The notes beneath the pieces were generated by a model that was given only the letters and a program-made list of their open reading frames with translations, made no database searches and was not told the DNA's origin. Positions 1-64,000 of a stretch of DNA of 64,000 nucleotides are shown piece by piece (the stretch's first letter is position 1; the number at the start of each line of letters is the position of its first letter). Position numbers and translations under genes: made by a program. The DNA is from Tetramitus jugosus. Taxonomy: Eukaryota > Heterolobosea > Eutetramitea > Acrasida > Vahlkampfiidae. Where the stretch lies: contig OW569363.1 in the NCBI GenBank assembly GCA_937625935.1, forward strand, positions 310,001-374,000, read 5' to 3'.

Positions 1-1
1 C

Positions 2-286
2 AAAGTTGGATATCATGTGGGATACACATGTGAAGAATATGAAAGATGGTCCATAGAGAATGGAACTGCTGATGATACGTTTGACAATTTCGTTCAATCC
101 AAAAAATTGCAACGATGTAGCAAATGTGAAAGATGGGTTGAGAAGAATACTGGCTGTAACCACATGACCTGTATTTGTTCTCATGAATTCTGTTATGTAT
201 GTGGTGCGGATTATCCGTGTCAAACCGAGCATCCATACAGGGAGGATGAGGATGACGACGAGTCTGATTATGACGATGATTATTAA
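2..286 (+). CDS. RBR (RING-IBR-RING) E3 ubiquitin ligase, C-terminal fragment
   Basis: The window opens inside this gene, which is in frame from base 2, so the 5' part lies outside. The visible 95 or so residues hold the last zinc-binding module of an RBR ligase: a CxxC pair (CSKC), the EKNxGCNHMTC block containing the Cys that in this family carries the ubiquitin thioester, a closely following C-x-C, and FCYVCG. A very acidic Asp/Glu/Tyr tail follows and ends at TAA. The family transfers ubiquitin from an E2 through a RING2 Cys to a substrate. RING1 and any other domains are not visible, so the subtype cannot be named. The next gene is convergent, 24 bp away. Confidence 0.8.
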   Translation, partial: KVGYHVGYTCEEYERWSIENGTADDTFDNFVQSKKLQRCSKCERWVEKNTGCNHMTCICSHEFCYVCGADYPCQTEHPYREDEDDDESDYDDDY

Positions 287-310
287 GGTTGCTGCTTAGG
301 AATAAATCTT

Positions 311-1915
311 TTATTCAGATGGCTTCAAAGTTTTGGTAAGTGCTTCTAAGTCAAATCCGAGCAAATCGGCGACCTTTGCGCCAACATCAATGTTCTCCTG
401 ATTGCCCTTGAATAGTTTTTCTGCATCGCCATAAGCATACAGGTTTATATCAATACCAGTATGGCCGAGTGTACTGAAACCTATATGAGCCCGACGATTG
501 ATGACTTCATCCACACCTAGCATCACGTTATAACTGGTATCCGTCGTTCTATTCGTATTAAAAATTAAGAATTGCTCCTGTTCTGTCAAATCTGAAATAC
601 CAAAACGTTTCATGACGGACACAGCATTTTCATTTCCAGCCTTTTGAATCTCTGAAGCAATTTTCTCCGTAGATCCCTTGATGCCTGAAACAAATTCGTC
701 ATTATACAAGTAAGGACAACTTCTGTCTACACATCTACCCAATGTGACACCTCCTGTCTCATGATCTGCCGTAGAAATGATCAAAGTATTACCATCCTTC
801 TTGGCAAATTCAAGAGCGACCCTCACAGCATCATTGTATGCCTGAACCTCTCTCAATTGAGCAGCAATGTCGTTACTGTGACCTGCATGATCAATTCTAC
901 TACCTTCGACCATTAGAAAGAATCCCCGATCATCTTTTGTGTTCTCCTTGAGCAATTGAAGTGCCTTGCTAGTCATCTCAGCCAAAGTAGGCTCTGGATC
1001 AGCTTCCATACGATCAATGTTAAATTTCATTTCAACATTGGAAAACAAGCCTAACACTGGAAGTTTGGTCAATTTGTCCATCTGATCTCTTGCTTCAGCG
1101 ATATGATAACCATAATCCCTCTGTGCCATTCCATACACGTCCCTCGCATCATCTCTACAACTTTCTCCATTGGTCTTTGGTAAGAAGAAGCATCTTCCAC
1201 CACCAAACATGACATCTACTCCCCACTTGTCCTTCTTGTTCAATTTTGCCATATCAACAATCTGTTGATAGGCAATCTTATTTTCATGGGATCGCTGGAG
1301 TGCATGAGCACTGAATGCAGCAGGAGTGGCATCTGTAATATTTGTCGTAACAACAATACCTGTGCGCATACCACGAGAGATGGCAGCCTCCATCAACGTG
1401 GCACAAGGCTTGCCATTTGGATCGACACCAATAGCTCCATTATAGGTCTTGAGAGCACAGCTGTATGCTGTTGCACCGGCTGCAGAGTCAGTGACATGGC
1501 TATTCGAGGAGTACGTTCTTACTGTTCCTACGAGCAAGCTGTCCAAGATCAGACTGTGATCACCATCCTTGCTGCCTGGAGATGATGACAGAGTAGCGAT
1601 CCGAGCAAATGTTTGACTGGCTGGACCAAAGCCATCTCCAATCATGAATATTATATTGGTTGGCTTGTCCTTCGGATCCTTGTCCGAAAATGGCCAATAT
1701 TCACTGCTCCAGAGCACAAAGCCAACCATGCACAGTGTCACTGCAAACAATAGGAACAACAGACAGCCAATAATCATCTTGTGATGATTGGACAGGAACT
1801 GTAGCACGGGAGAAGAGTTCTTGCTTGTGATGTGGTGGTGGTTGTGGTTAGGAGTCAGATTCAGCATACCAATGTGCTGCTCTGCTTCTTCATCGACTGG
1901 TGGTACTTCACTCAT
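311..1915 (-). CDS. Alkaline phosphatase, membrane-anchored
   Basis: A 534-residue metal-dependent phosphomonoesterase of the alkaline phosphatase family. Visible motifs are MIGDG (residues 91-95, metal-binding Asp), TDSAAGATA (142-150) with the expected nucleophile Ser144, EGSRIDHAGH (337-346), TADHETGG (382-389, metal-binding Asp and His) and GHTG (484-487). A single hydrophobic segment at 48-69 follows a His/Asn-rich N-terminal tail and has no cleavable-signal character, so I infer a type II membrane protein with the catalytic domain in the lumen or outside the cell. Length is normal for the family. The ATG at 1915 is the first in frame. It is divergent from KRR1 across 332 bp. Confidence 0.93.
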   Translation of the reverse strand: MSEVPPVDEEAEQHIGMLNLTPNHNHHHITSKNSSPVLQFLSNHHKMIIGCLLFLLFAVTLCMVGFVLWSSEYWPFSDKDPKDKPTNIIFMIGDGFGPASQTFARIATLSSSPGSKDGDHSLILDSLLVGTVRTYSSNSHVTDSAAGATAYSCALKTYNGAIGVDPNGKPCATLMEAAISRGMRTGIVVTTNITDATPAAFSAHALQRSHENKIAYQQIVDMAKLNKKDKWGVDVMFGGGRCFFLPKTNGESCRDDARDVYGMAQRDYGYHIAEARDQMDKLTKLPVLGLFSNVEMKFNIDRMEADPEPTLAEMTSKALQLLKENTKDDRGFFLMVEGSRIDHAGHSNDIAAQLREVQAYNDAVRVALEFAKKDGNTLIISTADHETGGVTLGRCVDRSCPYLYNDEFVSGIKGSTEKIASEIQKAGNENAVSVMKRFGISDLTEQEQFLIFNTNRTTDTSYNVMLGVDEVINRRAHIGFSTLGHTGIDINLYAYGDAEKLFKGNQENIDVGAKVADLLGFDLEALTKTLKPSE

Positions 1916-2247
1916 TTGTTTTGATGATTCAATCTATTGGTGATGGGCCTTTTTGATGATTGTTCGTTGTTGAATGTCTTGGGTTTCTGTTCTCTCTCTG
2001 GAATAGCACGTGTTATCCTTTGTCTGTCTGCTGTGCCCACGTGTAACAAAAAGCAGCGACCAGTCGGGCTGTCCAATTCATTTTGGATGGGCCCTAAATT
2101 TACAGCGAGCTGAAATTTCGCGCTTTTTTGATGGGCTGATGTTCAACGTGAACGTGCATGTTCAATCATAAGAATGGCTCCGACATATTTTTTGCACACA
2201 GACAAAAAACAAATTATCAACACACCGATTGAGAGACGCACACACAC
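1916..2247. other. Intergenic, divergent promoter region
   Basis: This 332-bp gap separates the start codons of alkaline phosphatase (minus) and KRR1 (plus), so it must hold both 5' UTRs and promoters. I see no conserved element, RNA gene or repeat in it. Short ORFs here run through the KRR1 leader and have no recognisable content. Confidence 0.5.
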
Positions 2248-3591
2248 ATGGGAAGATATACGGACAAGGACGCTTCATCAACCACAGCAGCAACAAATGC
2301 TGGATCCAACAACACTGCTGACAAACAACCAAAAAAGAAAAAGCAAGGAGTACCAAAAGAAAAGATTGACTCTGTTGCGTCCGTCATTGCTCAAAATCCA
2401 GACTTGCCCAATTGGCTCAAAGTCAACACACCCAATCTCCATGACAACAATAGCGATAACAACAATGATACCACTACTGGCAAGAAGGACAAGCGAAAAA
2501 AACAAAAAAAAGCGACTCATCAAGTCAATCATTCGTTTCAACCGTCGGACAATCCACAGGGACTGGCAGAGAGCTCCAGTTTCACCATTCTTTTCCCTCA
2601 ATACAGAGAGCCTTACTTGAAACAAGTTTGGCCACTCGTGGAAGCTGCACTCGGTCAATCACCCTTTTTCATTGATGCCAATCTTGATTTGAAGAGTGGA
2701 AAAATGATTGTCAGCACCAATGAAAAGACGTTTGATCCATTTATTATCGTAAAGGCAAGAGACGTGTGCTCTCTCATGAGCAGAGGTATCACATTTGAAC
2801 AGGCCAAGCGTGTGCTCGATGATGGAGTATTCTCCGATGTGATCAAAATTGGAAATTTTGTAAAGGATGTGGAACGGTTCAAGAGAAGAAGACAGAGGAT
2901 TCTGGGACCGGATGGCGCGACTCTCAAGGCACTAGAACTATTGACCAACACTTATATTTTCATTCAGGGAAAAACAGTGTCTGTCATTGGTGATGTCAAG
3001 GGCATTAAAACAGTGAGATCAGTGATTGAAGACTGCATGCACAATATCCATCCAGTGTATCACATCAAGGAACTGATGATTCGGAGAGAGTTGGAGAAGA
3101 AGCCTGAGCTCTCCAGTGAAGACTGGAGCAAATATTTGCCACAGTTTAAGAAGAATGTGAAACCAAAGCGCAAACAAAAGAAGCCAAAGGTTGAAAAGAA
3201 GGAAAAGAAACCATATACACCATTCCCTAATCCTATTGAGAAGAGCAAGGTGGATATTATGCTTGAGTCTGGTGAATACTTTTTGAATGAGGCTCAGAAG
3301 AAGGACAAACGAATGAAGGAAGTTAAGGAGAAGCAAAAGGAGAAGGTGCAAGAGAGAGAAAAGGAACGATCTCAAAAGTTTATTGCTCCAGAGGACAGAG
3401 AGTCAAACAACAAGGATAGTGCATCATCGTCTGCTCAGAAGCAACAACCAAGTGCCGTGAGTGAAATGGCACAAAAGTTTGCTGAAAAGCATGACAATCT
3501 GCAAAAGAAGAGAAAGGCTGAAGAGATTGCACAAGGAAAAGGATTCAGTGCCAATGACTTTGTCCAACAAAAGAAGAAGAGGAAGAATTGA
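2248..3591 (+). CDS. KRR1: KRR1 small-subunit processome component
   Basis: A 447-residue nucleolar KH-domain protein needed for early 40S ribosome assembly. The N-terminus is low-complexity (Asn, Thr, Lys). The conserved core runs from about residue 108 to 300: a PQYREPYL block, RVLDDGVFSDVIKI, then a KH-type stretch including RRQRILGPDGATLKALE and HIKELMIRRELEKKPEL, all typical of KRR1. The C-terminal third is a Lys/Glu/Gln-rich extension with several basic patches, as in fungal and animal KRR1. The start is the first ATG in frame after the divergent promoter. KRR1 is distinguished from the related KH protein PNO1 by the PQYREPYLK block and the basic tail. Confidence 0.92.
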   Translation: MGRYTDKDASSTTAATNAGSNNTADKQPKKKKQGVPKEKIDSVASVIAQNPDLPNWLKVNTPNLHDNNSDNNNDTTTGKKDKRKKQKKATHQVNHSFQPSDNPQGLAESSSFTILFPQYREPYLKQVWPLVEAALGQSPFFIDANLDLKSGKMIVSTNEKTFDPFIIVKARDVCSLMSRGITFEQAKRVLDDGVFSDVIKIGNFVKDVERFKRRRQRILGPDGATLKALELLTNTYIFIQGKTVSVIGDVKGIKTVRSVIEDCMHNIHPVYHIKELMIRRELEKKPELSSEDWSKYLPQFKKNVKPKRKQKKPKVEKKEKKPYTPFPNPIEKSKVDIMLESGEYFLNEAQKKDKRMKEVKEKQKEKVQEREKERSQKFIAPEDRESNNKDSASSSAQKQQPSAVSEMAQKFAEKHDNLQKKRKAEEIAQGKGFSANDFVQQKKKRKN

Positions 3592-3729
3592 GTTGCCACA
3601 CCAATAAAGCAAAACAACAAATTTTTTCCTTGAACCTATGAATAGAACAATCAAGTGAGAACTTCATCCTCGAAAACACAACAACACACAACATAGACAC
3701 CACATCTGACTATCCTGTACTGGTACTCA

Positions 3730-5298
3730 ATGACTTTTTTCAAGAGCAAACGCAAATCATCATCATCCAACAAAAAGAAGAAGAGAGAGTGCATCGAGGA
3801 TGATATTCTGTCATCATCCACTTCATCAGATCAAGAACAATCACCGCAACAACAACAACAACAACAATTGTCATCTCAAATGACTCAACTATCACTGACT
3901 GATGATGATGCTGATGACAATAGTCGTAACAACAACAACAACAACAGTAGTAGTAGTAGTAGTATCAATAATAATAGTGAACCATTGTTTGAATTGTTGA
4001 ATCACAGTGATATTATGATTCAACATGTTCTCACGTGTCTCAATGCTCATGATTTGAGTCAATGTGCCTTCTCATGCAAAGGATTCTATCGGTTAATTCT
4101 AGGCAGTAGTAGTACTGGTAGTAGTAAGAGTAGTAGCAGCACAGATGATGATGATGAGCATGCTGAGAATGACAGTGATGAATCATCCAGTTCTTCCTAT
4201 TTATTTAAACAATTGTTAATCAATGAATTATTGAGAGCAGAGTTGTGTGTCATGTATGCATGTGATTCTGCTGCTGCATCAACCTCAACAACAGCTACAG
4301 CTACAACAAAAACATCAAGTCATGAAACGAACAATGATGACGTTAGTAACACTGGAGACAATAGTGAAGAAAACAATACGGGTTCTTCCTCCTCTGACGA
4401 TCAAAGTGATGATTCTACTACTGCCAAGAATCATCACCGTTCTATCAGTTCTACTACTCACAACACATCGTCATCAAATCATCCGATGATGATTGTTGTG
4501 AGCAAGGAGACACGAGATGCCATCAGAAGAAGGATTGAACAACAATTGATGGATGAATATGTACATACAGATAAGCAGAACAATGTTAGCAACAACAATA
4601 ATAATCATAATAATAGCAGTGGTGGTGGTCATAATCATGATGAAAATGATTTCGAGAATAATAATAGAAAGAGTCAAAATGTCATCAAGTGGTTGCAAGT
4701 GTACAAGGACATTGTACAAATCAAATTCGATGCTCCTTACTCTTTGAACGATTCCGCGTTCTGTCTCAGCTTCGATGACAATGATCGAGTCATGCGGACC
4801 GACTATGGTGAGCATGTGTGGGAGAGCGCATGCTCAACGCAACCAATGACACCAGGTCACATTTATCGATGGAGATTTGTAGTGGAAAAGTACGGTTCAA
4901 CAGGAAATGCGTATGAACTCGTTGTTGGTGCCAGTATTCAAGACAAATCTGTCACAGGATTTAACTCGGATCACGACATTGTACAACTAAGAAACAAGAA
5001 TGCTGGCATTGGATTGAACTTGGGTCTTTGGCAGTGGAGAATTGGTCAGAATCACTATCCTATTGACAATCCACAAGTAATGCATCCGACGTTCACCGAG
5101 CTTCCTTTTACTATTGGATGTGTGTTTGATTATCGAGCTGAAAGACCCATTTTCCATGTATATTACAACAACACAAAGATAGCGGAGAGGGCAGTGTCTA
5201 GTGAATTTTTCGATGCTGTATCCATTCCCAAAGTGTATTATGCTACTGCTTCGCTCTGTCGCGACAAGATTGTTCGTATCACCCCATGGATCAATTGA
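3730..5298 (+). CDS. F-box-like / SPRY-like protein with Ser/Asn/Asp-rich insert
   Basis: A 522-residue protein in three parts. Residues 1-85 are low-complexity (Ser, Gln, Asn). At about 88-125 a degenerate F-box-like motif (LLNHSDIMIQHVLTCLNAHDLSQCAFSCK, cited here only as a span) fits F-box spacing. A long Ser/Thr/Asp/Asn-rich insert covers about 130-310. The C-terminal 190 residues have alternating hydrophobic strands with a YRWRFVVEK block, QWRIGQNHYP and FTIGCVFDY, which resemble a SPRY/B30.2 fold. By family analogy it may recruit a target through the SPRY-like part to an SCF ubiquitin ligase, but the F-box assignment is weak. All low-complexity runs stay in frame. Confidence 0.6.
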   Translation: MTFFKSKRKSSSSNKKKKRECIEDDILSSSTSSDQEQSPQQQQQQQLSSQMTQLSLTDDDADDNSRNNNNNNSSSSSSINNNSEPLFELLNHSDIMIQHVLTCLNAHDLSQCAFSCKGFYRLILGSSSTGSSKSSSSTDDDDEHAENDSDESSSSSYLFKQLLINELLRAELCVMYACDSAAASTSTTATATTKTSSHETNNDDVSNTGDNSEENNTGSSSSDDQSDDSTTAKNHHRSISSTTHNTSSSNHPMMIVVSKETRDAIRRRIEQQLMDEYVHTDKQNNVSNNNNNHNNSSGGGHNHDENDFENNNRKSQNVIKWLQVYKDIVQIKFDAPYSLNDSAFCLSFDDNDRVMRTDYGEHVWESACSTQPMTPGHIYRWRFVVEKYGSTGNAYELVVGASIQDKSVTGFNSDHDIVQLRNKNAGIGLNLGLWQWRIGQNHYPIDNPQVMHPTFTELPFTIGCVFDYRAERPIFHVYYNNTKIAERAVSSEFFDAVSIPKVYYATASLCRDKIVRITPWIN

Positions 5299-5332
5299 AA
5301 TGAAGAGTAATTAATAATTGAAGGATGTGTCT

Positions 5333-7042
5333 TTATAAAGAATCAATCATATCTTTCAATGCGATGCATATGAATTTAAAGTCAAGTCGCAATGCGGCGT
5401 CATGTTGCCAGCATTTATGCATTAAGGTCTGCAAGCGTTTCGTGAGCGTATTGTGACTACTTTCTGAAGAGTTGTCAATAACTGTCAGCGCTGGTCGCAC
5501 GCCAGTATCTTGAATCTGACGCAATAATTCCTTTCGGTTTCTGTAGTAAATCTCCTCGGAGGCATACGGCCGTTTGTTGTTCCACAACTCCCACAATAAA
5601 ATCGAGAATGCAAAGACGTCACTCTTTTGTGTGCCACCAGTTTTTCCCTTGCTCTTCAAGAGTTCCGGTGATTGGTAAGCGGGATGCCGGAAATCGGCAA
5701 CATAACCCTTTTGTATCCACTTTGACAAACCATAGTTTGTCACTTTGGCCTTTAGAGTGCCATTATCTTCTCTCAGTACCTGAACAGCATCACTGGACAG
5801 ATTCAAATGGAATGAATTAATCGAGTGAATATGTTGAATACCAAGAGCCACATCATAAGCAATCTGCATCCTCTCCTTGATGGTGAGTTGCTTTGGACTT
5901 AAATAAAGCATGTATGACAGTGGTACTCCATATTGTTCAGACACGACACATATGTTCTCTGGTGGAGAGAGTGAGTCGGGACAGAACAAGCCATAATAGC
6001 GTGCACAGTTAGGATGTTCAATTTTCGTGAGTGAATTAATGTCGAGCAGAATGGTTTTCATTGTGTCAACCCTTTGTGCCTGCTCGAGTGCCCAAAGAAA
6101 GACACGAATCTCTGTCGGTGTTCGCTCTTGTCCCTTCAAGATTGAATGGAAAGTGAATGGGTGACTATGCGTTGTCACAGAGTTCATAATACGGCGATTG
6201 ATTTGAATTTTTGATTGATCTAGTATCACCTTACTCGTCGTGTTCTTTGTTGGAGGAACTTCGATTTGTTCTTTTGGATTCATTGTCGCTGAGCTGATTC
6301 GCTTATCTGTCATAATTGGATTATTCGCAAAGTTTATCATTCTCAAGCAATCTTCAGGCAAGGCCAATATAATGTCGGCAACTGTTGTATTGATGCTGCT
6401 ATTTGATAGATTTACTCGCAGTTTTCGATTTGAGTTTAACACTTCAATCATTAAGGTGGCCACATCATTTGTGGCTCCACAATTAGACATGTTCAAATAT
6501 CGAAGCTTTTTAAACCATTTCGAAACTTCGACAATTCTCTTACAGCCCTGATCTCTCATCAAGGGATTATTCGATAGATCCAACTGTTCTAACACGAGGT
6601 TCGGCACACCATTGAATAAACCCTTCAAGTGATTGCATCCAATCTCTGATATTTCATTGTTCACAAGCCATAGTTCGCGCAATTGGAAAATGCATTGCAA
6701 CCGGAGACAATTACACAAAATTTCAACTCCCAAATCTCCAATCCATGCATCCTCTAAATTCAAGACAGAAATCATTCCATATGTCCACTTGATTGGTTCA
6801 AATATCGTTTGTATTTGTAATGATCTCGATTTTTGTTTCGTGGCTTGAAACAATGAAAAATTCGCCAAATCCAACTGTAGATTCACATTGGTGTTCAAGA
6901 GTTGGAACTGATTCACGACGGAAGGGCTCGGCATATCCTTCAAAAATACACATTGCTTGGTGTACGTTGTCAACACATCCACCACAGATCCAAACTCGGA
7001 AATTTCTATCATTATCATCATCGTCATATGAACAGATAACAT
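5333..7042 (-). CDS. Leucine-rich repeat pseudokinase
   Basis: A 569-residue protein with LRRs at about residues 85-250 (repeated LxxLxLxxN units such as LEQLDLSNNPL) and a protein-kinase-like domain at about 295-565. Fold landmarks are present: a C-helix region, SYMLYLSPKQLT, APE-like SPELL, the DVFAFSILLWEL helix F and a terminal RLDF block. The catalytic residues are not. The HRD-N loop reads FHLNLSSDA, DFG reads NYG, and the beta-3 Lys position reads RVFLW. It is therefore a predicted pseudokinase, more likely a scaffold than an enzyme. I chose the ATG at 7042, since the codon 6 residues upstream is GTG. No signal peptide or TM segment is evident. Confidence 0.8.
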   Translation of the reverse strand: MLSVHMTMMIMIEISEFGSVVDVLTTYTKQCVFLKDMPSPSVVNQFQLLNTNVNLQLDLANFSLFQATKQKSRSLQIQTIFEPIKWTYGMISVLNLEDAWIGDLGVEILCNCLRLQCIFQLRELWLVNNEISEIGCNHLKGLFNGVPNLVLEQLDLSNNPLMRDQGCKRIVEVSKWFKKLRYLNMSNCGATNDVATLMIEVLNSNRKLRVNLSNSSINTTVADIILALPEDCLRMINFANNPIMTDKRISSATMNPKEQIEVPPTKNTTSKVILDQSKIQINRRIMNSVTTHSHPFTFHSILKGQERTPTEIRVFLWALEQAQRVDTMKTILLDINSLTKIEHPNCARYYGLFCPDSLSPPENICVVSEQYGVPLSYMLYLSPKQLTIKERMQIAYDVALGIQHIHSINSFHLNLSSDAVQVLREDNGTLKAKVTNYGLSKWIQKGYVADFRHPAYQSPELLKSKGKTGGTQKSDVFAFSILLWELWNNKRPYASEEIYYRNRKELLRQIQDTGVRPALTVIDNSSESSHNTLTKRLQTLMHKCWQHDAALRLDFKFICIALKDMIDSL

Positions 7043-7188
7043 AGAAAGAACAAGAGACACAGAGAAATAGAATGAGAATCAACACACAACAAAATATTCG
7101 AGTCAGCCCCTCATTTCACTCTTGCCACACATGGATTTCCACGCTAAACAAACAGAATCACAACAGAATAACAAGAAAAAAACACAGT

Positions 7189-8705
7189 CTACGAACCAAT
7201 CATTGCAACCTTGGCTTCAAACACCAAACTAACAATCAAATCCATAAACGAAATATCACTGCTCACTATACTACATGTCCACAGTATTCTCTGCTCCATA
7301 TCAGAATCATTGTCCAAAATCAGAATGGTTTTACTATTTACACAATAGTGCATCTTTTTTGTCGTTGATAATTCAATGCCCATAAAGTTGCTGCTGCTGT
7401 TACTATTGTCCTGCTGCTTGCTATTCTTCGATTTTGAATTGTTATTGTTGCTGCTATTATTGTTGCTACTGTTGCGAATCACAAGATTGGATCTTCTTCT
7501 CGAATAGACAATGGTCACCGGTATGGTTTGACTATTGTCGTTTCGGAGCAAGGCAGAAAAATTCCATTCATCACGCATGAGTGAACTCTGCTGTTGTTGC
7601 GTTGTTGAGTAGGTATTGTTGTTGTTGTTATTCGGCTTCATAATTGTCTTATCATCTGACAATTGTTTGGCAATCATTAGTAAAATTCGCTTGTCCAAAT
7701 CAGTGTCCACCTTGGCTGAACATTCACAGAATAGCATATTGTTCTCTCGTGCAAACTCTTGTCCTTCCTCTGTCGACACCATTCGACCCGAAGATTGATC
7801 AACTGGATTCATGTGTTACATACATGGATGAATTTTCAATGCAAGACATGATGAATGTTAGACATTGAAACAACTATAACAACAATAGAATAAATAACAA
7901 CAACAACAACAACATACTCATATTTCCTACAATTAAAAAGATTTTCCTGTCATTGTTGGACCTATCGTTACAAAATTCCATTGCTGTTTGATACCACTGT
8001 GAAATGTTCAAAAAGGTGGATCTTCTGGTCACATCGTACACAAATATGACAACATGTGCATCCTTGGCATTCATTGTTGAAATGTTGATGAAATGTCTCT
8101 GACCAGAGAAATCCTATTTTGTCATCATCATCGTCATCATCATTGGTTGGTTTAACACAGCAAAAAAAAAATAAATATGAACATTAATTTCTTCTCATGA
8201 GAAGCGAATGCACGCACAACAACATGTACAATTGCACACACACAAAAACAAAGTACGTTTCCACACTTCACACACATACCGTAATCCTAAAATAAAATGG
8301 CTTCTGAAAGAATTCCACTTCACATGAAAAGACATTCTTTCCAATCGTTTTCTTCTCCAATTTCTGATACGGTTTTCCAACCAATCTCCTGTTGAACGAA
8401 GTTTTTCCCACTTTACTCTCACCAAATATCACAATTTTGTATGGTGCATTGAGTGATGATTGATGAAGGGTGGTTGATGACGGAGTTATATTATTTTCTC
8501 CGCCAATACTGCTTGACGCGTTGGCAGCACCTCCAACAACAAAGTTCATGCTTGTGCTGCGAGACATGGGTGATGTAGATTCAGGTGTGGCCATTCTCTG
8601 TTGTTGTTGTTGTTGTTGACGTTGTTGATTTGTGGGAGAGAGTGAAGAAGCATCTTCCATTGCACCCATGGAGAAGAGTTCATCCCTGCTGGCTGATGTT
8701 CCCAT
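7189..8705 (-). CDS. Rab/Ras-like small GTPase, three exons, long N- and C-terminal extensions
   Basis: I assemble three exons: 8705-8280, 8113-7918 and 7802-7189. Introns of 166 and 115 bp have GTATGT donors, and the phases match, giving 411 residues. Residues 1-86 are Ser/Gln-rich. The G domain has the P-loop GESKVGKTS (95-103), G3 as DFSGQ across the first splice junction, FVYDVTRRSTF, a G4 position reading GNMID in place of NKxD, and G5 as ECSAK. About 150 low-complexity residues (Asn, Ser, Gln) follow and end without a Cys prenylation motif. G4 Lys is replaced by Met, which may weaken guanine binding. The family (Rab, Ras or a divergent orphan) cannot be settled. Confidence 0.78.
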
Positions 8706-9237
8706 ATGTGTACTTATTATTATGAATCAGTTTGTTTGAAAGGTGCGTTGTTGTTGTTGTTTTTGTTGTTGTTGGTGATTTTTGGTGGTGTCGGGCCTGC
8801 TCTTGCTCTCTGGCTTTTGGTCAAAACACGAAATGGTCCTGCTTTTTTTTACTTGTTTTCAAGCAGCGAACAACTGAGGGATGTTGATTGTGTGTTTGAA
8901 TCACAGCCAACAACTCTGTGCCATAGGTATGCTGTGTGAGGATAATTCCCCTAGGTGCTTGTGAGGAAAAATGAACTGATTTGAAAGATGACACGCTCAG
9001 TGGCACCCTATCAGTTACTCACGCCACTGCCCCGGTGTATTGATACTCTCCACATTTTGATCAGTTCAGATATCTTTCGTCGTTCAATATCGGAGAGATG
9101 ATTCTTAAGCTCACTATTTATGGAATACTTTGGATAACAAAAATACGCTCGTCCCAACCAATACAACTGATCATTCTCGCATATGAGAAACAAACTTCTA
9201 GTATCAAAGAATCAAAACAATAGTAATCATAAGTGAA
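8706..9237. other. Intergenic, divergent promoter region
   Basis: A 532-bp gap between the GTPase start (minus) and the next plus-strand gene. It has a T/G-rich stretch of GTT repeats near 8740-8780. A 60-codon open frame on the minus strand (9011-9193) has no motif and no conserved context. No RNA gene seen. Confidence 0.4.
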
Positions 9238-9681
9238 ATGATATCAAGAAATTTGCTAAAGGGTTCCAACATCAGAAAAGGCACAAACCATGAGTTGCTT
9301 GTTCGTTCCTTCTCTACGTCCTCTGTTTTCAGGCAAGAAGATAAGAAACCAATTGCGAATGAATTGAGAGAAGAAGGAAAGAGGGACGAAACAGCCAAGA
9401 AAGAAGGAGTTTGGGCTAAAGCGCAACAAAAGTTACAAGGATTATTCTCCTCGTCCAAAGAAGATCTGCACAGCCCTGATGTTGTGGAGCAAAGTCGAAC
9501 GAGCGGTCTCATTGGAAAGAATAAGGAGATGTGGGCAGCTGAGAAGGAAGTTTTAAGGGCTGTGAGAGACCATGATACCAAAGCTTCTTCCTTTGCCTTC
9601 TCTGACAAGGATGAGAAGGAATACAATGAAGAATTGAAGGATTATGACAGAGAGGGAGTTGGAAGATACTCAAAAATGTGA
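9238..9681 (+). CDS. Small mitochondrial protein, unknown function
   Basis: A 147-residue protein I do not recognise. The first 40 residues look like a mitochondrial presequence: basic, no acidic residues until about 24, with a likely processing region near VRSFSTSSVF. The rest is hydrophilic, rich in Lys and Glu and probably helical, with GVWAKAQQKLQGLF and SGLIGKNKEMWAAEKEVL segments, and it has no TM helix. The ATG at 9238 is chosen because it begins the presequence. The next gene, an ADCK kinase, is co-directional and also mitochondrial. A matrix factor or small complex subunit is possible, but no function is supported. Confidence 0.65.
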   Translation: MISRNLLKGSNIRKGTNHELLVRSFSTSSVFRQEDKKPIANELREEGKRDETAKKEGVWAKAQQKLQGLFSSSKEDLHSPDVVEQSRTSGLIGKNKEMWAAEKEVLRAVRDHDTKASSFAFSDKDEKEYNEELKDYDREGVGRYSKM

Positions 9682-9857
9682 TCTGCAGGAACAACTCTAC
9701 CTCAAACACGTCTCGTTTGCCAATGTTCAGGAGAAATACAGCCGTATTCCGGAAGATCAAAATTAAAATTTCGAAGAAATAAAAAAAAATCAACAACAAG
9801 ATCCATAGTTTTTCCCATTTGGCTTAGTTGTTTGACACACAAACACAAATTGGAGTC

Positions 9858-11900
9858 ATGTGGAGATCATGTGTTGTCAAGAGCACACGAACCAAAAAGA
9901 AGCAGTTGACTACGAGTGCTGCTACTTTGCTGATTCGGCACAAGTCATCATTGTTGCAACAACATAGCACAATGCACATTCATCAATGTCATTATCACCA
10001 TCATCATCATTATCATCATCACTGTAATTCCTCTTGTCTCTCATCATCGTCGAGAGTGATATCACCAGTATTGGGAAGGAATCTCAACAGGTGCTATCAT
10101 CATCACCATAGTGGTGTACTCATGGTGAACAATGGTTCCACAGCAGGAAAATGGTCTCCTCCTGGCAGTCATAATAATAACGCCACCAATGAATACATCA
10201 GTGATGATGATCATGGTATTGTGAATGAAGCAACAATTGATCCTGAACAGATCAAAATGAAGAGATACCCGTTTTGGTTGGTTACTCTGGGTCAGTGCCT
10301 GTTGTTTGGAGGTGCTGTCGCAGGTATCTTGTACTTGAGAGAGCGATTGTCGTCGAATAACAACAGTAGTGGTGATGTAGCAAATGAGCATCCAATGCTG
10401 TCTCGATTGCTGGGTAATCGGAAGGGTGGAGAAGGTGATGAAGAACAGGAACATAATCACTTATTTATGGAGTTGGGCTACGATAGTGATGAAGCAATGG
10501 AGGAGTTGTTGTCTCTCTTGCACGAACAAGACTTGAAAACGAGTCATCAAGAAGAGAATGTACTCTCTACGATGGTTCGAATGATCAAAATTTCACTCCG
10601 AACTGCACAGTTATCTCTCATTTTCATGCCTTCCTTGTTTCTCTATGTTCTATGTCCGAAACGCTATTATGACTATTGGTGCCGATTTTTTGTTTCATCT
10701 CTAGAGTTTGCTGGTCCATGCTTTATCAAATTGGGGCAGTGGATGGCTACGAGACCAGATTTGTTCAGTGATGAACTATGCTCTCACTTGTCGAATTTAC
10801 ACTCTCAAGCACCCATGCATAGTTTTAGACACACCAAGAGAGTCATTGAATCATCATTCAATGTTTCAATGAATGAATTGTTTGACATGTTTGAGGAGCA
10901 TGCAATTGCATCAGGAGCTATTGCTCAAGTACACAGAGCAAAGTTAAAAGGTAGTAATGATTATGTTGCAGTGAAGGTTCGACATCCAGGTGTTTCTCAG
11001 ACAATTACACGAGATCTCTCTATTATTTATTATTTCTCGCGGTTTATAGATCGAATTGAGACATTTGCTTGGCTCAACTTGCGTGAGAACATTCTCAGCT
11101 TCTCCAGGAATATGAGAGCACAAACAGATTTGGACATTGAAGCCAAGTCATTGAAACAATTTGCGAACAATTTTAAATTCATTCCAATGATCATCTTCCC
11201 GACTCCTATCATGCACAATAGTTCAGTTTTGATTGAGTCATATGAGACTGGCGTTCCTGTTACAGAATACATCAATGGTGATTACAGTGACTCGTTACGA
11301 ACTCGAATTGCCACTCTTGGAACGAACATGTACTTGAAGATGATGTTTGTAGACAATCTAGTTCATAGTGATTTACATCCTGGTAATATCTTGGTGCGAT
11401 TGAATAGTCATAATGTTCCTTCTCTTGTTGTTCTCGATACAGGAATGATGACCAGTTTAGCACCGACTGATAGACAAAACTTTATTGATCTTTTCTCTGC
11501 CATTATTGCTGGCAAGAGTGAAGAGGCTGCAAAATTGATGATTGAGAGAGGAAGAAGTGGTGATATTCTGAACAAGGATCCTGAGCAGGTTCAAAAGTTC
11601 AAGAAAGAGATGGCAGATCTAATCGGTTATGTGATGGATCGTTCTCTGGCAGAATTAGAAGTGGGAAAGATCTTGCAGCAAGCTCTTGCAGTTGGTCGAA
11701 AGTATCAGGTTATTCTGGAGCCCAACTTCACTACATTGGTGATTGGCACAATTATTATTGAGGGATTGGGAAGAAGATTGAATCCGGACTTCAATTTTAT
11801 TGAATCAGCAAAACCCTTCCTTCGTAACGAAAGTTCAATCAAAGAAGCGTACATGACACGTTACCTGAAACGACTAAACAAAGGAAACCTCGTTGCATAA
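9858..11900 (+). CDS. ABC1/ADCK/UbiB atypical kinase, mitochondrial (ADCK2-like)
   Basis: A 680-residue protein starting at the ATG at 9858; the reading frame is open a few codons upstream but only from TTG. The N-terminus is basic and hydroxylated, then His-rich, consistent with mitochondrial import. A TM helix follows at about 138-160. The UbiB core has the KxGQ motif as KLGQWMATRPDLF (from 291), an Ala-rich loop ASGAIAQVH, VAVKV with the predicted Lys373, HSDLHPGN (503-510) and LDTG (526-529) in the DFG position. The KLGQW-RPDLF block resembles ADCK2 more than COQ8. Members act at the inner membrane in coenzyme Q or lipid metabolism, generally as ATPases. The subfamily is inferred. Confidence 0.88.
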   Translation: MWRSCVVKSTRTKKKQLTTSAATLLIRHKSSLLQQHSTMHIHQCHYHHHHHYHHHCNSSCLSSSSRVISPVLGRNLNRCYHHHHSGVLMVNNGSTAGKWSPPGSHNNNATNEYISDDDHGIVNEATIDPEQIKMKRYPFWLVTLGQCLLFGGAVAGILYLRERLSSNNNSSGDVANEHPMLSRLLGNRKGGEGDEEQEHNHLFMELGYDSDEAMEELLSLLHEQDLKTSHQEENVLSTMVRMIKISLRTAQLSLIFMPSLFLYVLCPKRYYDYWCRFFVSSLEFAGPCFIKLGQWMATRPDLFSDELCSHLSNLHSQAPMHSFRHTKRVIESSFNVSMNELFDMFEEHAIASGAIAQVHRAKLKGSNDYVAVKVRHPGVSQTITRDLSIIYYFSRFIDRIETFAWLNLRENILSFSRNMRAQTDLDIEAKSLKQFANNFKFIPMIIFPTPIMHNSSVLIESYETGVPVTEYINGDYSDSLRTRIATLGTNMYLKMMFVDNLVHSDLHPGNILVRLNSHNVPSLVVLDTGMMTSLAPTDRQNFIDLFSAIIAGKSEEAAKLMIERGRSGDILNKDPEQVQKFKKEMADLIGYVMDRSLAELEVGKILQQALAVGRKYQVILEPNFTTLVIGTIIIEGLGRRLNPDFNFIESAKPFLRNESSIKEAYMTRYLKRLNKGNLVA

Positions 11901-12206
11901 ACTGAAATGTTCAGATTTTGATTTGAGGAATACCCAATGATTCTCTCGAGAGAGCTGGGAAGATTTGATTCATTTTTCACTCCGAATTCTCCTTTTCTTA
12001 TGGGAAGCATTTTGAGATATGGTGAGGTTGACCAAAATTGCCTTGTCAATACCTTCTTGGTCTCGTGAGACCGGAAAATGGGTCCAATTTAGGAGTGCGG
12101 ACACCCAGGTGCAGACGAGACACCTCCTGTTTCATCGTTGCTCTTCACAGACAACACACACCAACTCAACTCAGAAACCTTCTGAAAAAATCATTGAAGT
12201 CCAAAC

Positions 12207-13628
12207 ATGCATTCTTCGCAAACTGTCATCGTTGACGATTATGTGTTCCCCCTCAGTGGCCTCCTATCCCGTAAGTTGTTGATTTGTCTGAGCTACTTGA
12301 AAGATAATTGACTTTCGACTCACCACTCTTTTACGCATGTGCTAACAACAAAACATCTATCCTGTATCACAACAACAACAGGTACTGAGAGTAGAGAGTG
12401 CCTCAGGTCATATCTGATTGCCCAGAAGAATGTTGAGCAATTGGAATTTTTGGAAGCAATAGAGCAACTGGAGGTGCGTTCGAGAGCATCCAGGACAACA
12501 ATTGGATCGATTCGTCCCCATCTCCTATCCATTGTTCGCACATTTTTGGACCATGATTCTGTCAAGGAGGTAAATTTGTCACACAAGGACAAAATTCAAC
12601 TGAAAGCTATGCTTGAAGTGTTGTTGAACTCTCCAGATGATGAACGAGTTACAAAGAGGTCAATCAGAGAAGCATTCAGGAACGTGAGAACGATTATTGA
12701 GACAGAGATGACCAGTGAAGTTATACCAAGATTCCTCCGGTCCAATGAGTGGAACTTTCTGGTTACTAGAATAGGGACATCGTTTATTCGAGAACTGGGC
12801 TGTCCAAAACACAACATGGACTTTTCAGACGAGGACTTTTATGATCCTGTCGTAACTGTGAAGGATATCAATTTTGCAAAGAATATCATTCAAGAGACCA
12901 ACGATTGGAAGCTGTCAGGATTCAATCGAAAACAAAATATACAGTGCTTCAAGTCCAAGAGTATGCCTAGGTTTCTGCGAAATGTTTCCTGGCCCCACGG
13001 TTGCCTCAAATATTCTGGTATCCTTTCAATTCCTTTCGAAGTATGCAACCATTTCATGATGCATGTGTGCTACAGGAAGGAGTTTGATCGAATGGTAAGG
13101 GACGTAACTCTTCTAGAACATTATTCTCATGAAGAATTAGTCGCCATGTATCCAGAGAAGAAACTCTTGGAAGGAACTACATGTTCTGTCATTGACTCTG
13201 ATGTTGACTTTGGGCCAATATTTCTTCGCAGACAATCCATCAATGTTCTTACTGCCATCTGGGATGTGAAAGGAAACCAAGCCCTCATGATAGCCAAGCC
13301 ATGCTATCATCCAAACCTCGGGTCAGATGGAAGATGTGTATATCAAAATTTTTCAATTTGTTCACTGGAGAAACTTGATGACCACAGAACCAAGTATACC
13401 CAGATTCATATCCTTAATTTAGGAAGTTCAGTAGCAAACAAGTCTCTGACCTTCCTTGCATGCCAGAGAGCAAAGAACTTGGAGTATTGGTTGACCAAGT
13501 GTCTTCAAACAAAGGTTTCACATCCAATACCCTCGAACTGCCTACTTGATCCTGTTATGAAATGTTATCATGACTACAAACTGTTCATGGAGCGAAAGGC
13601 TCATGCAACAACAGAAAATCAAAAATAA
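12207..13628 (+). CDS. RGS domain - START-like protein
   Basis: Two exons, 12207-12270 and 12382-13628, joined by a 111-bp intron with GTAAGT and CAG ends; the phase is consistent and an in-frame stop lies just upstream of the ATG. The product is 436 residues. Residues 15-150 form an RGS domain: SRECLRSYLIAQKNVEQLEF, then IVRTFLDHDSVKEVNLSHKD and IPRFLRSNEW. The C-terminal half resembles a START lipid-binding fold, with NDWKLSGF, SGILSIPFEVC and an EFDRMVRDVTLLE stretch. RGS domains accelerate GTP hydrolysis by G-alpha, and the START part may sense a lipid ligand. A receptor gene with its own RGS domain lies 1.7 kb downstream. Confidence 0.75.
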
Positions 13629-14043
13629 ATAATCATCGCTTTTTATTCTCTCCTAAAGGTTCTTTTTACCCAGTTGGTCAACTATCGGAGAAATAACTTC
13701 CGATAAATCCTATCGTATTCGATCCCGTCCTTGGTTCGCACGCGAACTGTGGCGCTTAAAGGAAGGAGATCTGGTCGTGAAAAAACCAAACAACAAAGAG
13801 ATAATACTAAAGAACACCAAAAATTTTTGAAAGAACAACTTTTGGAGTGACACAGAAACAAACAACCTGTACATACCAACGACAAACCAATCAACCATCA
13901 CTTACGACTTTGAAATCTCCTTTTTTTGAAACTCCGTAACTCAAACCTGACTCCCAGATTTTTTCTCCCGAGAACACACCTGAACCGCAACTCCAACTGC
14001 ACGCAACGTAGACAGCTTACCTTATCCCTACAAATCAGAAACA
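13629..14043. other. Intergenic, no supported feature
   Basis: A 415-bp gap between two co-directional genes. It includes the 3' end of the RGS-START transcript and the promoter of the TPR gene. Several short frames on both strands have no motif or plausible splice partner. No tRNA-like B box seen. Confidence 0.4.
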
Positions 14044-15264
14044 ATGATAAGAAGTCAACAACAAAAGATTGCTTCCCTTTTACACACAATTCACAAGAGC
14101 TCTGCTGTTGCAAGCCGAGCCAGTTGTGCAACAACACTCCCTGAACAAAAACAACGCGTACCTGTACTGGGAATATCACTGTTGAGTGTGAGAAGGTTTT
14201 CGTTCACACACGAGTATGACGATGTGAACAATAACAACAACGAAGAACAAGACCTCTCCCCTAAACAACAACAACAACAACAACAAGGATATCCATCGTC
14301 ATCCCTATTCTCTGCATCGTCGGTAATATCCTCCCGTGGTCATCAAAACCGTGAAGCTCGTTCCATGTCATTGAACGACGTGTCCATTGGTCGATTTTCT
14401 CTGCCTGACCACGCACACACCATTCAACACTTGATTCTTGAGTCAAAGTTTGCTTATGCCAAGGCTCTACTCACCCGAATTCAATACTATTTGGAGTTTG
14501 AGTGGACAGACAATGATAGTAGCGAAGATAACATGACAAACGACAACACTCATCATTATCAACACTCTAAGCTAATGATGATGATGACGATGACGAAAAC
14601 AACAGACAACAGCTACAATGTTGAAAATAGTCAACGTGACTGGTTAGAGTGGTCAGTGTACACTGCGAGACAATTGGCCGGTGTTTGTCATGAGATGGGT
14701 GATGATCAAGAAGCTTTGGAGCAGTGCAACAAGGTGTTTGAACTGGAGCGTCAGTGCAAGAAGATGAACATGTTGGAAGACGTGTTTTGTGAGCTGAATT
14801 TTGTCAGTGCTGTCAAAGCAGAGATCTTGGCCACAAGAGGAGAGATGGACAAAGCTCTCAAGTGGCAGAATTTTCTTGTAGAGAACCGTTTGAGAAAAAA
14901 GTTGCGCTCGCTCAACTTTCATCACTATGATCCTCAATTTAGGAAGTTGTTGAGAAGGACGATGGGATTGGAGTTGGCAACCAGAGGAAAGATTTTGATG
15001 GCCATGGGAAGGATGGACGATTCGCTCAAAGACTTTTCAGAGAGTTTGCAGTTTGAAAGTCAACACGATAGAGATGGACAAACATTGCTTCTCAGATCAA
15101 AGGTGTACTTTATGAAACAGGAGTATCGATTGGCGCTGCTAGATGCACAAAAATGCCTCTTTGATTCCTCCATGAATCAATACACTCAAAATCAAGCTAG
15201 ACTGGTGATGGATGAGTGTTTGAATGCTATGAGAAACTATCAATCTCTTCACCGTGAAGAATAA
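14044..15264 (+). CDS. TPR-like repeat protein, probably mitochondrial
   Basis: A 406-residue protein. The first 50 residues are basic and lack acidic residues, ending near SVRRFSFTH, which fits a mitochondrial presequence. A low-complexity insert (Asn, Gln, Ser) covers about 57-95, and a Met-rich run (MMMMTMTK) sits near 180. From about 200 to 400 helical pairs of TPR type appear: ARQLAGVCHEMGDDQEALEQCNKVFELE, ATRGEMDKALKWQNFLVE, ATRGKILMAMGRMDDSLKDFSESL and SKVYFMKQEYRLALLDAQKCL (each spelled only as a span). TPR arrays bind peptide partners, and no catalytic domain is present. The protein is not recognisable as a named family member. It converges with the receptor gene, 107 bp away. Confidence 0.65.
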   Translation: MIRSQQQKIASLLHTIHKSSAVASRASCATTLPEQKQRVPVLGISLLSVRRFSFTHEYDDVNNNNNEEQDLSPKQQQQQQQGYPSSSLFSASSVISSRGHQNREARSMSLNDVSIGRFSLPDHAHTIQHLILESKFAYAKALLTRIQYYLEFEWTDNDSSEDNMTNDNTHHYQHSKLMMMMTMTKTTDNSYNVENSQRDWLEWSVYTARQLAGVCHEMGDDQEALEQCNKVFELERQCKKMNMLEDVFCELNFVSAVKAEILATRGEMDKALKWQNFLVENRLRKKLRSLNFHHYDPQFRKLLRRTMGLELATRGKILMAMGRMDDSLKDFSESLQFESQHDRDGQTLLLRSKVYFMKQEYRLALLDAQKCLFDSSMNQYTQNQARLVMDECLNAMRNYQSLHREE

Positions 15265-15371
15265 TGGACCGTGGCTCTGTGTATTCATGCAATAATGAAT
15301 GTATATTAAATGTAAATATGTAAATGTGTCAGCACGTGTGATTCTTTTTGCACTTTGACAGGCCGATGATT

Positions 15372-18300
15372 TTATTGACTTCCGTCAAAATCCTTGCTGG
15401 CCAGCTCCAAGCTCATCTCCGAGCCGGCCATGTATTCTTCATAAAATGAAGTTCCAGTGAAGCGAGTGTACGTGTCTGATAAATTGGCAATGCTTGCATC
15501 GTATAGGCCATTCAAAGCCTGGCATACATCGTCCTTGTTGTCAAGAGAGGCTTTCCTGACAGCACTCATCCTCTTTCTTATTCTAGCCGATATATTTACT
15601 TGTCTATCACTGCCATCGGCAATGTACTTTTCATACAAGTCATCTACTATCTTGCGAACCTCCTCTGACTCCATACTACAGATATTTCGTTCTCTAATCT
15701 TTGAAAGCTCAGACCACAAAAGCAGATTTTCAAGAGAATGTTCAGTTTGACAATAATCAAAGAACAATTCATAACCCCTCTTCGATGATATCATGCTCAA
15801 CACGAGATCTTCTCCTTTCTTCTCTAATCTTGTGTATTCATTGTTCATTTTGTGATATCTTGTGTAGTTGTATATTGCACCAACCACCACTAAGCCACCA
15901 AAAGCAAGAATTTCAAGCAACACTAGTGCAATCTCCAACACACTTCTCGCAATCGAAATGGATGAATAAGCAGGTAGATCTTGTACCACTGTTGCTATTC
16001 CTAAACTATGAACAATTATGATCAGGATCGCGCACACTGACACTATGATTGACTGAGAACGAAACAGCAGAGGATCCCACGCGAGAAAACTTGAAATAGT
16101 GAAGCGAACAGATGACTTTCCTTCATGTCTACTCGTTCTTCGAAATCCGAGCAGAATATCAACTGTGAACGCAGTTACTATACCAAAAGATATCACGATC
16201 ATCAAAATGGAGTAACAAACTACTTGACCAATCACAACTTTGTTCCTTTGTGTTTTCCAGAGAGAAATGTTGCTATTGTAGTGAGCAGCTACTCCTACAA
16301 ACACAGCGAATATTGCAGTAACTAGTCCTAGGCAAATCATGGAAGAACTTAAAAATACTCGCCTGGACGAGAAAAGCCTTAAGAATCGTGCCCGCTTCAC
16401 TCGCTTGCTCTCATTTGTTGCCATGATGGAATAAATATTTTGCAACAAGATATATCGAACCTGCTGCCACAAAAATATGTACAAAGCTGTCACTGTCAAC
16501 CCATTGCTGATGATCATGATGAAATAAGAAAATATATCTGACGCACTGAACTTGTTCGCAAGGGACAGAGCATTTCTGATCCATCCTTGCAGTATCGCAT
16601 CGACTAAGCAAGCACCGATTCCAAAATAATGAGAGATGAACCTAGACTTGATGGGTTGTTGATTTCGACCAACAACCAACCCAATAAGAACTAAGCACTC
16701 TAATACAACGAAAAGAGAGTTAAATACAATGTCTACAATCTTTGAGGCTTGACTACTTCTCGAGTTAGGATTGGAACCACTATCAAGAACGAATGCCGAA
16801 AAACTTGTCGTATGGTTGCACCCACATCTGATAATGCCGTCAGAAACTCTGATAAGGGAGCACCCGTCCCCTTTCCATCGGCTCTCTACAGTATTCCAAT
16901 ATCGACATACAATTGTGCCATTAAGTGCTATGTCTTCCTGAAATTTAAAATCAATTAGAATGGGCTCAAACAAGTCTCTTACGACAAGTAATGAATGGTT
17001 CTCTCTCCTGAACTTAATATCAAGCACTGGACCGACTTTAGTGTCGTTGGAAGCCGCGTAAGGAGTCTTATGAAATACTAACAATGTGTAGGAGAGGACT
17101 GAGACATTTAACTCCGAACCAAATTGATTTGACAGAGAGAAACCATTATCAATTGATGGAGCATATATTTTCTCTTTGGATAATCGCTCAGCCAGATCAA
17201 TCCTCGTGCTGAATTCAAAGTTTGTTGTTGATATATTAGTGGCAGGATCTGAGACCCCCTTCTTGATGAGTACAACATCTGACAAACCGCTAGCAACGCT
17301 TAGGACCAGATCACTGGATACTTGACTCCTCGCCTGATCGTCGATCACATTCGAAATAACATTTGCTATTTTTTGGTTATTCTCTGTATTGATAAACTCT
17401 TCAAACGAACCATTCAACTTGACTTGGTTAATAATGTTGAGCAAGCTTGTTAGAGCTAGGTTTTTGTGAGAGGCGCTGAGAATAGTTGAGTTTTTGGTTA
17501 TCAAATCAACCACCAACAACTGCTCTTCAGCAATTTCAACTGTCGGTGCCATTTCAGAAGCGCGCTCTAAAATTTTAGTAATAAGTGTCTGTTTTGTTTG
17601 AACATCTGAACTCGTGGAAACAGACACTTGACTCGCAACCATAACTATATCTGAGAATTGTGTTGAGTTCAACAATTGCTCTACCTGACCTGTTCCATTA
17701 TTAGGCAAAACAGTTACATTCTGTGTGAAAGAACCAGTGTACCCATTATCCAAATTAAGAGCTTCAACCATAAGTAGTAGTTGATAGTTATTAGTCGAAT
17801 CTCCAGGAGGTAGTATCAATGACATTGTTTGATTATTCACTCCTGTTTTCAGCACTTGATATCTTTGTTGCAGGTAGCTGTAATAGGAAAGTGTGAGATA
17901 ATAATTCGCCACAGCTGACTGATCGTTCCCTTGGACTGAGAATTGATCCTGCAAGCTAAGCCCTGAAAGAGGGACAATTGATATCTCTTTGGAGAGTTGG
18001 AAATGGCTTTCATCACTTGTTCGAACAGCAAAGGTTCGAGTAATATTAAATTGTCTTTCTGCTTTGACACTAACTGTGAGTATAATGTTGTAGGTCGTGT
18101 TAGGTAAGATACCAGTAAGAGTATTAGGTTCAATCACGAGAGTTGAGAGATCGGTATCACTTAATATGCGTGAATTCACATCTTCGGGAGCTAAATCATG
18201 ACCCTCTTTTGTAATCTTGTAGCTCCATGAATACGCTAGTTGCCTTGGGGTTACTGAAGTGAAATTTGCTCTGATAATGGTCGCCTTCATGCGATTCAGA

Positions 18301-20057
18301 GTTACAACAGTGCTTGAATTGACCGTGTTTGAAGAAACAAACACATCAAAACAGGTTTTACAGCTATCATCCAATTGTCCTCGAAGACACAATTCTGAAT
18401 CGTAACACTTTGGAAGGGAGCAGTTACTTGTAATGAATCCCTCATAGCACTCACATACACCAGGAGCTATACAAACTCCGTGGCCAGAACAAGTATCATC
18501 GGCAGTTGCTGCCTTCCCGAAACAAACAGGATATGAACAACGACTACCAGACCAATCTGTGTCACAGAAACATGAATCTGGATTGACACACAACCCATGA
18601 CCAGAACATACAGATTCGTTGCTGAACAATACGTTATCACAATAGTATTGAGAGCAATCTAATCCACTATAATTTGTATCGCAGAAGCAGGAGCCAGAAC
18701 CCAAACATGATCCACGAGAGTTACAAGTAAGAATGTTGTCATATCTAATTCTTTGACATTCCCAATGAGAAATAGCAAATAAGCTGAATGCTGATGAGGG
18801 ATAAACAGCAGAAAACTTGGTTTTGAATGCAACAGGCTCATAGATTCTTGTGAGAGAGCTGGATGTTTGAATCAATCCATTTCCAAGTTGTGAATTGCTG
18901 TTATATCCCCATCCATAAAGTGTCCCATTAGAACTGATTGCAAACCCTGAATAAGTGAAAGTTCCAAAATGCACAGATTGTATCACAATTGGTAATGAAA
19001 CCAGTAGAGGGCCAGCAACAGTGCGAGCAGGTGATCCATCACCAAGCTCCCCTTCGTAATTGGATCCCCAGAAAAAGGTTTCTCCTGTGTCCGCTATTGC
19101 CATCATGGTATTGGTCATGGCGGCAATTGTAGTTATCGTTTTGTTTGACATGACCCCCTGAACTCTCGTTAGAGAGGTCACGGTGGACAGTTCACCTATA
19201 CCTACTTGTCCCAGAGTAGAGTCTCCACAGCACCACACTTGTCCATTCGTATACAACACACAGAAATTATTTAGGCCAGACTTTACGTCCTTAATAACGT
19301 TGGATCCAATATCAACTTGTACGGGCACTGAACTGTTTCCACCAATGTATCCTAAACCAAGCTGTCCGTTTCCATTCTCCCCCCAAGAATATAACGCTGA
19401 GGAAGACCATGCCAGTGAATGTCGATCTCCACAAGCTAAATGATCCATACTTGTTAGATTGATCTTTGTTGGAAATGGTCTATCACCAAAGTCTCCAGTG
19501 CCTAACATCCCAGAGTAGCTGATTTGGAATGCTGCCCCCCAAGTATACACAGTACCGTCGGAGTCTAGTGCCATTGTATGGAAACCACAGCAAGCGATTG
19601 ACTTAATTGTCTTGTTGGTCAAATCTCCTGTATTTAATTTGAATGGTGTTGTTCGATCGAAAGATGTACCATCTCCTAGATTCTTGTAAGAATTTGAGCC
19701 CCACATGTAGAGTGAACCATTTACAAGAGCACCTGAATGAGATCGCCCTGAAGAAATCATTTGCACTCCACTGGAAAAGGCTTTGAAGTAAGGAATTTCT
19801 GTGATGTTTTTCAGAACATTGTCAGGACTGGGAACACCTCTCAACGAGGGACTGGCACCCACAGCATAGACATAATTGGAACCAAAGGAATCACTATTAG
19901 CTACAGAGAGTGGACAGTCAGAGGGAGAACATTAGATCAAACCAGAATTTGGTGAATACTGTATGAAGCAAAGAAGCTACTTACCGCTGACACTGCCGAG
20001 CAGTAACCAACTGAAAAGAAATAAACTGGTCAGCACGAACAGGAGAGAGTGTGACAT
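15372..20057 (-). CDS. Adhesion-type 7TM receptor: RCC1 - EGF - GPS - 7TM - RGS
   Basis: Two exons, 20057-19985 (signal peptide) and 19900-15372, with an 84-bp intron (GTAAGT/TAG); the phases match and give 1,533 residues. In order: signal peptide 1-24; six RCC1-like propeller repeats at about 70-400, with repeated YxWG and GxLGxG; three or four Cys-rich EGF-like modules at 406-525; a beta-rich REJ/GAIN-like region at 545-1015; a GPS motif at 1023-1062 with Cys1023, Cys1038, Cys1050, Cys1052, Trp1026 and Trp1033, and an HT-T cleavage position at 1054-1056; seven TM helices at about 1080-1368; and a cytoplasmic RGS domain at about 1394-1515. By family knowledge the GPS can self-cleave and the RGS acts on G-alpha. 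The ligand is unknown. Confidence 0.85.
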
Positions 20058-20330
20058 GATTGTTTGCTACTAAAAGTTTTGTGCTTAGTCTCAAGTAGGT
20101 GAAATGAAGCCACCCAAAGCGACCACATCAACTGTCGCAGGAAAATTCAAAGGTGACATGTTCGAGTCAGAAATCTGTCTCCTGTCTTTTGGGAAAGCTC
20201 CTCCTGCGTCGCAACCCGCGATGGCATTCTTATGGAAATGTAGAGAATCGAAGAGTCAAACAAATTATATGAAAAGAGCGAACTAGGCAATAGATGTGTA
20301 TCCATTCGGTAAATGGAGGATCATTCATTT

Positions 20331-20864
20331 TTACTTTTTGGATTTTGGTTTCACTGGCTTTGGGGGATCGACAGCACCACCAGCCTATCAATTTTATATG
20401 AACAACAGATAACATGCAGACAGCCAAAGAAGAAGAATTGAAAATATGCTCAGCAAAAATAGTTCACAAATAACAAAAATGGGAATTGAACAACACTTAC
20501 ATCAATGAGAGCAATCTCAAATTCTGGGATTCTTGGTCTGAGATATCTTGCGGGGGTGTCCTTGAAGGATAGAGCTTGGCTACCACTCGATGTCGATGGT
20601 GCAGCGTTGTTGCTTGTAAACTTTTGTGTGCTGCTTGAGGTGAGTGAATGTACATTTGGTGTGGCAACTGTTGCGTATTGCATGCGTATACACCGATCAA
20701 AATTGTAGTCGGACGGTTGTTCCAAATGGCGGGAAAACAAAAAAGCGAGAGATCAGAATGAGAAAATGAGATTCGATCAATCCAATAGCTTTGGAGATAA
20801 TAAGCATACCAGCTGGGAATGGACGCTTTCCGTAACGGAATTGAATCATTGGTACTCTAACCAT
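20331..20864 (-). CDS. Alpha-ketoglutarate dehydrogenase subunit 4-like (KGD4/MRPS36/YMR-31)
   Basis: Three exons, 20864-20810, 20667-20501 and 20384-20331, all with GT-AG ends and matching phases, give only 91 residues. The N-terminus carries RVPMIQFRYGKRPFP, like the PLIKFxxGKR motif of KGD4. The C-terminus has TPARYLRPRIPEFEIALIDAGGA, like the LPARYxxxPxSxxEIExIxxGG end that binds the E3 subunit (cited as a span of short motifs). KGD4 tethers dihydrolipoamide dehydrogenase to the 2-oxoglutarate dehydrogenase core in mitochondria. The middle is Ser/Thr-rich. An added PPKPVKPKSKK tail is unusual. The short exons make this gene easy to miss. Confidence 0.68.
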
Positions 20865-21029
20865 GGTTTCGTTTGTTTTCAATTTTTGTGTTGGGGTGCT
20901 CTAATTTTCCTACTCGCCGCAACAAGTTGTTCCTCCAAGACCGCATCGGGGTATCATTACAAATGATGCATTTTTGCTCCATTTTCTCCTCTCAAACAAA
21001 AAGCAAGCATTATTTTTTCCCATAGTACA

Positions 21030-21500
21030 ATGATAAGAGCTGGTGCAAAGAAACTGACAACAAACGCCTTGCGATCATCGCACACCACAACCGCAACTAC
21101 ACCGACTGTAACTCATAGATGTTATGCCAGAGCCCAGATTGATGAAGAATCTCACTCTGACAAGGGTCTCCTAACAGCAGCCATGAAGGACTACATGAGA
21201 AAGACTAAATTTGCGCATTTGAACACTAGAAAAACACCTCATGACTTCCAAAAGGACAAGGCACTTGCCGATCAATACAGTTTCCAAATTAATTTGCGCA
21301 AAACGAAATTCAGGGCTGAATTGAAGAAGAGAGCTCAGTTGAAGGAGAAGGCACTTCAATCAATGCCATTGGAGTTGAGAACAGAAGCAGTGAAAATCGA
21401 CTACAGTCAATGGCCAGTGTTGTTGCAACCTGTGCACTATGTTTTGCCAGCACAAGAAGGATTCCGATTGCCAGACGAACCTGCAAAGAACGAATTGTAA
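21030..21500 (+). CDS. Small mitochondrial protein, unknown function
   Basis: A 156-residue protein with a clear presequence: residues 1-35 are basic and Thr/Ala-rich, with a likely cleavage region around THRCYARAQ. The mature part is charged and helical (about 50-115) and ends in a Pro/Tyr-rich segment, SQWPVLLQPVHYVLPAQEGF. It has no TM helix and no recognised family. Its size and composition would fit an accessory subunit of a respiratory complex or a mitoribosomal protein, but nothing in the sequence decides this. The ATG at 21030 begins the presequence. Confidence 0.65.
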   Translation: MIRAGAKKLTTNALRSSHTTTATTPTVTHRCYARAQIDEESHSDKGLLTAAMKDYMRKTKFAHLNTRKTPHDFQKDKALADQYSFQINLRKTKFRAELKKRAQLKEKALQSMPLELRTEAVKIDYSQWPVLLQPVHYVLPAQEGFRLPDEPAKNEL

Positions 21501-21750
21501 ACTTGCCACCTCCTTCTTTTCAATCAAAACCTCTTTTCACCAACAAACAACAAAAAGAATATTTTTTTTTATTGGCGTGAGTTGTGTGTCTTATTGTCGA
21601 TCAACACAACAGACTCTCAATTTTGTTCGTGTGTGCTCACTCCAGAGAGAGCTTCAAGACTAGAAAAAAAAAGCGAGATCAGCAATGATCATTGTTGCTT
21701 CCTCTCTCCACGGTCTCTTTTCGTGTTTGAATCATAGTGAATCAACGAGC

Positions 21751-22053
21751 TTAGAATCCCAAGCCTCCAGACTCAATCTTCTTTTGGAAAGCAGCAGCTA
21801 CTCTCTGTGAGTGCTTCACGTACTTGAGTCCACATTGCTTGAGGCACGCATGCTCAGTAGTAGAGATCTTGTTTGTTGTCAGATCGGTCACACACTTTTC
21901 AAAACAAGTATAGTTAACCAAATTCAAAATACCAAAAGCTTCCTTCATTTGAAGCTCTTGCATCTGAGCCATTTGTTGTTGTCTTTGGAACTCAGCTTGT
22001 TGTTGCTGTTGTTGCATTGCTTGGAATTGTTGATATCTTTGGTTGCTCTGCAT
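21751..22053 (-). CDS. TIM9: Small TIM chaperone, TIM9-like
   Basis: A 100-residue intermembrane-space chaperone of the small TIM family. It shows the twin CX3C motif, CFEKC then CLKQC, separated by 16 residues, which forms two disulfides and a helical hairpin. The segment KHSQRV after the second motif matches TIM9 better than TIM10, TIM8 or TIM13. A Gln-rich N-terminus of about 38 residues is an extension over the usual 85-95 residue length. TIM9-TIM10 hexamers guide hydrophobic carriers to the TIM22 translocase. The paralogue assignment is inferred from a short motif. Confidence 0.82.
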   Translation of the reverse strand: MQSNQRYQQFQAMQQQQQQAEFQRQQQMAQMQELQMKEAFGILNLVNYTCFEKCVTDLTTNKISTTEHACLKQCGLKYVKHSQRVAAAFQKKIESGGLGF

Positions 22054-22466
22054 TTTGTGTTTTTGATTGATGGTACGAGTCTGTCAGTTACTTGTTGTTT
22101 ATTTGTTGTTGTTGTGGGAAGATGTTTTTTGTTGCTATTTGCGCGCTCGTGTGAATTTTCGGGAAAATAAGGATATTTTGCCGGGAAGTACGGTTTTCAT
22201 TTCATGAGGGATTGGATGAAAGATAAGACTTCTAGCGGGTTGCTATAGCTGTGCTTTAAATTACAAGTTCATTTTGCCAGTTCTAGAAAATAGAGCCTTG
22301 GAACAGGATCAATTCACGGATACAACTAAGAGCCAAGGTCGCGTTTACCTCATGACAGTTTCGTCGACAAATATGATTTGGAGGAGTTTATTGAACTGAT
22401 TTCGGAATAAAGATAAAAGTTGGAAGTAGACTAACGATTAGTCTTTCATGAAAACAAAAGAATCGT
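22054..22466. other. Intergenic, divergent promoter region
   Basis: A 413-bp gap between TIM9-like (minus) and an unknown gene (plus). It must hold two 5' UTRs and promoters. I see no RNA gene or repeat. Confidence 0.4.
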
Positions 22467-23480
22467 ATGAGTTTACCAACCAAGAAGAAACTTACCCCAG
22501 TTGGAACTCGATTTAACAAAGATCGAGTAATCTTGGGGAAATCTAACATCGATGATGTAGAGTTCAAAGCAACACTTAACAGAGCACAACTATCCAAGAT
22601 CAGTCGTTCCAATCCTCACTTATCACAGACCAATAATGAGTCTTTTGCCACAATAAAGCTGAAACAACCTACATTGGACCTCATTCAAAGCCAAAATCGC
22701 AGGGATATCACACATTCAAAGCTTAGAACAATAGATGATGTATTGACATTTCACAACTTTAAGTGCAAGCCGAAACAGCAACTGCCTTACTTTGATGACT
22801 CCCTGACCAACAAAATCTCGGGTACTGACAGTTTAACTTATCGAATGGATACTATACCTGGAGGAACAGAAAGTTTCTTAACTTCATCTTTGAGCTACCC
22901 TCTCTGGAAACATGATTGGCAAGCAAAGAATGAGAATACCCTATCTATTACATCAAGAGAACTAGAGGGGTACTATTCACGCGATCTCTCTTCAACTTTG
23001 TCAAGCATGAAAAACCTTGATCAAGATACTCTTCATTTCGCTTCATTACCTCAAGAATCTCTTGATGTGTCAAAACTGAGCCATTGGGATAGACTTCCAA
23101 AACCAAAGTTAAGGTACGGACGAACAACCTTCCCTGACACCACCGGCAATACTGAACCAATTCCTGAAGTACATTATTCCGAGTCTGCTCGATTCTTGAG
23201 AAAGACTCTGGATCGATATAATTTTGAGAATGAAGTGTACAAAGAAGACAGAGCTAAAACAATAAGGCTACTAGATTCTCGGCTCAAGAAACGCAGAGAC
23301 GTTCTTGAAAAGGTCGAGGAATCAATTTGGAGGATGGACGATATGGCAAGGACGAGAAATATAGCCCGCGACCGTTCATTGAGGAATCAAGCTGTATCAT
23401 ACGTAGATCGTGTAAACAAAAGAGACAAGTACCGGAAATATAATACTGTAGCAGTGTTGCTCAACTCTCAGATAGAATAA
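22467..23480 (+). CDS. Unknown protein, 337 residues
   Basis: I do not recognise this protein. It is hydrophilic, without TM segments, signal or low-complexity runs, which is unusual here and suggests a constrained sequence. The N-terminal 120 residues are basic and Ser/Thr-rich, with LTPVGTRFNKDRVILGKS. A middle part has scattered Trp and Tyr (SYPLWKHDWQAKN, SHWDRLPKPKLRYGRTTFP). Residues about 245-325 look like a charged helical or coiled-coil segment with many Arg (SRLKKRRDVLEKVEESIWRM). A structural or flagellar role is possible, but it is only a guess. It converges with malic enzyme, 16 bp away. Confidence 0.6.
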   Translation: MSLPTKKKLTPVGTRFNKDRVILGKSNIDDVEFKATLNRAQLSKISRSNPHLSQTNNESFATIKLKQPTLDLIQSQNRRDITHSKLRTIDDVLTFHNFKCKPKQQLPYFDDSLTNKISGTDSLTYRMDTIPGGTESFLTSSLSYPLWKHDWQAKNENTLSITSRELEGYYSRDLSSTLSSMKNLDQDTLHFASLPQESLDVSKLSHWDRLPKPKLRYGRTTFPDTTGNTEPIPEVHYSESARFLRKTLDRYNFENEVYKEDRAKTIRLLDSRLKKRRDVLEKVEESIWRMDDMARTRNIARDRSLRNQAVSYVDRVNKRDKYRKYNTVAVLLNSQIE

Positions 23481-23496
23481 ACCCTTTCCTGAATAT

Positions 23497-25506
23497 TTAT
23501 GATTTGTAAATGATAGGTGCATACTCTGGTGTCCACATTCTGTCACGAACGAACTTACCCAAATCATGCAAATCAGTCTCCTTGACATTTACAGCATTGT
23601 TTTCCTTTACAAGCTTTCGTACGATCTCTGTTGCAACTGCAGCTGTCACCTCTCTGATATTCTCCACTGGAGGATACACTTCACCACGTGCCAACTGTTC
23701 ATCAGTTACGGTGGATGCCAATGCCTTGGATGCAGCATAGAACACGTCGTCAGAAATTGTTTTAGCACCAGCAAGGGAAGCACCTAATCCCACAGCTGGG
23801 AAGATAAACATGTTATTTCCCTGGGAAGGATAAATAATATCGTGACCCAATGTCACAGGTGGGAATGGAGAACCACTTGCAAAAATTGCCTTTCCGTTGG
23901 TCCAAGTAAAGATATCTTGTGCTGAAGCTTCGCTATTGGATGTTGGGTTTGACAATGGGAAGATGATGGGTTTCTCAACATGCTTACACATCTCACGTAT
24001 CAGCTCTTCCTTAAATAGACCACCCATACCGGATATGCCGAGCAAGATATCTGGCTTCACAACCTTCATCGTCTCCATTAACGATAGTCCATCAGCGCTA
24101 TCTGTTCGGGCCTTGGCGAATGGTACTTGTTCTGGTGTTAAGTTCGGTCTGGCTGCAGTCAAAAGCCCATCTCTATCCAGCACATAAAATTGTTTATATG
24201 CATCTGCTTGTGTGGCCCCCTCTTTCACCATCGCAGCTACCAATGCACTGCAGACACCGAGACCAGCACATCCGGCTCCAGCGACCATAATCTTTTGATC
24301 CTTCAAATCTGAGAAGCTCTTTCCAGTTGCTCTCAATGCATTGAGTATGCCACTGACAATCACAGAACCAGTTCCCTGGATATCATCATTAAAACACAAC
24401 ACATTCTTGCGATATTTGTCCAAGACAGTGTTTGCCTTATCGCTCGTAAAATCTTCAAATTGAACAAGCACATTGGGCCAACGAGCAGTCACAGCCTTCA
24501 TAAATTCATCCACAATCTGATAGTACTCTGCTCCAGTTGATCTCTTTTGATTGATACCGAGATAGAATGGATCATCCAACAAATCCGTATTGTTGGTGCC
24601 CACATCGAGCATCACTGGGAGAACACGACCTGGGTTGATACCACCTGCTGCTACATACAGTGCCAACTTTCCAATTGGAATACCCATTCCATTCGCACCC
24701 AAATCTCCCAATCCCAAAATTCTTCCACCATCCGTCACCACAATAATATCAATCTCCTTGATTGGATAATTGTAAACCATGTTGAGCATTTCTCCCTTGT
24801 CCTTGGCAGAAAAGTACATGCCTCTTGGTCTTCTCCACATGGCAGCAAACTGTTGACATGCCTTACCGACAGTAGGTGTATAACTAAATCAAAATGTTTG
24901 TCAGTACAAAAAAACAACAACAACAACAACAACAAGAGATGTTGCCGACATGAACATTGCGACATTGCAACGTGAGACAAACAACAACAAAAATGGTGCA
25001 CCCACCACCACCAACAACAACAAACAACAACATTAGACAAACAATAATAATAACAATAATAACAACACATACACAATAGGTGCCATCTCCTTAATGTACG
25101 TTGTCAGGAAACGATAAAATAAGACTTCATTTCTGTCTTGCAACTGACACAAAAACACATATTTGTCAATATCTGTTCCAATATTCTCAAAACGTCTTCT
25201 CAAACGATCCATCTGAACAATGGGATCCTTGACACCAGGTGGCAACAATCCTCTCAAGAACAAACGATCTCTCTCAGTCTGCGTAAATGCAGTTCCTCTG
25301 TTCAATAGTGGATCCAACAATAGGTCATGACCAATTTGAGAAGTGAAGATGACATCTTTTTGGAAATCACTGTGGTCGAGAGCGTTTGAAAATACGCATT
25401 GATTCGTGTGAAACAGTTGCAATGATGATTGATTTGTTTTGTGGTTGTTGTTGACAGCTGTTCTTTGTATGCCGCTTTTGATGAGTGTGGCTGTTGATCT
25501 GTGCAT
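23497..25506 (-). CDS. NAD(P)-dependent malic enzyme, mitochondrial
   Basis: Two exons, 25506-25073 and 24883-23497, with a 189-bp intron (GTATGT/TAG) falling inside the APIVYTPTVG motif, give 606 residues. It oxidatively decarboxylates malate to pyruvate. Visible are a basic presequence (about 1-40), YTPTVG (146-151), the TDGGRILGLGDLG nucleotide and substrate block, FEDF metal ligands (about 287-290), the NDDIQGTGSV signature (310-319), and GAGCAGLG of the Rossmann fold (347-354). The upstream frame is open but begins with TTG, so the ATG at 25506 is chosen. Length matches eukaryotic malic enzymes plus leader. NAD versus NADP preference cannot be read with confidence. Confidence 0.93.
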
Positions 25507-25881
25507 TTTTTTTCTTTGTTGCTTTGCTGTAGGTTGGTTGTTTGGTTGTTGGGCAAAGATTTTTTGTGTGTGGTTGATCTTTTTTTCAGTGTCTGTCGTG
25601 TCTTTCGTCAGAACAAAGCTCAAACCTTAAGCTTACCCGATGCAGGCGCGAGAATGATTATCAGATACTCCAATCGGACTCTTCTCGGACTCTCAATCTC
25701 AAGTCTCATGGTTGTAGAACTTTGCCCAGTATCGGAGTAATCACTACTCCCATGTCATCCAGTAATTCCCCTACTATCAGAACACACACTGAACTTCTAC
25801 CCAACAGACACTGAACTCCACTCAAGAACTACAAACACAACAAAACAAACATTTTTGTCAACAGTCGAATCAATCACAACC
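25507..25881. other. Intergenic, divergent promoter region
   Basis: A 375-bp gap between malic enzyme (minus) and the F-box membrane protein (plus). It should hold both promoters. No RNA gene or repeat seen. Confidence 0.4.
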
Positions 25882-27741
25882 ATGCAAGACATGTTCAACA
25901 GATATAATGATAGTGATAGTGATGATAGTGATATTGATTGGAGTCGTGAGAGCCAACCTCCACTCCAACCTCAACCAGCTGCTTGGTACGGTAATCCACC
26001 ACCACCTCCGCCACCTCCACCAGGTCCATTCACAAATCGCACCTGGCGATCCTCACTAAAAAAATTAGACATGCCAATCGATAAAGAAGAAGAAAAAGAC
26101 GGTTCGAGCATAATAACAGACGATATCGCAATCAGAGAGGCACAAGAAGAAGAATGGAGACGAAAAATGGAGGAGACTCGTGTTGAGAATCCACAGTATT
26201 CGTTTGGTACATTACCAGAGCACGTTCTCGTCGATATCTTTAATTTTTTGAATCCATATCAGTCGTACAGTGGTGCCATTCGTATTCGAAGACTGGACAC
26301 GTATGGCAATCATGGTGACTACACCACAAACCGAGTCAAAAGGAGAGAGAAGACTCAAGTGAAGAAGGAAGACGAAAAACAGAAGAATGACCTTGGTCTC
26401 GTTTGTAGAAATTGGAGAGACGCCGCATGCAACGATTTGCTGTGGAAGAGTCAAGCTGTTTACTTGCACAAGCAACTATGCGTAAAAATTAAGCGCGGCA
26501 AGAATGATATCTTCCAGGGAAAAACTGGGCGTTCTCATTTCACCTACAGTCACACGACTTACCCCGATCGTCCCATTAACCGAAATTGTATCAGTTTGAA
26601 GGATTTGGATTTGAGTCAAATACCGAGAAAGGATTTCAAGGATCATTATTTTGAACTTGTGAAGCAACGTGAGAAATATGTGAATTATCGAGAGAGAAAG
26701 GAGAGAAGAGACACGTTTATAGCAAATGTGTTGAGACGAGCACAGTACTTTTCAGAGCTGTATTTACGTGTGGCTTCATATGGTGTTGTCTATTTCATGC
26801 TATTGATGCAGTTGGCCCTTGTCATTATCCACTGGTTTTTGGACATGGGAGATCACACATATGTCTATTTCTTGTCACCATTGTTGTTTGTGGCAGTATA
26901 TTTGACATTTGGTGTGCCATTTTTCATTTATTTGTTCATAGCGTTGCACAGTCATGAACTGCCCTCGGATGGATTTATCAAGTTGTTGATTGCTGGAGTT
27001 GCTGCTCTCTCATGGTTCGAATGTATGCCATTGGTGCTCATCGTGATGAATCTAGGAATATTGCCCAGATTCCACACACAGCTGTACCATGTGGAATCGA
27101 TACCTTGGCCTGCAGTGTTCGCGCCATGGTTCCTAACTCTATTTGTTCTGGCCGCTGCTGTCGTTGTGGCCAATATTTTATCTATTGCATCATCAGTCAG
27201 AAGTGGAGTGTACACTCTTTCAGATAAGTTATTTGGCGAACATGAGAGCAAGACGTTCAGATGGTCAATGCTTGGTGCCTACGCTCTGTTCTCATTCGGC
27301 TTGTTCTTTGTATTACTGGGATTCACTCTCGAATTCTACAATCACTTTTTCATTCCATTGGCATTCATTCCAATGCTGCTGATGCAGGTGATTGCCCAGG
27401 GTCCTCTCGGTTATTGGGGGTGGTACGAAAAGAAATCGACGTACTCCTCAAAGAAGGACAAATTTCTCACCTGGAACATTTTGATATTTCCTTCGGTGCT
27501 CACAATCTGTGAAATTCCTTGTTGCTTTGCTCAATTCATTGGTCCTTTCTGTTTCATCGGACCAATGATTGTTCTGACCCAGGTATACAACATGGCCAAC
27601 ATTCTCGTAGCAAGTTCATCAAAGACCTACTCATGGATGAACGATGGAGGCAAAAAGTATACACTCAGAGAGGTTCTGCTCTGCGAAGAGAATATTACTG
27701 ACCAAAACAATAATGTCCGACAGTATCATTTTGGCCGATAA
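25882..27741 (+). CDS. F-box protein with multi-span membrane domain
   Basis: A 619-residue protein starting at the ATG at 25882 (the frame is open upstream only from TTG). Residues 1-100 are acidic and then Pro-rich, with a run of about nine Pro. An F-box-like motif begins at FGTLPEHVLVDIFNFLNP (about 108-125) and resumes after a 45-residue charged insert with LVCRNWRDAACNDLLWKS (173-190). From about 297 to 575 there are roughly eight hydrophobic helices, including VVYFMLLMQLALVIIHWFL and APWFLTLFVLAAAVVVANIL. The membrane domain matches no family I recognise. F-boxes bind SKP1, so a membrane-tethered SCF receptor is an inference. Orientation is not determined. Confidence 0.68.
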   Translation: MQDMFNRYNDSDSDDSDIDWSRESQPPLQPQPAAWYGNPPPPPPPPPGPFTNRTWRSSLKKLDMPIDKEEEKDGSSIITDDIAIREAQEEEWRRKMEETRVENPQYSFGTLPEHVLVDIFNFLNPYQSYSGAIRIRRLDTYGNHGDYTTNRVKRREKTQVKKEDEKQKNDLGLVCRNWRDAACNDLLWKSQAVYLHKQLCVKIKRGKNDIFQGKTGRSHFTYSHTTYPDRPINRNCISLKDLDLSQIPRKDFKDHYFELVKQREKYVNYRERKERRDTFIANVLRRAQYFSELYLRVASYGVVYFMLLMQLALVIIHWFLDMGDHTYVYFLSPLLFVAVYLTFGVPFFIYLFIALHSHELPSDGFIKLLIAGVAALSWFECMPLVLIVMNLGILPRFHTQLYHVESIPWPAVFAPWFLTLFVLAAAVVVANILSIASSVRSGVYTLSDKLFGEHESKTFRWSMLGAYALFSFGLFFVLLGFTLEFYNHFFIPLAFIPMLLMQVIAQGPLGYWGWYEKKSTYSSKKDKFLTWNILIFPSVLTICEIPCCFAQFIGPFCFIGPMIVLTQVYNMANILVASSSKTYSWMNDGGKKYTLREVLLCEENITDQNNNVRQYHFGR

Positions 27742-28220
27742 TTTCCTTGTCATTCTTCCTGTGCGCGTTCAGAACACCTTTTGGCAGTGCGGGTCATGAA
27801 ATAAAGCGTTGGAATAACCAACTTCCGTAAGGGTTGTGGAAATTGACAGAATATTCGCACCGATTCTGGCACGTTTAAGGTTCATCGGTTGCAAGGGTAT
27901 AATATTATTTGTTCAAGTTTGTCGCTGGTGCCCATTCGGAGCAAATCTCCTGTCGGCTTTTGATGCTCCTCGCCCGCATTCTTTCCGTGCGATCTGACTG
28001 TTGAGCAAAAAACACGTCGCGTCTGAAACAAAGCGCACTGGAGAATTCTTCAGAATGCGGAAACAGATTACCGGCTCTCCCACGGAATAAGCAACAGACA
28101 GGCGATAGCTCCTTGCTGATTCATAAGCTTTCTGAATTTCAACCAACTAAAATCCAGCAACAACAAAACCAAACAACCAAACCCCCCCAAACCAAAACTA
28201 CAAGTTTCTAAGCAAGAAGG
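27742..28220. other. Intergenic, no supported feature
   Basis: A 479-bp gap between two plus-strand genes. It is less AT-rich than most gaps here, with mixed sequence near 27760-28080. A minus-strand frame at 27913-28146 has no motif. A non-coding RNA cannot be excluded. Confidence 0.35.
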
Positions 28221-29135
28221 ATGAATTACATTGGACACCATACCCCTCATCACCATCACCATTATCCATACTATAACCATCACATGCCGTCAACAAAGAG
28301 TATGACGACAGTGTCTTCCTATCCACAGGAGTCAATGGTTATCTCCCATCCATCATCATCAGCACCACATCAACACCACCACCAAAAGCTGCACCACAAC
28401 AACTCTTACTACTACCCTAACCCAGTGTCGTTATCCAAGAGTTCAATGGCGACGACGACGAGTACAGCTCCAACTAAGAAGAAGAAGTCCACCAACAATT
28501 GTTCCTCTGTCTCCTCCATTACACTGGTCAACAATGGCAACCAATCCACCAATGGTATCAAGAAAAAGAAGAGAAAGACCAAGAAGAACAAGATTATCAT
28601 ACCAATGAGAGATATGATTCGACTGTTTTCCATGCCTCAACAAGTTGCCGCCAGAAAGCTCAATGTTTCCATCTCGACTCTCAAGAGGCGATTCTATGAG
28701 TTGGACTTGCCAAAATGGCCAGCCAACCACACTCTCCAAGAGTTTTGTCTAGGTGAAATGAACAGTGAAGCTGTCAAGTGTACATACCACTCATCCAACA
28801 ACAACAACAGTAGCAACACGAGGAGCAACAGTCCAGTGAACAGTGGCATGTCAACCACGAATCACAACACGTTGTCAAGCTCTGACAACTCGCTTCACTT
28901 GAAGCAAAATGCTAGTTATTATTCCTTGTACAGAGAGCCAACAGATGAAGAAAAGAAGAGCCTAGGAACAATTCTGAACATGTATGATACAATGGATGAA
29001 AAGTACATTGATCCAATGACCATGACGATATTGAAGGAGGCCTTCTTGGAGAACACTGAAGCTGCAAACAATAGGGATGGATGTGGCAACAGCACATCGA
29101 GTGACAGTGAGGAAGAAGCCGCACCAAAGAAATAA
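28221..29135 (+). CDS. RWP-RK-like DNA-binding protein
   Basis: A 304-residue protein with His/Ser-rich N-terminal low complexity, a basic Lys/Arg patch (KKKKRKTKKNK, about 113-123) and then an RWP-RK-type domain at about 124-172. In that domain, MRDMIRLFSMPQQVAARKL is followed by VSISTLKRRFYELDLPKWP, matching the helix-turn-helix spacing of RWP-RK proteins. The signature itself is altered: RWP reads KWP and the following RK is replaced. The family comprises plant, green algal and amoebal transcription regulators. The C-terminal half is Asn/Ser-rich with an acidic end. DNA binding is inferred. The single intronless frame begins at the ATG at 28221. Confidence 0.7.
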   Translation: MNYIGHHTPHHHHHYPYYNHHMPSTKSMTTVSSYPQESMVISHPSSSAPHQHHHQKLHHNNSYYYPNPVSLSKSSMATTTSTAPTKKKKSTNNCSSVSSITLVNNGNQSTNGIKKKKRKTKKNKIIIPMRDMIRLFSMPQQVAARKLNVSISTLKRRFYELDLPKWPANHTLQEFCLGEMNSEAVKCTYHSSNNNNSSNTRSNSPVNSGMSTTNHNTLSSSDNSLHLKQNASYYSLYREPTDEEKKSLGTILNMYDTMDEKYIDPMTMTILKEAFLENTEAANNRDGCGNSTSSDSEEEAAPKK

Positions 29136-29496
29136 ACAATTACCCTCTAACATCATCACCTTTCATTTCTCTTCACAGACTGTAAACTTCCACGTCGGCC
29201 AAGCGAATTTCGTCATCCGCGCTCGTCTCTTTCTATGGATTCGTATTCGGAACGCTTTAAAATCTCCATTGCGGAAGCGGGAGGGAGGAAAAGAAACGAT
29301 TAGGTGACGCTTTGAGGTCCGACGTTTACGACGCGTTCTGAAAGGAAAGCGGCTTTTTACTTGAATACAATGTCTTGTTTGGGTTCGGATCCTTTCGACA
29401 CTTTTGGTCAAATTAAAAAGTGAAACGGTCGGGTATGTTTGCCGCCATTTTCTCGCGCCAAAACACAACAAAAAAAAGCAAACCAATACTGGAAAA
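29136..29496. other. Intergenic, no supported feature
   Basis: A 361-bp gap between the RWP-RK-like gene and RFC5, both plus. It holds the RFC5 promoter and leader. No RNA gene or repeat seen. Confidence 0.4.
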
Positions 29497-30720
29497 ATGT
29501 CGAACGACGAACAAGTTGTGGTGGAAAAGTCTCCAGCTCGCGCTGATGCAACCATGTGGGTAGAAAAGTACCGTCCAAACAATTTGGATGAGCTCATTGC
29601 CCATGAACAAATTATCAGCACAAGTATGTTGATCATTCTCTGCTCACAACAACAAAACAACTCACAATCTTTGTTTCTCAACAACATCTAGTTAAAAAAC
29701 TTTTGGCTGCCAACAAGCTGCCTCATTTGTTGCTCTATGGACCTCCGGGCACAGGAAAGGTTTGTTTGTCACACGAAACAACTTTTTTTTTTGGGACTTT
29801 GTCGCCATTCACAATACTGACTCTCACATCGATGGTTCTCACATATTGACCACTAAAAGACGAGTACCATTCTTGCTGTTGCCAAGCAAATGTTTGGTGC
29901 TCATTATCACAATTTTGTCATGGAGCTCAACGCATCAGATGATCGTGGTATCGAAGTCATCAGACAACAAATCAAGGAATTTGCCAGTACAAAAAAAATT
30001 TTTGCTCAGGGATTCAAGTTGATCATTTTGGATGAAGCAGATCACATGACAAAGGATGCTCAGGCCGCATTGAGACGAGTGATGGAAAAGTACACTAAAA
30101 ATGTTCGATTCTGCCTCGTTTGTAACTACGTAAACAATATTATTCCTGCATTGCAGTCGAGATGCATGAGATTTAGATTTGCACCATTGAAGAAGCCTCA
30201 GATTGCTGCTAGAATCAACGAAATTGCAAAGAAGGAGAATGTGACTATTGATTCTTCTGGTATGGACGCAATTTATAAGCTGTCTAATGGTGATATGAGA
30301 AAGTGCTTGATGATGCTACAGAGCACATACATGGCATCTGGAGTCGTGAATGAGGATTCAGTTTATATGTCGACAGGTAATCCATTGCCGTCAGATGTAC
30401 GGAAAATGCTTGACTTGATGGTGAATCAAACGTTTGAGAAGGCCTTCTCAGAAGTGACATCGATAAAGACTGTCAAGGGACTGGCTCTGAGTGATATCCT
30501 GAGAGAAATACATCCATATATTCTGCGTTTGGGCATGTCTGATGACTGCAAAATGTTTTTGCTCGAAAAGTTGGCTGATATCGAGTATAATTTATCGTTT
30601 GGTGCATCTGAAAAGCTTCAAACTGCTGCTGTGGTTGGTTGCTTCCAGATTGCAAAAGAAGCAATTGCTCAAAAGAATGTGACCGTGCAACAATTGATGA
30701 AACATGCTACAGTCGAGTAG
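29497..30720 (+). CDS. RFC5: Replication factor C subunit 5 (clamp loader)
   Basis: Three exons, 29497-29623, 29692-29759 and 29860-30720, with introns of 68 and 100 bp; the phases match and give 351 residues. It is an AAA+ subunit of the RFC clamp loader that loads PCNA. Motifs are WVEKYRPNNLDEL (RFC box II), Walker A GPPGTGKT (59-66, split by the second intron after Lys), ELNASDDRG, Walker B LDEADHM, and SRC with the arginine finger in LQSRCMRFRF. The C-terminus, with GNPLPSDVRKMLDLM, KGLALSDILREIHPY and ADIEYNLSFG, fits human RFC5 (yeast Rfc3) rather than RFC2 or RFC4. The ATG at 29497 follows an upstream open frame that starts without ATG. Confidence 0.93.
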
Positions 30721-30891
30721 ACTTTGTGGATGGATCCAAACACAGCACCAATAAACCGGAACAAACAACACACGCTTATCATATTGCAAGAGAACCTCGC
30801 TCTTGTTCATCGAACTCATTGAACCTCGCACAAAAAAATGAACAAGTGAAAAAAACACAGCAAAACGAACAATTGCAACAGCTAACTAAAG

Positions 30892-31773
30892 ATGACATCG
30901 AATCCGATCGTGACGAGCACCAGTCTTTCCTCCATGATTCACAATGATGAGATTGACTCAGTGAGACCTATTTTCCCTTCTGTCAACAACAGACCCTCTC
31001 ACTTTATTGACACTGAAACAGGAAAGCGAACAATGGATGGCAGAACAGTGGACGAATTTAGAAAAATGTTTATGAAATGTGGTGTGATTCAAAAAGCCAG
31101 AGGTTCCGCCTACATTGAGCTCAATCGGACAAAAGTCATTTGTTCCGTCTATGGTCCGCGCCAATCTTCTGTACAGTCGGAGTTTTCTGAGACGGGCACA
31201 TTGCACTGTGAAATTTCATTTGCACCGTTTGCGCATCAAAAGCAGAGCAATCGAACATCGAGAAGAAGCAATGTATCTGAGATGAGACAACAGACACACG
31301 AGTACTCTACGTACATGAGAGAAGCTCTTCAAACATCGATTCGATTAGACACTTTTCCAAAGAGCACACTTGATGTGTATGCTCTAGTGTTGGAGGATGA
31401 TGGATCCGTGTTGAGTGCTGCCATCACATGTGCTTCATTGGCCATTGCTGATGCAGGCATTGAGATGTATGATCTCGTAAGTGCTTGCTCAGCAGCTCAA
31501 GTCGAAGATCACGTGTTGGTGGACCCTGTCACCATGGAGCACAAGTTTGCAACAGGTGGTGTCGTCTGTGCATACATGTCATCCTTGCATGAGTTGACTC
31601 AGTTGACACAGGTGGGAGACATGCAGTATCAACGAGTGTTGGAAGCCATTGATTTGTGTGTGGATGGATGTAACAAGATTCATCAATTGATGGTCAATTG
31701 TTTGATGCAGAGTACATTGCAGAAGGAAAAGCAGATTGCATCTTCGTCGTCTGATGCTCAGATCACAAAATAA
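30892..31773 (+). CDS. EXOSC6: Exosome RNase PH-like subunit MTR3/EXOSC6
   Basis: A 293-residue RNase PH-fold protein. MDGRTVDEFRKMFMKCGV, the ARGSAYIELNRTKVICSVYGPRQ block, RLDTFPKSTLDVYALVLEDDGS and IADAGIEMYDLV (each a short span) match MTR3/EXOSC6 rather than RRP41, as the ring subunit of the exosome core. The ring in eukaryotes is catalytically inactive and guides RNA to RRP44. A Ser-rich insertion (KQSNRTSRRSNVS) sits in the RNase PH fold at about 115-127. The start is the first ATG in frame. Its 3' end lies 80 bp from the degenerate element copy, so the 3' UTR may read into it antisense. Confidence 0.85.
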   Translation: MTSNPIVTSTSLSSMIHNDEIDSVRPIFPSVNNRPSHFIDTETGKRTMDGRTVDEFRKMFMKCGVIQKARGSAYIELNRTKVICSVYGPRQSSVQSEFSETGTLHCEISFAPFAHQKQSNRTSRRSNVSEMRQQTHEYSTYMREALQTSIRLDTFPKSTLDVYALVLEDDGSVLSAAITCASLAIADAGIEMYDLVSACSAAQVEDHVLVDPVTMEHKFATGGVVCAYMSSLHELTQLTQVGDMQYQRVLEAIDLCVDGCNKIHQLMVNCLMQSTLQKEKQIASSSSDAQITK

Positions 31774-31853
31774 GATAAATAACTTGCCATTTGTCCACCA
31801 AGTTTCTCATTTTCTGCCACTTTACAGTTGGCTTCTCAGTAATATAGGCTTTT

Positions 31854-32137
31854 GCACTCCTTTTCTTGTTGTCATTGAGTTGTGGACTCTGAATCTCCTT
31901 TTCGGAGTCATCCTCCACATCCACAATGACTGGTTCGTCCTCAGTCAAACCATACCTTTTGCGTGCACTGGCTAGTGCCAATGCAGCAATTTCCTTTTTC
32001 GCTCTGGCGAACACTGGAATTCACTTGCTCCAGAATTTGCCGGTTCTCCGCACTGAGCTGCACAACAGGCACTGATGGCAGTGGTGTTGCTACAGTCCTT
32101 GATTCCGTTTTTTTCTGCGTTTCGGAAGAAATTAGTG
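31854..32137 (-). mobile_element. Degenerate, internally deleted copy of the tandem element (copy B)
   Basis: In minus-strand order this copy begins with an element 5' leader (CACTAATTTCTTCC..., 32137-32098), directly after the poly(A) of copy A. It then jumps to sequence matching codons about 247-330 of copy A's ORF (32097-31854), so roughly 740 bp of leader-proximal coding sequence is missing. The join has a short CAAGGA-like microhomology. A deletion of about 9 bp near 32010 breaks the frame relative to copy A. Downstream of 31854 similarity stops, and 31774-31853 is either diverged element end or host 3' UTR. The matched part is about 93% similar by eye. Confidence 0.7.
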
Positions 32138-32177
32138 TTTTTTTTTTTTTGTTTTTTTTTTTGTTCCATACAACCAA

Positions 32178-32250
32178 GTGTGCGCAAGCACACGATTGCT
32201 CATTTATTGACTTGTTTTGTGAGTGACGACCCGTAGGGCGTCGCTCACTC
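32178..32250 (-). repeat. Two hairpins in the element 3' region
   Basis: Two inverted repeats lie between the ORF stop and the poly(A). One at 32178-32193 is a perfect 6-bp stem (GTGTGC with GCACAC) around a 4-base loop. The other, at 32221-32250, pairs GAGTGA-CGAC-CC with its near complement around a GTA loop with two bulges. LINE and SINE 3' ends often carry such stems for reverse transcriptase recognition. Here that role is inferred. Confidence 0.55.
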
Positions 32251-32279
32251 TTCTTCTCTTGTTGTCCCCGACGGTGCAC

Positions 32280-33428
32280 CTACAGGTTGGAAGAATCACT
32301 CTGGTGAGTGTTTTGATTGATGCCCTTCATCAAAGAGCGTAACCTTGTAGTAGGACCGCCGATGGACACAGAGCCATCTGTTGTTGTTTTCTTGTTTTGG
32401 GCCTTGTTGCTCCTCAGATCACCCAGTGTGATCCTAGCACTCCTCTTCTTGTTGTCATTGAGTTGTGGACTTTGAATCTCCTTTTCGGAGTCGTCGTCCA
32501 CATCCACAATGACTGGTTCGTCCTCAGTCAAACCATACCTTTTGCGTGCACTGGCTAGTGCCAATGCAGCAATTTCCTTCTTCGCTCTGGCAAACACTGG
32601 AGAAGTGGCATTCACTTGCTCCAGGATTTGCTGATTTTCAGCGCTGAGCTGTGCAACAGGCACTGTTGGCAGTGGTGTTGCACTCCTTTGTTCTTCTGTC
32701 TCCATCAGACCAGGAGCAGTTCTTTGTGCAACTTCTTGTTCCGGTATCGGAACCGGTTTGTTGCCCTCTTGGTCCTTTGTCTTTGCCAATTCCTTGGTGA
32801 GTTCTGTGACCTGTCGACGCAGTCCGTCAACCACCGTCAGCAGCTCCTCATACATCTTTGTCAACCTCTTGTTGACGGCCTTGAGAGGATCATGTGGTCT
32901 CTCGACGTATCGAGTGACCGTGGCCTTTACCTTGTTCGCTCCGGTGAGCACTGCTTGTGCATAGGTTTCATCACCCATGACCACGAAAGCAGTGTCACGC
33001 TTCTTGAGCACACTGGCGACCTTTTCACGTCCCAGTAGCTTCTTGATATCGTCCACTGACATGCTCTTCATGCCATGGACGACCACCTTTCTTGTGCAAT
33101 CAACACTGCGCTTGGGTGCAGCAGTGCTGTTGCCAATCCTCCTTTGCTTGTTGAACAAATCAACAAAGTCATAGATGCGGTCACCCTTGACCGTCACCCA
33201 TGCAACAAAGCGTTGCTGGCCTTTCCTCTTGATGACTTGGACTCGGTTGAGCCAGTCACCAAACTCCTCTCCAATCTTTCTTGCCAAAGATGACTGAGAG
33301 ACGCCATTACCGTTGCCAGTAATGACGACCTCTCTGTCACTTGGCCTCGTGCCTTTCCGTGCAGTGGTCCACACTGCATAACGGCTGTTGCCGTATTCCT
33401 TCACCAAATTTGTTGAATCACCAGACAT
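32280..33428 (-). CDS. Element ORF, ORF1p-like (RRM-like plus coiled coil)
   Basis: A 382-residue protein of no family I can name. Two regions of alternating strands and helices look RRM-like: about 30-95 (REVVITGNGNGVS ... RFVAWVTVKGD) and 110-180 (RKVVVHGMKSMSVDDIKKLL ... TAFVVMGDETYA). A heptad-patterned coiled coil follows at about 185-225 (RLTKMYEELLTVVDGLRRQV). The rest is disordered and Glu/Gln/Pro-rich with a basic end. This order recalls LINE ORF1 proteins, which are nucleic-acid chaperones, but the match is architectural only. The ATG at 33428 is first in frame, 44 bp from the inferred element end. An internally deleted copy of the same ORF lies downstream. Confidence 0.6.
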   Translation of the reverse strand: MSGDSTNLVKEYGNSRYAVWTTARKGTRPSDREVVITGNGNGVSQSSLARKIGEEFGDWLNRVQVIKRKGQQRFVAWVTVKGDRIYDFVDLFNKQRRIGNSTAAPKRSVDCTRKVVVHGMKSMSVDDIKKLLGREKVASVLKKRDTAFVVMGDETYAQAVLTGANKVKATVTRYVERPHDPLKAVNKRLTKMYEELLTVVDGLRRQVTELTKELAKTKDQEGNKPVPIPEQEVAQRTAPGLMETEEQRSATPLPTVPVAQLSAENQQILEQVNATSPVFARAKKEIAALALASARKRYGLTEDEPVIVDVDDDSEKEIQSPQLNDNKKRSARITLGDLRSNKAQNKKTTTDGSVSIGGPTTRLRSLMKGINQNTHQSDSSNL

Positions 33429-33500
33429 GTGATTCCGTTTTTTTCTGCGTTTTTTTTGGAAGAAATTAGTGAAATTGTCTGGAGGAAAATGAAATATGAC

Positions 33501-33570
33501 TCTCCTATGGTCTAGTGGTATGATAGCGGACTCTGAATCCGTTGACGGTGGTTCGATTCCACCTAGGAGA
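33501..33570 (+). tRNA. tRNA-Gln (anticodon CTG)
   Basis: A 70-nt cloverleaf without an intron. The acceptor 5' strand TCTCCTA pairs with 3' TAGGAGA. The D region has the A box TGGTCTAGTGGT. The anticodon stem GCGGA/TCCGT encloses the loop CTCTGAA, giving anticodon CTG (reads CAG). The T stem GGTGG/CCACC encloses TTCGATT, the B box. CCA is not encoded, as expected for a nuclear gene. Its 5' flank is 29 bp from the mobile element end. Confidence 0.95.
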
Positions 33571-33621
33571 ACATTTTGGTTTTCCCTTTATCCTGAAGGC
33601 TGCAAAAAGACTTAATCAAAA

Positions 33622-33740
33622 GCCTACATTACTGAGGGTTCTCGAGTAGTCTCCTATCTCAATACTAACTCAGCCAGATGGTGCTTAACTTCTCTATTCG
33701 AAATGGGAAGAGGTGGTTCCACCATTGTATGAACGTAGAC
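33622..33740 (-). rRNA. 5S rRNA
   Basis: A 119-nt unit that reads as 5S rRNA on the minus strand. Visible are GTCTACG at the 5' end pairing with TGTAGGC at the 3' end, the loop A-helix II region, TCCCATTTCGAA, GAAGTTAAGC (box A region of the 5S internal promoter), AGTTAGTATTG and GGAGACTAC. All occur at conserved spacing. It lies 51 bp beyond the tRNA-Gln gene, with the two 3' ends facing each other. In Naegleria the large rRNAs are carried on an extrachromosomal plasmid, so a dispersed chromosomal 5S copy is plausible. T-rich sequence after the 3' end (33621 and below) can serve as the Pol III terminator. Confidence 0.95.
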
Positions 33741-34081
33741 AACAATTCTTGTTTTTCGCATAGTTTGCCCGCCAGGGCCAGAAAAAGATTAGGAGAGTAA
33801 TCTACAAGAGGTAGTAAGTACAGGCACCATACAACTATGTAGCGGAGGAGGAGTGAAGCACTACTCTTCCGTGGAGAATGAGGGAACGATTGCTCACATG
33901 CTGGTTGATAGGCTGAATGATCCGCTACTCTTCACCGTACATCATTTCAAAGCAGACGGAAAAGTCGTTTGGTGGCAGAAGTGGGGCAAGCCAGTGAAGG
34001 TCTTGCCGATCACTCAAAGACTCGAACTCAAACAGCATCACTCACAACAAAACAATTGAATAACCTTGTCCGAGAATATAA
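33741..34081. other. Intergenic, no supported gene
   Basis: A 341-bp stretch between the 5S gene and the UBP-finger gene. A 68-codon frame at 33853-34059 begins with GTG and lacks a recognisable motif. It could be the 5' leader of the next gene or a remnant. No second RNA gene seen. Confidence 0.35.
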
Positions 34082-34498
34082 ATGTCTTCCTCCTCATCTG
34101 GATACTCCCTTCCTTGCTCTGCCCCAGAGGTCGTTGGTGGATTTGCTGTCGAGCCTAAAAGAAACTGTCCTCATGTTCTCCTGCCTGATAAGCACATTGC
34201 TGCCATCTCCACTGTAAATGAAGATGAACTAAAAAGATTGTACTTGGTCGCTGCACAATCCAAGTGTCAGCATCCCCATTGTGATGAACAGGATGAAAAT
34301 TGGCTCTGTTTACAATGTGGTGTACTTCTCTGCTCCAGATACAAGAATGCTCACATGGCTGATCACTGTGATCAAGATCAAGATGAATCTGCTAAGGATC
34401 ACTGTATAGCTGTCAGTATGAGTGATTTGAGCTTTTGGTGCTACAAGTGTGAATCCTATATTCAATCTCCAGTGTTGCAGTTTAAGCACAAGCGGTAA
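34082..34498 (+). CDS. Stand-alone UBP-type zinc finger protein
   Basis: A 138-residue protein. After a Ser-rich start, residues 32-135 form a ZnF-UBP domain: CPHV, then CQHPHCDEQDENWLCLQCG, CSRYKNAHMADHC and a terminal HCIAVSMSDLSFWCYKCESYI. The spacing of Cys and His ligands fits the HDAC6/USP5-type finger, which binds the free C-terminal Gly-Gly of ubiquitin. No USP catalytic domain follows, as the frame closes after VLQFKHKR. A downstream exon cannot be excluded, but no donor was evident. It is convergent with a MINDY deubiquitinase 83 bp away. Confidence 0.82.
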   Translation: MSSSSSGYSLPCSAPEVVGGFAVEPKRNCPHVLLPDKHIAAISTVNEDELKRLYLVAAQSKCQHPHCDEQDENWLCLQCGVLLCSRYKNAHMADHCDQDQDESAKDHCIAVSMSDLSFWCYKCESYIQSPVLQFKHKR

Positions 34499-34581
34499 AA
34501 CAAGTGACCAGACCCAAAGAAGTACCGAAGAAAATGGTCAAGCTGTTCTGAGAAGTTTTGTTTCTTGTGGGGAGTGCAAGT

Positions 34582-36012
34582 TTATTGGATCGAACAATTG
34601 TTGTTCTTCTCTCTCTTTCTAGATTCAGACACTCGCCGATTAAATGCTTGTGGATCCTCTCTTTTCTGTTGCTCCTCTCTCTGTCTGCGTTGTGCATTGA
34701 GTTCAGATAGCTGCTCTGCCTGACCCATGTATCGATTGTTTCCCGAGGATTTGGGTGTTGTTGGTTTCATCATTTCTCTCTGTTGTCGAATCGTGGGTAA
34801 GGTACCGTGAGGTACCGAACTTGTATTCAAATCGACCATTGTTTGTCCATTGTTTGCACTCGGCACACTTCTGGTGGGTTGCTGTTGTGGATGGGCAGAA
34901 CTGGTGGAAGATGATCCGTTCAGTTGTCTCTGCTGTTCATTCTGCACAGCTGCTTGCTCCTGTCTCTGAAGCTGCATGGCCAATTCAAAATCCATCTGCT
35001 CTTCCTTTTCTTTCTGCAACCTTCTCTCCTCACTCATCTGTATCTGATTCATCACATCCTCGTGTCTCACCGTGTTCTGAAACAGTGAAAAATCACCGCG
35101 ACAATAAATGTTGTCTCCTGAAATGTCATCGATACGCTCCCACACCACATCCTCCTGATCTGCAAATCCCTCATCCGTGCACAACAAGTGCACTCGTCCA
35201 TTATATTTACAAATCGTAGCAAAGTGATTGTTTCGGAACAGAACAGCCAAATTGTGATCACCCAACACTTCGTGCAGTGCCAATAACCCCACTTCTGTCA
35301 TTTGACTCAGACTCGAATCCAAAAACTCTGATATCAACAATCCGTCTCTCTTAATCTTTTCTCTCTGCTCTACTGTATACTCCTCGAGTAGTGTTCGATT
35401 GTCCAATGAGCCATTCTCAGCAGCCATCACATCTCTCATCAAAAACACTTTTTCAACTGCTTGCGTATACGTGAGATCACCAATGGCTTGACTCAGTGCT
35501 TCATCCTGAGCATCGACAATCCATCCGTGAACAAGCTTTGTTTTCATGAGAGAAAAGATGCGAATTTCAGGTGTTTCTTCAAATTGGGTGCATCCATTGA
35601 AACGAACATTGACATTTAATCCGTCTTTAATCTCTGGTAATATGCCCAGTGCTTGTGAAATGTCCAACGTTGTCTCCTCAACATTCTTATTACTATTGTT
35701 CGTAATTTCTCCGTCATGAGCAGAGTTTTGTTGTTGTTGTTGTTTCTGTTGTTGTTGCTGTTGTTGTTGGGTAGAGTAGTCCAATAGATAGGAACCTAGG
35801 ATGTCAACGAGATGACTACTCGATACATATTGCTTGTTTGTGTTAATTCTCATATCTGTGCCTCTCAGTGTCAATGTGTTGACAATGGCCAACAGTGGAC
35901 ATGGACCATTTTTCGATTGGAGAATAATGGGGCAGCGACGAGTACCTAATTTGATCATTTTGATCAAGTATTGTTGTTCGATTGGTTGTTGTTGTTGTTG
36001 TTCCGCACTCAT
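34582..36012 (-). CDS. MINDY-family deubiquitinase (FAM63-like)
   Basis: A 476-residue cysteine protease of the MINDY family, which removes K48-linked ubiquitin chains. The N-terminal segment has NGPCPLLAI with the catalytic Cys38. A Gln-rich insert (82-95) separates it from the body. The segment GLNVNVRFNGC matches the family, as does LFRNNHFATI with the catalytic His263, followed by LLCTDEGF. The C-terminus holds a UIM-like helix (DFELAMQLQRQEQAA) and disordered Gln/Ser-rich sequence. Length is close to MINDY1/2. The ATG at 36012 is the first in frame, preceded by TTG/TTA repeats in the leader. Confidence 0.88.
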   Translation of the reverse strand: MSAEQQQQQPIEQQYLIKMIKLGTRRCPIILQSKNGPCPLLAIVNTLTLRGTDMRINTNKQYVSSSHLVDILGSYLLDYSTQQQQQQQQKQQQQQNSAHDGEITNNSNKNVEETTLDISQALGILPEIKDGLNVNVRFNGCTQFEETPEIRIFSLMKTKLVHGWIVDAQDEALSQAIGDLTYTQAVEKVFLMRDVMAAENGSLDNRTLLEEYTVEQREKIKRDGLLISEFLDSSLSQMTEVGLLALHEVLGDHNLAVLFRNNHFATICKYNGRVHLLCTDEGFADQEDVVWERIDDISGDNIYCRGDFSLFQNTVRHEDVMNQIQMSEERRLQKEKEEQMDFELAMQLQRQEQAAVQNEQQRQLNGSSSTSSAHPQQQPTRSVPSANNGQTMVDLNTSSVPHGTLPTIRQQREMMKPTTPKSSGNNRYMGQAEQLSELNAQRRQREEQQKREDPQAFNRRVSESRKREKNNNCSIQ

Positions 36013-36261
36013 TTTGTTATTGTTGTTGTTGTTATTGTTACTGTTGTTGTTGCTGGTTTGATGATTGTGTGGTTTTTGTGCACAACAAAGGACTAGTTTC
36101 AGGAGCTTTTCGGGACTAAATTTAGCAGATGGACTCCAACATCGGGGAGAACTTACGAGTCAAAGGTGGAGATGTGGAAATGGAAGGGAATCTACAAAGG
36201 AATAAAGAGGATAAGAACACCTTCATGAACAGGCAACTTCACATAAATCTGAACCGAAATT

Positions 36262-36939
36262 TTACTTGTCAATGGTTGACCATGGGATTCGGCAGATGAT
36301 TAGACAACTCAACCAAAAGTAGAATGAGAAAAAGAATCCCAAGATCCACCGTACGATATCATAGCCCTTGCCGATGCCCAATGGCAGGTTGTGAAGCATA
36401 TCTGCAAAACTCCACATTTCTTCTAGGTCCAGGATATGAAAATGTGTACCATCGTCATTCATCTTGAAACTGTACACTAGCTGGGTTCTCAACGGATAAC
36501 TGTAACCTCTAAAAAACTTCAATTGATTCAAGTTCATGACTCCGTCCACAAAGCATCTTCCTTTGCTTGGATCCTTTGAATCCATGGCCACATTCAACTG
36601 ATAAATATCAAAGTTGAAGTAGAAGGAACAATGAAAACCCTTCGCTCCAACCTTGAACATCCGGATGCCCTTTGTAGTTTGCCATGGATCTCTGAAAGTG
36701 ATAGACTCATCCAAGTATGGCCAAACCTCCTTTCGCAACACACCTAATTTCACATCAGTGTCATACAGCCAATGAGTGAGTTTTGTGAAGATAGTGTCCA
36801 ACTCTTGAGTACTCATCGACTCACCATGAGGGGAGAATTGTCTATCTTTCAATAGAGGTTTCTTCTTCTCCTGGCTTTGAGACTTCTTCAGTTGTATTCT
36901 GTCCATCATTTTACCGATAGTCGTTTCACTCTGCTTCAT
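36262..36939 (-). CDS. DUF2358-like (NTF2-fold) protein with C-terminal membrane segment
   Basis: A 225-residue protein. Residues 40-180 resemble DUF2358 proteins with an NTF2-like fold: LRKEVWPYLDESITFRDPWQTTKGI, then FHCSFYFNFDIYQLNV and LVYSFKMNDDGT (each a short span). The family is related to animal C6orf136 and plant homologues. A hydrophobic segment close to the end (FFFSFYFWLSCLIIC) may anchor it in a membrane. The frame is open upstream to a possible TAG acceptor near 37000, so a first exon may add residues before the ATG at 36939. The activity is unknown. Confidence 0.6.
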   Translation of the reverse strand: MKQSETTIGKMMDRIQLKKSQSQEKKKPLLKDRQFSPHGESMSTQELDTIFTKLTHWLYDTDVKLGVLRKEVWPYLDESITFRDPWQTTKGIRMFKVGAKGFHCSFYFNFDIYQLNVAMDSKDPSKGRCFVDGVMNLNQLKFFRGYSYPLRTQLVYSFKMNDDGTHFHILDLEEMWSFADMLHNLPLGIGKGYDIVRWILGFFFSFYFWLSCLIICRIPWSTIDK

Positions 36940-37105
36940 GGTTTCTTGAAGAATATTTCGTTTCAAAAAGCCCACACAAGCTCCCAGTAAAAGCTAAAAC
37001 TTATGAAGATGATTTCGTCATCTGGCTTGCAAACCTCAATAGGCGAGCGTTGAGGAGTTTACAGAGGAGCCAAAAATAGAAAAACAAAATTTTACAAGCT
37101 TTCAA

Positions 37106-37609
37106 TTAATTACAAAGAAACGATATCGATGCCTTGTACAATGTCGATTTGTACCGTTCCAAATGCTCTCCTCTGGATTCCAGTTTCCTAGTAGTTAGTG
37201 AATCCTTATCATTCACTATCTTGTTCTTATTCAACGTTGAGTCAATCTTTTCGATGTTGGGGGAGTTCGTCACCAATGTATGCTTGAACGTTGGGAACGA
37301 ATGTCTCTCTCTCTTTGGCCTAGTGTATGGGTAATGAACAAAATTGAGAACACCAGTTCTTGGCTTCGAAGACCGCTTTGGTTTAGTCATGCCAGAAGAA
37401 GGTGTATAAGTATCATCATTTGAAGGTTTTCTTGGAGGTGGTGACAGAGGGACGACCAATATTTTAAATGGTTGCGCCGGACAAGGTTTTTCTTTCGGAG
37501 TGTACATGTGATACAAGGTTTGAAATTCTTCGTGCATTGAACCATCTGGACCGTAATGCGAAAACCTCCATATTCTCTCTTGCTGTGATAGAGTGCTAGA
37601 AGTAGTCAT
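37106..37609 (-). CDS. Unknown basic protein, 167 residues
   Basis: I do not recognise this protein. It is basic and Pro/Ser/Lys-rich, without TM segments or Cys clusters. The N-terminus has an aromatic stretch, ERIWRFSHYGPDGSMHEEFQTLYHMYTP, that looks conserved, followed by Pro-rich KILVVPLSPPPRKP and VLNFVHYPYTRPKRERHSFP. The C-terminal third is charged. Proteins of this kind in amoeboflagellates are often cytoskeletal or flagellar, but this is a guess. The ATG at 37609 is the first in frame. Confidence 0.55.
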   Translation of the reverse strand: MTTSSTLSQQERIWRFSHYGPDGSMHEEFQTLYHMYTPKEKPCPAQPFKILVVPLSPPPRKPSNDDTYTPSSGMTKPKRSSKPRTGVLNFVHYPYTRPKRERHSFPTFKHTLVTNSPNIEKIDSTLNKNKIVNDKDSLTTRKLESRGEHLERYKSTLYKASISFLCN

Positions 37610-37887
37610 TGTTGTTTGTTGTGTGGGTGTTAGATTGATTTGAATTGGGATGGTTTGGTAGAGAACAGACAGTGTTACACAGCCCTTTTAAAACAGCATG
37701 ACATGCTTGAGTGACTTGAGCTTGTCTACCCCTGCCTTCTTCTAAAAAGGAAAAGCCATTACAAATTCAATGGTAGCTACTTTCCTCCTCACAGAGAAAC
37801 AATCATCCACTATCACCAAAAAAGTAGGAATGCGGTAGATCCTCCTCGCCTCCGAAGACATCTTGGCTCACTTTCAGTACTCACTTT

Positions 37888-38733
37888 TCATTTTCTCTTT
37901 CTTCTGTGGGAAACGGAAACAATTGGACCGACGATCAGTGCTGCCGATATCAGACAGATCCAGACAAAGAGATGCATCCAAGCAATTTGGACCTTCCATT
38001 CTTTGCGACATGTTGAAGGCTACCAACCATAACAGAGAACAACAGCTATCAACAATACATGTTTGGAGAATTAGATTTTCTTCCAGCGCTGACAGCAAAT
38101 CAAACATCAACTTTCCACCCTAAAACGAGGAACAGTTGGGATGATTAAAGGATCCTCTCTTGTCATTACCTCAACGGGATTGGTACTTGACGATGAAAGA
38201 AGGATGATATGTGTAATTAAGGAATTTGTCTGTTGCCATCACTTACCTTCCCGAAATGACTTGTTTGGGAACGTACATGGCGTAGTGAATGACTGTGTTG
38301 TTGGTCATTTGTGGAGATTGAACTGAACAAGATTGTTGTCGTTGTTAGGATAAGAAGAATGGTGATCATTCGAGCTCGAATTTTGGTAGGCATCTGTTCA
38401 CGATTGCTTACTCAACTTTGAACAGTTGCTGATTATCGGTTTATCACTTCCTCAGTTGTTAGGCCACGGATTTTTAGGACTTACAGTTCAACCAGTTCCT
38501 TGGCGCCAGAAGAGATACTTTGGCAACTGATTTTCTTGTTCTTGTATGACTTTCTCAGGGATCAGCTCCATGTTTAAATCAAAAAGAGCCTTAAGCGACG
38601 TACTTCGAAGCTTGCTCGATCACAATGATCACACTAGATCTTCTAGTGAGATGGATATTATACTTTTCTCAAGAGCATTTGGCTTTCTCTGTACCGAATC
38701 ATGAAATAGTTTCAAAGAACGGAGATCACCCAT
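37888..38733 (-). CDS. Unresolved intron-rich gene, probable small membrane protein
   Basis: No single long frame exists, but several minus-strand pieces look coding. A start candidate is at 38733 (MGDLRSLKLF). A stretch at about 38590-38497 encodes DLNMELIPEKVIQEQENQLP. A piece at 38302-38244 ends in a GTAAGT donor. The final piece, 38019-37888, follows a TAG acceptor and encodes a basic start, a hydrophobic helix (IAWMHLFVWICLISAALIV) and the tail HRRKRK. A CTAAC branch-point-like site precedes an acceptor near 38320. Different donor choices give different frames, so I do not give a protein. Alternatives are a short gene plus untranslated sequence, or a non-coding transcript. Confidence 0.35.
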
Positions 38734-38911
38734 TTCGCTTTGCGCTTTACAATTTCAATACTCCGAAAATGACGGGCTGGATAGAATATCCGATTTCTGT
38801 GAGTCACACAGCGACTTTTCCACGCGTGTTTCTGCTCTTCACACGCGTTGTTCTGTGAGTGAGAAAAATCACACACAACGCACGTGAAAACAAAATCGCT
38901 TCCACAAACAA

Positions 38912-40360
38912 ATGGCTTTGAGACAACTTGGTAGATTTGCCGTCAAGCAACAACAAACTAAACATATCAATGCTCTCCCATTGATCTCCATGAGACACAA
39001 GTCAACTGAACACAAGTTTGATATTGATGCTGTAAGTAGACATTTGACTTTTTTTTCTATCGTCTATGTTGTGAATGATGAGATGGACCAATGAGTCCAT
39101 TTGATTTTTTCAGTGATCACATCCACAACATTTTTTCCACAATGTCCACCACAACACGAAAGCTAAACCCTGATTTTTTTTTGTTGTTTTTTGATTGAAC
39201 CTCTCTACACATGGACAACCGAAAACACAAATTCACCATTCCCAAAGACAACTGCCTTCCAAATCCATAGACCACAAAATGAGCTTGGTGAGGCTTTCAC
39301 TGGCCCAAACAACTACACAACTGCAACCAAGGAAGAATTGTTGCAAATGTACAAATTGATGGCATTGATCAGAAGATTTGAACTTGCTTCCGATTTGCAA
39401 TACAAGGAGAGAAAGATTAGAGGTTTCTGCCACTTGTACTCTGGTCAAGAAGCTGTTTGCACAGGTATTGAATTTGCAATCACAAAAGAAGACGCAATCA
39501 TTACTGCCTACAGAGATCACGGATATCAATTGGTTCGTGGTGACACTGCTGACAGAACCATGGCTGAATTGTTTGGTAAGTATGGTGGATGCTCCAAGGG
39601 TAAGGGTGGCTCTATGCACATGTACCTCAAGGAAAAGAACTTTTATGGTGGAAATGGTATTGTTGGTGCTCAAGTGCCAGTCGGTGCCGGTCTAGCCATG
39701 GGTCTCCAATACAAGCACAAGTTGGCCAACAAGGACAGCACAAAGAATAGCACCAATGTTGCTTTTGCCATGTATGGTGATGGTGCATCCAACCAAGGTC
39801 AAGTCTTTGAAGCATTCAACATGGCCAAGTTGTGGAAGCTCCCAGTCATCTTTGTCTGTGAGAACAACAAGTATGGTATGGGTACATCTGTTCAGAGATC
39901 ATCTGGATCTACTGAGTATTACAAGAGAGGTGACTACATTCCTGGTATTCGTGTCGACGGTATGGATATCTTTGCTGTCAAGGAAGCCACCAGATATGCC
40001 AAGGAGTATGCAACCACTCACGGTCCTCTTGTCATGGAAATGGAAACCTACAGATACTATGGTCACAGTATGTCCGATCCTGGTATCACATACAGAAGTC
40101 GTGATGAGATCCAAGAGGTCAGAAAGCACAGAGACCCAATTGTCAGAATGAAGAACAGAATCATTGAAGCTGGTATTGTCACTGAGGAAGAATTGAAGGA
40201 GATTGACAAACAAATTAAGCAAGAAGTTGACGCTTCTGTCAAATTCTCTGAGGAGTCCCCACTCCCACCTGCTCACGAATTGGTCACCGATATTTATGTT
40301 GACAAGCAATACACTGTCAAGGGTAGACACGCCCAAGAGATTTTCAATGTGAGCCAATAA
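38912..40360 (+). CDS. PDHA1: Pyruvate dehydrogenase E1 component subunit alpha, mitochondrial
   Basis: Two exons, 38912-39031 and 39248-40360, with a 216-bp intron (GTAAGT, acceptor CCCAAAG), give 410 residues. It is the thiamine diphosphate-binding subunit of the pyruvate dehydrogenase complex. Visible are a presequence (about 1-32), HLYSGQEAV, the TPP motif from GDG (217-219) to NN (246-247), and the regulatory loop YGHSMSDPG (311-319). In mammals the kinase site 1 Ser is in that loop (here Ser314), and the second site position is Thr rather than Ser (GITYR). A GGNGIVG and VPVGAG block is also typical. E1-beta is not in the window. The start ATG begins the presequence. Confidence 0.95.
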
Positions 40361-40785
40361 GCACTCAAGCGCTCAACTGTACCGTGGTGATGAGATGGTA
40401 AAGTACACAATGTCCTATCGTAATATCCATAGCATAAACGGCAAAGTTTTTTGTTTTAATTTCTGGCCAGCAGTTGCTTGGTTCTAGCTTGCACATCCAG
40501 CACTAATAATAATAGCAAATCGATGATTGTTCAATCCAATAGCTTCACCTTTCACGCTTGCGCATCACAGTGGGCAACCAAGGATGCCAGCAAGTCTGTT
40601 GATGCTCAGGCCTTGGAGGTGCTATTTTTGTTTTTCCCATCATCCGGCGGGCTTTGCTGACGTTCTGGCAAGAGCAAAAGGCCAAGCTTTTTATTTTTGA
40701 ATTCTCTTTTCAACACAAAAAAAACCAACACACGACCAAGCATTAACACAAACATACACACAAATCGTTGTCCAAAACACACAAT
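40361..40785. other. Intergenic, no supported feature
   Basis: A 425-bp gap between PDH E1-alpha and HMG-CoA lyase, both plus. It includes the HMG-CoA lyase promoter. A 60-codon plus-strand frame at 40478-40660 has no motif. No RNA gene seen. Confidence 0.4.
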
Positions 40786-42208
40786 ATGCGAAGTACGTCA
40801 TTGAATTTGCTCCAAAGAGTCTCCGTGAAGCGGAATGTGATGAACTATAGCTGGACCAATCATTTTCAAACTGTAAACAAGAAACCAAGACGACCTTCTG
40901 AAGAGCAGTTACACCATGCCTTTTCAACTCTTCACGGTTATCATCAACAACAACAGTTGATTGTTCCACCAAACGTGCTCAACTCTGCTTATGCCGCTTC
41001 TCCATTAGCGTCTCACTTACCAAAAACGGCCAAGATTATTGAGGTTGGACCACGTGATGGTCTTCAAAATGAAAAGAAGCTCGTACCAACTGACGTCAAA
41101 ATTGAATTGATTAATCGTTTGAGCGAGACTGGTCTCAAGGTGATTGAAGCCACATCATTCGTCTCCCCCAAGTGGGTGCCACAGGTAAGCTTTTTTTTTC
41201 AGCGGTTCATTTTCCTGGTGGGGGTTTGCTCACACGGGCGTAGTCCCCTCGGGGTAATTTTTTTGTTGATTTTGATTGGGGATTTTTGTGGCTCACCTTT
41301 TTTTTTTCGCGCACTTTTTTGTTGCATCGTAGATGGGTGACAATGCGGATGTATATCAAGGTATTGACAGAAGATCAGGAGTGTCTTATCCTGTGCTCAC
41401 ACCAAATATCAAAGGACTAGAGAAGGCACTAGAGTGTGGTGTCGAAGAGATTGCCATCTTTTTGGCTGCTAGTAACAGCTTTTCGTTGAAGAATATTAAC
41501 TGTACAATTGAAGAGAGTGTTCAACGGTATAAGGAAGTGGCTGATTTTGCTCATCAGAACAAACTGAGAGTCAGAGGTTATGTCAGCTGTGTCGGTGGAT
41601 GTCCCTATGAAGGATACATTCCCCCTGAGCAAGTAGAGCTCGTTTCCAGACACTTGATTGAAGATATGGGATGTTATGAGGTGAGTTTGGGAGATACGAT
41701 TGGTACTGCTACTCCTGGAACTACACTTGTCGTTCTTCAACAAGTCATGAAGACGATACCGGCAGACAAGATTGCAGTTCATTTCCACAATACCTATGGT
41801 CAAGCATTGGCCAATATTGCTCTCGCTCTGCAAATGGGTGTGTCTGCAATTGACAGCAGTGTTGCTGGATTGGGTGGATGCCCCTATGCCAAGGGTGCTA
41901 GTGGAAACATTGCTACTGAAGATGTTGTTTACATGCTGCATGGTATGGGCATTAGCACTGGTGTTGATTTGGACAAATTGATTGATGCAGGTAACTATAT
42001 CAGCACGTTCTTGAACCGTCAGAACAACTCCAAGGTGGCCATTGCTGTTCTCGCAAAGAGAGAAGAGGCAATGAAGAGACAACAAAATCAAGATGATCAA
42101 CAGCAACAACAACAGCAGCAACAAAAGAGGAGAGATCCGTTTGTTGAAGCTGTGTTGCAGAATGGATCATCGGCGACTCAGTCATCAAGGCTCTCCGCCT
42201 GTGTTTGA
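40786..42208 (+). CDS. HMGCL: Hydroxymethylglutaryl-CoA lyase, mitochondrial
   Basis: Two exons, 40786-41184 and 41333-42208, with a 148-bp intron (GTAAGC/TAG, both phase 0), give 424 residues. It cleaves HMG-CoA to acetyl-CoA and acetoacetate, the last step of leucine breakdown. Motifs are [24 protein letters not shown] at the exon end, [27 protein letters not shown] (metal-binding His) and [16 protein letters not shown] with the catalytic Cys. The N-terminus has a basic leader and a poly-Gln stretch near 60. A second Gln-rich insert sits near the C-terminus, before an ending rich in Ser that lacks the peroxisomal CKL/SKL tail. Mitochondrial location is inferred. Confidence 0.93.
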
Positions 42209-42713
42209 GTTCGCTACAGCCGAATAACACGTTTCGAATAATTGGAACTTCTGGATAAACAGAACAGAGCGCGTGGGCTATCGTGTCTTTCGGACACATT
42301 GCATCCAAAACAAAATGCACAATGCATAAGCTCCGCAATAGCTCCAAGGAGAACCTATCAATGAATATGCTCTGGTTAAGAGCGATTCTTTTCAAATACT
42401 GTAAAATATAACAATTTTCTCATGTAAACAACCGATTTCAAATATTTTTTGCATCACCTCATGTCAACCCACATTGCAATTCTTTCGCAAGGAGATAACT
42501 GTGTGAAAATATACCGGTCTCACAAGAGCATCTTTATTCTCAAATCACTTCCGATCTCGAATCGGTCATACCACACTCATTGAGAAATATGGGTGATTCG
42601 AATAGGAAAGGAACATAGCTAAAGTGGCATTAAAACAGTCCTGAGAGGTAGAAGATACTCACTGCCTACTCAGATTCAAAACGTGTCAGATATACATTCA
42701 TAATTTTCGTGTT
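42209..42713. other. Intergenic, no supported feature
   Basis: A 505-bp gap between convergent genes. Minus-strand frames at 42210-42395 have a hydrophobic flavour but are broken, and no start or splice site links them to a neighbour. This may be a gene remnant. No tRNA or rRNA seen. Confidence 0.35.
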
Positions 42714-43589
42714 TTATTGCTCTGGTTCCACATTAGGACTCCCACGCCATAGTTCTTTAATGATCTTGTGCTCTCGCATGTGCTCTTCCACCAGTCGTTT
42801 CGCATCTAGCTCATTCACATTTCCATACCAATCACCTCTCACCTGTCCAGATTGAGCATTCATCTGATAGATGATCACATTGGCAGCAAACTTGTGCCCT
42901 CCAACATGTGTTACTTTTCGAATGGTTGCTTTGAGGGGTTCAGAGCTCTTAATTGCATCCGATAAGGCATCTATCACCTTGGGTCCACATACTCCACACC
43001 TCATATCTCTCTTTGAGTGAGCACACACAAAGATTTGTGCTTCATCACTTGGAATATTCTCCTTTTTGAGCACGGTGGTTGAGCTTGTTCCTTCGTTGTT
43101 CAAGCTACAAACATCTTGAACCAACAAGTCAATATCACTCTCCTTCAGACCAGTGTACCGTACCATCTCAGGCAACACCAGAACTGTATACTCAGATTCA
43201 GATGATGCATCACCAAGATCTGATGGCGCCATTTCAGCATAGGAAACAATCGATAACATTTGCTTCTGCTTCTTCAGACTCAGTTTCAACGAGTGAGCAA
43301 ACCCTTCATTCTCAAACATCTTTGACCATTCAGATGACTTTTCCTTAGTGAGAACAAACAAGTGTTGTTTGTGAACTTGCATAGCAGCTAATGGATCTTG
43401 CTTGAAATCCGGCCTCGAGAATCCATATTGGCATTCGCATGCGTTGAACTCCTCATTGCTCTTGGTGTTGGATTGACCATGGAACAGAGAACTATGAAAG
43501 AATCTCTTGTTTGAAGTTGTTGCAACAGAGGCAATATGAAACAGTGGTCTACGACGAGCAGTCAGCAGTGCACACATTTTACTTTGCAT
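42714..43589 (-). CDS. AIM32/Apd1-like thioredoxin-fold Fe-S protein, mitochondrial
   Basis: A 291-residue protein of the sucrase/ferredoxin-like group (Apd1/Aim32). The C-terminal thioredoxin-like domain has CAHSKRDMRCGVCG and, after about 30 residues, HVGGHKFA. In the yeast family members Cys and His of these motifs bind a [2Fe-2S] cluster. An N-terminal CECQYG motif is a further family feature. The leader is basic and Ser/Ala-rich (ALLTARRRPLFHIASV), fitting mitochondrial import. The frame is open to an ATG at 43703, which would abut the opposite gene's start, so I chose the ATG at 43589 that begins the leader. Aim32 is linked to mitochondrial redox control. Confidence 0.83.
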   Translation of the reverse strand: MQSKMCALLTARRRPLFHIASVATTSNKRFFHSSLFHGQSNTKSNEEFNACECQYGFSRPDFKQDPLAAMQVHKQHLFVLTKEKSSEWSKMFENEGFAHSLKLSLKKQKQMLSIVSYAEMAPSDLGDASSESEYTVLVLPEMVRYTGLKESDIDLLVQDVCSLNNEGTSSTTVLKKENIPSDEAQIFVCAHSKRDMRCGVCGPKVIDALSDAIKSSEPLKATIRKVTHVGGHKFAANVIIYQMNAQSGQVRGDWYGNVNELDAKRLVEEHMREHKIIKELWRGSPNVEPEQ

Positions 43590-43704
43590 GATTGGTGAGC
43601 TTTCGTTTTCCCTCGCAATACCCCGACAGAGCGGAAGAACTCCCCTGTGAGATCCCAAGCAATCGACATTCAGAAAAAAAAAACACAAAACACAAAACAC
43701 CATA

Positions 43705-44850
43705 ATGAATCGTCAACACTTGACTCACATTCTGACAAAGGCTGTCAAGAAGCCAATCGCCAACAACAATGGAATTAACACCTTGTTGAACCAATCTCGT
43801 AGTATGACCCATCAACCTTCAAACACCTCATCATCAATCCTCTTGCCAAAGAGTGTTGGTGTGATTGGTGCTGGTCAAATGGGATCTGGTATTGCCTACG
43901 TTAGTGCAGTCAATGCAAAGATTCCTGTTTTGATTATGGATCCAAATGAGACTCAATTGAACGCTGCTCTCAAGAATATCAGTATGTGTTGTTTCGAAGC
44001 TCTGCTCACACATGCGAGTAGTCGCTGTCGTTGTTTTTGAGATTTCGCTTTAGAATTTATGGCGCTCAGTTTTGGCGCCAAAAAACAAGTTGTATGCATG
44101 CTTACAATTTTAATGATATTTTTAATAGGGGATATCTTGGACAAGAAGGTGAAGAAGAACCAGATCACTGAACAAGAAAAGGACGAAGCTTTGAGCACTC
44201 GTATCAAGACTACTACTAAATTGTCTGATTTCTGTGATACTCCATTTGTGATTGAGGCTGCTACTGAGAACACTGTGCTAAAGCAAGACATTTTCAAGCA
44301 ATTGAGCTTGGTGACTGATCCAGCAAACACCATTCTTGCCACAAACACCAGCAGCATCTCCATTACTCTGCTCGGTGGTCAAACTCAAAATCCAGCCAAC
44401 GTTATTGGAATGCACTTTATGAACCCTGTTCCTGTGATGAAGCTCGTTGAAGTTATCAACGGATTGGCTACAAGCAATGAAACTTTTGAGATTACACTTG
44501 CTCTTGCAAAGTCAATGGGAAAGGTGACCACCGTGAGCAAGGACAGCCCAGGATTCATTGCCAACCGTATCCTGATGCCATACATTAATGAAGCTATCCA
44601 GTGCAGACACGAGGGTATTGCTTCTGTTGAGGATATTGATGAGACCATGAGAGGAGGCACAAATGTTCCTATGGGTCCATTGACTCTGGCTGATTTCATT
44701 GGTCTTGACACCTGTTTGGCCATCATGAGAGTTTTGCACACCGAATTCGGTGACAGCAAGTACAGACCAAGTCCATTGCTGGTTAAGATGGTTGAAGCTG
44801 GTTGGTTGGGCAAGAAGACTGGCAAGGGATTCTATACTTATGACAAATAA
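43705..44850 (+). CDS. 3-hydroxyacyl-CoA dehydrogenase, short-chain, mitochondrial
   Basis: Two exons, 43705-43981 and 44129-44850, with a 147-bp intron (GTATGT/TAG), give 332 residues. It oxidises L-3-hydroxyacyl-CoA to 3-ketoacyl-CoA with NAD in beta-oxidation or butanoate metabolism. Visible are a presequence (about 1-48), the Rossmann GAGQMG (55-60), the TNTSSISI block, GMHFMNPVPVMKLVEV with the catalytic His, and a C-terminal helical domain with GPLTLADFIGLDTC. It resembles HADH/3-hydroxybutyryl-CoA dehydrogenase rather than the long trifunctional proteins. The start lies directly beside the opposite-strand Fe-S protein frame, so the promoters share the space. Confidence 0.93.
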
Positions 44851-44993
44851 AGCAGTGCTCAGCAGTCCTGTCATTCACAGTCCCTTCTCTAAAGGAGAGC
44901 CCAAATTCCACTACAGTCGTTCATCGATGTGTCGGATAATGTAATAATACTACGACTACCTTCTAATCGTTCGGTATTGCTCTCAGGAACTCG

Positions 44994-46001
44994 ATGTCAA
45001 CAGCCCGACAAGAGAGTGGTAGAAGAAAAGCTATGAGTAACAGCAACATCAACAGCGGCGTGAGTGGTTTACCAAGGAAGAGCTCGATAAATCCCAGTGC
45101 GTTCATAATCAAGGTGAAACTAGGAACCAAACTGGCAAATCTCACCATTGATCAAACCAAGCCTCTCAGTTCCTTTGCAATCTCATTTGCTCTCAAGTTT
45201 ACAGCGGAACAACGATTGTTTCTCAAGGTGAATGCCCTAAAATTGATTGAGAGTGGAGAGATCAATATTACTGAAGGAGAAGTGATCCCTATGTGTGATG
45301 ATCTAGAAATACAGAACAATGATGGACCTACAATAGTAGCTCTAAGAGATATGAAGAGATTAGTGAAAGGTGGAGTGTATGAACTGGTGATTTCAGATAA
45401 GCGTGAAGAGTATTCATCACAGCTAACAGAGCAAGAGTTATCCGATATTAAGAGTCATTTTAATTCGATGGATTTGGATCAGAATGGAGTGTTGACAACA
45501 GATGAAGGTTCGTTTATAATATTGTTTTGACTTGTACTACACAGAGGATTAATTGTTGATTGACATACAATTGCTCCATCCATAGTTGTCGAGTATTATA
45601 GGAAGGAGATGGAGAAGAATGTTACAATGACAAAGAAGATAACAGACAGAAAAATACAGTTAGATCCCATGCGAAGAGAGAAGTACTTGAGCGATTTCAA
45701 TGCTCGACAGAGCTTTTATAAGAACATGTTGGATCAGAATGTCAAATTCTTCATGCAGATCGATTCTGACGCTTCAGGAAGTATCAGTTGGCAAGAATTC
45801 TTGGCTCACGCAGCAAGGTAAGTACTATTGAACAACAACAGAAGGTCTCAAACACATTTTAACTTGTTGTTGAACCATCGTAGACAAAAGATTAGAGAGA
45901 GGAGTCAAGGAAATCGAGAAAAAGATATAAACAACGATATTGCTCGAGAGTTGGAGAAGGAGAGAGCTCGAACAAATAGAGCGAACAAATTGAAGCGATA
46001 G
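44994..46001 (+). CDS. EF-hand calcium-binding protein, three exons
   Basis: Exons 44994-45507, 45586-45817 and 45884-46001, with introns of 78 and 66 bp and matching phases, give 287 residues. Two EF-hand loops are seen: DLDQNGVLTTDE (across the first splice junction) and DSDASGSISWQE. Both have the expected Asp, Asn/Ser, Gly and Glu positions. The N-terminal 165 residues are unrecognised: a Ser/Asn-rich start, then a folded-looking segment with VKLGTKLANLTIDQ and LRDMKRLVKGGVYELVISD. The C-terminus is a highly charged Arg/Lys/Glu helix. It likely senses calcium, with an unknown partner. It converges with RABL6, 14 bp away. Confidence 0.8.
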
Positions 46002-46015
46002 AAATAAATATTGGT

Positions 46016-48853
46016 TTAGAATGTTTCATATTCATCGTACTCCGAATTACTGGCGCTTGGTTCAGATGAGGCAGATGGATAGGGTTTTGGTCCTCCCAAA
46101 ATATCGTCATCCCCTGGGACAAAGTTGGAGAATGGATCAGCACTGGATAAAGCGGATTTGCCCTTGGTTTTTTTCGTCTTCTTTGAGGTTGAAGCTTCGT
46201 CTGCACCCTTCTTCTTTTTCTTCTTCTTAGCTCCATCGTCGCTTGCTGAAGCCTGCTTGGACTTCTTCTTTGTCACCTTTTCTTCGCCATCCTTCTTCTT
46301 TTGGGACTTCTTACCCTTCTTGGACGAAGCGAATTCATCGTCAACTTCTGGCTCTTCGTCTTGTTGTACAGGCTCGACCATTTGTTTCTTCTTTTTGACA
46401 GCTGCGAAATCATCGTCCTCATCATCTGATCGTACAACCTCGGGTTGCTCAGCGTAAATCTGTTGCATTCTTTCTTCGAGCATTAAATCCTCGTCAACCT
46501 CACGATTAATGTCTTGGCTCACTTCTTCATCATCATGATCCGAGTGTTGCTCTTCAGCGGCTGTATGGTCTTCCTGATTGACAGCTGGTTGTTCAATATG
46601 ATCGTCATCTGCATAAAAATCATCCATATTGTCATCAACAATGTCAACATGTTCGTTTACAGGCTCGACAGGAGCCACTTCATCTTCTGCGATCTCCATA
46701 GCTGATTGATCAACAGTTTCTGGTTCAGTAATGTGATCATGGCTTTCACCTTCTTCATCAATGGAGTCAATTGGGGCAATGGTGTGATGTTCCTCAACCT
46801 CTTCTTTCTCCTCATCTTCCTCTTCATACTTTATGGACTCATCGTTCTCTTCTTTGTTTTCAGACTTTTCCTGTTCGAGTTGTTCAGATTGTTCGGGTTG
46901 CTCTAGCTCTTCAGGTTGTTCCTTTTTTGGTGATACTGGAGTAGTGATCGTTTTTGGACTCGCTGGCTTTGCAGGTACTGATTTTGGTTTGATAATAAAA
47001 TCAACATCAACATCCTCTTCCTCTGCAAAGTCTGCACGTTTGAAGTCATCATCATTGGATGCTTCATCATCTTCATCATCACTCTCATTCTTTTGATTCA
47101 ATTTATGTTGATTGACCTCTTCGTCATCACTGTCATCTCCATAAAAATCACCTTCATCCTCAATTTCAAAGGTGGAGATGGCGGATTGTTTAGGTTGTGA
47201 TTGCTGGACAGGTGCAGGTGTTGGTTTTGGTTCCTCCTTTGGAGAAGGAGCTCTCACAACAGGTGCAACCTTTTCTTGCTTCACTGGTTGGGTGCGAGCA
47301 GGTTCAACATACTTCTTTGGTGTTTCGATTGCCTTCTTGTTCGCAAGTGATTTCTTGACTGGAGTTTTGGCTGCACTCTTCTTAGGAATGTACAAATCAT
47401 CATCATCATCAAGATCTGCGTCCATCATTGGTCTCTCTCCGAAATCGTCATCTGATTCAGAGTCAGATGACTCACCTTGGTTGACAGTTCTGGTATATGT
47501 GGTCACGGCAGTTGATGCTTGAGTATCAACATCGTCCTCCTCATCTCTCAGGAATGAGTCGTCGAGTTCAACAGCAAAAGCGTCAACTCCCTTTGCAGGA
47601 GTCTTGAGTTGCTTTGATGCTTGTGGCAACGGCTTTTGAGCAGCTTGATTTTTAGCTTGTTGTTGTTGTTGAGCAGTTGCTTTTGTTGGCGCTGGTGGTT
47701 GCTGTTGCTGTTGTTGTGGAGGGGGTTGGTTTCTCTGTTGTTGTTGTTGCTGCTGCTGTTGTTGTTCTTGAGGGTGAGCTAGTGCAGTGACAGGTGCAGT
47801 ATTGGATCTCTTGAGCGTGGATTGAGCCGGTCTGTTCACTAATTCCTCCGTAAACAAATTGTTCTGCTGTGGCCTTCTCTTTGTCTCCTTCATAAACTTC
47901 TTGAAGAGCTCATAATTCTGATTCATAATATTAAAATCGACTTCTTGCTCATTGCAATCCAGTTCCTCATTCAATATACGAATCTGTTGTTCCAGCGTTT
48001 GAATCTTGAATCTCAAGAAGGGCAAATTCAAATAAGTATACAATTCCTTCACACCGTAGCAATCCTTGGTCGAACACTCGATACAGTGCAATTTTCTGTC
48101 CTTGACCGAATGAATGTACTCTTGAATCATTGACTTTGTCACTACACGTTTATCATCACCCAGATCAACACAGTTCGCAACCATAACAATAGAAATGTTC
48201 ATTGGTACTCTTGGCACACTTCTCTGCACATAATCAAACGTCCACTTTTTCGTGATATCAAACACAAAAATAACTGCATTCGTATGCTTGTACACATCAA
48301 TGATATTCGCTCCCAGTGCATGAAGATGGTAACTGCCTTGTTGAACAATGTGAGAGGCCACTGTTGGGTCCATTCCCGAATGAATCAACTCTTGCTGTTT
48401 TTGCAATTGTTGTTGCGTCAGTGCGGCATTTCGATTCATAATTTTCTTTTGAATTCTGTCTGCCTTGTTGCTTCTCTTTCCAAAGTCATCACCACCATCT
48501 TCATCATCATCGTCTTCTTCTTCTTCATCATCATCATAAAAGCCTTCTTCATCGATACGACTTTCATCAAATGCACCGCGATGACTCAGAGACAATCCAC
48601 TACCTCCACTAGCACCCTGGTTGGAGTCTTTTCCTTCATCAACAACATCCCACACTTCCAAAACAACAGTATCATCCGTTGCCTTGTAATTCCAGTGAAC
48701 ATGAGCAGTTGTGATTTGAGTACTGGGTGCATAACCTTCATCAAATGGCTTCCCCTGTAACCGGTTGAGCAAAGATGTTTTTCCAGTGTTCCTATCACCT
48801 CGAATCACAACTTTCATATTGTATTGAACGCCCCTGCCCATTTTACGCCTCAT
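46016..48853 (-). CDS. RABL6: RABL6-like GTPase with long acidic tail; true start uncertain
   Basis: An atypical Rab-like protein. From the ATG at 48853 it has 945 residues, but the frame is open upstream to 49030, and that part has LFAKLKDIFSGSDQ, which matches the conserved RABL6 N-terminus. No ATG precedes it, so the start may be non-AUG or lie in an unseen exon. The G domain shows the GDRNTGKTS P-loop after GVQYNMKVVIR, and WDVVDEG; a charged Asp/Glu-rich insert follows, then VFDITKKWTFDYV and ANCVDL. A Gln/Pro-rich linker and a very long Asp/Glu- and Lys-rich disordered tail make up the C-terminal half. In animals RABL6 binds ARF tumour suppressor and controls proliferation. Its role here is unknown. 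Confidence 0.85.
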   Translation of the reverse strand: MRRKMGRGVQYNMKVVIRGDRNTGKTSLLNRLQGKPFDEGYAPSTQITTAHVHWNYKATDDTVVLEVWDVVDEGKDSNQGASGGSGLSLSHRGAFDESRIDEEGFYDDDEEEEDDDDEDGGDDFGKRSNKADRIQKKIMNRNAALTQQQLQKQQELIHSGMDPTVASHIVQQGSYHLHALGANIIDVYKHTNAVIFVFDITKKWTFDYVQRSVPRVPMNISIVMVANCVDLGDDKRVVTKSMIQEYIHSVKDRKLHCIECSTKDCYGVKELYTYLNLPFLRFKIQTLEQQIRILNEELDCNEQEVDFNIMNQNYELFKKFMKETKRRPQQNNLFTEELVNRPAQSTLKRSNTAPVTALAHPQEQQQQQQQQQQRNQPPPQQQQQQPPAPTKATAQQQQQAKNQAAQKPLPQASKQLKTPAKGVDAFAVELDDSFLRDEEDDVDTQASTAVTTYTRTVNQGESSDSESDDDFGERPMMDADLDDDDDLYIPKKSAAKTPVKKSLANKKAIETPKKYVEPARTQPVKQEKVAPVVRAPSPKEEPKPTPAPVQQSQPKQSAISTFEIEDEGDFYGDDSDDEEVNQHKLNQKNESDDEDDEASNDDDFKRADFAEEEDVDVDFIIKPKSVPAKPASPKTITTPVSPKKEQPEELEQPEQSEQLEQEKSENKEENDESIKYEEEDEEKEEVEEHHTIAPIDSIDEEGESHDHITEPETVDQSAMEIAEDEVAPVEPVNEHVDIVDDNMDDFYADDDHIEQPAVNQEDHTAAEEQHSDHDDEEVSQDINREVDEDLMLEERMQQIYAEQPEVVRSDDEDDDFAAVKKKKQMVEPVQQDEEPEVDDEFASSKKGKKSQKKKDGEEKVTKKKSKQASASDDGAKKKKKKKGADEASTSKKTKKTKGKSALSSADPFSNFVPGDDDILGGPKPYPSASSEPSASNSEYDEYETF

Positions 48854-49132
48854 GACTTGATCGAGGCGTTGAATCTCTCGATTCTTGAGCTCTTGGGGCG
48901 TTAGTTTTGGCTGATCAGAGCCAGAAAATATGTCTTTAAGTTTGGCAAACAATTTTGTGCGTGTTTGTGGACTACTTTGGCGGTATGATGGTTGATTATC
49001 ACACACACAAGCAGTACGTAGGTTATTCAAAAAAACTTGTTTTTTTTTCTTTTTTGTTTCGCGTTTGTTTTTTTTTGGACTCGGAAGTCTTTGGCGGGTG
49101 AATCGCTTATTGGAGGCGTTATTCCGGTTTGG

Positions 49133-50152
49133 TCACTCGACTTGTTCAGTAATTTGATAGGGGAATGTATCTTGAAGAACCTGAGGTAGTTGAGCAATGA
49201 GATCAGGAGCTGTAGTGGATCTGTAACTCTTTTTGAATGCCTCCTTGGCACATTTTCTTGTCAGTGTGCAAGCGGCATAACATGCGTATACAATCGAGTC
49301 CTCAAGACCTTTTGGCTGAGTGTTCTTGTCCTTTTGATCCTCCTTGTTCTTCTTTGATCGCTCCTGTGACCAGTGAGCCCAATGAACAAATGTTCCTGTG
49401 ATGCCAGACAACACGTCTCCTTGTCCTCCAGATCTCCTCAACGATCCTTCCTCTTCGCACTTTAATGTTAACTTACCGTTGCTAATGAGATCAACAGATC
49501 CCTTCTTAACAATGGTTACATTACCCAGTTCATTGCACAATTGCTCCAACATTTTGGTATCGGCATCTTTGCTCTCATCATCACTGTTTGCTTTGTCTGG
49601 AAACACTGATTCATAGATACGCTTGTACTCTACAGGATTAGGCAATAACACTGTGTGTTTATAGCCCTTGATCAAACTTGGGTTTTGACTCACTAGATAC
49701 AAACCATCTCCATCAATCACCAAAGGCACTTCTTTCTCCTTGGCCTTTTGAATGACTCGTGATGCCACTTGGAGTACACTTCGATTCCTACCCATTCCTG
49801 GACCAATAATCAAGGAGTGCAATCTTGGGAATATCTCTTGAATCTTGCTCACAGAACGACTGACAAGCTTTTCGGTTTCGTCACTACTGCTTTCCTCACC
49901 ATCGTACAAGAATGGATAGACGATAATTTCAGGTGAGTAGCTCTTGATGGGCACAGAGGCATCCTTTGTACAGAACACAAACGATAGATCGCAACCGGAT
50001 CTCAATGAACTCTCCGATGCATAGAATGGTGCACCAGTGTACTCTTCACATCCTCCCAGAACAGCAATACGCCCGGCTTCTCCCTTGTGAAATGAATTGC
50101 TCAAAGGTGGAACAATGTGGCGTTGGATCAATTGTATGATGTTGGCTGACAT
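49133..50152 (-). CDS. NAXD: ATP-dependent NAD(P)H-hydrate dehydratase
   Basis: A 339-residue repair enzyme of the ribokinase-like CARKD family, which restores NADH/NADPH from the damaged hydrates using ATP. Visible are KGEAGRIAVLGGCEEYTGAP, where the Tyr-Thr-Gly-Ala-Pro segment is typical, GPGMGRNRSV, VIDGDGLYLV, PNPVEYKRI and the GGQGD motif (242-246) that binds ATP phosphate. An acidic insert (DEDSK-like) near 186-200 and a charged insert after the GGQGD region are extra. No presequence is evident at the N-terminus. The partner epimerase (NAXE) is not in the window. It lies co-directional upstream of RABL6. Confidence 0.92.
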   Translation of the reverse strand: MSANIIQLIQRHIVPPLSNSFHKGEAGRIAVLGGCEEYTGAPFYASESSLRSGCDLSFVFCTKDASVPIKSYSPEIIVYPFLYDGEESSSDETEKLVSRSVSKIQEIFPRLHSLIIGPGMGRNRSVLQVASRVIQKAKEKEVPLVIDGDGLYLVSQNPSLIKGYKHTVLLPNPVEYKRIYESVFPDKANSDDESKDADTKMLEQLCNELGNVTIVKKGSVDLISNGKLTLKCEEEGSLRRSGGQGDVLSGITGTFVHWAHWSQERSKKNKEDQKDKNTQPKGLEDSIVYACYAACTLTRKCAKEAFKKSYRSTTAPDLIAQLPQVLQDTFPYQITEQVE

Positions 50153-50373
50153 GGTGGTCTTTTTTCAAGATGCTATACTCCTTGATCTCAAATTGAGCTG
50201 TTTTTTGATCAAAAATTCTTCTTGTGCACAAATTTATTCGATTAAGGTCATTGATCTTGTGATCCTGCAAGCATTGATTATGTCATCAATGCTTTTTGAA
50301 ACCTCAAACGAATCTCAAGTAGATTCTCCTGGAGGAAATGAAACCGGTGGGAGATCTCCTCGAACCCTTGATC

Positions 50374-51774
50374 TCATCGATTGAGGCTGTTACCATTGGC
50401 ATTAAGGGAGTAGGGAGGACTCTGATACGAAAAATATTCTTCATTAATTCTTCTGGATTGGTCATCAATGATAAGACTGAAGGGATGTTGCTGAATACTA
50501 CCTCCACCACCTGAAGTTATCGAAGATCGTCCACTTAAGAAAGAGTCACTTCGCTTGCGCGAATCAATGACTCGAGGTGGAGAGCCCATATGCCGCGAGA
50601 AAATGATTAGGTTGTCATGCTCCGAATCAGACTCAGAGTAATCGGAAAACTCGTCAATCTGCTGTATTCTAGTCTTCAACGAAGGCGTCAAATAGATGAC
50701 GACAATGATGACAGGGAAACAATCACACACGATATCTACAATTGACACGAACACGTAGTAAGTGTCAATACATAGACTGTTATCCGTCGAAGTGAGAATA
50801 AGTAATGCCAAACTCCAAACGAACTTCAATGTAATGATAATGGACACAACTGTCATTGCCAGCTTCATTCGCTTTGTTTCTCGATAATTGAAATTCGATA
50901 TGATATCAAATCCAGCCCACATTTTGGACCTCGCGTAAAAGTGCCATAGAATCATGAAGCTAACGAATCCAATAATGATCATGCAATGCCATGAAAGGTA
51001 TATGATTGATAGTATCGAATATACATTTGCTTTCGAAATGGATGCTCGTTGATATACGGAACAAAGCACCATTGATAAAATGAGAAAGATCCATTCAATC
51101 GCATGGATCACTAGATTGACAATAGCGATACCAATCTTTGATTTGCGCAGCGTTCGTTTGATAATCACAATCCCGAGTCCATAGGTGTACAGGAGGTGCT
51201 GAGACCAATCAATACACAACATTGTAAATGCACTATAGTAACACAAGCTCGCATAATGATAAATCAAATATCCAATCATAAACACCAATGGATAAGTCAC
51301 ATAACCGTCATCCTTATTCAACACTGCATCATGCATTGTCATTTGCTCGTTATAACCACCAAATATGATCCTCAACAAGAAGAAAACTGCTCTTCCAAGC
51401 GCATACACAATCAACAAGGCATAAAATGAGCTCCTCGAAATACCAAATTTCCAATTTTTCCTCCCATGAGACAACATTCTCACTCGAACCAGCGAGATCA
51501 GTGCCCAAATCAACAATGACACAAACACCAACACCATGACACAACAAATGAACAATGGCAGTGCAAAAGCAGCATGTTCATGCCATTTACCAAACTGAAA
51601 CAGATCATGACAGAGAGGCATTTTGGCACGTGTTGCATTACCCTGAACAAAGTATGGGTTGTAGTGACCTAGTGCACTAGTTGTCGTGTGGTTGTGGTCA
51701 TACGAGGAGGGGAGGATTGCAGCTTTCAATAGTTGTTGAAGTTCTTGCCACCACCACAAGAATAGTTGTGTCAT
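50374..51774 (-). CDS. Seven-TM protein, TOM1/THH1-like
   Basis: A 466-residue protein with seven predicted hydrophobic helices between about 70 and 360 and a Ser/Asp-rich cytoplasmic tail with several acidic Ser sites (SDYSESDSEHD). An N-terminal segment of about 65 residues has N-glycosylation-like sites (NHTT, NATR) and no clear signal peptide. The arrangement, with RMLSHGRKNWKFGISRSSFYALL and a YHYASLCYYSAFTMLCIDWSQ stretch, resembles the TOM1/THH1 (DUF1084) family of plants and protists, which includes GPCR-like proteins. That assignment is by eye. The ATG at 51774 is the first in frame. Confidence 0.6.
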   Translation of the reverse strand: MTQLFLWWWQELQQLLKAAILPSSYDHNHTTTSALGHYNPYFVQGNATRAKMPLCHDLFQFGKWHEHAAFALPLFICCVMVLVFVSLLIWALISLVRVRMLSHGRKNWKFGISRSSFYALLIVYALGRAVFFLLRIIFGGYNEQMTMHDAVLNKDDGYVTYPLVFMIGYLIYHYASLCYYSAFTMLCIDWSQHLLYTYGLGIVIIKRTLRKSKIGIAIVNLVIHAIEWIFLILSMVLCSVYQRASISKANVYSILSIIYLSWHCMIIIGFVSFMILWHFYARSKMWAGFDIISNFNYRETKRMKLAMTVVSIIITLKFVWSLALLILTSTDNSLCIDTYYVFVSIVDIVCDCFPVIIVVIYLTPSLKTRIQQIDEFSDYSESDSEHDNLIIFSRHMGSPPRVIDSRKRSDSFLSGRSSITSGGGGSIQQHPFSLIIDDQSRRINEEYFSYQSPPYSLNANGNSLNR

Positions 51775-51977
51775 TTATCTAATAGTGTACTCGACTGCAA
51801 TTAAAATCAACAATACATGGACACTCGTTCTCTGCGAGTGCACAAAACCAACAACAAGCTTCTTCTTTTCTGACCTAAAACTTCTCTTTCTGAATTCAAA
51901 TTCGGAGTTTTGTTTTGTGTGTTAAAAGCGATCACTTTTCCCGCCATTTCATTTTCTCCTTCCACCACAACAAAAAA

Positions 51978-53894
51978 ATGCAGTCAAGAAGAGTAACATT
52001 ATCGTTGGTCAAAAAACAATATTCTCTGTCCAACAGAGTTTTGTTTTGCAACAACAATCCACCTTCATTATTTGCTCTCCACAATCACCAACAACCCATT
52101 ACCCTCAATCATCAGACAATCAGAACGCAAGCAACAACAACTACCACAAACGCACATCATGATGCTGAAGAATCATCTCATCCTTCCTCCTCCCATCATC
52201 ACTCCAAACCCATCCTCAAACAAAAGAAAATGTCAAGCTACAATAGCAGAGCAAAGCTACCAGATGACATGCAAAACGTGTTTGAGATGATGTCGGAAAA
52301 ACAAATGGCACAATTGGAGTCACAATTACCACCTCCCACCATTACCTATAGTGAACCAACAACATTAATAACAGAAGAAGAAGAAGACATATCATCATCA
52401 TCATTTAATGAGAAGGAAATGATCAAAGTGTTTGCAGAACAAATGAACAACATTATTCAAAAAATCAATCCAAGTATCAGCAGTGAAATTAAGATTGGAT
52501 TGGCAGTGAGTGGAGGCATAGACAGCATGTCACTCTCCATTCTGATGTACAAGTGGAAAATGTCATTGCCATTGGCCGTTCAACACAAGGTTTCCATTGT
52601 TGCCATTACAGTGAATCATGCAAAACGTGAGGAGAGTCAATTGGAAGTCGTACAAGTCAAGCAATGGATGAAACAAAAGTATCAGTTCGACACACTCATC
52701 TACAATGTCAAGTGGCAGAATGAGAAGATCAATCAGGAAACATGCAGAGAAAAGAGATTGTCTTGCTTGGCTGATGCGAAGGCACGGTGTGATTTGAGTG
52801 TGATTCTATTGGGACAGCACCTTGATGATCAAGTCGAAGTGTTCTTGTATCGAATGGCGTTGGGCAGTGGCTTGCAGGGACTTTCAGGTGTTCCTGATGT
52901 GACTCATTTGATTGGATGCGATTTCGCAAGGCCTCTGCAGTTGTTTAGAAAGCAGCAATTGACGCAACTATGTATTGAAAACAATCAGCCTTGGTTGAGT
53001 GATCCGACAAACTTTGATCAGCACGAATTCCGAGGCAGTGTGCGCGCATGTTTGCCAAAGTGGGAGAATTATAATATTTCGCACGAGGAAATCATCCATG
53101 CAATGCATTCGATTCGAAACTTGGTACAAGTCATGAATCATACGATTGGAAACTTTATACAGACAAATGTTAAATTTGATCGCAATCTCGGCTGTGTTGC
53201 AATCAACTTGAATGGACTCTTGACGTTACTTCCAAAAACCCATGCTCTCACATTGATTGGAGCTCTATCACAATATGTGTCGAACAAGAAGTATGTGCCT
53301 AGAACTGCGTCTCTCGAAACTGTGTACAACTTTTTTAAGAAGGCACAAAACAATCGCGAACTCGAGAATACAGTTACTTGTGGCCTGTGTTTATTCGTTG
53401 TAAAGAGTAACACAATCTATGTTGCTCGAGAGCCAACACCGACCAAAAAGTCATCCACTGTGTCATTCAATTTTGAAGAAACAGTTCTGTTCGATAATCG
53501 GTACAAGATCACACTATCCCATCAGCACAAGTGGAACTCACGTGTCGATCGAGGTGCTCAGTTCGATTTTTGGCAAAATGGTGATTCTGTAGGCTACGAA
53601 GAAGATGCACATAGCTCAAGGGAACAAAACTATCATCAAAGAGCAAATACCTCAAACTCGTCACTCAGAGTGAGAGGATTTAAGGATAAAGATTGGCAAG
53701 TCGTCGCGCGCTCAATCTGGAACAAGACTAGGTACAACACTCCTTGGTTCTTGCGCTATGGAATACCTGTAATTGAAGATTCACAAGGTATTCTCGCGAT
53801 CCCTCTGCTTGGGTACAAGAGAAATAGAGATATTTATTGGAAGTGTGAATTCATATCAGACACCAATGTCATTCAAAAGTTTGTAAACAAGTGA
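51978..53894 (+). CDS. TILS: tRNA(Ile)-lysidine synthetase, mitochondrial-type
   Basis: A 638-residue PP-loop ATPase. The TilS reaction puts lysidine at position 34 of tRNA-Ile(CAT) so it reads AUA. The PP-loop SGGIDS is at 178-183. The family blocks ITVNHAKREES, LGQHLDDQVEVFLYR and the WLSDPTNFD/ RGSVRACLP region follow. A His/Ser-rich leader of about 100 residues precedes, with a basic N-terminus (MQSRRVTLSLVKK) that fits mitochondrial targeting. The C-terminal 250 residues are a second domain with WQVVARSIWNKTR near the end. The start is the ATG at 51978; the frame is open earlier only from TTG. Substrate tRNA would be mitochondrially encoded, which is inferred. Confidence 0.85.
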   Translation: MQSRRVTLSLVKKQYSLSNRVLFCNNNPPSLFALHNHQQPITLNHQTIRTQATTTTTNAHHDAEESSHPSSSHHHSKPILKQKKMSSYNSRAKLPDDMQNVFEMMSEKQMAQLESQLPPPTITYSEPTTLITEEEEDISSSSFNEKEMIKVFAEQMNNIIQKINPSISSEIKIGLAVSGGIDSMSLSILMYKWKMSLPLAVQHKVSIVAITVNHAKREESQLEVVQVKQWMKQKYQFDTLIYNVKWQNEKINQETCREKRLSCLADAKARCDLSVILLGQHLDDQVEVFLYRMALGSGLQGLSGVPDVTHLIGCDFARPLQLFRKQQLTQLCIENNQPWLSDPTNFDQHEFRGSVRACLPKWENYNISHEEIIHAMHSIRNLVQVMNHTIGNFIQTNVKFDRNLGCVAINLNGLLTLLPKTHALTLIGALSQYVSNKKYVPRTASLETVYNFFKKAQNNRELENTVTCGLCLFVVKSNTIYVAREPTPTKKSSTVSFNFEETVLFDNRYKITLSHQHKWNSRVDRGAQFDFWQNGDSVGYEEDAHSSREQNYHQRANTSNSSLRVRGFKDKDWQVVARSIWNKTRYNTPWFLRYGIPVIEDSQGILAIPLLGYKRNRDIYWKCEFISDTNVIQKFVNK

Positions 53895-54209
53895 AAACCA
53901 CCACCGCGATGTCGAGAAAAGTCTTCATTTCCCTTTCGAACTGATGTGGGTATTATTTCTGTAGATGGCTGATCTGTGTTTTTTGGTCTTGATGACATCC
54001 CATCAACTGTGTTTGCGGATTTGTTCCTCTTATTTAGGGAAAACTCCTTGCGAAAACTTGCTGCCAACCTTTCTATTGGTGACCTTACAATTAACAATTA
54101 CAATTCGCGGACAAACAACTCCCCCTTTGCTTTAAGAAGCGAACAGTTGTTGCTGCCAGCTTTTGCCGCAACATCCAAAAACATCCAAACACACCTATTC
54201 CCAACAACA

Positions 54210-55478
54210 ATGAGAGTTAACACCATTTTGTCAGTAGCACTCGTTTTGCTATTCTGCGTTTTGTCAGTCTACGCAAAGAGAGTTAGCGTTGATGACGTTA
54301 TGACCAAGGCTGAATTCTACAAGCAACACTGGGGAAAGTACCAAAAGGACTTTAAGGAGGCTGCTGCCATCTTGAAGACTATCTCTAGCTCTGATGCTGA
54401 CAAGAACATCTTCAAGAAGATCAAGGTCGACAAGATTTTGGGAGGCTTGAACAAGGTTAGCCAAGCTGCTGGTCACATCCAAAGCATCAAGGGTTTGTTC
54501 ATGGCTGATTCCGAAGCTGACAAGAAGTTCTGGAAGAAGATCAAGATTGACAAGATTTTGGGTGGTTTGGGAAAGGTCAGCGAAGCTGCTGGTCACTTGC
54601 AAACTATCAAGGGTGTCTTCATGGAAGATGTCGCAGCTGACAAGATTAACATTGGCAAGATTTTGTCTGGTGTTGAAAAGGCTTCTCAAGTTGCTGGTCA
54701 CTTGCAAACCATCAAGGGATTGTTCTCCATGAGCGATGCTGAGAAGATTAACTTCAACAAGATCTTGAACGGTTTGGGCAAGGCTTCCCAAGCTGCTGGA
54801 CACATCAACAACATCAAGGGTTTGTTCATGTCAGATGCTGAAAAGATCAGATGGAACAAGGTCTTGGGTGGTTTGGGCAAGGCTGCTCAAGTTGCTGGCC
54901 AAATCAACACCATTAAGGGCGTTTTCATGTCTGATGCTGAGAAGATTAACTTTAACAAAATCTTGAACGGTTTGGGCAAGGCATCTCAAGCTGCTGGACA
55001 CATCAACAACATCAAGGGTTTGTTTATGTCCGATGCCGAAGCTGAAGCTGAGAAGAAATTCTGGAAGAAGATCAAGTGGGACAAGATCTCCAACGGTTTG
55101 GGCAAGGTCTCCGAAGCTGCTGGACACATCCAAACTATTAAGGGATTGTTCCTGGCTGATGCTGCTGCTGAAGCTGAGAAGAAGTTCTGGAAGAAGATCA
55201 AGGTCGACAAGATCTTGAGCGGCTTGGGAAAGGCTTCTGAAGCTGCTGGTCATATCTCCACCATCAAGGGTTTGTTCATGTCCGATGCTGAAAAGATCAG
55301 ATGGAACAAGGTCTTGGGCGGTTTGGGAAAGGCTGCTCAAGTTGCTGGCCAAATCAACACCATTAAGGGCGTTTTCATGTCTGATGCTGAAAAGATTAAC
55401 TTCAACAAGATCTTGAACGGTTTGGGAAAGGCTTCCCAAGCTGCTGGACACATTAACACTATCAAGGGATTGTTCTAA
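54210..55478 (+). CDS. Secreted protein with ten tandem amphipathic repeats
   Basis: A 422-residue protein I do not recognise. It begins with a signal peptide (1-22, hydrophobic core LSVALVLLFCVLSV, Ala at -1) followed by a basic pair. Residues 23-68 are a unique N-terminal part. From about 69 to the end, ten repeats of 33-42 residues occur, each with a core of the form KIL-x-GLGKAS-x-AAGH-x-x-x-IKGLF and a linker (SDAEK, or an AEAEKKFWKK variant). The repeats alternate Lys and hydrophobic positions and are probably amphipathic helices. Codon use is strongly biased to AAG, AAC, GCT and TTG, unlike its neighbours, suggesting high expression. No Cys is present in the repeats. A surface, antimicrobial or structural role is possible; none is shown. 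Confidence 0.75.
   Translation: MRVNTILSVALVLLFCVLSVYAKRVSVDDVMTKAEFYKQHWGKYQKDFKEAAAILKTISSSDADKNIFKKIKVDKILGGLNKVSQAAGHIQSIKGLFMADSEADKKFWKKIKIDKILGGLGKVSEAAGHLQTIKGVFMEDVAADKINIGKILSGVEKASQVAGHLQTIKGLFSMSDAEKINFNKILNGLGKASQAAGHINNIKGLFMSDAEKIRWNKVLGGLGKAAQVAGQINTIKGVFMSDAEKINFNKILNGLGKASQAAGHINNIKGLFMSDAEAEAEKKFWKKIKWDKISNGLGKVSEAAGHIQTIKGLFLADAAAEAEKKFWKKIKVDKILSGLGKASEAAGHISTIKGLFMSDAEKIRWNKVLGGLGKAAQVAGQINTIKGVFMSDAEKINFNKILNGLGKASQAAGHINTIKGLF
54414..55478 (+). repeat. Ten tandem coding repeats of about 100-126 bp
   Basis: Direct repeats inside the secreted protein gene. Two blocks of two repeats (near 54840-55050 and near 55290-55478) are almost identical at the DNA level, with only a few silent differences over about 200 bp. 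Other repeats differ mainly in the linker. This pattern suggests recent duplication or gene conversion within the gene. Confidence 0.85.
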
Positions 55479-55702
55479 ATGAATCACATTTTTTGATACA
55501 GCATTACCTTCCTCGTTTCTTGTACACGTGCTATACTCGGGCCCTGTAATTCTCCCCGTTTAAGCGGAGATTCACACACCAAAAAAACTAGCTGTTGGAA
55601 GGAACAGAACTTCGCAACACACAAACACTGGCGAACAATTGTGTAAACAGAGGCGTGTGTTATGCTAGAAGACGACCAGCGAGCAGTTTGACCAACCACA
55701 AC

Positions 55703-57226
55703 ATGTATCCTCTTTCTGCCAACCATTCGTCATCGCAACAACAAGCTACTACCTCCTCCAGTGAAGAATTTGATCTTCTTCCTAACTTGTCCATCACAAC
55801 CAAGCCATCATCTACAACTATTGACAATGACCCAACTGTTGAGCTCAAACAAGAGAACATCAATGTAAAGAGTCCACTATTAAACTTGCCACTTCTTCCA
55901 CCGACTACCATTGGCAATAATAATATGAATGGTGATCATCCTCATCAATTGACTGAAAATGAACAAGAAGGAGCTTTCAAGCATTTGTTACAGTTGAGTG
56001 GCAATGAAATGTGTGCAGATTGTGGACAATTGAATCCTACATGGGCCTCAACCAATCTCGGTGTCTTTATTTGCATTACATGCAGTGGGTGTCATCGTCA
56101 AATGGGCACTCACATATCAAAAGTGAAGAGCATATCGTTGGATCGATGGAACAGTGTAGAGCTAAGACAAATGGACAAATTTGGAAACAAGAATGTGAAT
56201 GATAGAGTCTCAATACTGATGAGAGGAAGAGGATTGATTGAATCGATTGAACCGAATTGCACGAGAGAAGAACGAATGAATTTTATTGTGCAAAAGTATC
56301 ATTGCTATCATTCCTATTTGAGTAGTCAGAGTACGAATACGAATGGTGATAATAAGAGTGAGAGCGCGAATGATTCAGAGAGTGCGAATAATATGCTCCA
56401 CCATACTACATCTCCTCGAATTACAGTTTCAAAAACACCGAATCGACGACCACAAACAAATCGGAGTGACAATAACATTTCCATGGATTCTCTTGTAAAT
56501 AGTGATTTTGATTCGTCGTTTGTAACAGATAGTAGTAGCCAATTTGTTGATGTAGAAGGTGTTGAGGAGGTAATGCTGAATGATTCATTGGATAGTACAC
56601 TCTCTCCTGCACCCAGTTCTAATATACTTATGAGTCCAAACTCCATCTCGAAGAGAAAAGAGAGAGGTTTGATTAGTAGAGCCAAGTCATTTGTAGAGCG
56701 GAGGCGTGGAAAGCATCGGAGAAGTCAATCGAGTACTGAGATTGGTATGGTTGAGTTTCAGGGCATACTTGTTATCAACCTGAAGAGGGGGTACGATCTG
56801 TCCGCTCGAGATCCTTATTGCAAAATTTGGACGGGTCCTAATCCCGACAATCCATCAGACCTTTTCCATGGACAACTCATGAAATCAAAGGTGGTGAAGA
56901 AGTGCTCAAACCCAGAATGGAATGAAACCTTGACATGCTGTGTGTGTAATATTGAAACTGATGCCCTCTTCATCAAGTGTAAGGATGCAGACAGAGTTGC
57001 GATCAAAAATGGTATGTATTGGCTTATGATTCCTCCTTTGTTCTATGCCGAAAGTGATTGACTCACCTTCTTCTTATCATGTAAAGAACATGTGAGAGGT
57101 ACCAAAAGTATTCCTCTCGTTTTTCTCTCTAAATCGAGTGACCCGGTCCACAATATTAGGGTATCACTCGATGGTGTGAAGAGGGGAGAAATTGAACTGG
57201 AGATATCCTATCAAAAACTATTGTAA
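55703..57226 (+). CDS. ArfGAP with C2 domain
   Basis: Two exons, 55703-57011 and 57087-57226, with a 75-bp intron (GTATGT/AAG) inside the C2 domain, give 482 residues. An ArfGAP zinc finger covers about 90-215: Cys104, Cys107, Cys124 and Cys127 in the CxxC-x16-CxxC spacing, then CHRQMGTH with the predicted arginine finger at Arg132. It stimulates GTP hydrolysis on ARF GTPases during vesicle traffic. A Ser/Asn-rich linker (220-345) with a basic patch RKERGLISRAKSF follows. The C-terminal C2 domain (about 350-482) has GILVINLKRGYDLSARDPY and the C-terminal strand IELEISYQKLL. A Ca2+ or lipid role is inferred. The track-like upstream open frame lacks an ATG, so 55703 is chosen. Confidence 0.85.
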
Positions 57227-57353
57227 ATAACCGATTCGGAAAAAATTGAAATATATCAACGCTTAACCTAATTTAAATAAATTTTCCAAAAAAGGAACAA
57301 GACAACAAACTACGATTATCCCACCACACAACTTCTGATTTTAATATTTCTTT

Positions 57354-58894
57354 CTAGAAAATGGTTGCATATTCAAAAGGTCTGAAGCATGTGTATCTTG
57401 AAACACAGCTCATGTCTTGACCAGAAAACTTCTCCTTGATGGCACTCAAGTTGGAGCCACCAACATCTTGGAAGACGCGCAATACTTGAGCAATACAATG
57501 CTTTAGTTCGTGCACCGAGACACCAGCAACTTGCTTCAATGCCAGTGGCCAATGATGGGAGTTCATCACGAATAGAGCCACAACAACACAGGAAGCAGCA
57601 ACTACAGATGGTAAGAAACCAAGCATGTTGTATTTTTGAAGAGTAAGTTCAGACAAGAAATTAGCCATATCAGAAACAATCTTGTTGGCTCCTACTACCT
57701 TCAAAAAACGTTCAAGAAAGTCATAAGTAGTAACTACAGTGACATCGAATGAAAGTGCATTGAGAATCATGATTTCCATTCTTGGAATTTCCTCCCTGGT
57801 GTAGGTGTTGTCAGTGATGTAAACCAAATCATCCACTGAAGGGCAATCCATTTCAAAGTATTTACTATCAATAGAAAAAAAAGTGAGTGATGTTGTTCAA
57901 ATTACTATCTTAACAAGATACGAGTGAAAAGTGTACATACGCAGCAATCAATAAAGAGGTCACTCCAACTAATTGCAATCTACCTCGAGTGATTACCACT
58001 CTAGTCAAGTATCTATCAAGGATGTTCACTGCCAAGTAGAGTGTTTCTGGGCGCAAGGAGAACTCGCGAGCAACCTCAAAGAGCCAATCAACTAAAATTG
58101 CTCTCATGACATGGCTAATATCAGTTTGTATTCTTTCCATGTAATCAGAGTTTGGCTTGAGCTGACCTTCAGTGTCTTTCAAATGAGCAAAGATTTCAGC
58201 GGCAACACTTTCTTGAGCACTCATTGGTGGGGAGTGATCCATGAATTCATTCTCTTCTTCCTCTTCCTCCTCATCGTCAAAGTCATAGTCTGAATAGACT
58301 TCATCCTCGTCCAAATCTTCATCTTCTTCAGACAAAGTATCATTGCCCACTGGATGAGAGAAGGCTGGAGCAAGTTGAAGTCGTTGTTGGTCAAACAGTG
58401 CTTGAGGAGTGGTTGTTGAGCTAACAGAGGACACATGGCTTGATTGGGTTCCTTGAGCAGGGACAGATTGTTGTTGAGGGATTGGACCCTAATTGATTGT
58501 AAAAAAATTGTAAAGTTCAAAAAAAAAGCTACAAGTCAGAAAAATGGTCAACCAATCAAAAAAAATACAAGCAAAGACAAACCTTTGTAAAGAAAGAGAA
58601 GCGACTTTGCTCAGGTTGAGTCGTTCTCATGTTGTAGTGCAAGTTCGTGACATCATTCAATGCCCTTGCTTGTTGTTGTTGTTGTGTCACTTGTCCTGAA
58701 GCACAAAAACCTCCTAGGTTTTGAAAAGGGACATTCACACAACTAGGTTGTTGTACATGGTATACTGATGGACCATTCATACCAACACCATTCTTGTATT
58801 GGACTGGACGATGAATAGCATGAATATTGTTCTCGTTTTGGACTTGGTTTGGTTGAGCAAATGGGAACATTGCTCCATTAAAGTTAGGGTTCAT
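57354..58894 (-). CDS. Mitotic cyclin A/B
   Basis: Three exons, 58894-58583, 58488-57941 and 57864-57354, with introns of 94 and 76 bp and matching phases, give 456 residues. The N-terminus has a destruction box, RALNDVTNL (77-85), the signal for APC/C ubiquitination. A Ser/Gln- and then Asp/Glu-rich linker (about 125-190) leads into the first cyclin box, with MRAILVDWLFEVAREFSLRPETLYLAVNILDRYL (a span, about 215-250), which binds the CDK. A second cyclin fold follows, with MILNALSFDVTVVTTYDFLERFL. It fits cyclin A/B; B is slightly favoured but not certain. The Gln-rich leader of exon 1 contains CAA repeats. Confidence 0.88.
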
Positions 58895-59588
58895 TTTTTT
58901 GGGTCTTTTTTGTTAGGGATATCGACTTATCGATAATGTTTCTTATATATAGCTTATGGGGTTTTAAGCTTTTTTTCTTGTCACTGAGAGATATAGAGAG
59001 ATAGATAGGGTCTGTTTTTAAGTAAATAATAGGATGAGGAGAACACCACCTTTAAAGTTCCTGTTTGTGAAAAAGCCTTTGATAGAGAGATGCGATGACT
59101 TTTCTTGATGCAGCAAGACTTGAGAATCAGCTTGGGGAGCTCAGAAAAAAAAAGCACAGAAAGACCTTCAGAGAGGGAATATGTGAGAGAAAAATCCAAC
59201 AAAATGTACGTGTGAAGACACAGAATGTGGATTGATCACAGGAGGTGTGAATTAAGTTAATTGAAAAGGGGTAGGTTGTTAAGGGTGTGTTAGCTTTGGT
59301 GTTGTACTTGAGAGTAGTGAGAAGATGAATGCTTTTTTATGGGGCAGTGTGGAGAGGGATCGCTGGCTGGGAAGCTTGGTTGGAATGTTCGCTCCGCCCT
59401 TGGAAAAATGCACACGAGCGCTGAAAATTTTGCAATGGGAGGAGGAGAAATGATTTGTTTTGGGACTTTCTATTCATAGTGAATTGGGAGCGTCTTGTCA
59501 AAGAGTGTTCCCTGACAAGTCGATGGCATTGTTCTCCCTGTTTGGTCTCCCATGGGATTACATCCATTATCTCCACATTGTTTTGTAC
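58895..59588. other. Intergenic, upstream of cyclin
   Basis: A 694-bp gap between the cyclin start and the TMEM230-like stop, both minus. It should hold the cyclin promoter and 5' UTR. Purine/pyrimidine-rich blocks (AGAGATAGATAG near 58990) and short frames occur, but no motif or RNA gene was seen. Confidence 0.4.
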
Positions 59589-60248
59589 CTAATCCTCATC
59601 GTCGTAGCTGGGCAACTGATCCATACTATAACCACTATCAGGTGAAAACACAATGTGGTAAATGATGAAAACAGAGTAAGCTCCTGGACAGAGCAACACT
59701 CCTCCTGCAACAAACCAACCAATTGCAAACTTTGGATCCTTGCATCTATTGACACACAGTAGGCCACAGACGGAAAAAAAGAGCCCCATGATAAACATGA
59801 CAAGTGAAGCAATCGTAGTTTTTCTTGGTAGAGAATGAACTCTGTCCCAAGCAGTCGCTGCAATCTTGTTAGCAAGGGCCTTCCGTCTTGGCAGCCGGTC
59901 TTTCTGCGTCGCAATTTTTCGGATTGAAATCTCTTTCTGGCAATTTGGGGGATGTTGTCTTCTGACATTCGTAGCCTGGTCAGATAGAAGGGGAGTTCTA
60001 GTTGGATCTTTTACGATAACACGATTCAGTTCTTCCTCGTAGTTCTCTTCACATTCATCTTCCAGGTCACTCATCATTTCATCCGATTCAGAAGAACCAA
60101 GAAGATCACTGTCATACGCTTCATCGTCTGTGTTTGTTGATCTCTGAGATTGTGCACTGGGGGAAGTATGCTTTCTGAGACGACTGCCAAAAGTTTGTTC
60201 TTGAGCGAGCAATGGCCGAATGGAAAAGTGGTCCTCTTCTTCTCGCAT
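59589..60248 (-). CDS. TMEM230/TMEM134-like two-TM protein
   Basis: A 219-residue protein. The N-terminal 130 residues are hydrophilic and acidic with Ser-rich clusters (SSESDEMMSDLEDE). Two hydrophobic helices follow, IASLVMFIMGLFFSVCGLL (about 140-158) and FAIGWFVAGGVLLCPGAYSVFIIY (169-192), and the end GYSMDQLPSYDDED matches the conserved GYSxDDIPxFDD tail of TMEM230 (DUF872). In animals the family is linked to vesicle trafficking. Both termini should face the cytosol. The ATG at 60248 is first in frame. Confidence 0.82.
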   Translation of the reverse strand: MREEEDHFSIRPLLAQEQTFGSRLRKHTSPSAQSQRSTNTDDEAYDSDLLGSSESDEMMSDLEDECEENYEEELNRVIVKDPTRTPLLSDQATNVRRQHPPNCQKEISIRKIATQKDRLPRRKALANKIAATAWDRVHSLPRKTTIASLVMFIMGLFFSVCGLLCVNRCKDPKFAIGWFVAGGVLLCPGAYSVFIIYHIVFSPDSGYSMDQLPSYDDED

Positions 60249-60317
60249 TATTTTCTTCTGTGGGTTCGTTTGTTGTGGTTCTGATCTGGTTGTGATTGTG
60301 TTTGGAGAATGAATTTT

Positions 60318-61031
60318 TTATAGCAATTTAAAGTTTTGGAAGAGTTGTTGATTGTTGGTATCGATCTTCTTTTTCTTGGAGTGATTGGGTGTGCTGTACG
60401 GCACGAGTTCTTTGAGTCCACTGCTTCTCTTCTTCCTGGAGATCTCTTGTTCGGGATTACAAACAACAAATGTCAAGGAGTTTTGTTGACTTGTATTGTG
60501 TGGCAAAGGAGCGTCTATAGTTGGTTGACCAGTTCGGACACTGACTAAAGGATGCCGAATGGAAATTGAGGACACCATATTTCCAGTCTGATCATGGTTA
60601 CTTTTGATGGCAGGAGGTTGCATCACGGAAGTCGAGTGGACAGGAATCATCTCAGGTGAGACAACATCCACGTGGACCTGCGAGCTCACCAGATAATGCA
60701 TAGGATGAGAGTTAGCAGAGATTGACTGATGATGGATTTTTATCTTTGTCAGGATGGGAAGAAAATGAACTTCTTCTGTGATTGGCAGCTGTGTTGTGCT
60801 CGTGCTATGTGTCATTGTATCATTGTGAAGTAAATGTTCGATGTCACTGCTACTCGAAAGGTCTTCCTGATCATCAGAGTTATAGTCTCCAAGACTGTCC
60901 AAATGCCGAAGATAGGCCAACCGCTTGAGGTGATCCTCAACTTGTTGAATCATTTGGTCGTCTATATCTAGTTTGAGATTAAGTGGCAGATATGTTGTAT
61001 TGGAGGGACAGACGAAATCACTATTTTCCAT
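60318..61031 (-). CDS. Unknown protein, Ser/His-rich, possibly nuclear
   Basis: A 237-residue protein I do not recognise. An N-terminal helix (DDQMIQQVEDHLKRLAYLRHL) precedes Ser/Thr/His-rich sequence with no predicted fold. A basic cluster, RKKRSSGLKELVPYS and HSKKKKID, near the end could be a nuclear localisation signal. A CAG acceptor sits just before the ATG, so a 5' exon may lie upstream. An open frame at 61045-61326 (starting MGIDINHDRN) could supply it, but no clean donor joins the two in phase. The gene is co-directional with TMEM230-like. Confidence 0.45.
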   Translation of the reverse strand: MENSDFVCPSNTTYLPLNLKLDIDDQMIQQVEDHLKRLAYLRHLDSLGDYNSDDQEDLSSSSDIEHLLHNDTMTHSTSTTQLPITEEVHFLPILTKIKIHHQSISANSHPMHYLVSSQVHVDVVSPEMIPVHSTSVMQPPAIKSNHDQTGNMVSSISIRHPLVSVRTGQPTIDAPLPHNTSQQNSLTFVVCNPEQEISRKKRSSGLKELVPYSTPNHSKKKKIDTNNQQLFQNFKLL

Positions 61032-61906
61032 CTGTTTCTTTTATTCAAATGAGAATGAGAAGGACAACAGTTATGTGATTATCAAGGTAATTGATAGTTG
61101 GTGTTGTATGGTGTGCGGTTGTTGGTGTGTTTGGTTTGTGGCTGTTGACCCACCTACCATTATCCCATTTGCGGACAAGTACTTCCTGATTTCGAAGAGG
61201 TCGTGGATGTATATCCTCTATTTGGAAACATTGATTTGTTATTTGTCTCTGTTGAATATTCGAAAAGTCGCGATCTCGCTTTGAGATGGAACAGAGGTTG
61301 CGGTCATGATTTATGTCAATACCCATTTCTTTTCCAATCAGATCAAAGATTGATTCATGGTTCGAATTCGCGACTACTTCTGTGTTTCTCCCCAATCCAT
61401 CATGATTTACTCTGACTATTGGAAACTCACTATTGTCTTCGGCAGTTAGACATCTCGCGGTTAAGATACGGTCCGTATATTATCGATGTAGATTATCAAT
61501 TTTTGGGCTCCTGAGATTGAATTCTTCCGTCAATTCTTGTCCTACAACTATTCAGACGCAGGCGAGAGGCGAACCTCGCTTCGTGTAAATCGAGCGAGAC
61601 AAGATTCTGGTAACTTGGTGTAACATTTTTACTTCCTATGGTTGAGTTCTTGTTTTTCGAGACCTTAACCACTGTTGCTTTCCAGTGAGATCTGCCTTTG
61701 ACTGCGAGTGCTGCTGTTTATGCTTTGTTAACGATTGCTTAATTGTCCATATCATTTGGAGCATAAATCAAGACCGCAATAAACCAAACCAGCGCTTTCA
61801 ATTGACTTGAATTTCTCCATTCCACAAATAAAACCAATCTTCCCATTTTGTTCAAACGAAGGAATGATGAACTTCACACAAACTCGAACAACTACCACGT
61901 AAAAAA
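61032..61906. other. Intergenic, possible 5' exon on minus strand
   Basis: An 875-bp gap between divergent genes. A minus-strand frame (61045-61326) with a plausible protein composition may be an exon of the gene ending at 61031. The rest, 61330-61906, shows no motif; it presumably contains the promoter of the RING-YEATS gene. Confidence 0.35.
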
Positions 61907-62677
61907 ATGAACGCACGCCTGGAAGATTATGAGTGTGCTCTGTGTCTCAAATTACTTGTGAACCCTGTGGGTACTTCATGCGGGCACACATTTTGTCAAT
62001 TTTGCTTACAGCAGAGTATCGACGCTGCCATTAGAGACAGAGCATCAATTTTACAGTGTCCACTGTGTCGAACGCCTGTACTTGAACAATTGGATGAAAG
62101 TGCGGCCAATGTATTAAAACCAAATGTCGTACTTTCTCAATTGTTATCCAGCGTGTTTCCACAAGAGTATCAACAAAGAATTGAAGAAGTGAAGCAAGAT
62201 GCCGAAGAGTACAATCAAACTCAAATTATAGGTGAGAGTTTGTACATTGGAAATAGACATTCACTCCGGGCGAGAAGAGGAGATGAATCGGACAATGTTC
62301 ATGAGTGGACCTGCTTTGTTCGCATGGATACCAGCGAAAAGACTGAAAAGTATATTGACAAGGTGATTGTGGATTTACATCCAACATTTTCACCCAGTAG
62401 GATTACATTAAGTCGTCCACCGTTTGAGGTGAGAAGATTGGGTTGGGGAATTTTCCAGATCCACGTACAAGTGTTCTGGAAATCTTGCTATCAAAAACCG
62501 CCAGAGAAATTCTCTTGGCTGTTGTCATTTGACGGTGTCGGCGATTTCACCTCTCACGATGTTCAATTTGTAACAAGGAAAATTCCAGGTGCAATACAAC
62601 AACCTCAAGACAGTGACGAAACGGTTCAACCTCTAGATGATGTCGATGAAGATATGAGCGACTCTGATGGCGAATAA
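61907..62677 (+). CDS. RING finger - YEATS fusion protein
   Basis: A 256-residue protein with two modules. Residues 9-55 form a RING finger: CALC, CGHTFCQFC and CPLC in C3HC4 spacing, typical of E3 ubiquitin ligases. After a short helical linker, residues about 118-215 form a YEATS domain: HEWTCFVRMDTSE, then YIDKVIVDLHPTF, PPFEVRRLGWGIFQIHVQVFWK and a terminal DFTSHD segment. YEATS domains read acylated histone lysines, and the HEWTCF and WG elements are the parts that form the acyl pocket. An acidic tail ends the protein. The combination suggests histone-guided ubiquitination. It is a single exon, starting at the first ATG. The YEATS call is by eye. Confidence 0.8.
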   Translation: MNARLEDYECALCLKLLVNPVGTSCGHTFCQFCLQQSIDAAIRDRASILQCPLCRTPVLEQLDESAANVLKPNVVLSQLLSSVFPQEYQQRIEEVKQDAEEYNQTQIIGESLYIGNRHSLRARRGDESDNVHEWTCFVRMDTSEKTEKYIDKVIVDLHPTFSPSRITLSRPPFEVRRLGWGIFQIHVQVFWKSCYQKPPEKFSWLLSFDGVGDFTSHDVQFVTRKIPGAIQQPQDSDETVQPLDDVDEDMSDSDGE

Positions 62678-62810
62678 TTTGGTTATTCGTTCGAAATTAG
62701 CTCAATGAGATATCTGTATCGTGGACGCTATTTATAGATGAGGCCTTGAGCTTGAAATAAAAGGTCAACCGAGTTGCGTAATACTTTGATCAACCAACAA
62801 ACAGAGCAAC

Positions 62811-64000
62811 ATGAAAACAGATAGTCAAAGCATAGAGACTGATAGACATCAGCAATCCCATTCCTCTCAAGGCAAATCAAAAGTTCACCAAAATTTTCAT
62901 ATTGAAGAAGTGTTGGATCATGAGAACCAACCTGAACCTTCTCGGACCAATCTCGTTCATCAGGTTCACATGAGTAAAGGAGCGAAGAACATTGATGGTA
63001 AAGGTCATCATCATGATAAGAGAGCCTTACAACATAGAATGGCAAAGAAACAGTTGGATGTCACTCCATATCGACAATTGTTTGAAGAGATGGGTGCAGT
63101 TCAGGTACCGTATGATACTTCTATGAAAGCCATAGTCAGATACTTTTGCAAAGAAGCAACATCAATTGATCCATTCTACATTGTGGATTTGTCTCATTTT
63201 GCACGACAATATCTGCAATGGGAGAAGTTTCTGCCTCGGGTGATACCGTTCTATGCAGTGAAAAGTAACCCAAGTGAACACGTTCTAAAAGTTATGTCTG
63301 AACTTGGTGGATGCTTTGATTGTGCTTCTCCAAATGAGCTTGATCTGGTCATGAAACATAGGGTAGATCCAGCAAAGAATATCGTGTATTCTCATCCTTG
63401 CAAACAAATAGAGCATATCAAGTATTTTAAAGAGAAAGGCGCTGAACTCACTGTTATCGACAATGAAGATGAGTTGTTGAAACTAAAGGAACATTGGCCT
63501 GAAGCACGTATTCTGATTAGAGTAAGAACAGACGACTCTCATTCTGAATCGCCATTCAGTACCAAGTTTGGTGCGAGTGAAAAAGTGGCAGAGATCTTGA
63601 TCAAGAGAGGAAGAGAGCTTGGATTGAATATCGTGGGTACATCTTTCCATGTTGGTAGTAGTTGTACCGATGCTGCAGTGTATGTGAAATCTATCCATTC
63701 TGCTCGTTGTGTTTGGGACATTGCTGAAACGAATGGATATCAATTTACTGTTTTGGATATTGGAGGTGGTTTCTCAGGACATGACTATGATAATCCAAGT
63801 TTCGCAGAGGTTGCCCAAGAAATTCACGGTTTACTGGATCAAAAATTTTCTGCAAATGTTAGGATTATCGGTGAACCTGGCAGGTACTTTAGTGCAGCCA
63901 GTACCGTTCTCGTCACGAACATTGTTGCAAGGAGAGTCCAAACATCTGAATATCGACAATCTTACACCGGATTAGATCAAGCAAGTGACACGAAACAGCT
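62811..64000 (+). CDS. ODC1: Ornithine decarboxylase, 5' partial
   Basis: The gene runs off the window, with 396 codons and two bases visible and no stop. It is a PLP-dependent fold III decarboxylase that makes putrescine from ornithine. Visible are FYAVKSN with the PLP Lys151, CFDCASPNEL, the substrate-site region SPFSTKFGAS, SFHVGSSCTD, DIGGGF and EPGRYF. A hydrophilic His/Gln-rich extension of about 80 residues precedes the fold, which is longer than usual. The CGxTCD catalytic-Cys motif is beyond the window end. Arginine or diaminopimelate decarboxylase is less likely because the KFG and SFHVGS pattern fits ODC. Confidence 0.88.
   Translation, partial: MKTDSQSIETDRHQQSHSSQGKSKVHQNFHIEEVLDHENQPEPSRTNLVHQVHMSKGAKNIDGKGHHHDKRALQHRMAKKQLDVTPYRQLFEEMGAVQVPYDTSMKAIVRYFCKEATSIDPFYIVDLSHFARQYLQWEKFLPRVIPFYAVKSNPSEHVLKVMSELGGCFDCASPNELDLVMKHRVDPAKNIVYSHPCKQIEHIKYFKEKGAELTVIDNEDELLKLKEHWPEARILIRVRTDDSHSESPFSTKFGASEKVAEILIKRGRELGLNIVGTSFHVGSSCTDAAVYVKSIHSARCVWDIAETNGYQFTVLDIGGGFSGHDYDNPSFAEVAQEIHGLLDQKFSANVRIIGEPGRYFSAASTVLVTNIVARRVQTSEYRQSYTGLDQASDTKQ

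What the first reader, a model, noticed from the sequence alone, without database searches (positions are those of the whole stretch)
15372..20057. Chimeric receptor: RCC1 propeller, EGF, GPS, 7TM and RGS in one chain
Adhesion-type receptors with a GPS motif usually lack a fused RGS, and 7TM-RGS proteins (such as plant RGS1) lack a GPS. Here both sit in one 1,533-residue protein with an RCC1-like ectodomain. It could sense a surface ligand, self-cleave, and limit its own G-protein signal.
Basis: partly seen in the sequence, partly recalled or inferred. Interest (0 to 1): 0.85.

Follow-up and report, generated by a model that had tools for sequence, protein, structure and literature searches.

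The report
Amoeba adhesion-type receptor with RGS tail
This gene of a heterolobosean amoeba encodes a cell-surface receptor that looks like an animal adhesion receptor on the outside but carries a G-protein off-switch on the inside; it belongs to a large amoeba receptor family already reported in Naegleria, and its propeller-shaped outer domain is the unusual part.

Summary
Window 15372-20057 (minus strand) encodes one 1,533-residue protein in two exons. RCC1 propeller, EGF repeats, REJ, GPS and RGS all pass Pfam cut-offs. AlphaFold2 models a GAIN domain, seven membrane helices and an RGS fold.

It is not a one-off chimera. The same genome has 35 loci with this 7TM: 33 have RGS downstream and 34 GPS upstream. 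C-x-C-x-H-T-T-S-F is present at 33 of the 34 GPS, and RGS contact residues are kept in 26-27 of 27 aligned members. Ectodomains differ: RCC1, fibrinogen-C, EGF or unassigned. Bosch et al. 2022 (PMC9283941) already reported 28 7TM-RGS proteins in Naegleria fowleri, some with GPS, EGF and lectin domains, and GAP activity of isolated RGS domains. The class is known; the RCC1/REJ variant and the family-wide fixed cassette appear new in what I could search.

Most likely mechanism (inferred): the ectodomain binds a surface, the GAIN domain self-cleaves and exposes a tethered peptide, and the 7TM thereby gates the fused RGS, setting how fast G-alpha switches off.

The parts
19985..20057 (-). exon 1: signal peptide (residues 1-24 and first base of codon 25)
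   Evidence: hydrophobic N-terminus; read by eye, no predictor run
19901..19984 (-). 84-bp intron, GTAAGT...TGTAG
   Evidence: chosen by consensus among the GT-AG pairs enumerated; no transcript seen
15372..19900 (-). exon 2: rest of the receptor, single open frame to the stop
18774..19856 (-). RCC1-like beta-propeller ectodomain (about residues 40-400)
   Evidence: PF25390 4.2e-56, PF00415 9.7e-38 with 6 stretches; UVR8 best PDB sequence match 2.7e-43
18399..18758 (-). three EGF-like repeats (residues 406-525)
   Evidence: PF07974 4.6e-11, 3 stretches; cysteine positions
17658..18275 (-). REJ domain, C-terminal half of the profile (residues 567-772)
   Evidence: PF02010 5.6e-13, profile 226-428 of 452
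16788..17657 (-). GAIN domain (about residues 773-1062): helical part then beta-sandwich
16797..16910 (-). GPS motif (residues 1022-1059) with C1023, W1033, C1038, C1050, C1052 and H1054-T1055/T1056
   Evidence: PF01825 1e-7, 6e-8; these residues in 27 of 27 aligned
16785..16808 (-). tethered-agonist-like segment T1056-SFSAFVL directly after the predicted cut
   Evidence: TSF in 27 of 27; position 6 F or M and position 7 V, I or L in 27 of 27
15846..16760 (-). seven-transmembrane domain (residues 1072-1376)
15432..15797 (-). cytosolic RGS domain (residues 1393-1514)
   Evidence: PF00615 2.6e-11; E1415, N1416, N1460, R1504 in 27 of 27 and D1500 in 26 of 27; RGS17 alignment

Best explanation
It is a surface receptor of the heterolobosean GAIN/GPS-7TM-RGS family. 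Shown by sequence or model: signal peptide, RCC1 propeller plus EGF plus REJ ectodomain, GAIN domain with an intact GPS, seven-helix domain, RGS domain with the main G-alpha-contact residues. Inferred: the GAIN domain cuts itself at HT/T and leaves the ectodomain held non-covalently; when the propeller/EGF part grips a surface (prey, substratum, other cells) the ectodomain is displaced or strained and the TSFSAFVL peptide engages the 7TM; the 7TM then changes how the fused RGS reaches G-alpha. The output is control of GTP hydrolysis (a receptor-gated GAP, as proposed for plant AtRGS1) rather than, or more than, nucleotide exchange.
For: Domains. GAIN, 7TM and RGS folds. Cassette fixed across the genome: 33 of 35 7TM loci have RGS downstream, 34 of 35 GPS upstream. 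HTTSF at 33 of 34 family GPS with varied synonymous codons, 28 AGY and 5 TCN serines; reversed-pattern control 0. RGS contact residues in 26-27 of 27 members. Inner loops are the more basic ones, which puts the RGS in the cytosol. The genome encodes G-alpha proteins (59 matches, many of them exon pieces or weak hits); 4 of the 6 loci fetched show a switch-1 motif with the RGS-sensitive glycine. In N. fowleri, isolated RGS domains of 7TM-RGS proteins accelerate GTP hydrolysis of G-alpha subunits, two of which self-activate (PMC9283941, abstract, passages and one section).
Against: No transcript, cleavage, ligand, membrane-topology or GAP data for this protein. The 7TM matches no Pfam receptor family (0 of 20 members) and no PDB sequence, so agonist-peptide binding cannot be argued by homology. 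The model rests on 8 sequences (pLDDT 75, pTM 0.52), so domain orientation means nothing: the CD97 match superposes poorly (rmsd 19.4 over 656 columns), and two of the eight Foldseek hits at E <= 0.001 are axonemal microtubule chains that I did not explain. Two of six fetched G-alpha loci did not show the switch-1 motif by my pattern. N. fowleri also has slow-exchange G-alpha subunits, and its authors doubt one of the GAP pairings as nonspecific (PMC9283941), so control of exchange is not excluded.
Confidence: 0.5

Rival explanations
1. Self-limiting GPCR: the 7TM is a true exchange factor activated by the tethered peptide, and the RGS on the same chain shortens its own signal.
Against: No sequence match to any catalogued receptor class; PF00002 hits three other loci of this genome and none of this family; related 7TM-RGS proteins are seen as GAPs for self-activating G-alpha.
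Confidence: 0.25
2. The 7TM is a passive membrane anchor and the RGS a constitutive brake; the cleaved ectodomain serves only adhesion, and regulation is by endocytosis or shedding.
For: Constitutive GAP action of plant 7TM-RGS at the membrane (PMC3386157, passages); relative to the window, RGS identity (23-43%) is lower than GPS identity (41-64%) among members.
Against: The 7TM keeps 28 invariant columns among 20 members and the post-GPS peptide is kept together with the cut site.
Confidence: 0.17
3. Gene-model artefact: two neighbouring genes read as one, or a pseudogene.
For: No transcript seen.
Against: One long open frame (7e-43 by chance); GPS, 7TM and RGS in the same order at 33 loci of this genome and in proteins of other sources, including Willaertia magna P0004.
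Confidence: 0.02

Closest known systems
Naegleria fowleri 7TM RGS family (Bosch et al. 2022, PMC9283941)
   Same: 7TM with C-terminal RGS; a number with GPS; EGF repeats and lectin domains in the ectodomain; lineage expansion (28 proteins there, 35 loci here).
   Different: RCC1, REJ, fibrinogen, GAIN, propeller and polycystin give no hits in that paper's text; its figures and supplementary table were not seen, so Figure 1 might show more. Here RCC1 propeller plus REJ. No N. fowleri protein was among the hits (about 8,000 candidates scored in each), so I made no direct sequence comparison.
Animal adhesion GPCRs (class B2, e.g. CD97, BAI3)
   Same: GAIN fold with GPS, H-x/T dyad, short post-cut peptide with hydrophobic positions 3, 6, 7 (pattern recalled), then seven helices; CD97 is the best Foldseek hit.
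   Different: 7TM does not match PF00002; RGS fused at the C-terminus; RCC1 and REJ ectodomain.
Plant AtRGS1-type 7TM-RGS
   Same: 7TM followed by cytosolic RGS.
   Different: AtRGS1 has no large ectodomain, GAIN or GPS (recalled); no 7TM sequence comparison was made.
Polycystin-1 / sea urchin REJ family
   Same: REJ directly before GAIN/GPS.
   Different: Polycystin-1 has 11 membrane spans (listing of PMC9672506) and PLAT (recalled), no RGS (recalled).
Willaertia magna ABK040_006584 (P0004)
   Same: RCC1, GPS region, 7TM, RGS in the same order; HTTSF.
   Different: 25% identical over the searched module; its GPS scores 20.5 bits, below the cut-off of 22.5; no REJ or EGF at E <= 0.01.
GPR158-RGS7-Gbeta5
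   Different: RGS is a separate subunit, class C receptor; paper PMC8611064 seen only as a search listing with the start of its abstract.

Membership tests
7TM-RGS proteins | seven membrane helices followed by C-terminal RGS | tested here: met
   Models; PF00615 2.6e-11 after the 7TM
7TM-RGS proteins | RGS with conserved G-alpha contact residues | tested here: met
   E1415, N1416, N1460, R1504 in 27 of 27, D1500 in 26 of 27; equivalence to RGS4 contact residues is recalled; in the RGS17 alignment E, N, D and R match, while RGS17 has serine at the N1460 place
7TM-RGS proteins | GAP activity on a G-alpha | not testable with these tools
   Shown only for N. fowleri proteins of the same architecture (PMC9283941)
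Adhesion GPCR (class B2) | GAIN domain enclosing a GPS | tested here: met
   PF01825 over cut-off; GAIN fold by Foldseek and VIA on a predicted model
Adhesion GPCR (class B2) | catalytic H-x/[ST] dyad and GPS cysteines | tested here: met
   27 of 27; 33 of 34 family GPS in the genome
Adhesion GPCR (class B2) | self-cleavage | not testable with these tools
   needs expression
Adhesion GPCR (class B2) | 7TM of the PF00002 family | tested here: not met
   No PF00002 match at E <= 1 in 20 members; genome PF00002 hits lie at three other loci
Adhesion GPCR (class B2) | 7TM structurally closest to class B | tested here: inconclusive
   VIA ties classes A, B, C, F and T
Polycystin-1/REJ family | REJ before GAIN/GPS | tested here: met
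   PF02010 5.6e-13, partial profile
Polycystin-1/REJ family | 11 membrane spans with PLAT | tested here: not met
   Seven membrane helices in the model; no PLAT in Pfam
UVR8-type UV-B receptor | GWRHT tryptophan motif | tested here: not met
   absent in window protein, L021, L027 and P0004; motif recalled

The most novel reading that the evidence does not exclude
A receptor class that inverts the adhesion-GPCR logic: a self-cleaving GAIN domain and tethered agonist that control a built-in G-protein off-switch, so that touch or binding sets the lifetime of the active G protein instead of starting it. The RCC1/EGF, fibrinogen-like and other ectodomains would be interchangeable sensors on one fixed signalling cassette, and the 7TM would be an undescribed receptor family.
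Probability: 0.35. Interest if true: 0.75.

Novelty: new variant of a known kind. Interest (0 to 1): 0.5.

Why it matters
Adhesion GPCR activation and 7TM-RGS control are mostly studied apart, in animals and plants. Here one lineage joins both in 33 of 35 loci of a large family, which makes testable whether a tethered peptide can drive GAP output instead of exchange. It also bears on how old GAIN/GPS receptors are: in amoebae far from animals the cut-site motif is kept almost without exception while the 7TM matches no catalogued family. The RCC1 propeller, best known inside the cell, is used here as an apparent extracellular module.

Tried and rejected
Searching the 7TM by sequence led nowhere: no Pfam receptor family in 20 members and no PDB sequence at E <= 10. 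Fold search puts it among GPCRs but cannot name a class; classes A, B, C, F and T tie within about one Z unit, and the Foldseek E-values of the 7TM alone stay above 0.001.

UV-B sensing by the RCC1 part was considered because UVR8 is the best PDB match, and rejected for lack of the GWRHT motif. N-terminal pieces of L022, L025, L028 and L029 gave no convincing Pfam family. Repeats in the gene region were chance-like. Two-gene and pseudogene readings were rejected on frame length and paralogue order.

Results against a neat story: RCC1 is found in 3 of the 16 family members of this genome that were scanned in full (window, L021, L027), in L021 only partly; Willaertia P0004 does not group with them (long branch), so one origin of the RCC1 form is not shown. 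One search scored only 112 of 387 RCC1 candidates and its list was cut, so RCC1 in the 19 members not scanned in full is unknown. L037 was dropped from the 27-row alignment because its longest frame did not hold the module; its frame is split. C8 lacks a detected RGS and its 7TM match is partial; C7 is in pieces; C23:487411 is a fragment without GPS or RGS. L029 shows neither EGF nor REJ. In the protein searches only about 8,000 candidates each were scored, so the few hits are no census.

Not checked: the 2014 survey of GPCR domain architectures by de Mendoza and colleagues (recalled; not in the listings), and subscription papers. The claim that the RCC1/REJ form is not in print rests on searches of an open-licence library only, several with cut listings.

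Full report
What is there. The stretch 15372-20057 on the minus strand encodes one protein of 1,533 residues. Exon 1 (20057-19985) holds a signal peptide; an 84-bp intron with GTAAGT and TGTAG ends follows; exon 2 (19900-15372) is a single open frame. Other GT-AG pairs also keep the frame; this one was chosen by consensus. The chance of 1,496 open codons at this composition is 7e-43. No transcript data were available.

Domains. Pfam gives, all above curated cut-offs, an RCC1-like propeller (4e-56), three EGF-like repeats, a REJ domain (6e-13), GPS (1e-7) and RGS (3e-11). No Pfam receptor model matches the membrane part, in this protein or in any of 20 members scanned at E <= 1, and a profile of 20 members finds no PDB sequence.

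The family. The whole assembly of the window (26.3 Mb, 56 contigs) could be searched. The 7TM has 36 matches at 35 loci. By coordinates, 33 of 35 have an RGS 37-559 bp downstream, 34 have a GPS directly upstream, 27 a REJ and 15 a fibrinogen-C domain; the two without RGS are a partial match (C8) and a fragment (C23:487411). These 33 are part of 130 RGS matches; 34 of the 41 GPS matches belong to the family. So the GPS-7TM-RGS order is a fixed cassette, not a chance fusion.

Conserved working residues. In 27 aligned members (window, 19 paralogues, 7 database proteins; L037 left out) the GPS cysteines, tryptophan and H-T-T-S-F are identical in 27 of 27; in the RGS E1415, N1416, N1460 and R1504 are identical in 27 and D1500 in 26. 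A genome-wide pattern for C-x-C-x-H-T-T-[S-like]-F has 34 matches: 33 lie at family GPS sites and one elsewhere (C45, which reads C in place of S); the reversed control has none. Codons differ freely, and the serine is AGY in 28 and TCN in 5, so the protein, not the DNA, is held constant. After the cut the peptide reads TSF, then S, A, T or L, then A, V, S or T, then F or M, then V, I or L in 27 of 27 rows; the eighth residue is L or I except T in P0007 and E in P0004. Hydrophobic positions 3, 6 and 7 are the pattern of animal tethered agonists (recalled).

Different ectodomains. Of 16 family members scanned in full by Pfam (window plus 15), RCC1 is found in three (window, L021, L027; in L021 partial), fibrinogen-C in six (L030, L031, L033, L036, L039, L040); L022-L026 and L028 show EGF-like hits (L026 only below cut-off) with unassigned N-termini, and L029 shows only GPS and RGS (N-terminal pieces of four of these). 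Database relatives show NHL repeats (P0002) or RCC1 (Willaertia magna P0004). In the module tree the 11 rows labelled fibrinogen form one fork (96/97) and window plus L021 pair at 100/99; L027 and P0004 stand apart, so a single RCC1 origin is not shown.

Organism. For a conserved window gene (pyruvate dehydrogenase E1 alpha) the matches named for heteroloboseans are Acrasis kona 69%, Naegleria lovaniensis 67% and Willaertia magna 63% identical, and a metagenome protein is 96% identical. The first organism-named row by E-value is a Papilio machaon protein, but at 52% identity over 75% of the query; I read it as not the nearest kin. The species is a heterolobosean not named here.

How it works. 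Shown: architecture, fold predictions, conservation. Inferred: self-cleavage, tethered agonism, gating of the RGS. The genome has G-alpha proteins (59 matches including exon pieces and weak hits), and 4 of 6 fetched G-alpha loci show a switch-1 motif with the glycine that RGS proteins need. In N. fowleri isolated RGS domains of 7TM-RGS proteins are selective GAPs, and Nf G-alpha5 and 7 self-activate (PMC9283941; abstract, passages and section 4 read). A receptor-gated brake is therefore the best-supported output; a self-limiting exchange factor remains a real rival.

What is known. Bosch et al. report 28 N. [quoted passage not shown] That covers the core of the finding. Their text has no hit for RCC1, REJ, GAIN, fibrinogen or polycystin; the figures were not seen. 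The N. gruberi genome is credited with 229 RGS genes (PMC5784254, passage). The Naegleria pangenome paper counts 18 RCC1 genes under UVR8 (PMC9928731, passage). A choanoflagellate GPCR survey has no hit for RCC1 or Naegleria (PMC12716839, passages).

Verdict. Observation confirmed; interpretation partly supported; a new variant of a known kind, of moderate interest, with a sharper question attached: can a GAIN tethered agonist gate a GAP?

Noticed in passing
window 12312-13628 (+): A second RGS-domain gene (PF00615 1.3e-8) lies 1.7 kb from the receptor; its C-terminal part matches no Pfam family at E <= 0.001.
   Followed up: partly
window 50374-51774 (-): 466-codon frame that looks rich in membrane helices, with no Pfam match at E <= 0.001; possibly another 7TM protein.
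   Followed up: no
window 53973-55478 (+): Frame with about ten copies of a 35-45 residue repeat (of the type KILNGLGKASQAAGHINxIKGLF); Pfam hits are scattered weak matches to unrelated families.
   Followed up: no
G000 C51:209192, C28:48728, C51:261797, C45:98826, C52:276575, C46:83573, C17:491066: Seven GPS loci outside the 7TM-RGS family, in frames of 1,239-4,720 codons, with REJ in the same frame and some with RCC1, EGF or PKD domains: polycystin-1-like ectodomains (inferred; no channel or PLAT part was looked for) that share modules with the receptors.
   Followed up: partly
G000 C22, C24, C40, C43, C51: Giant frames of 5,500-9,200 codons packed with RCC1-like propellers.
   Followed up: no
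G000 C10:79850-86911 and C30:375132-382193: Frames of 5,449 and 4,461 codons with seven fibrinogen-C domains each.
   Followed up: no
L037 (G000 C47:192721-200720): Family member whose frame is split into overlapping 1,600- and 903-codon pieces; described only.
   Followed up: no
G000 C1:569521, C24:333000, C8:445518: Three PF00002-hitting loci; the one scanned (C1) is a slime-mould cAMP-receptor-like protein (PF05462 3e-14).
   Followed up: partly
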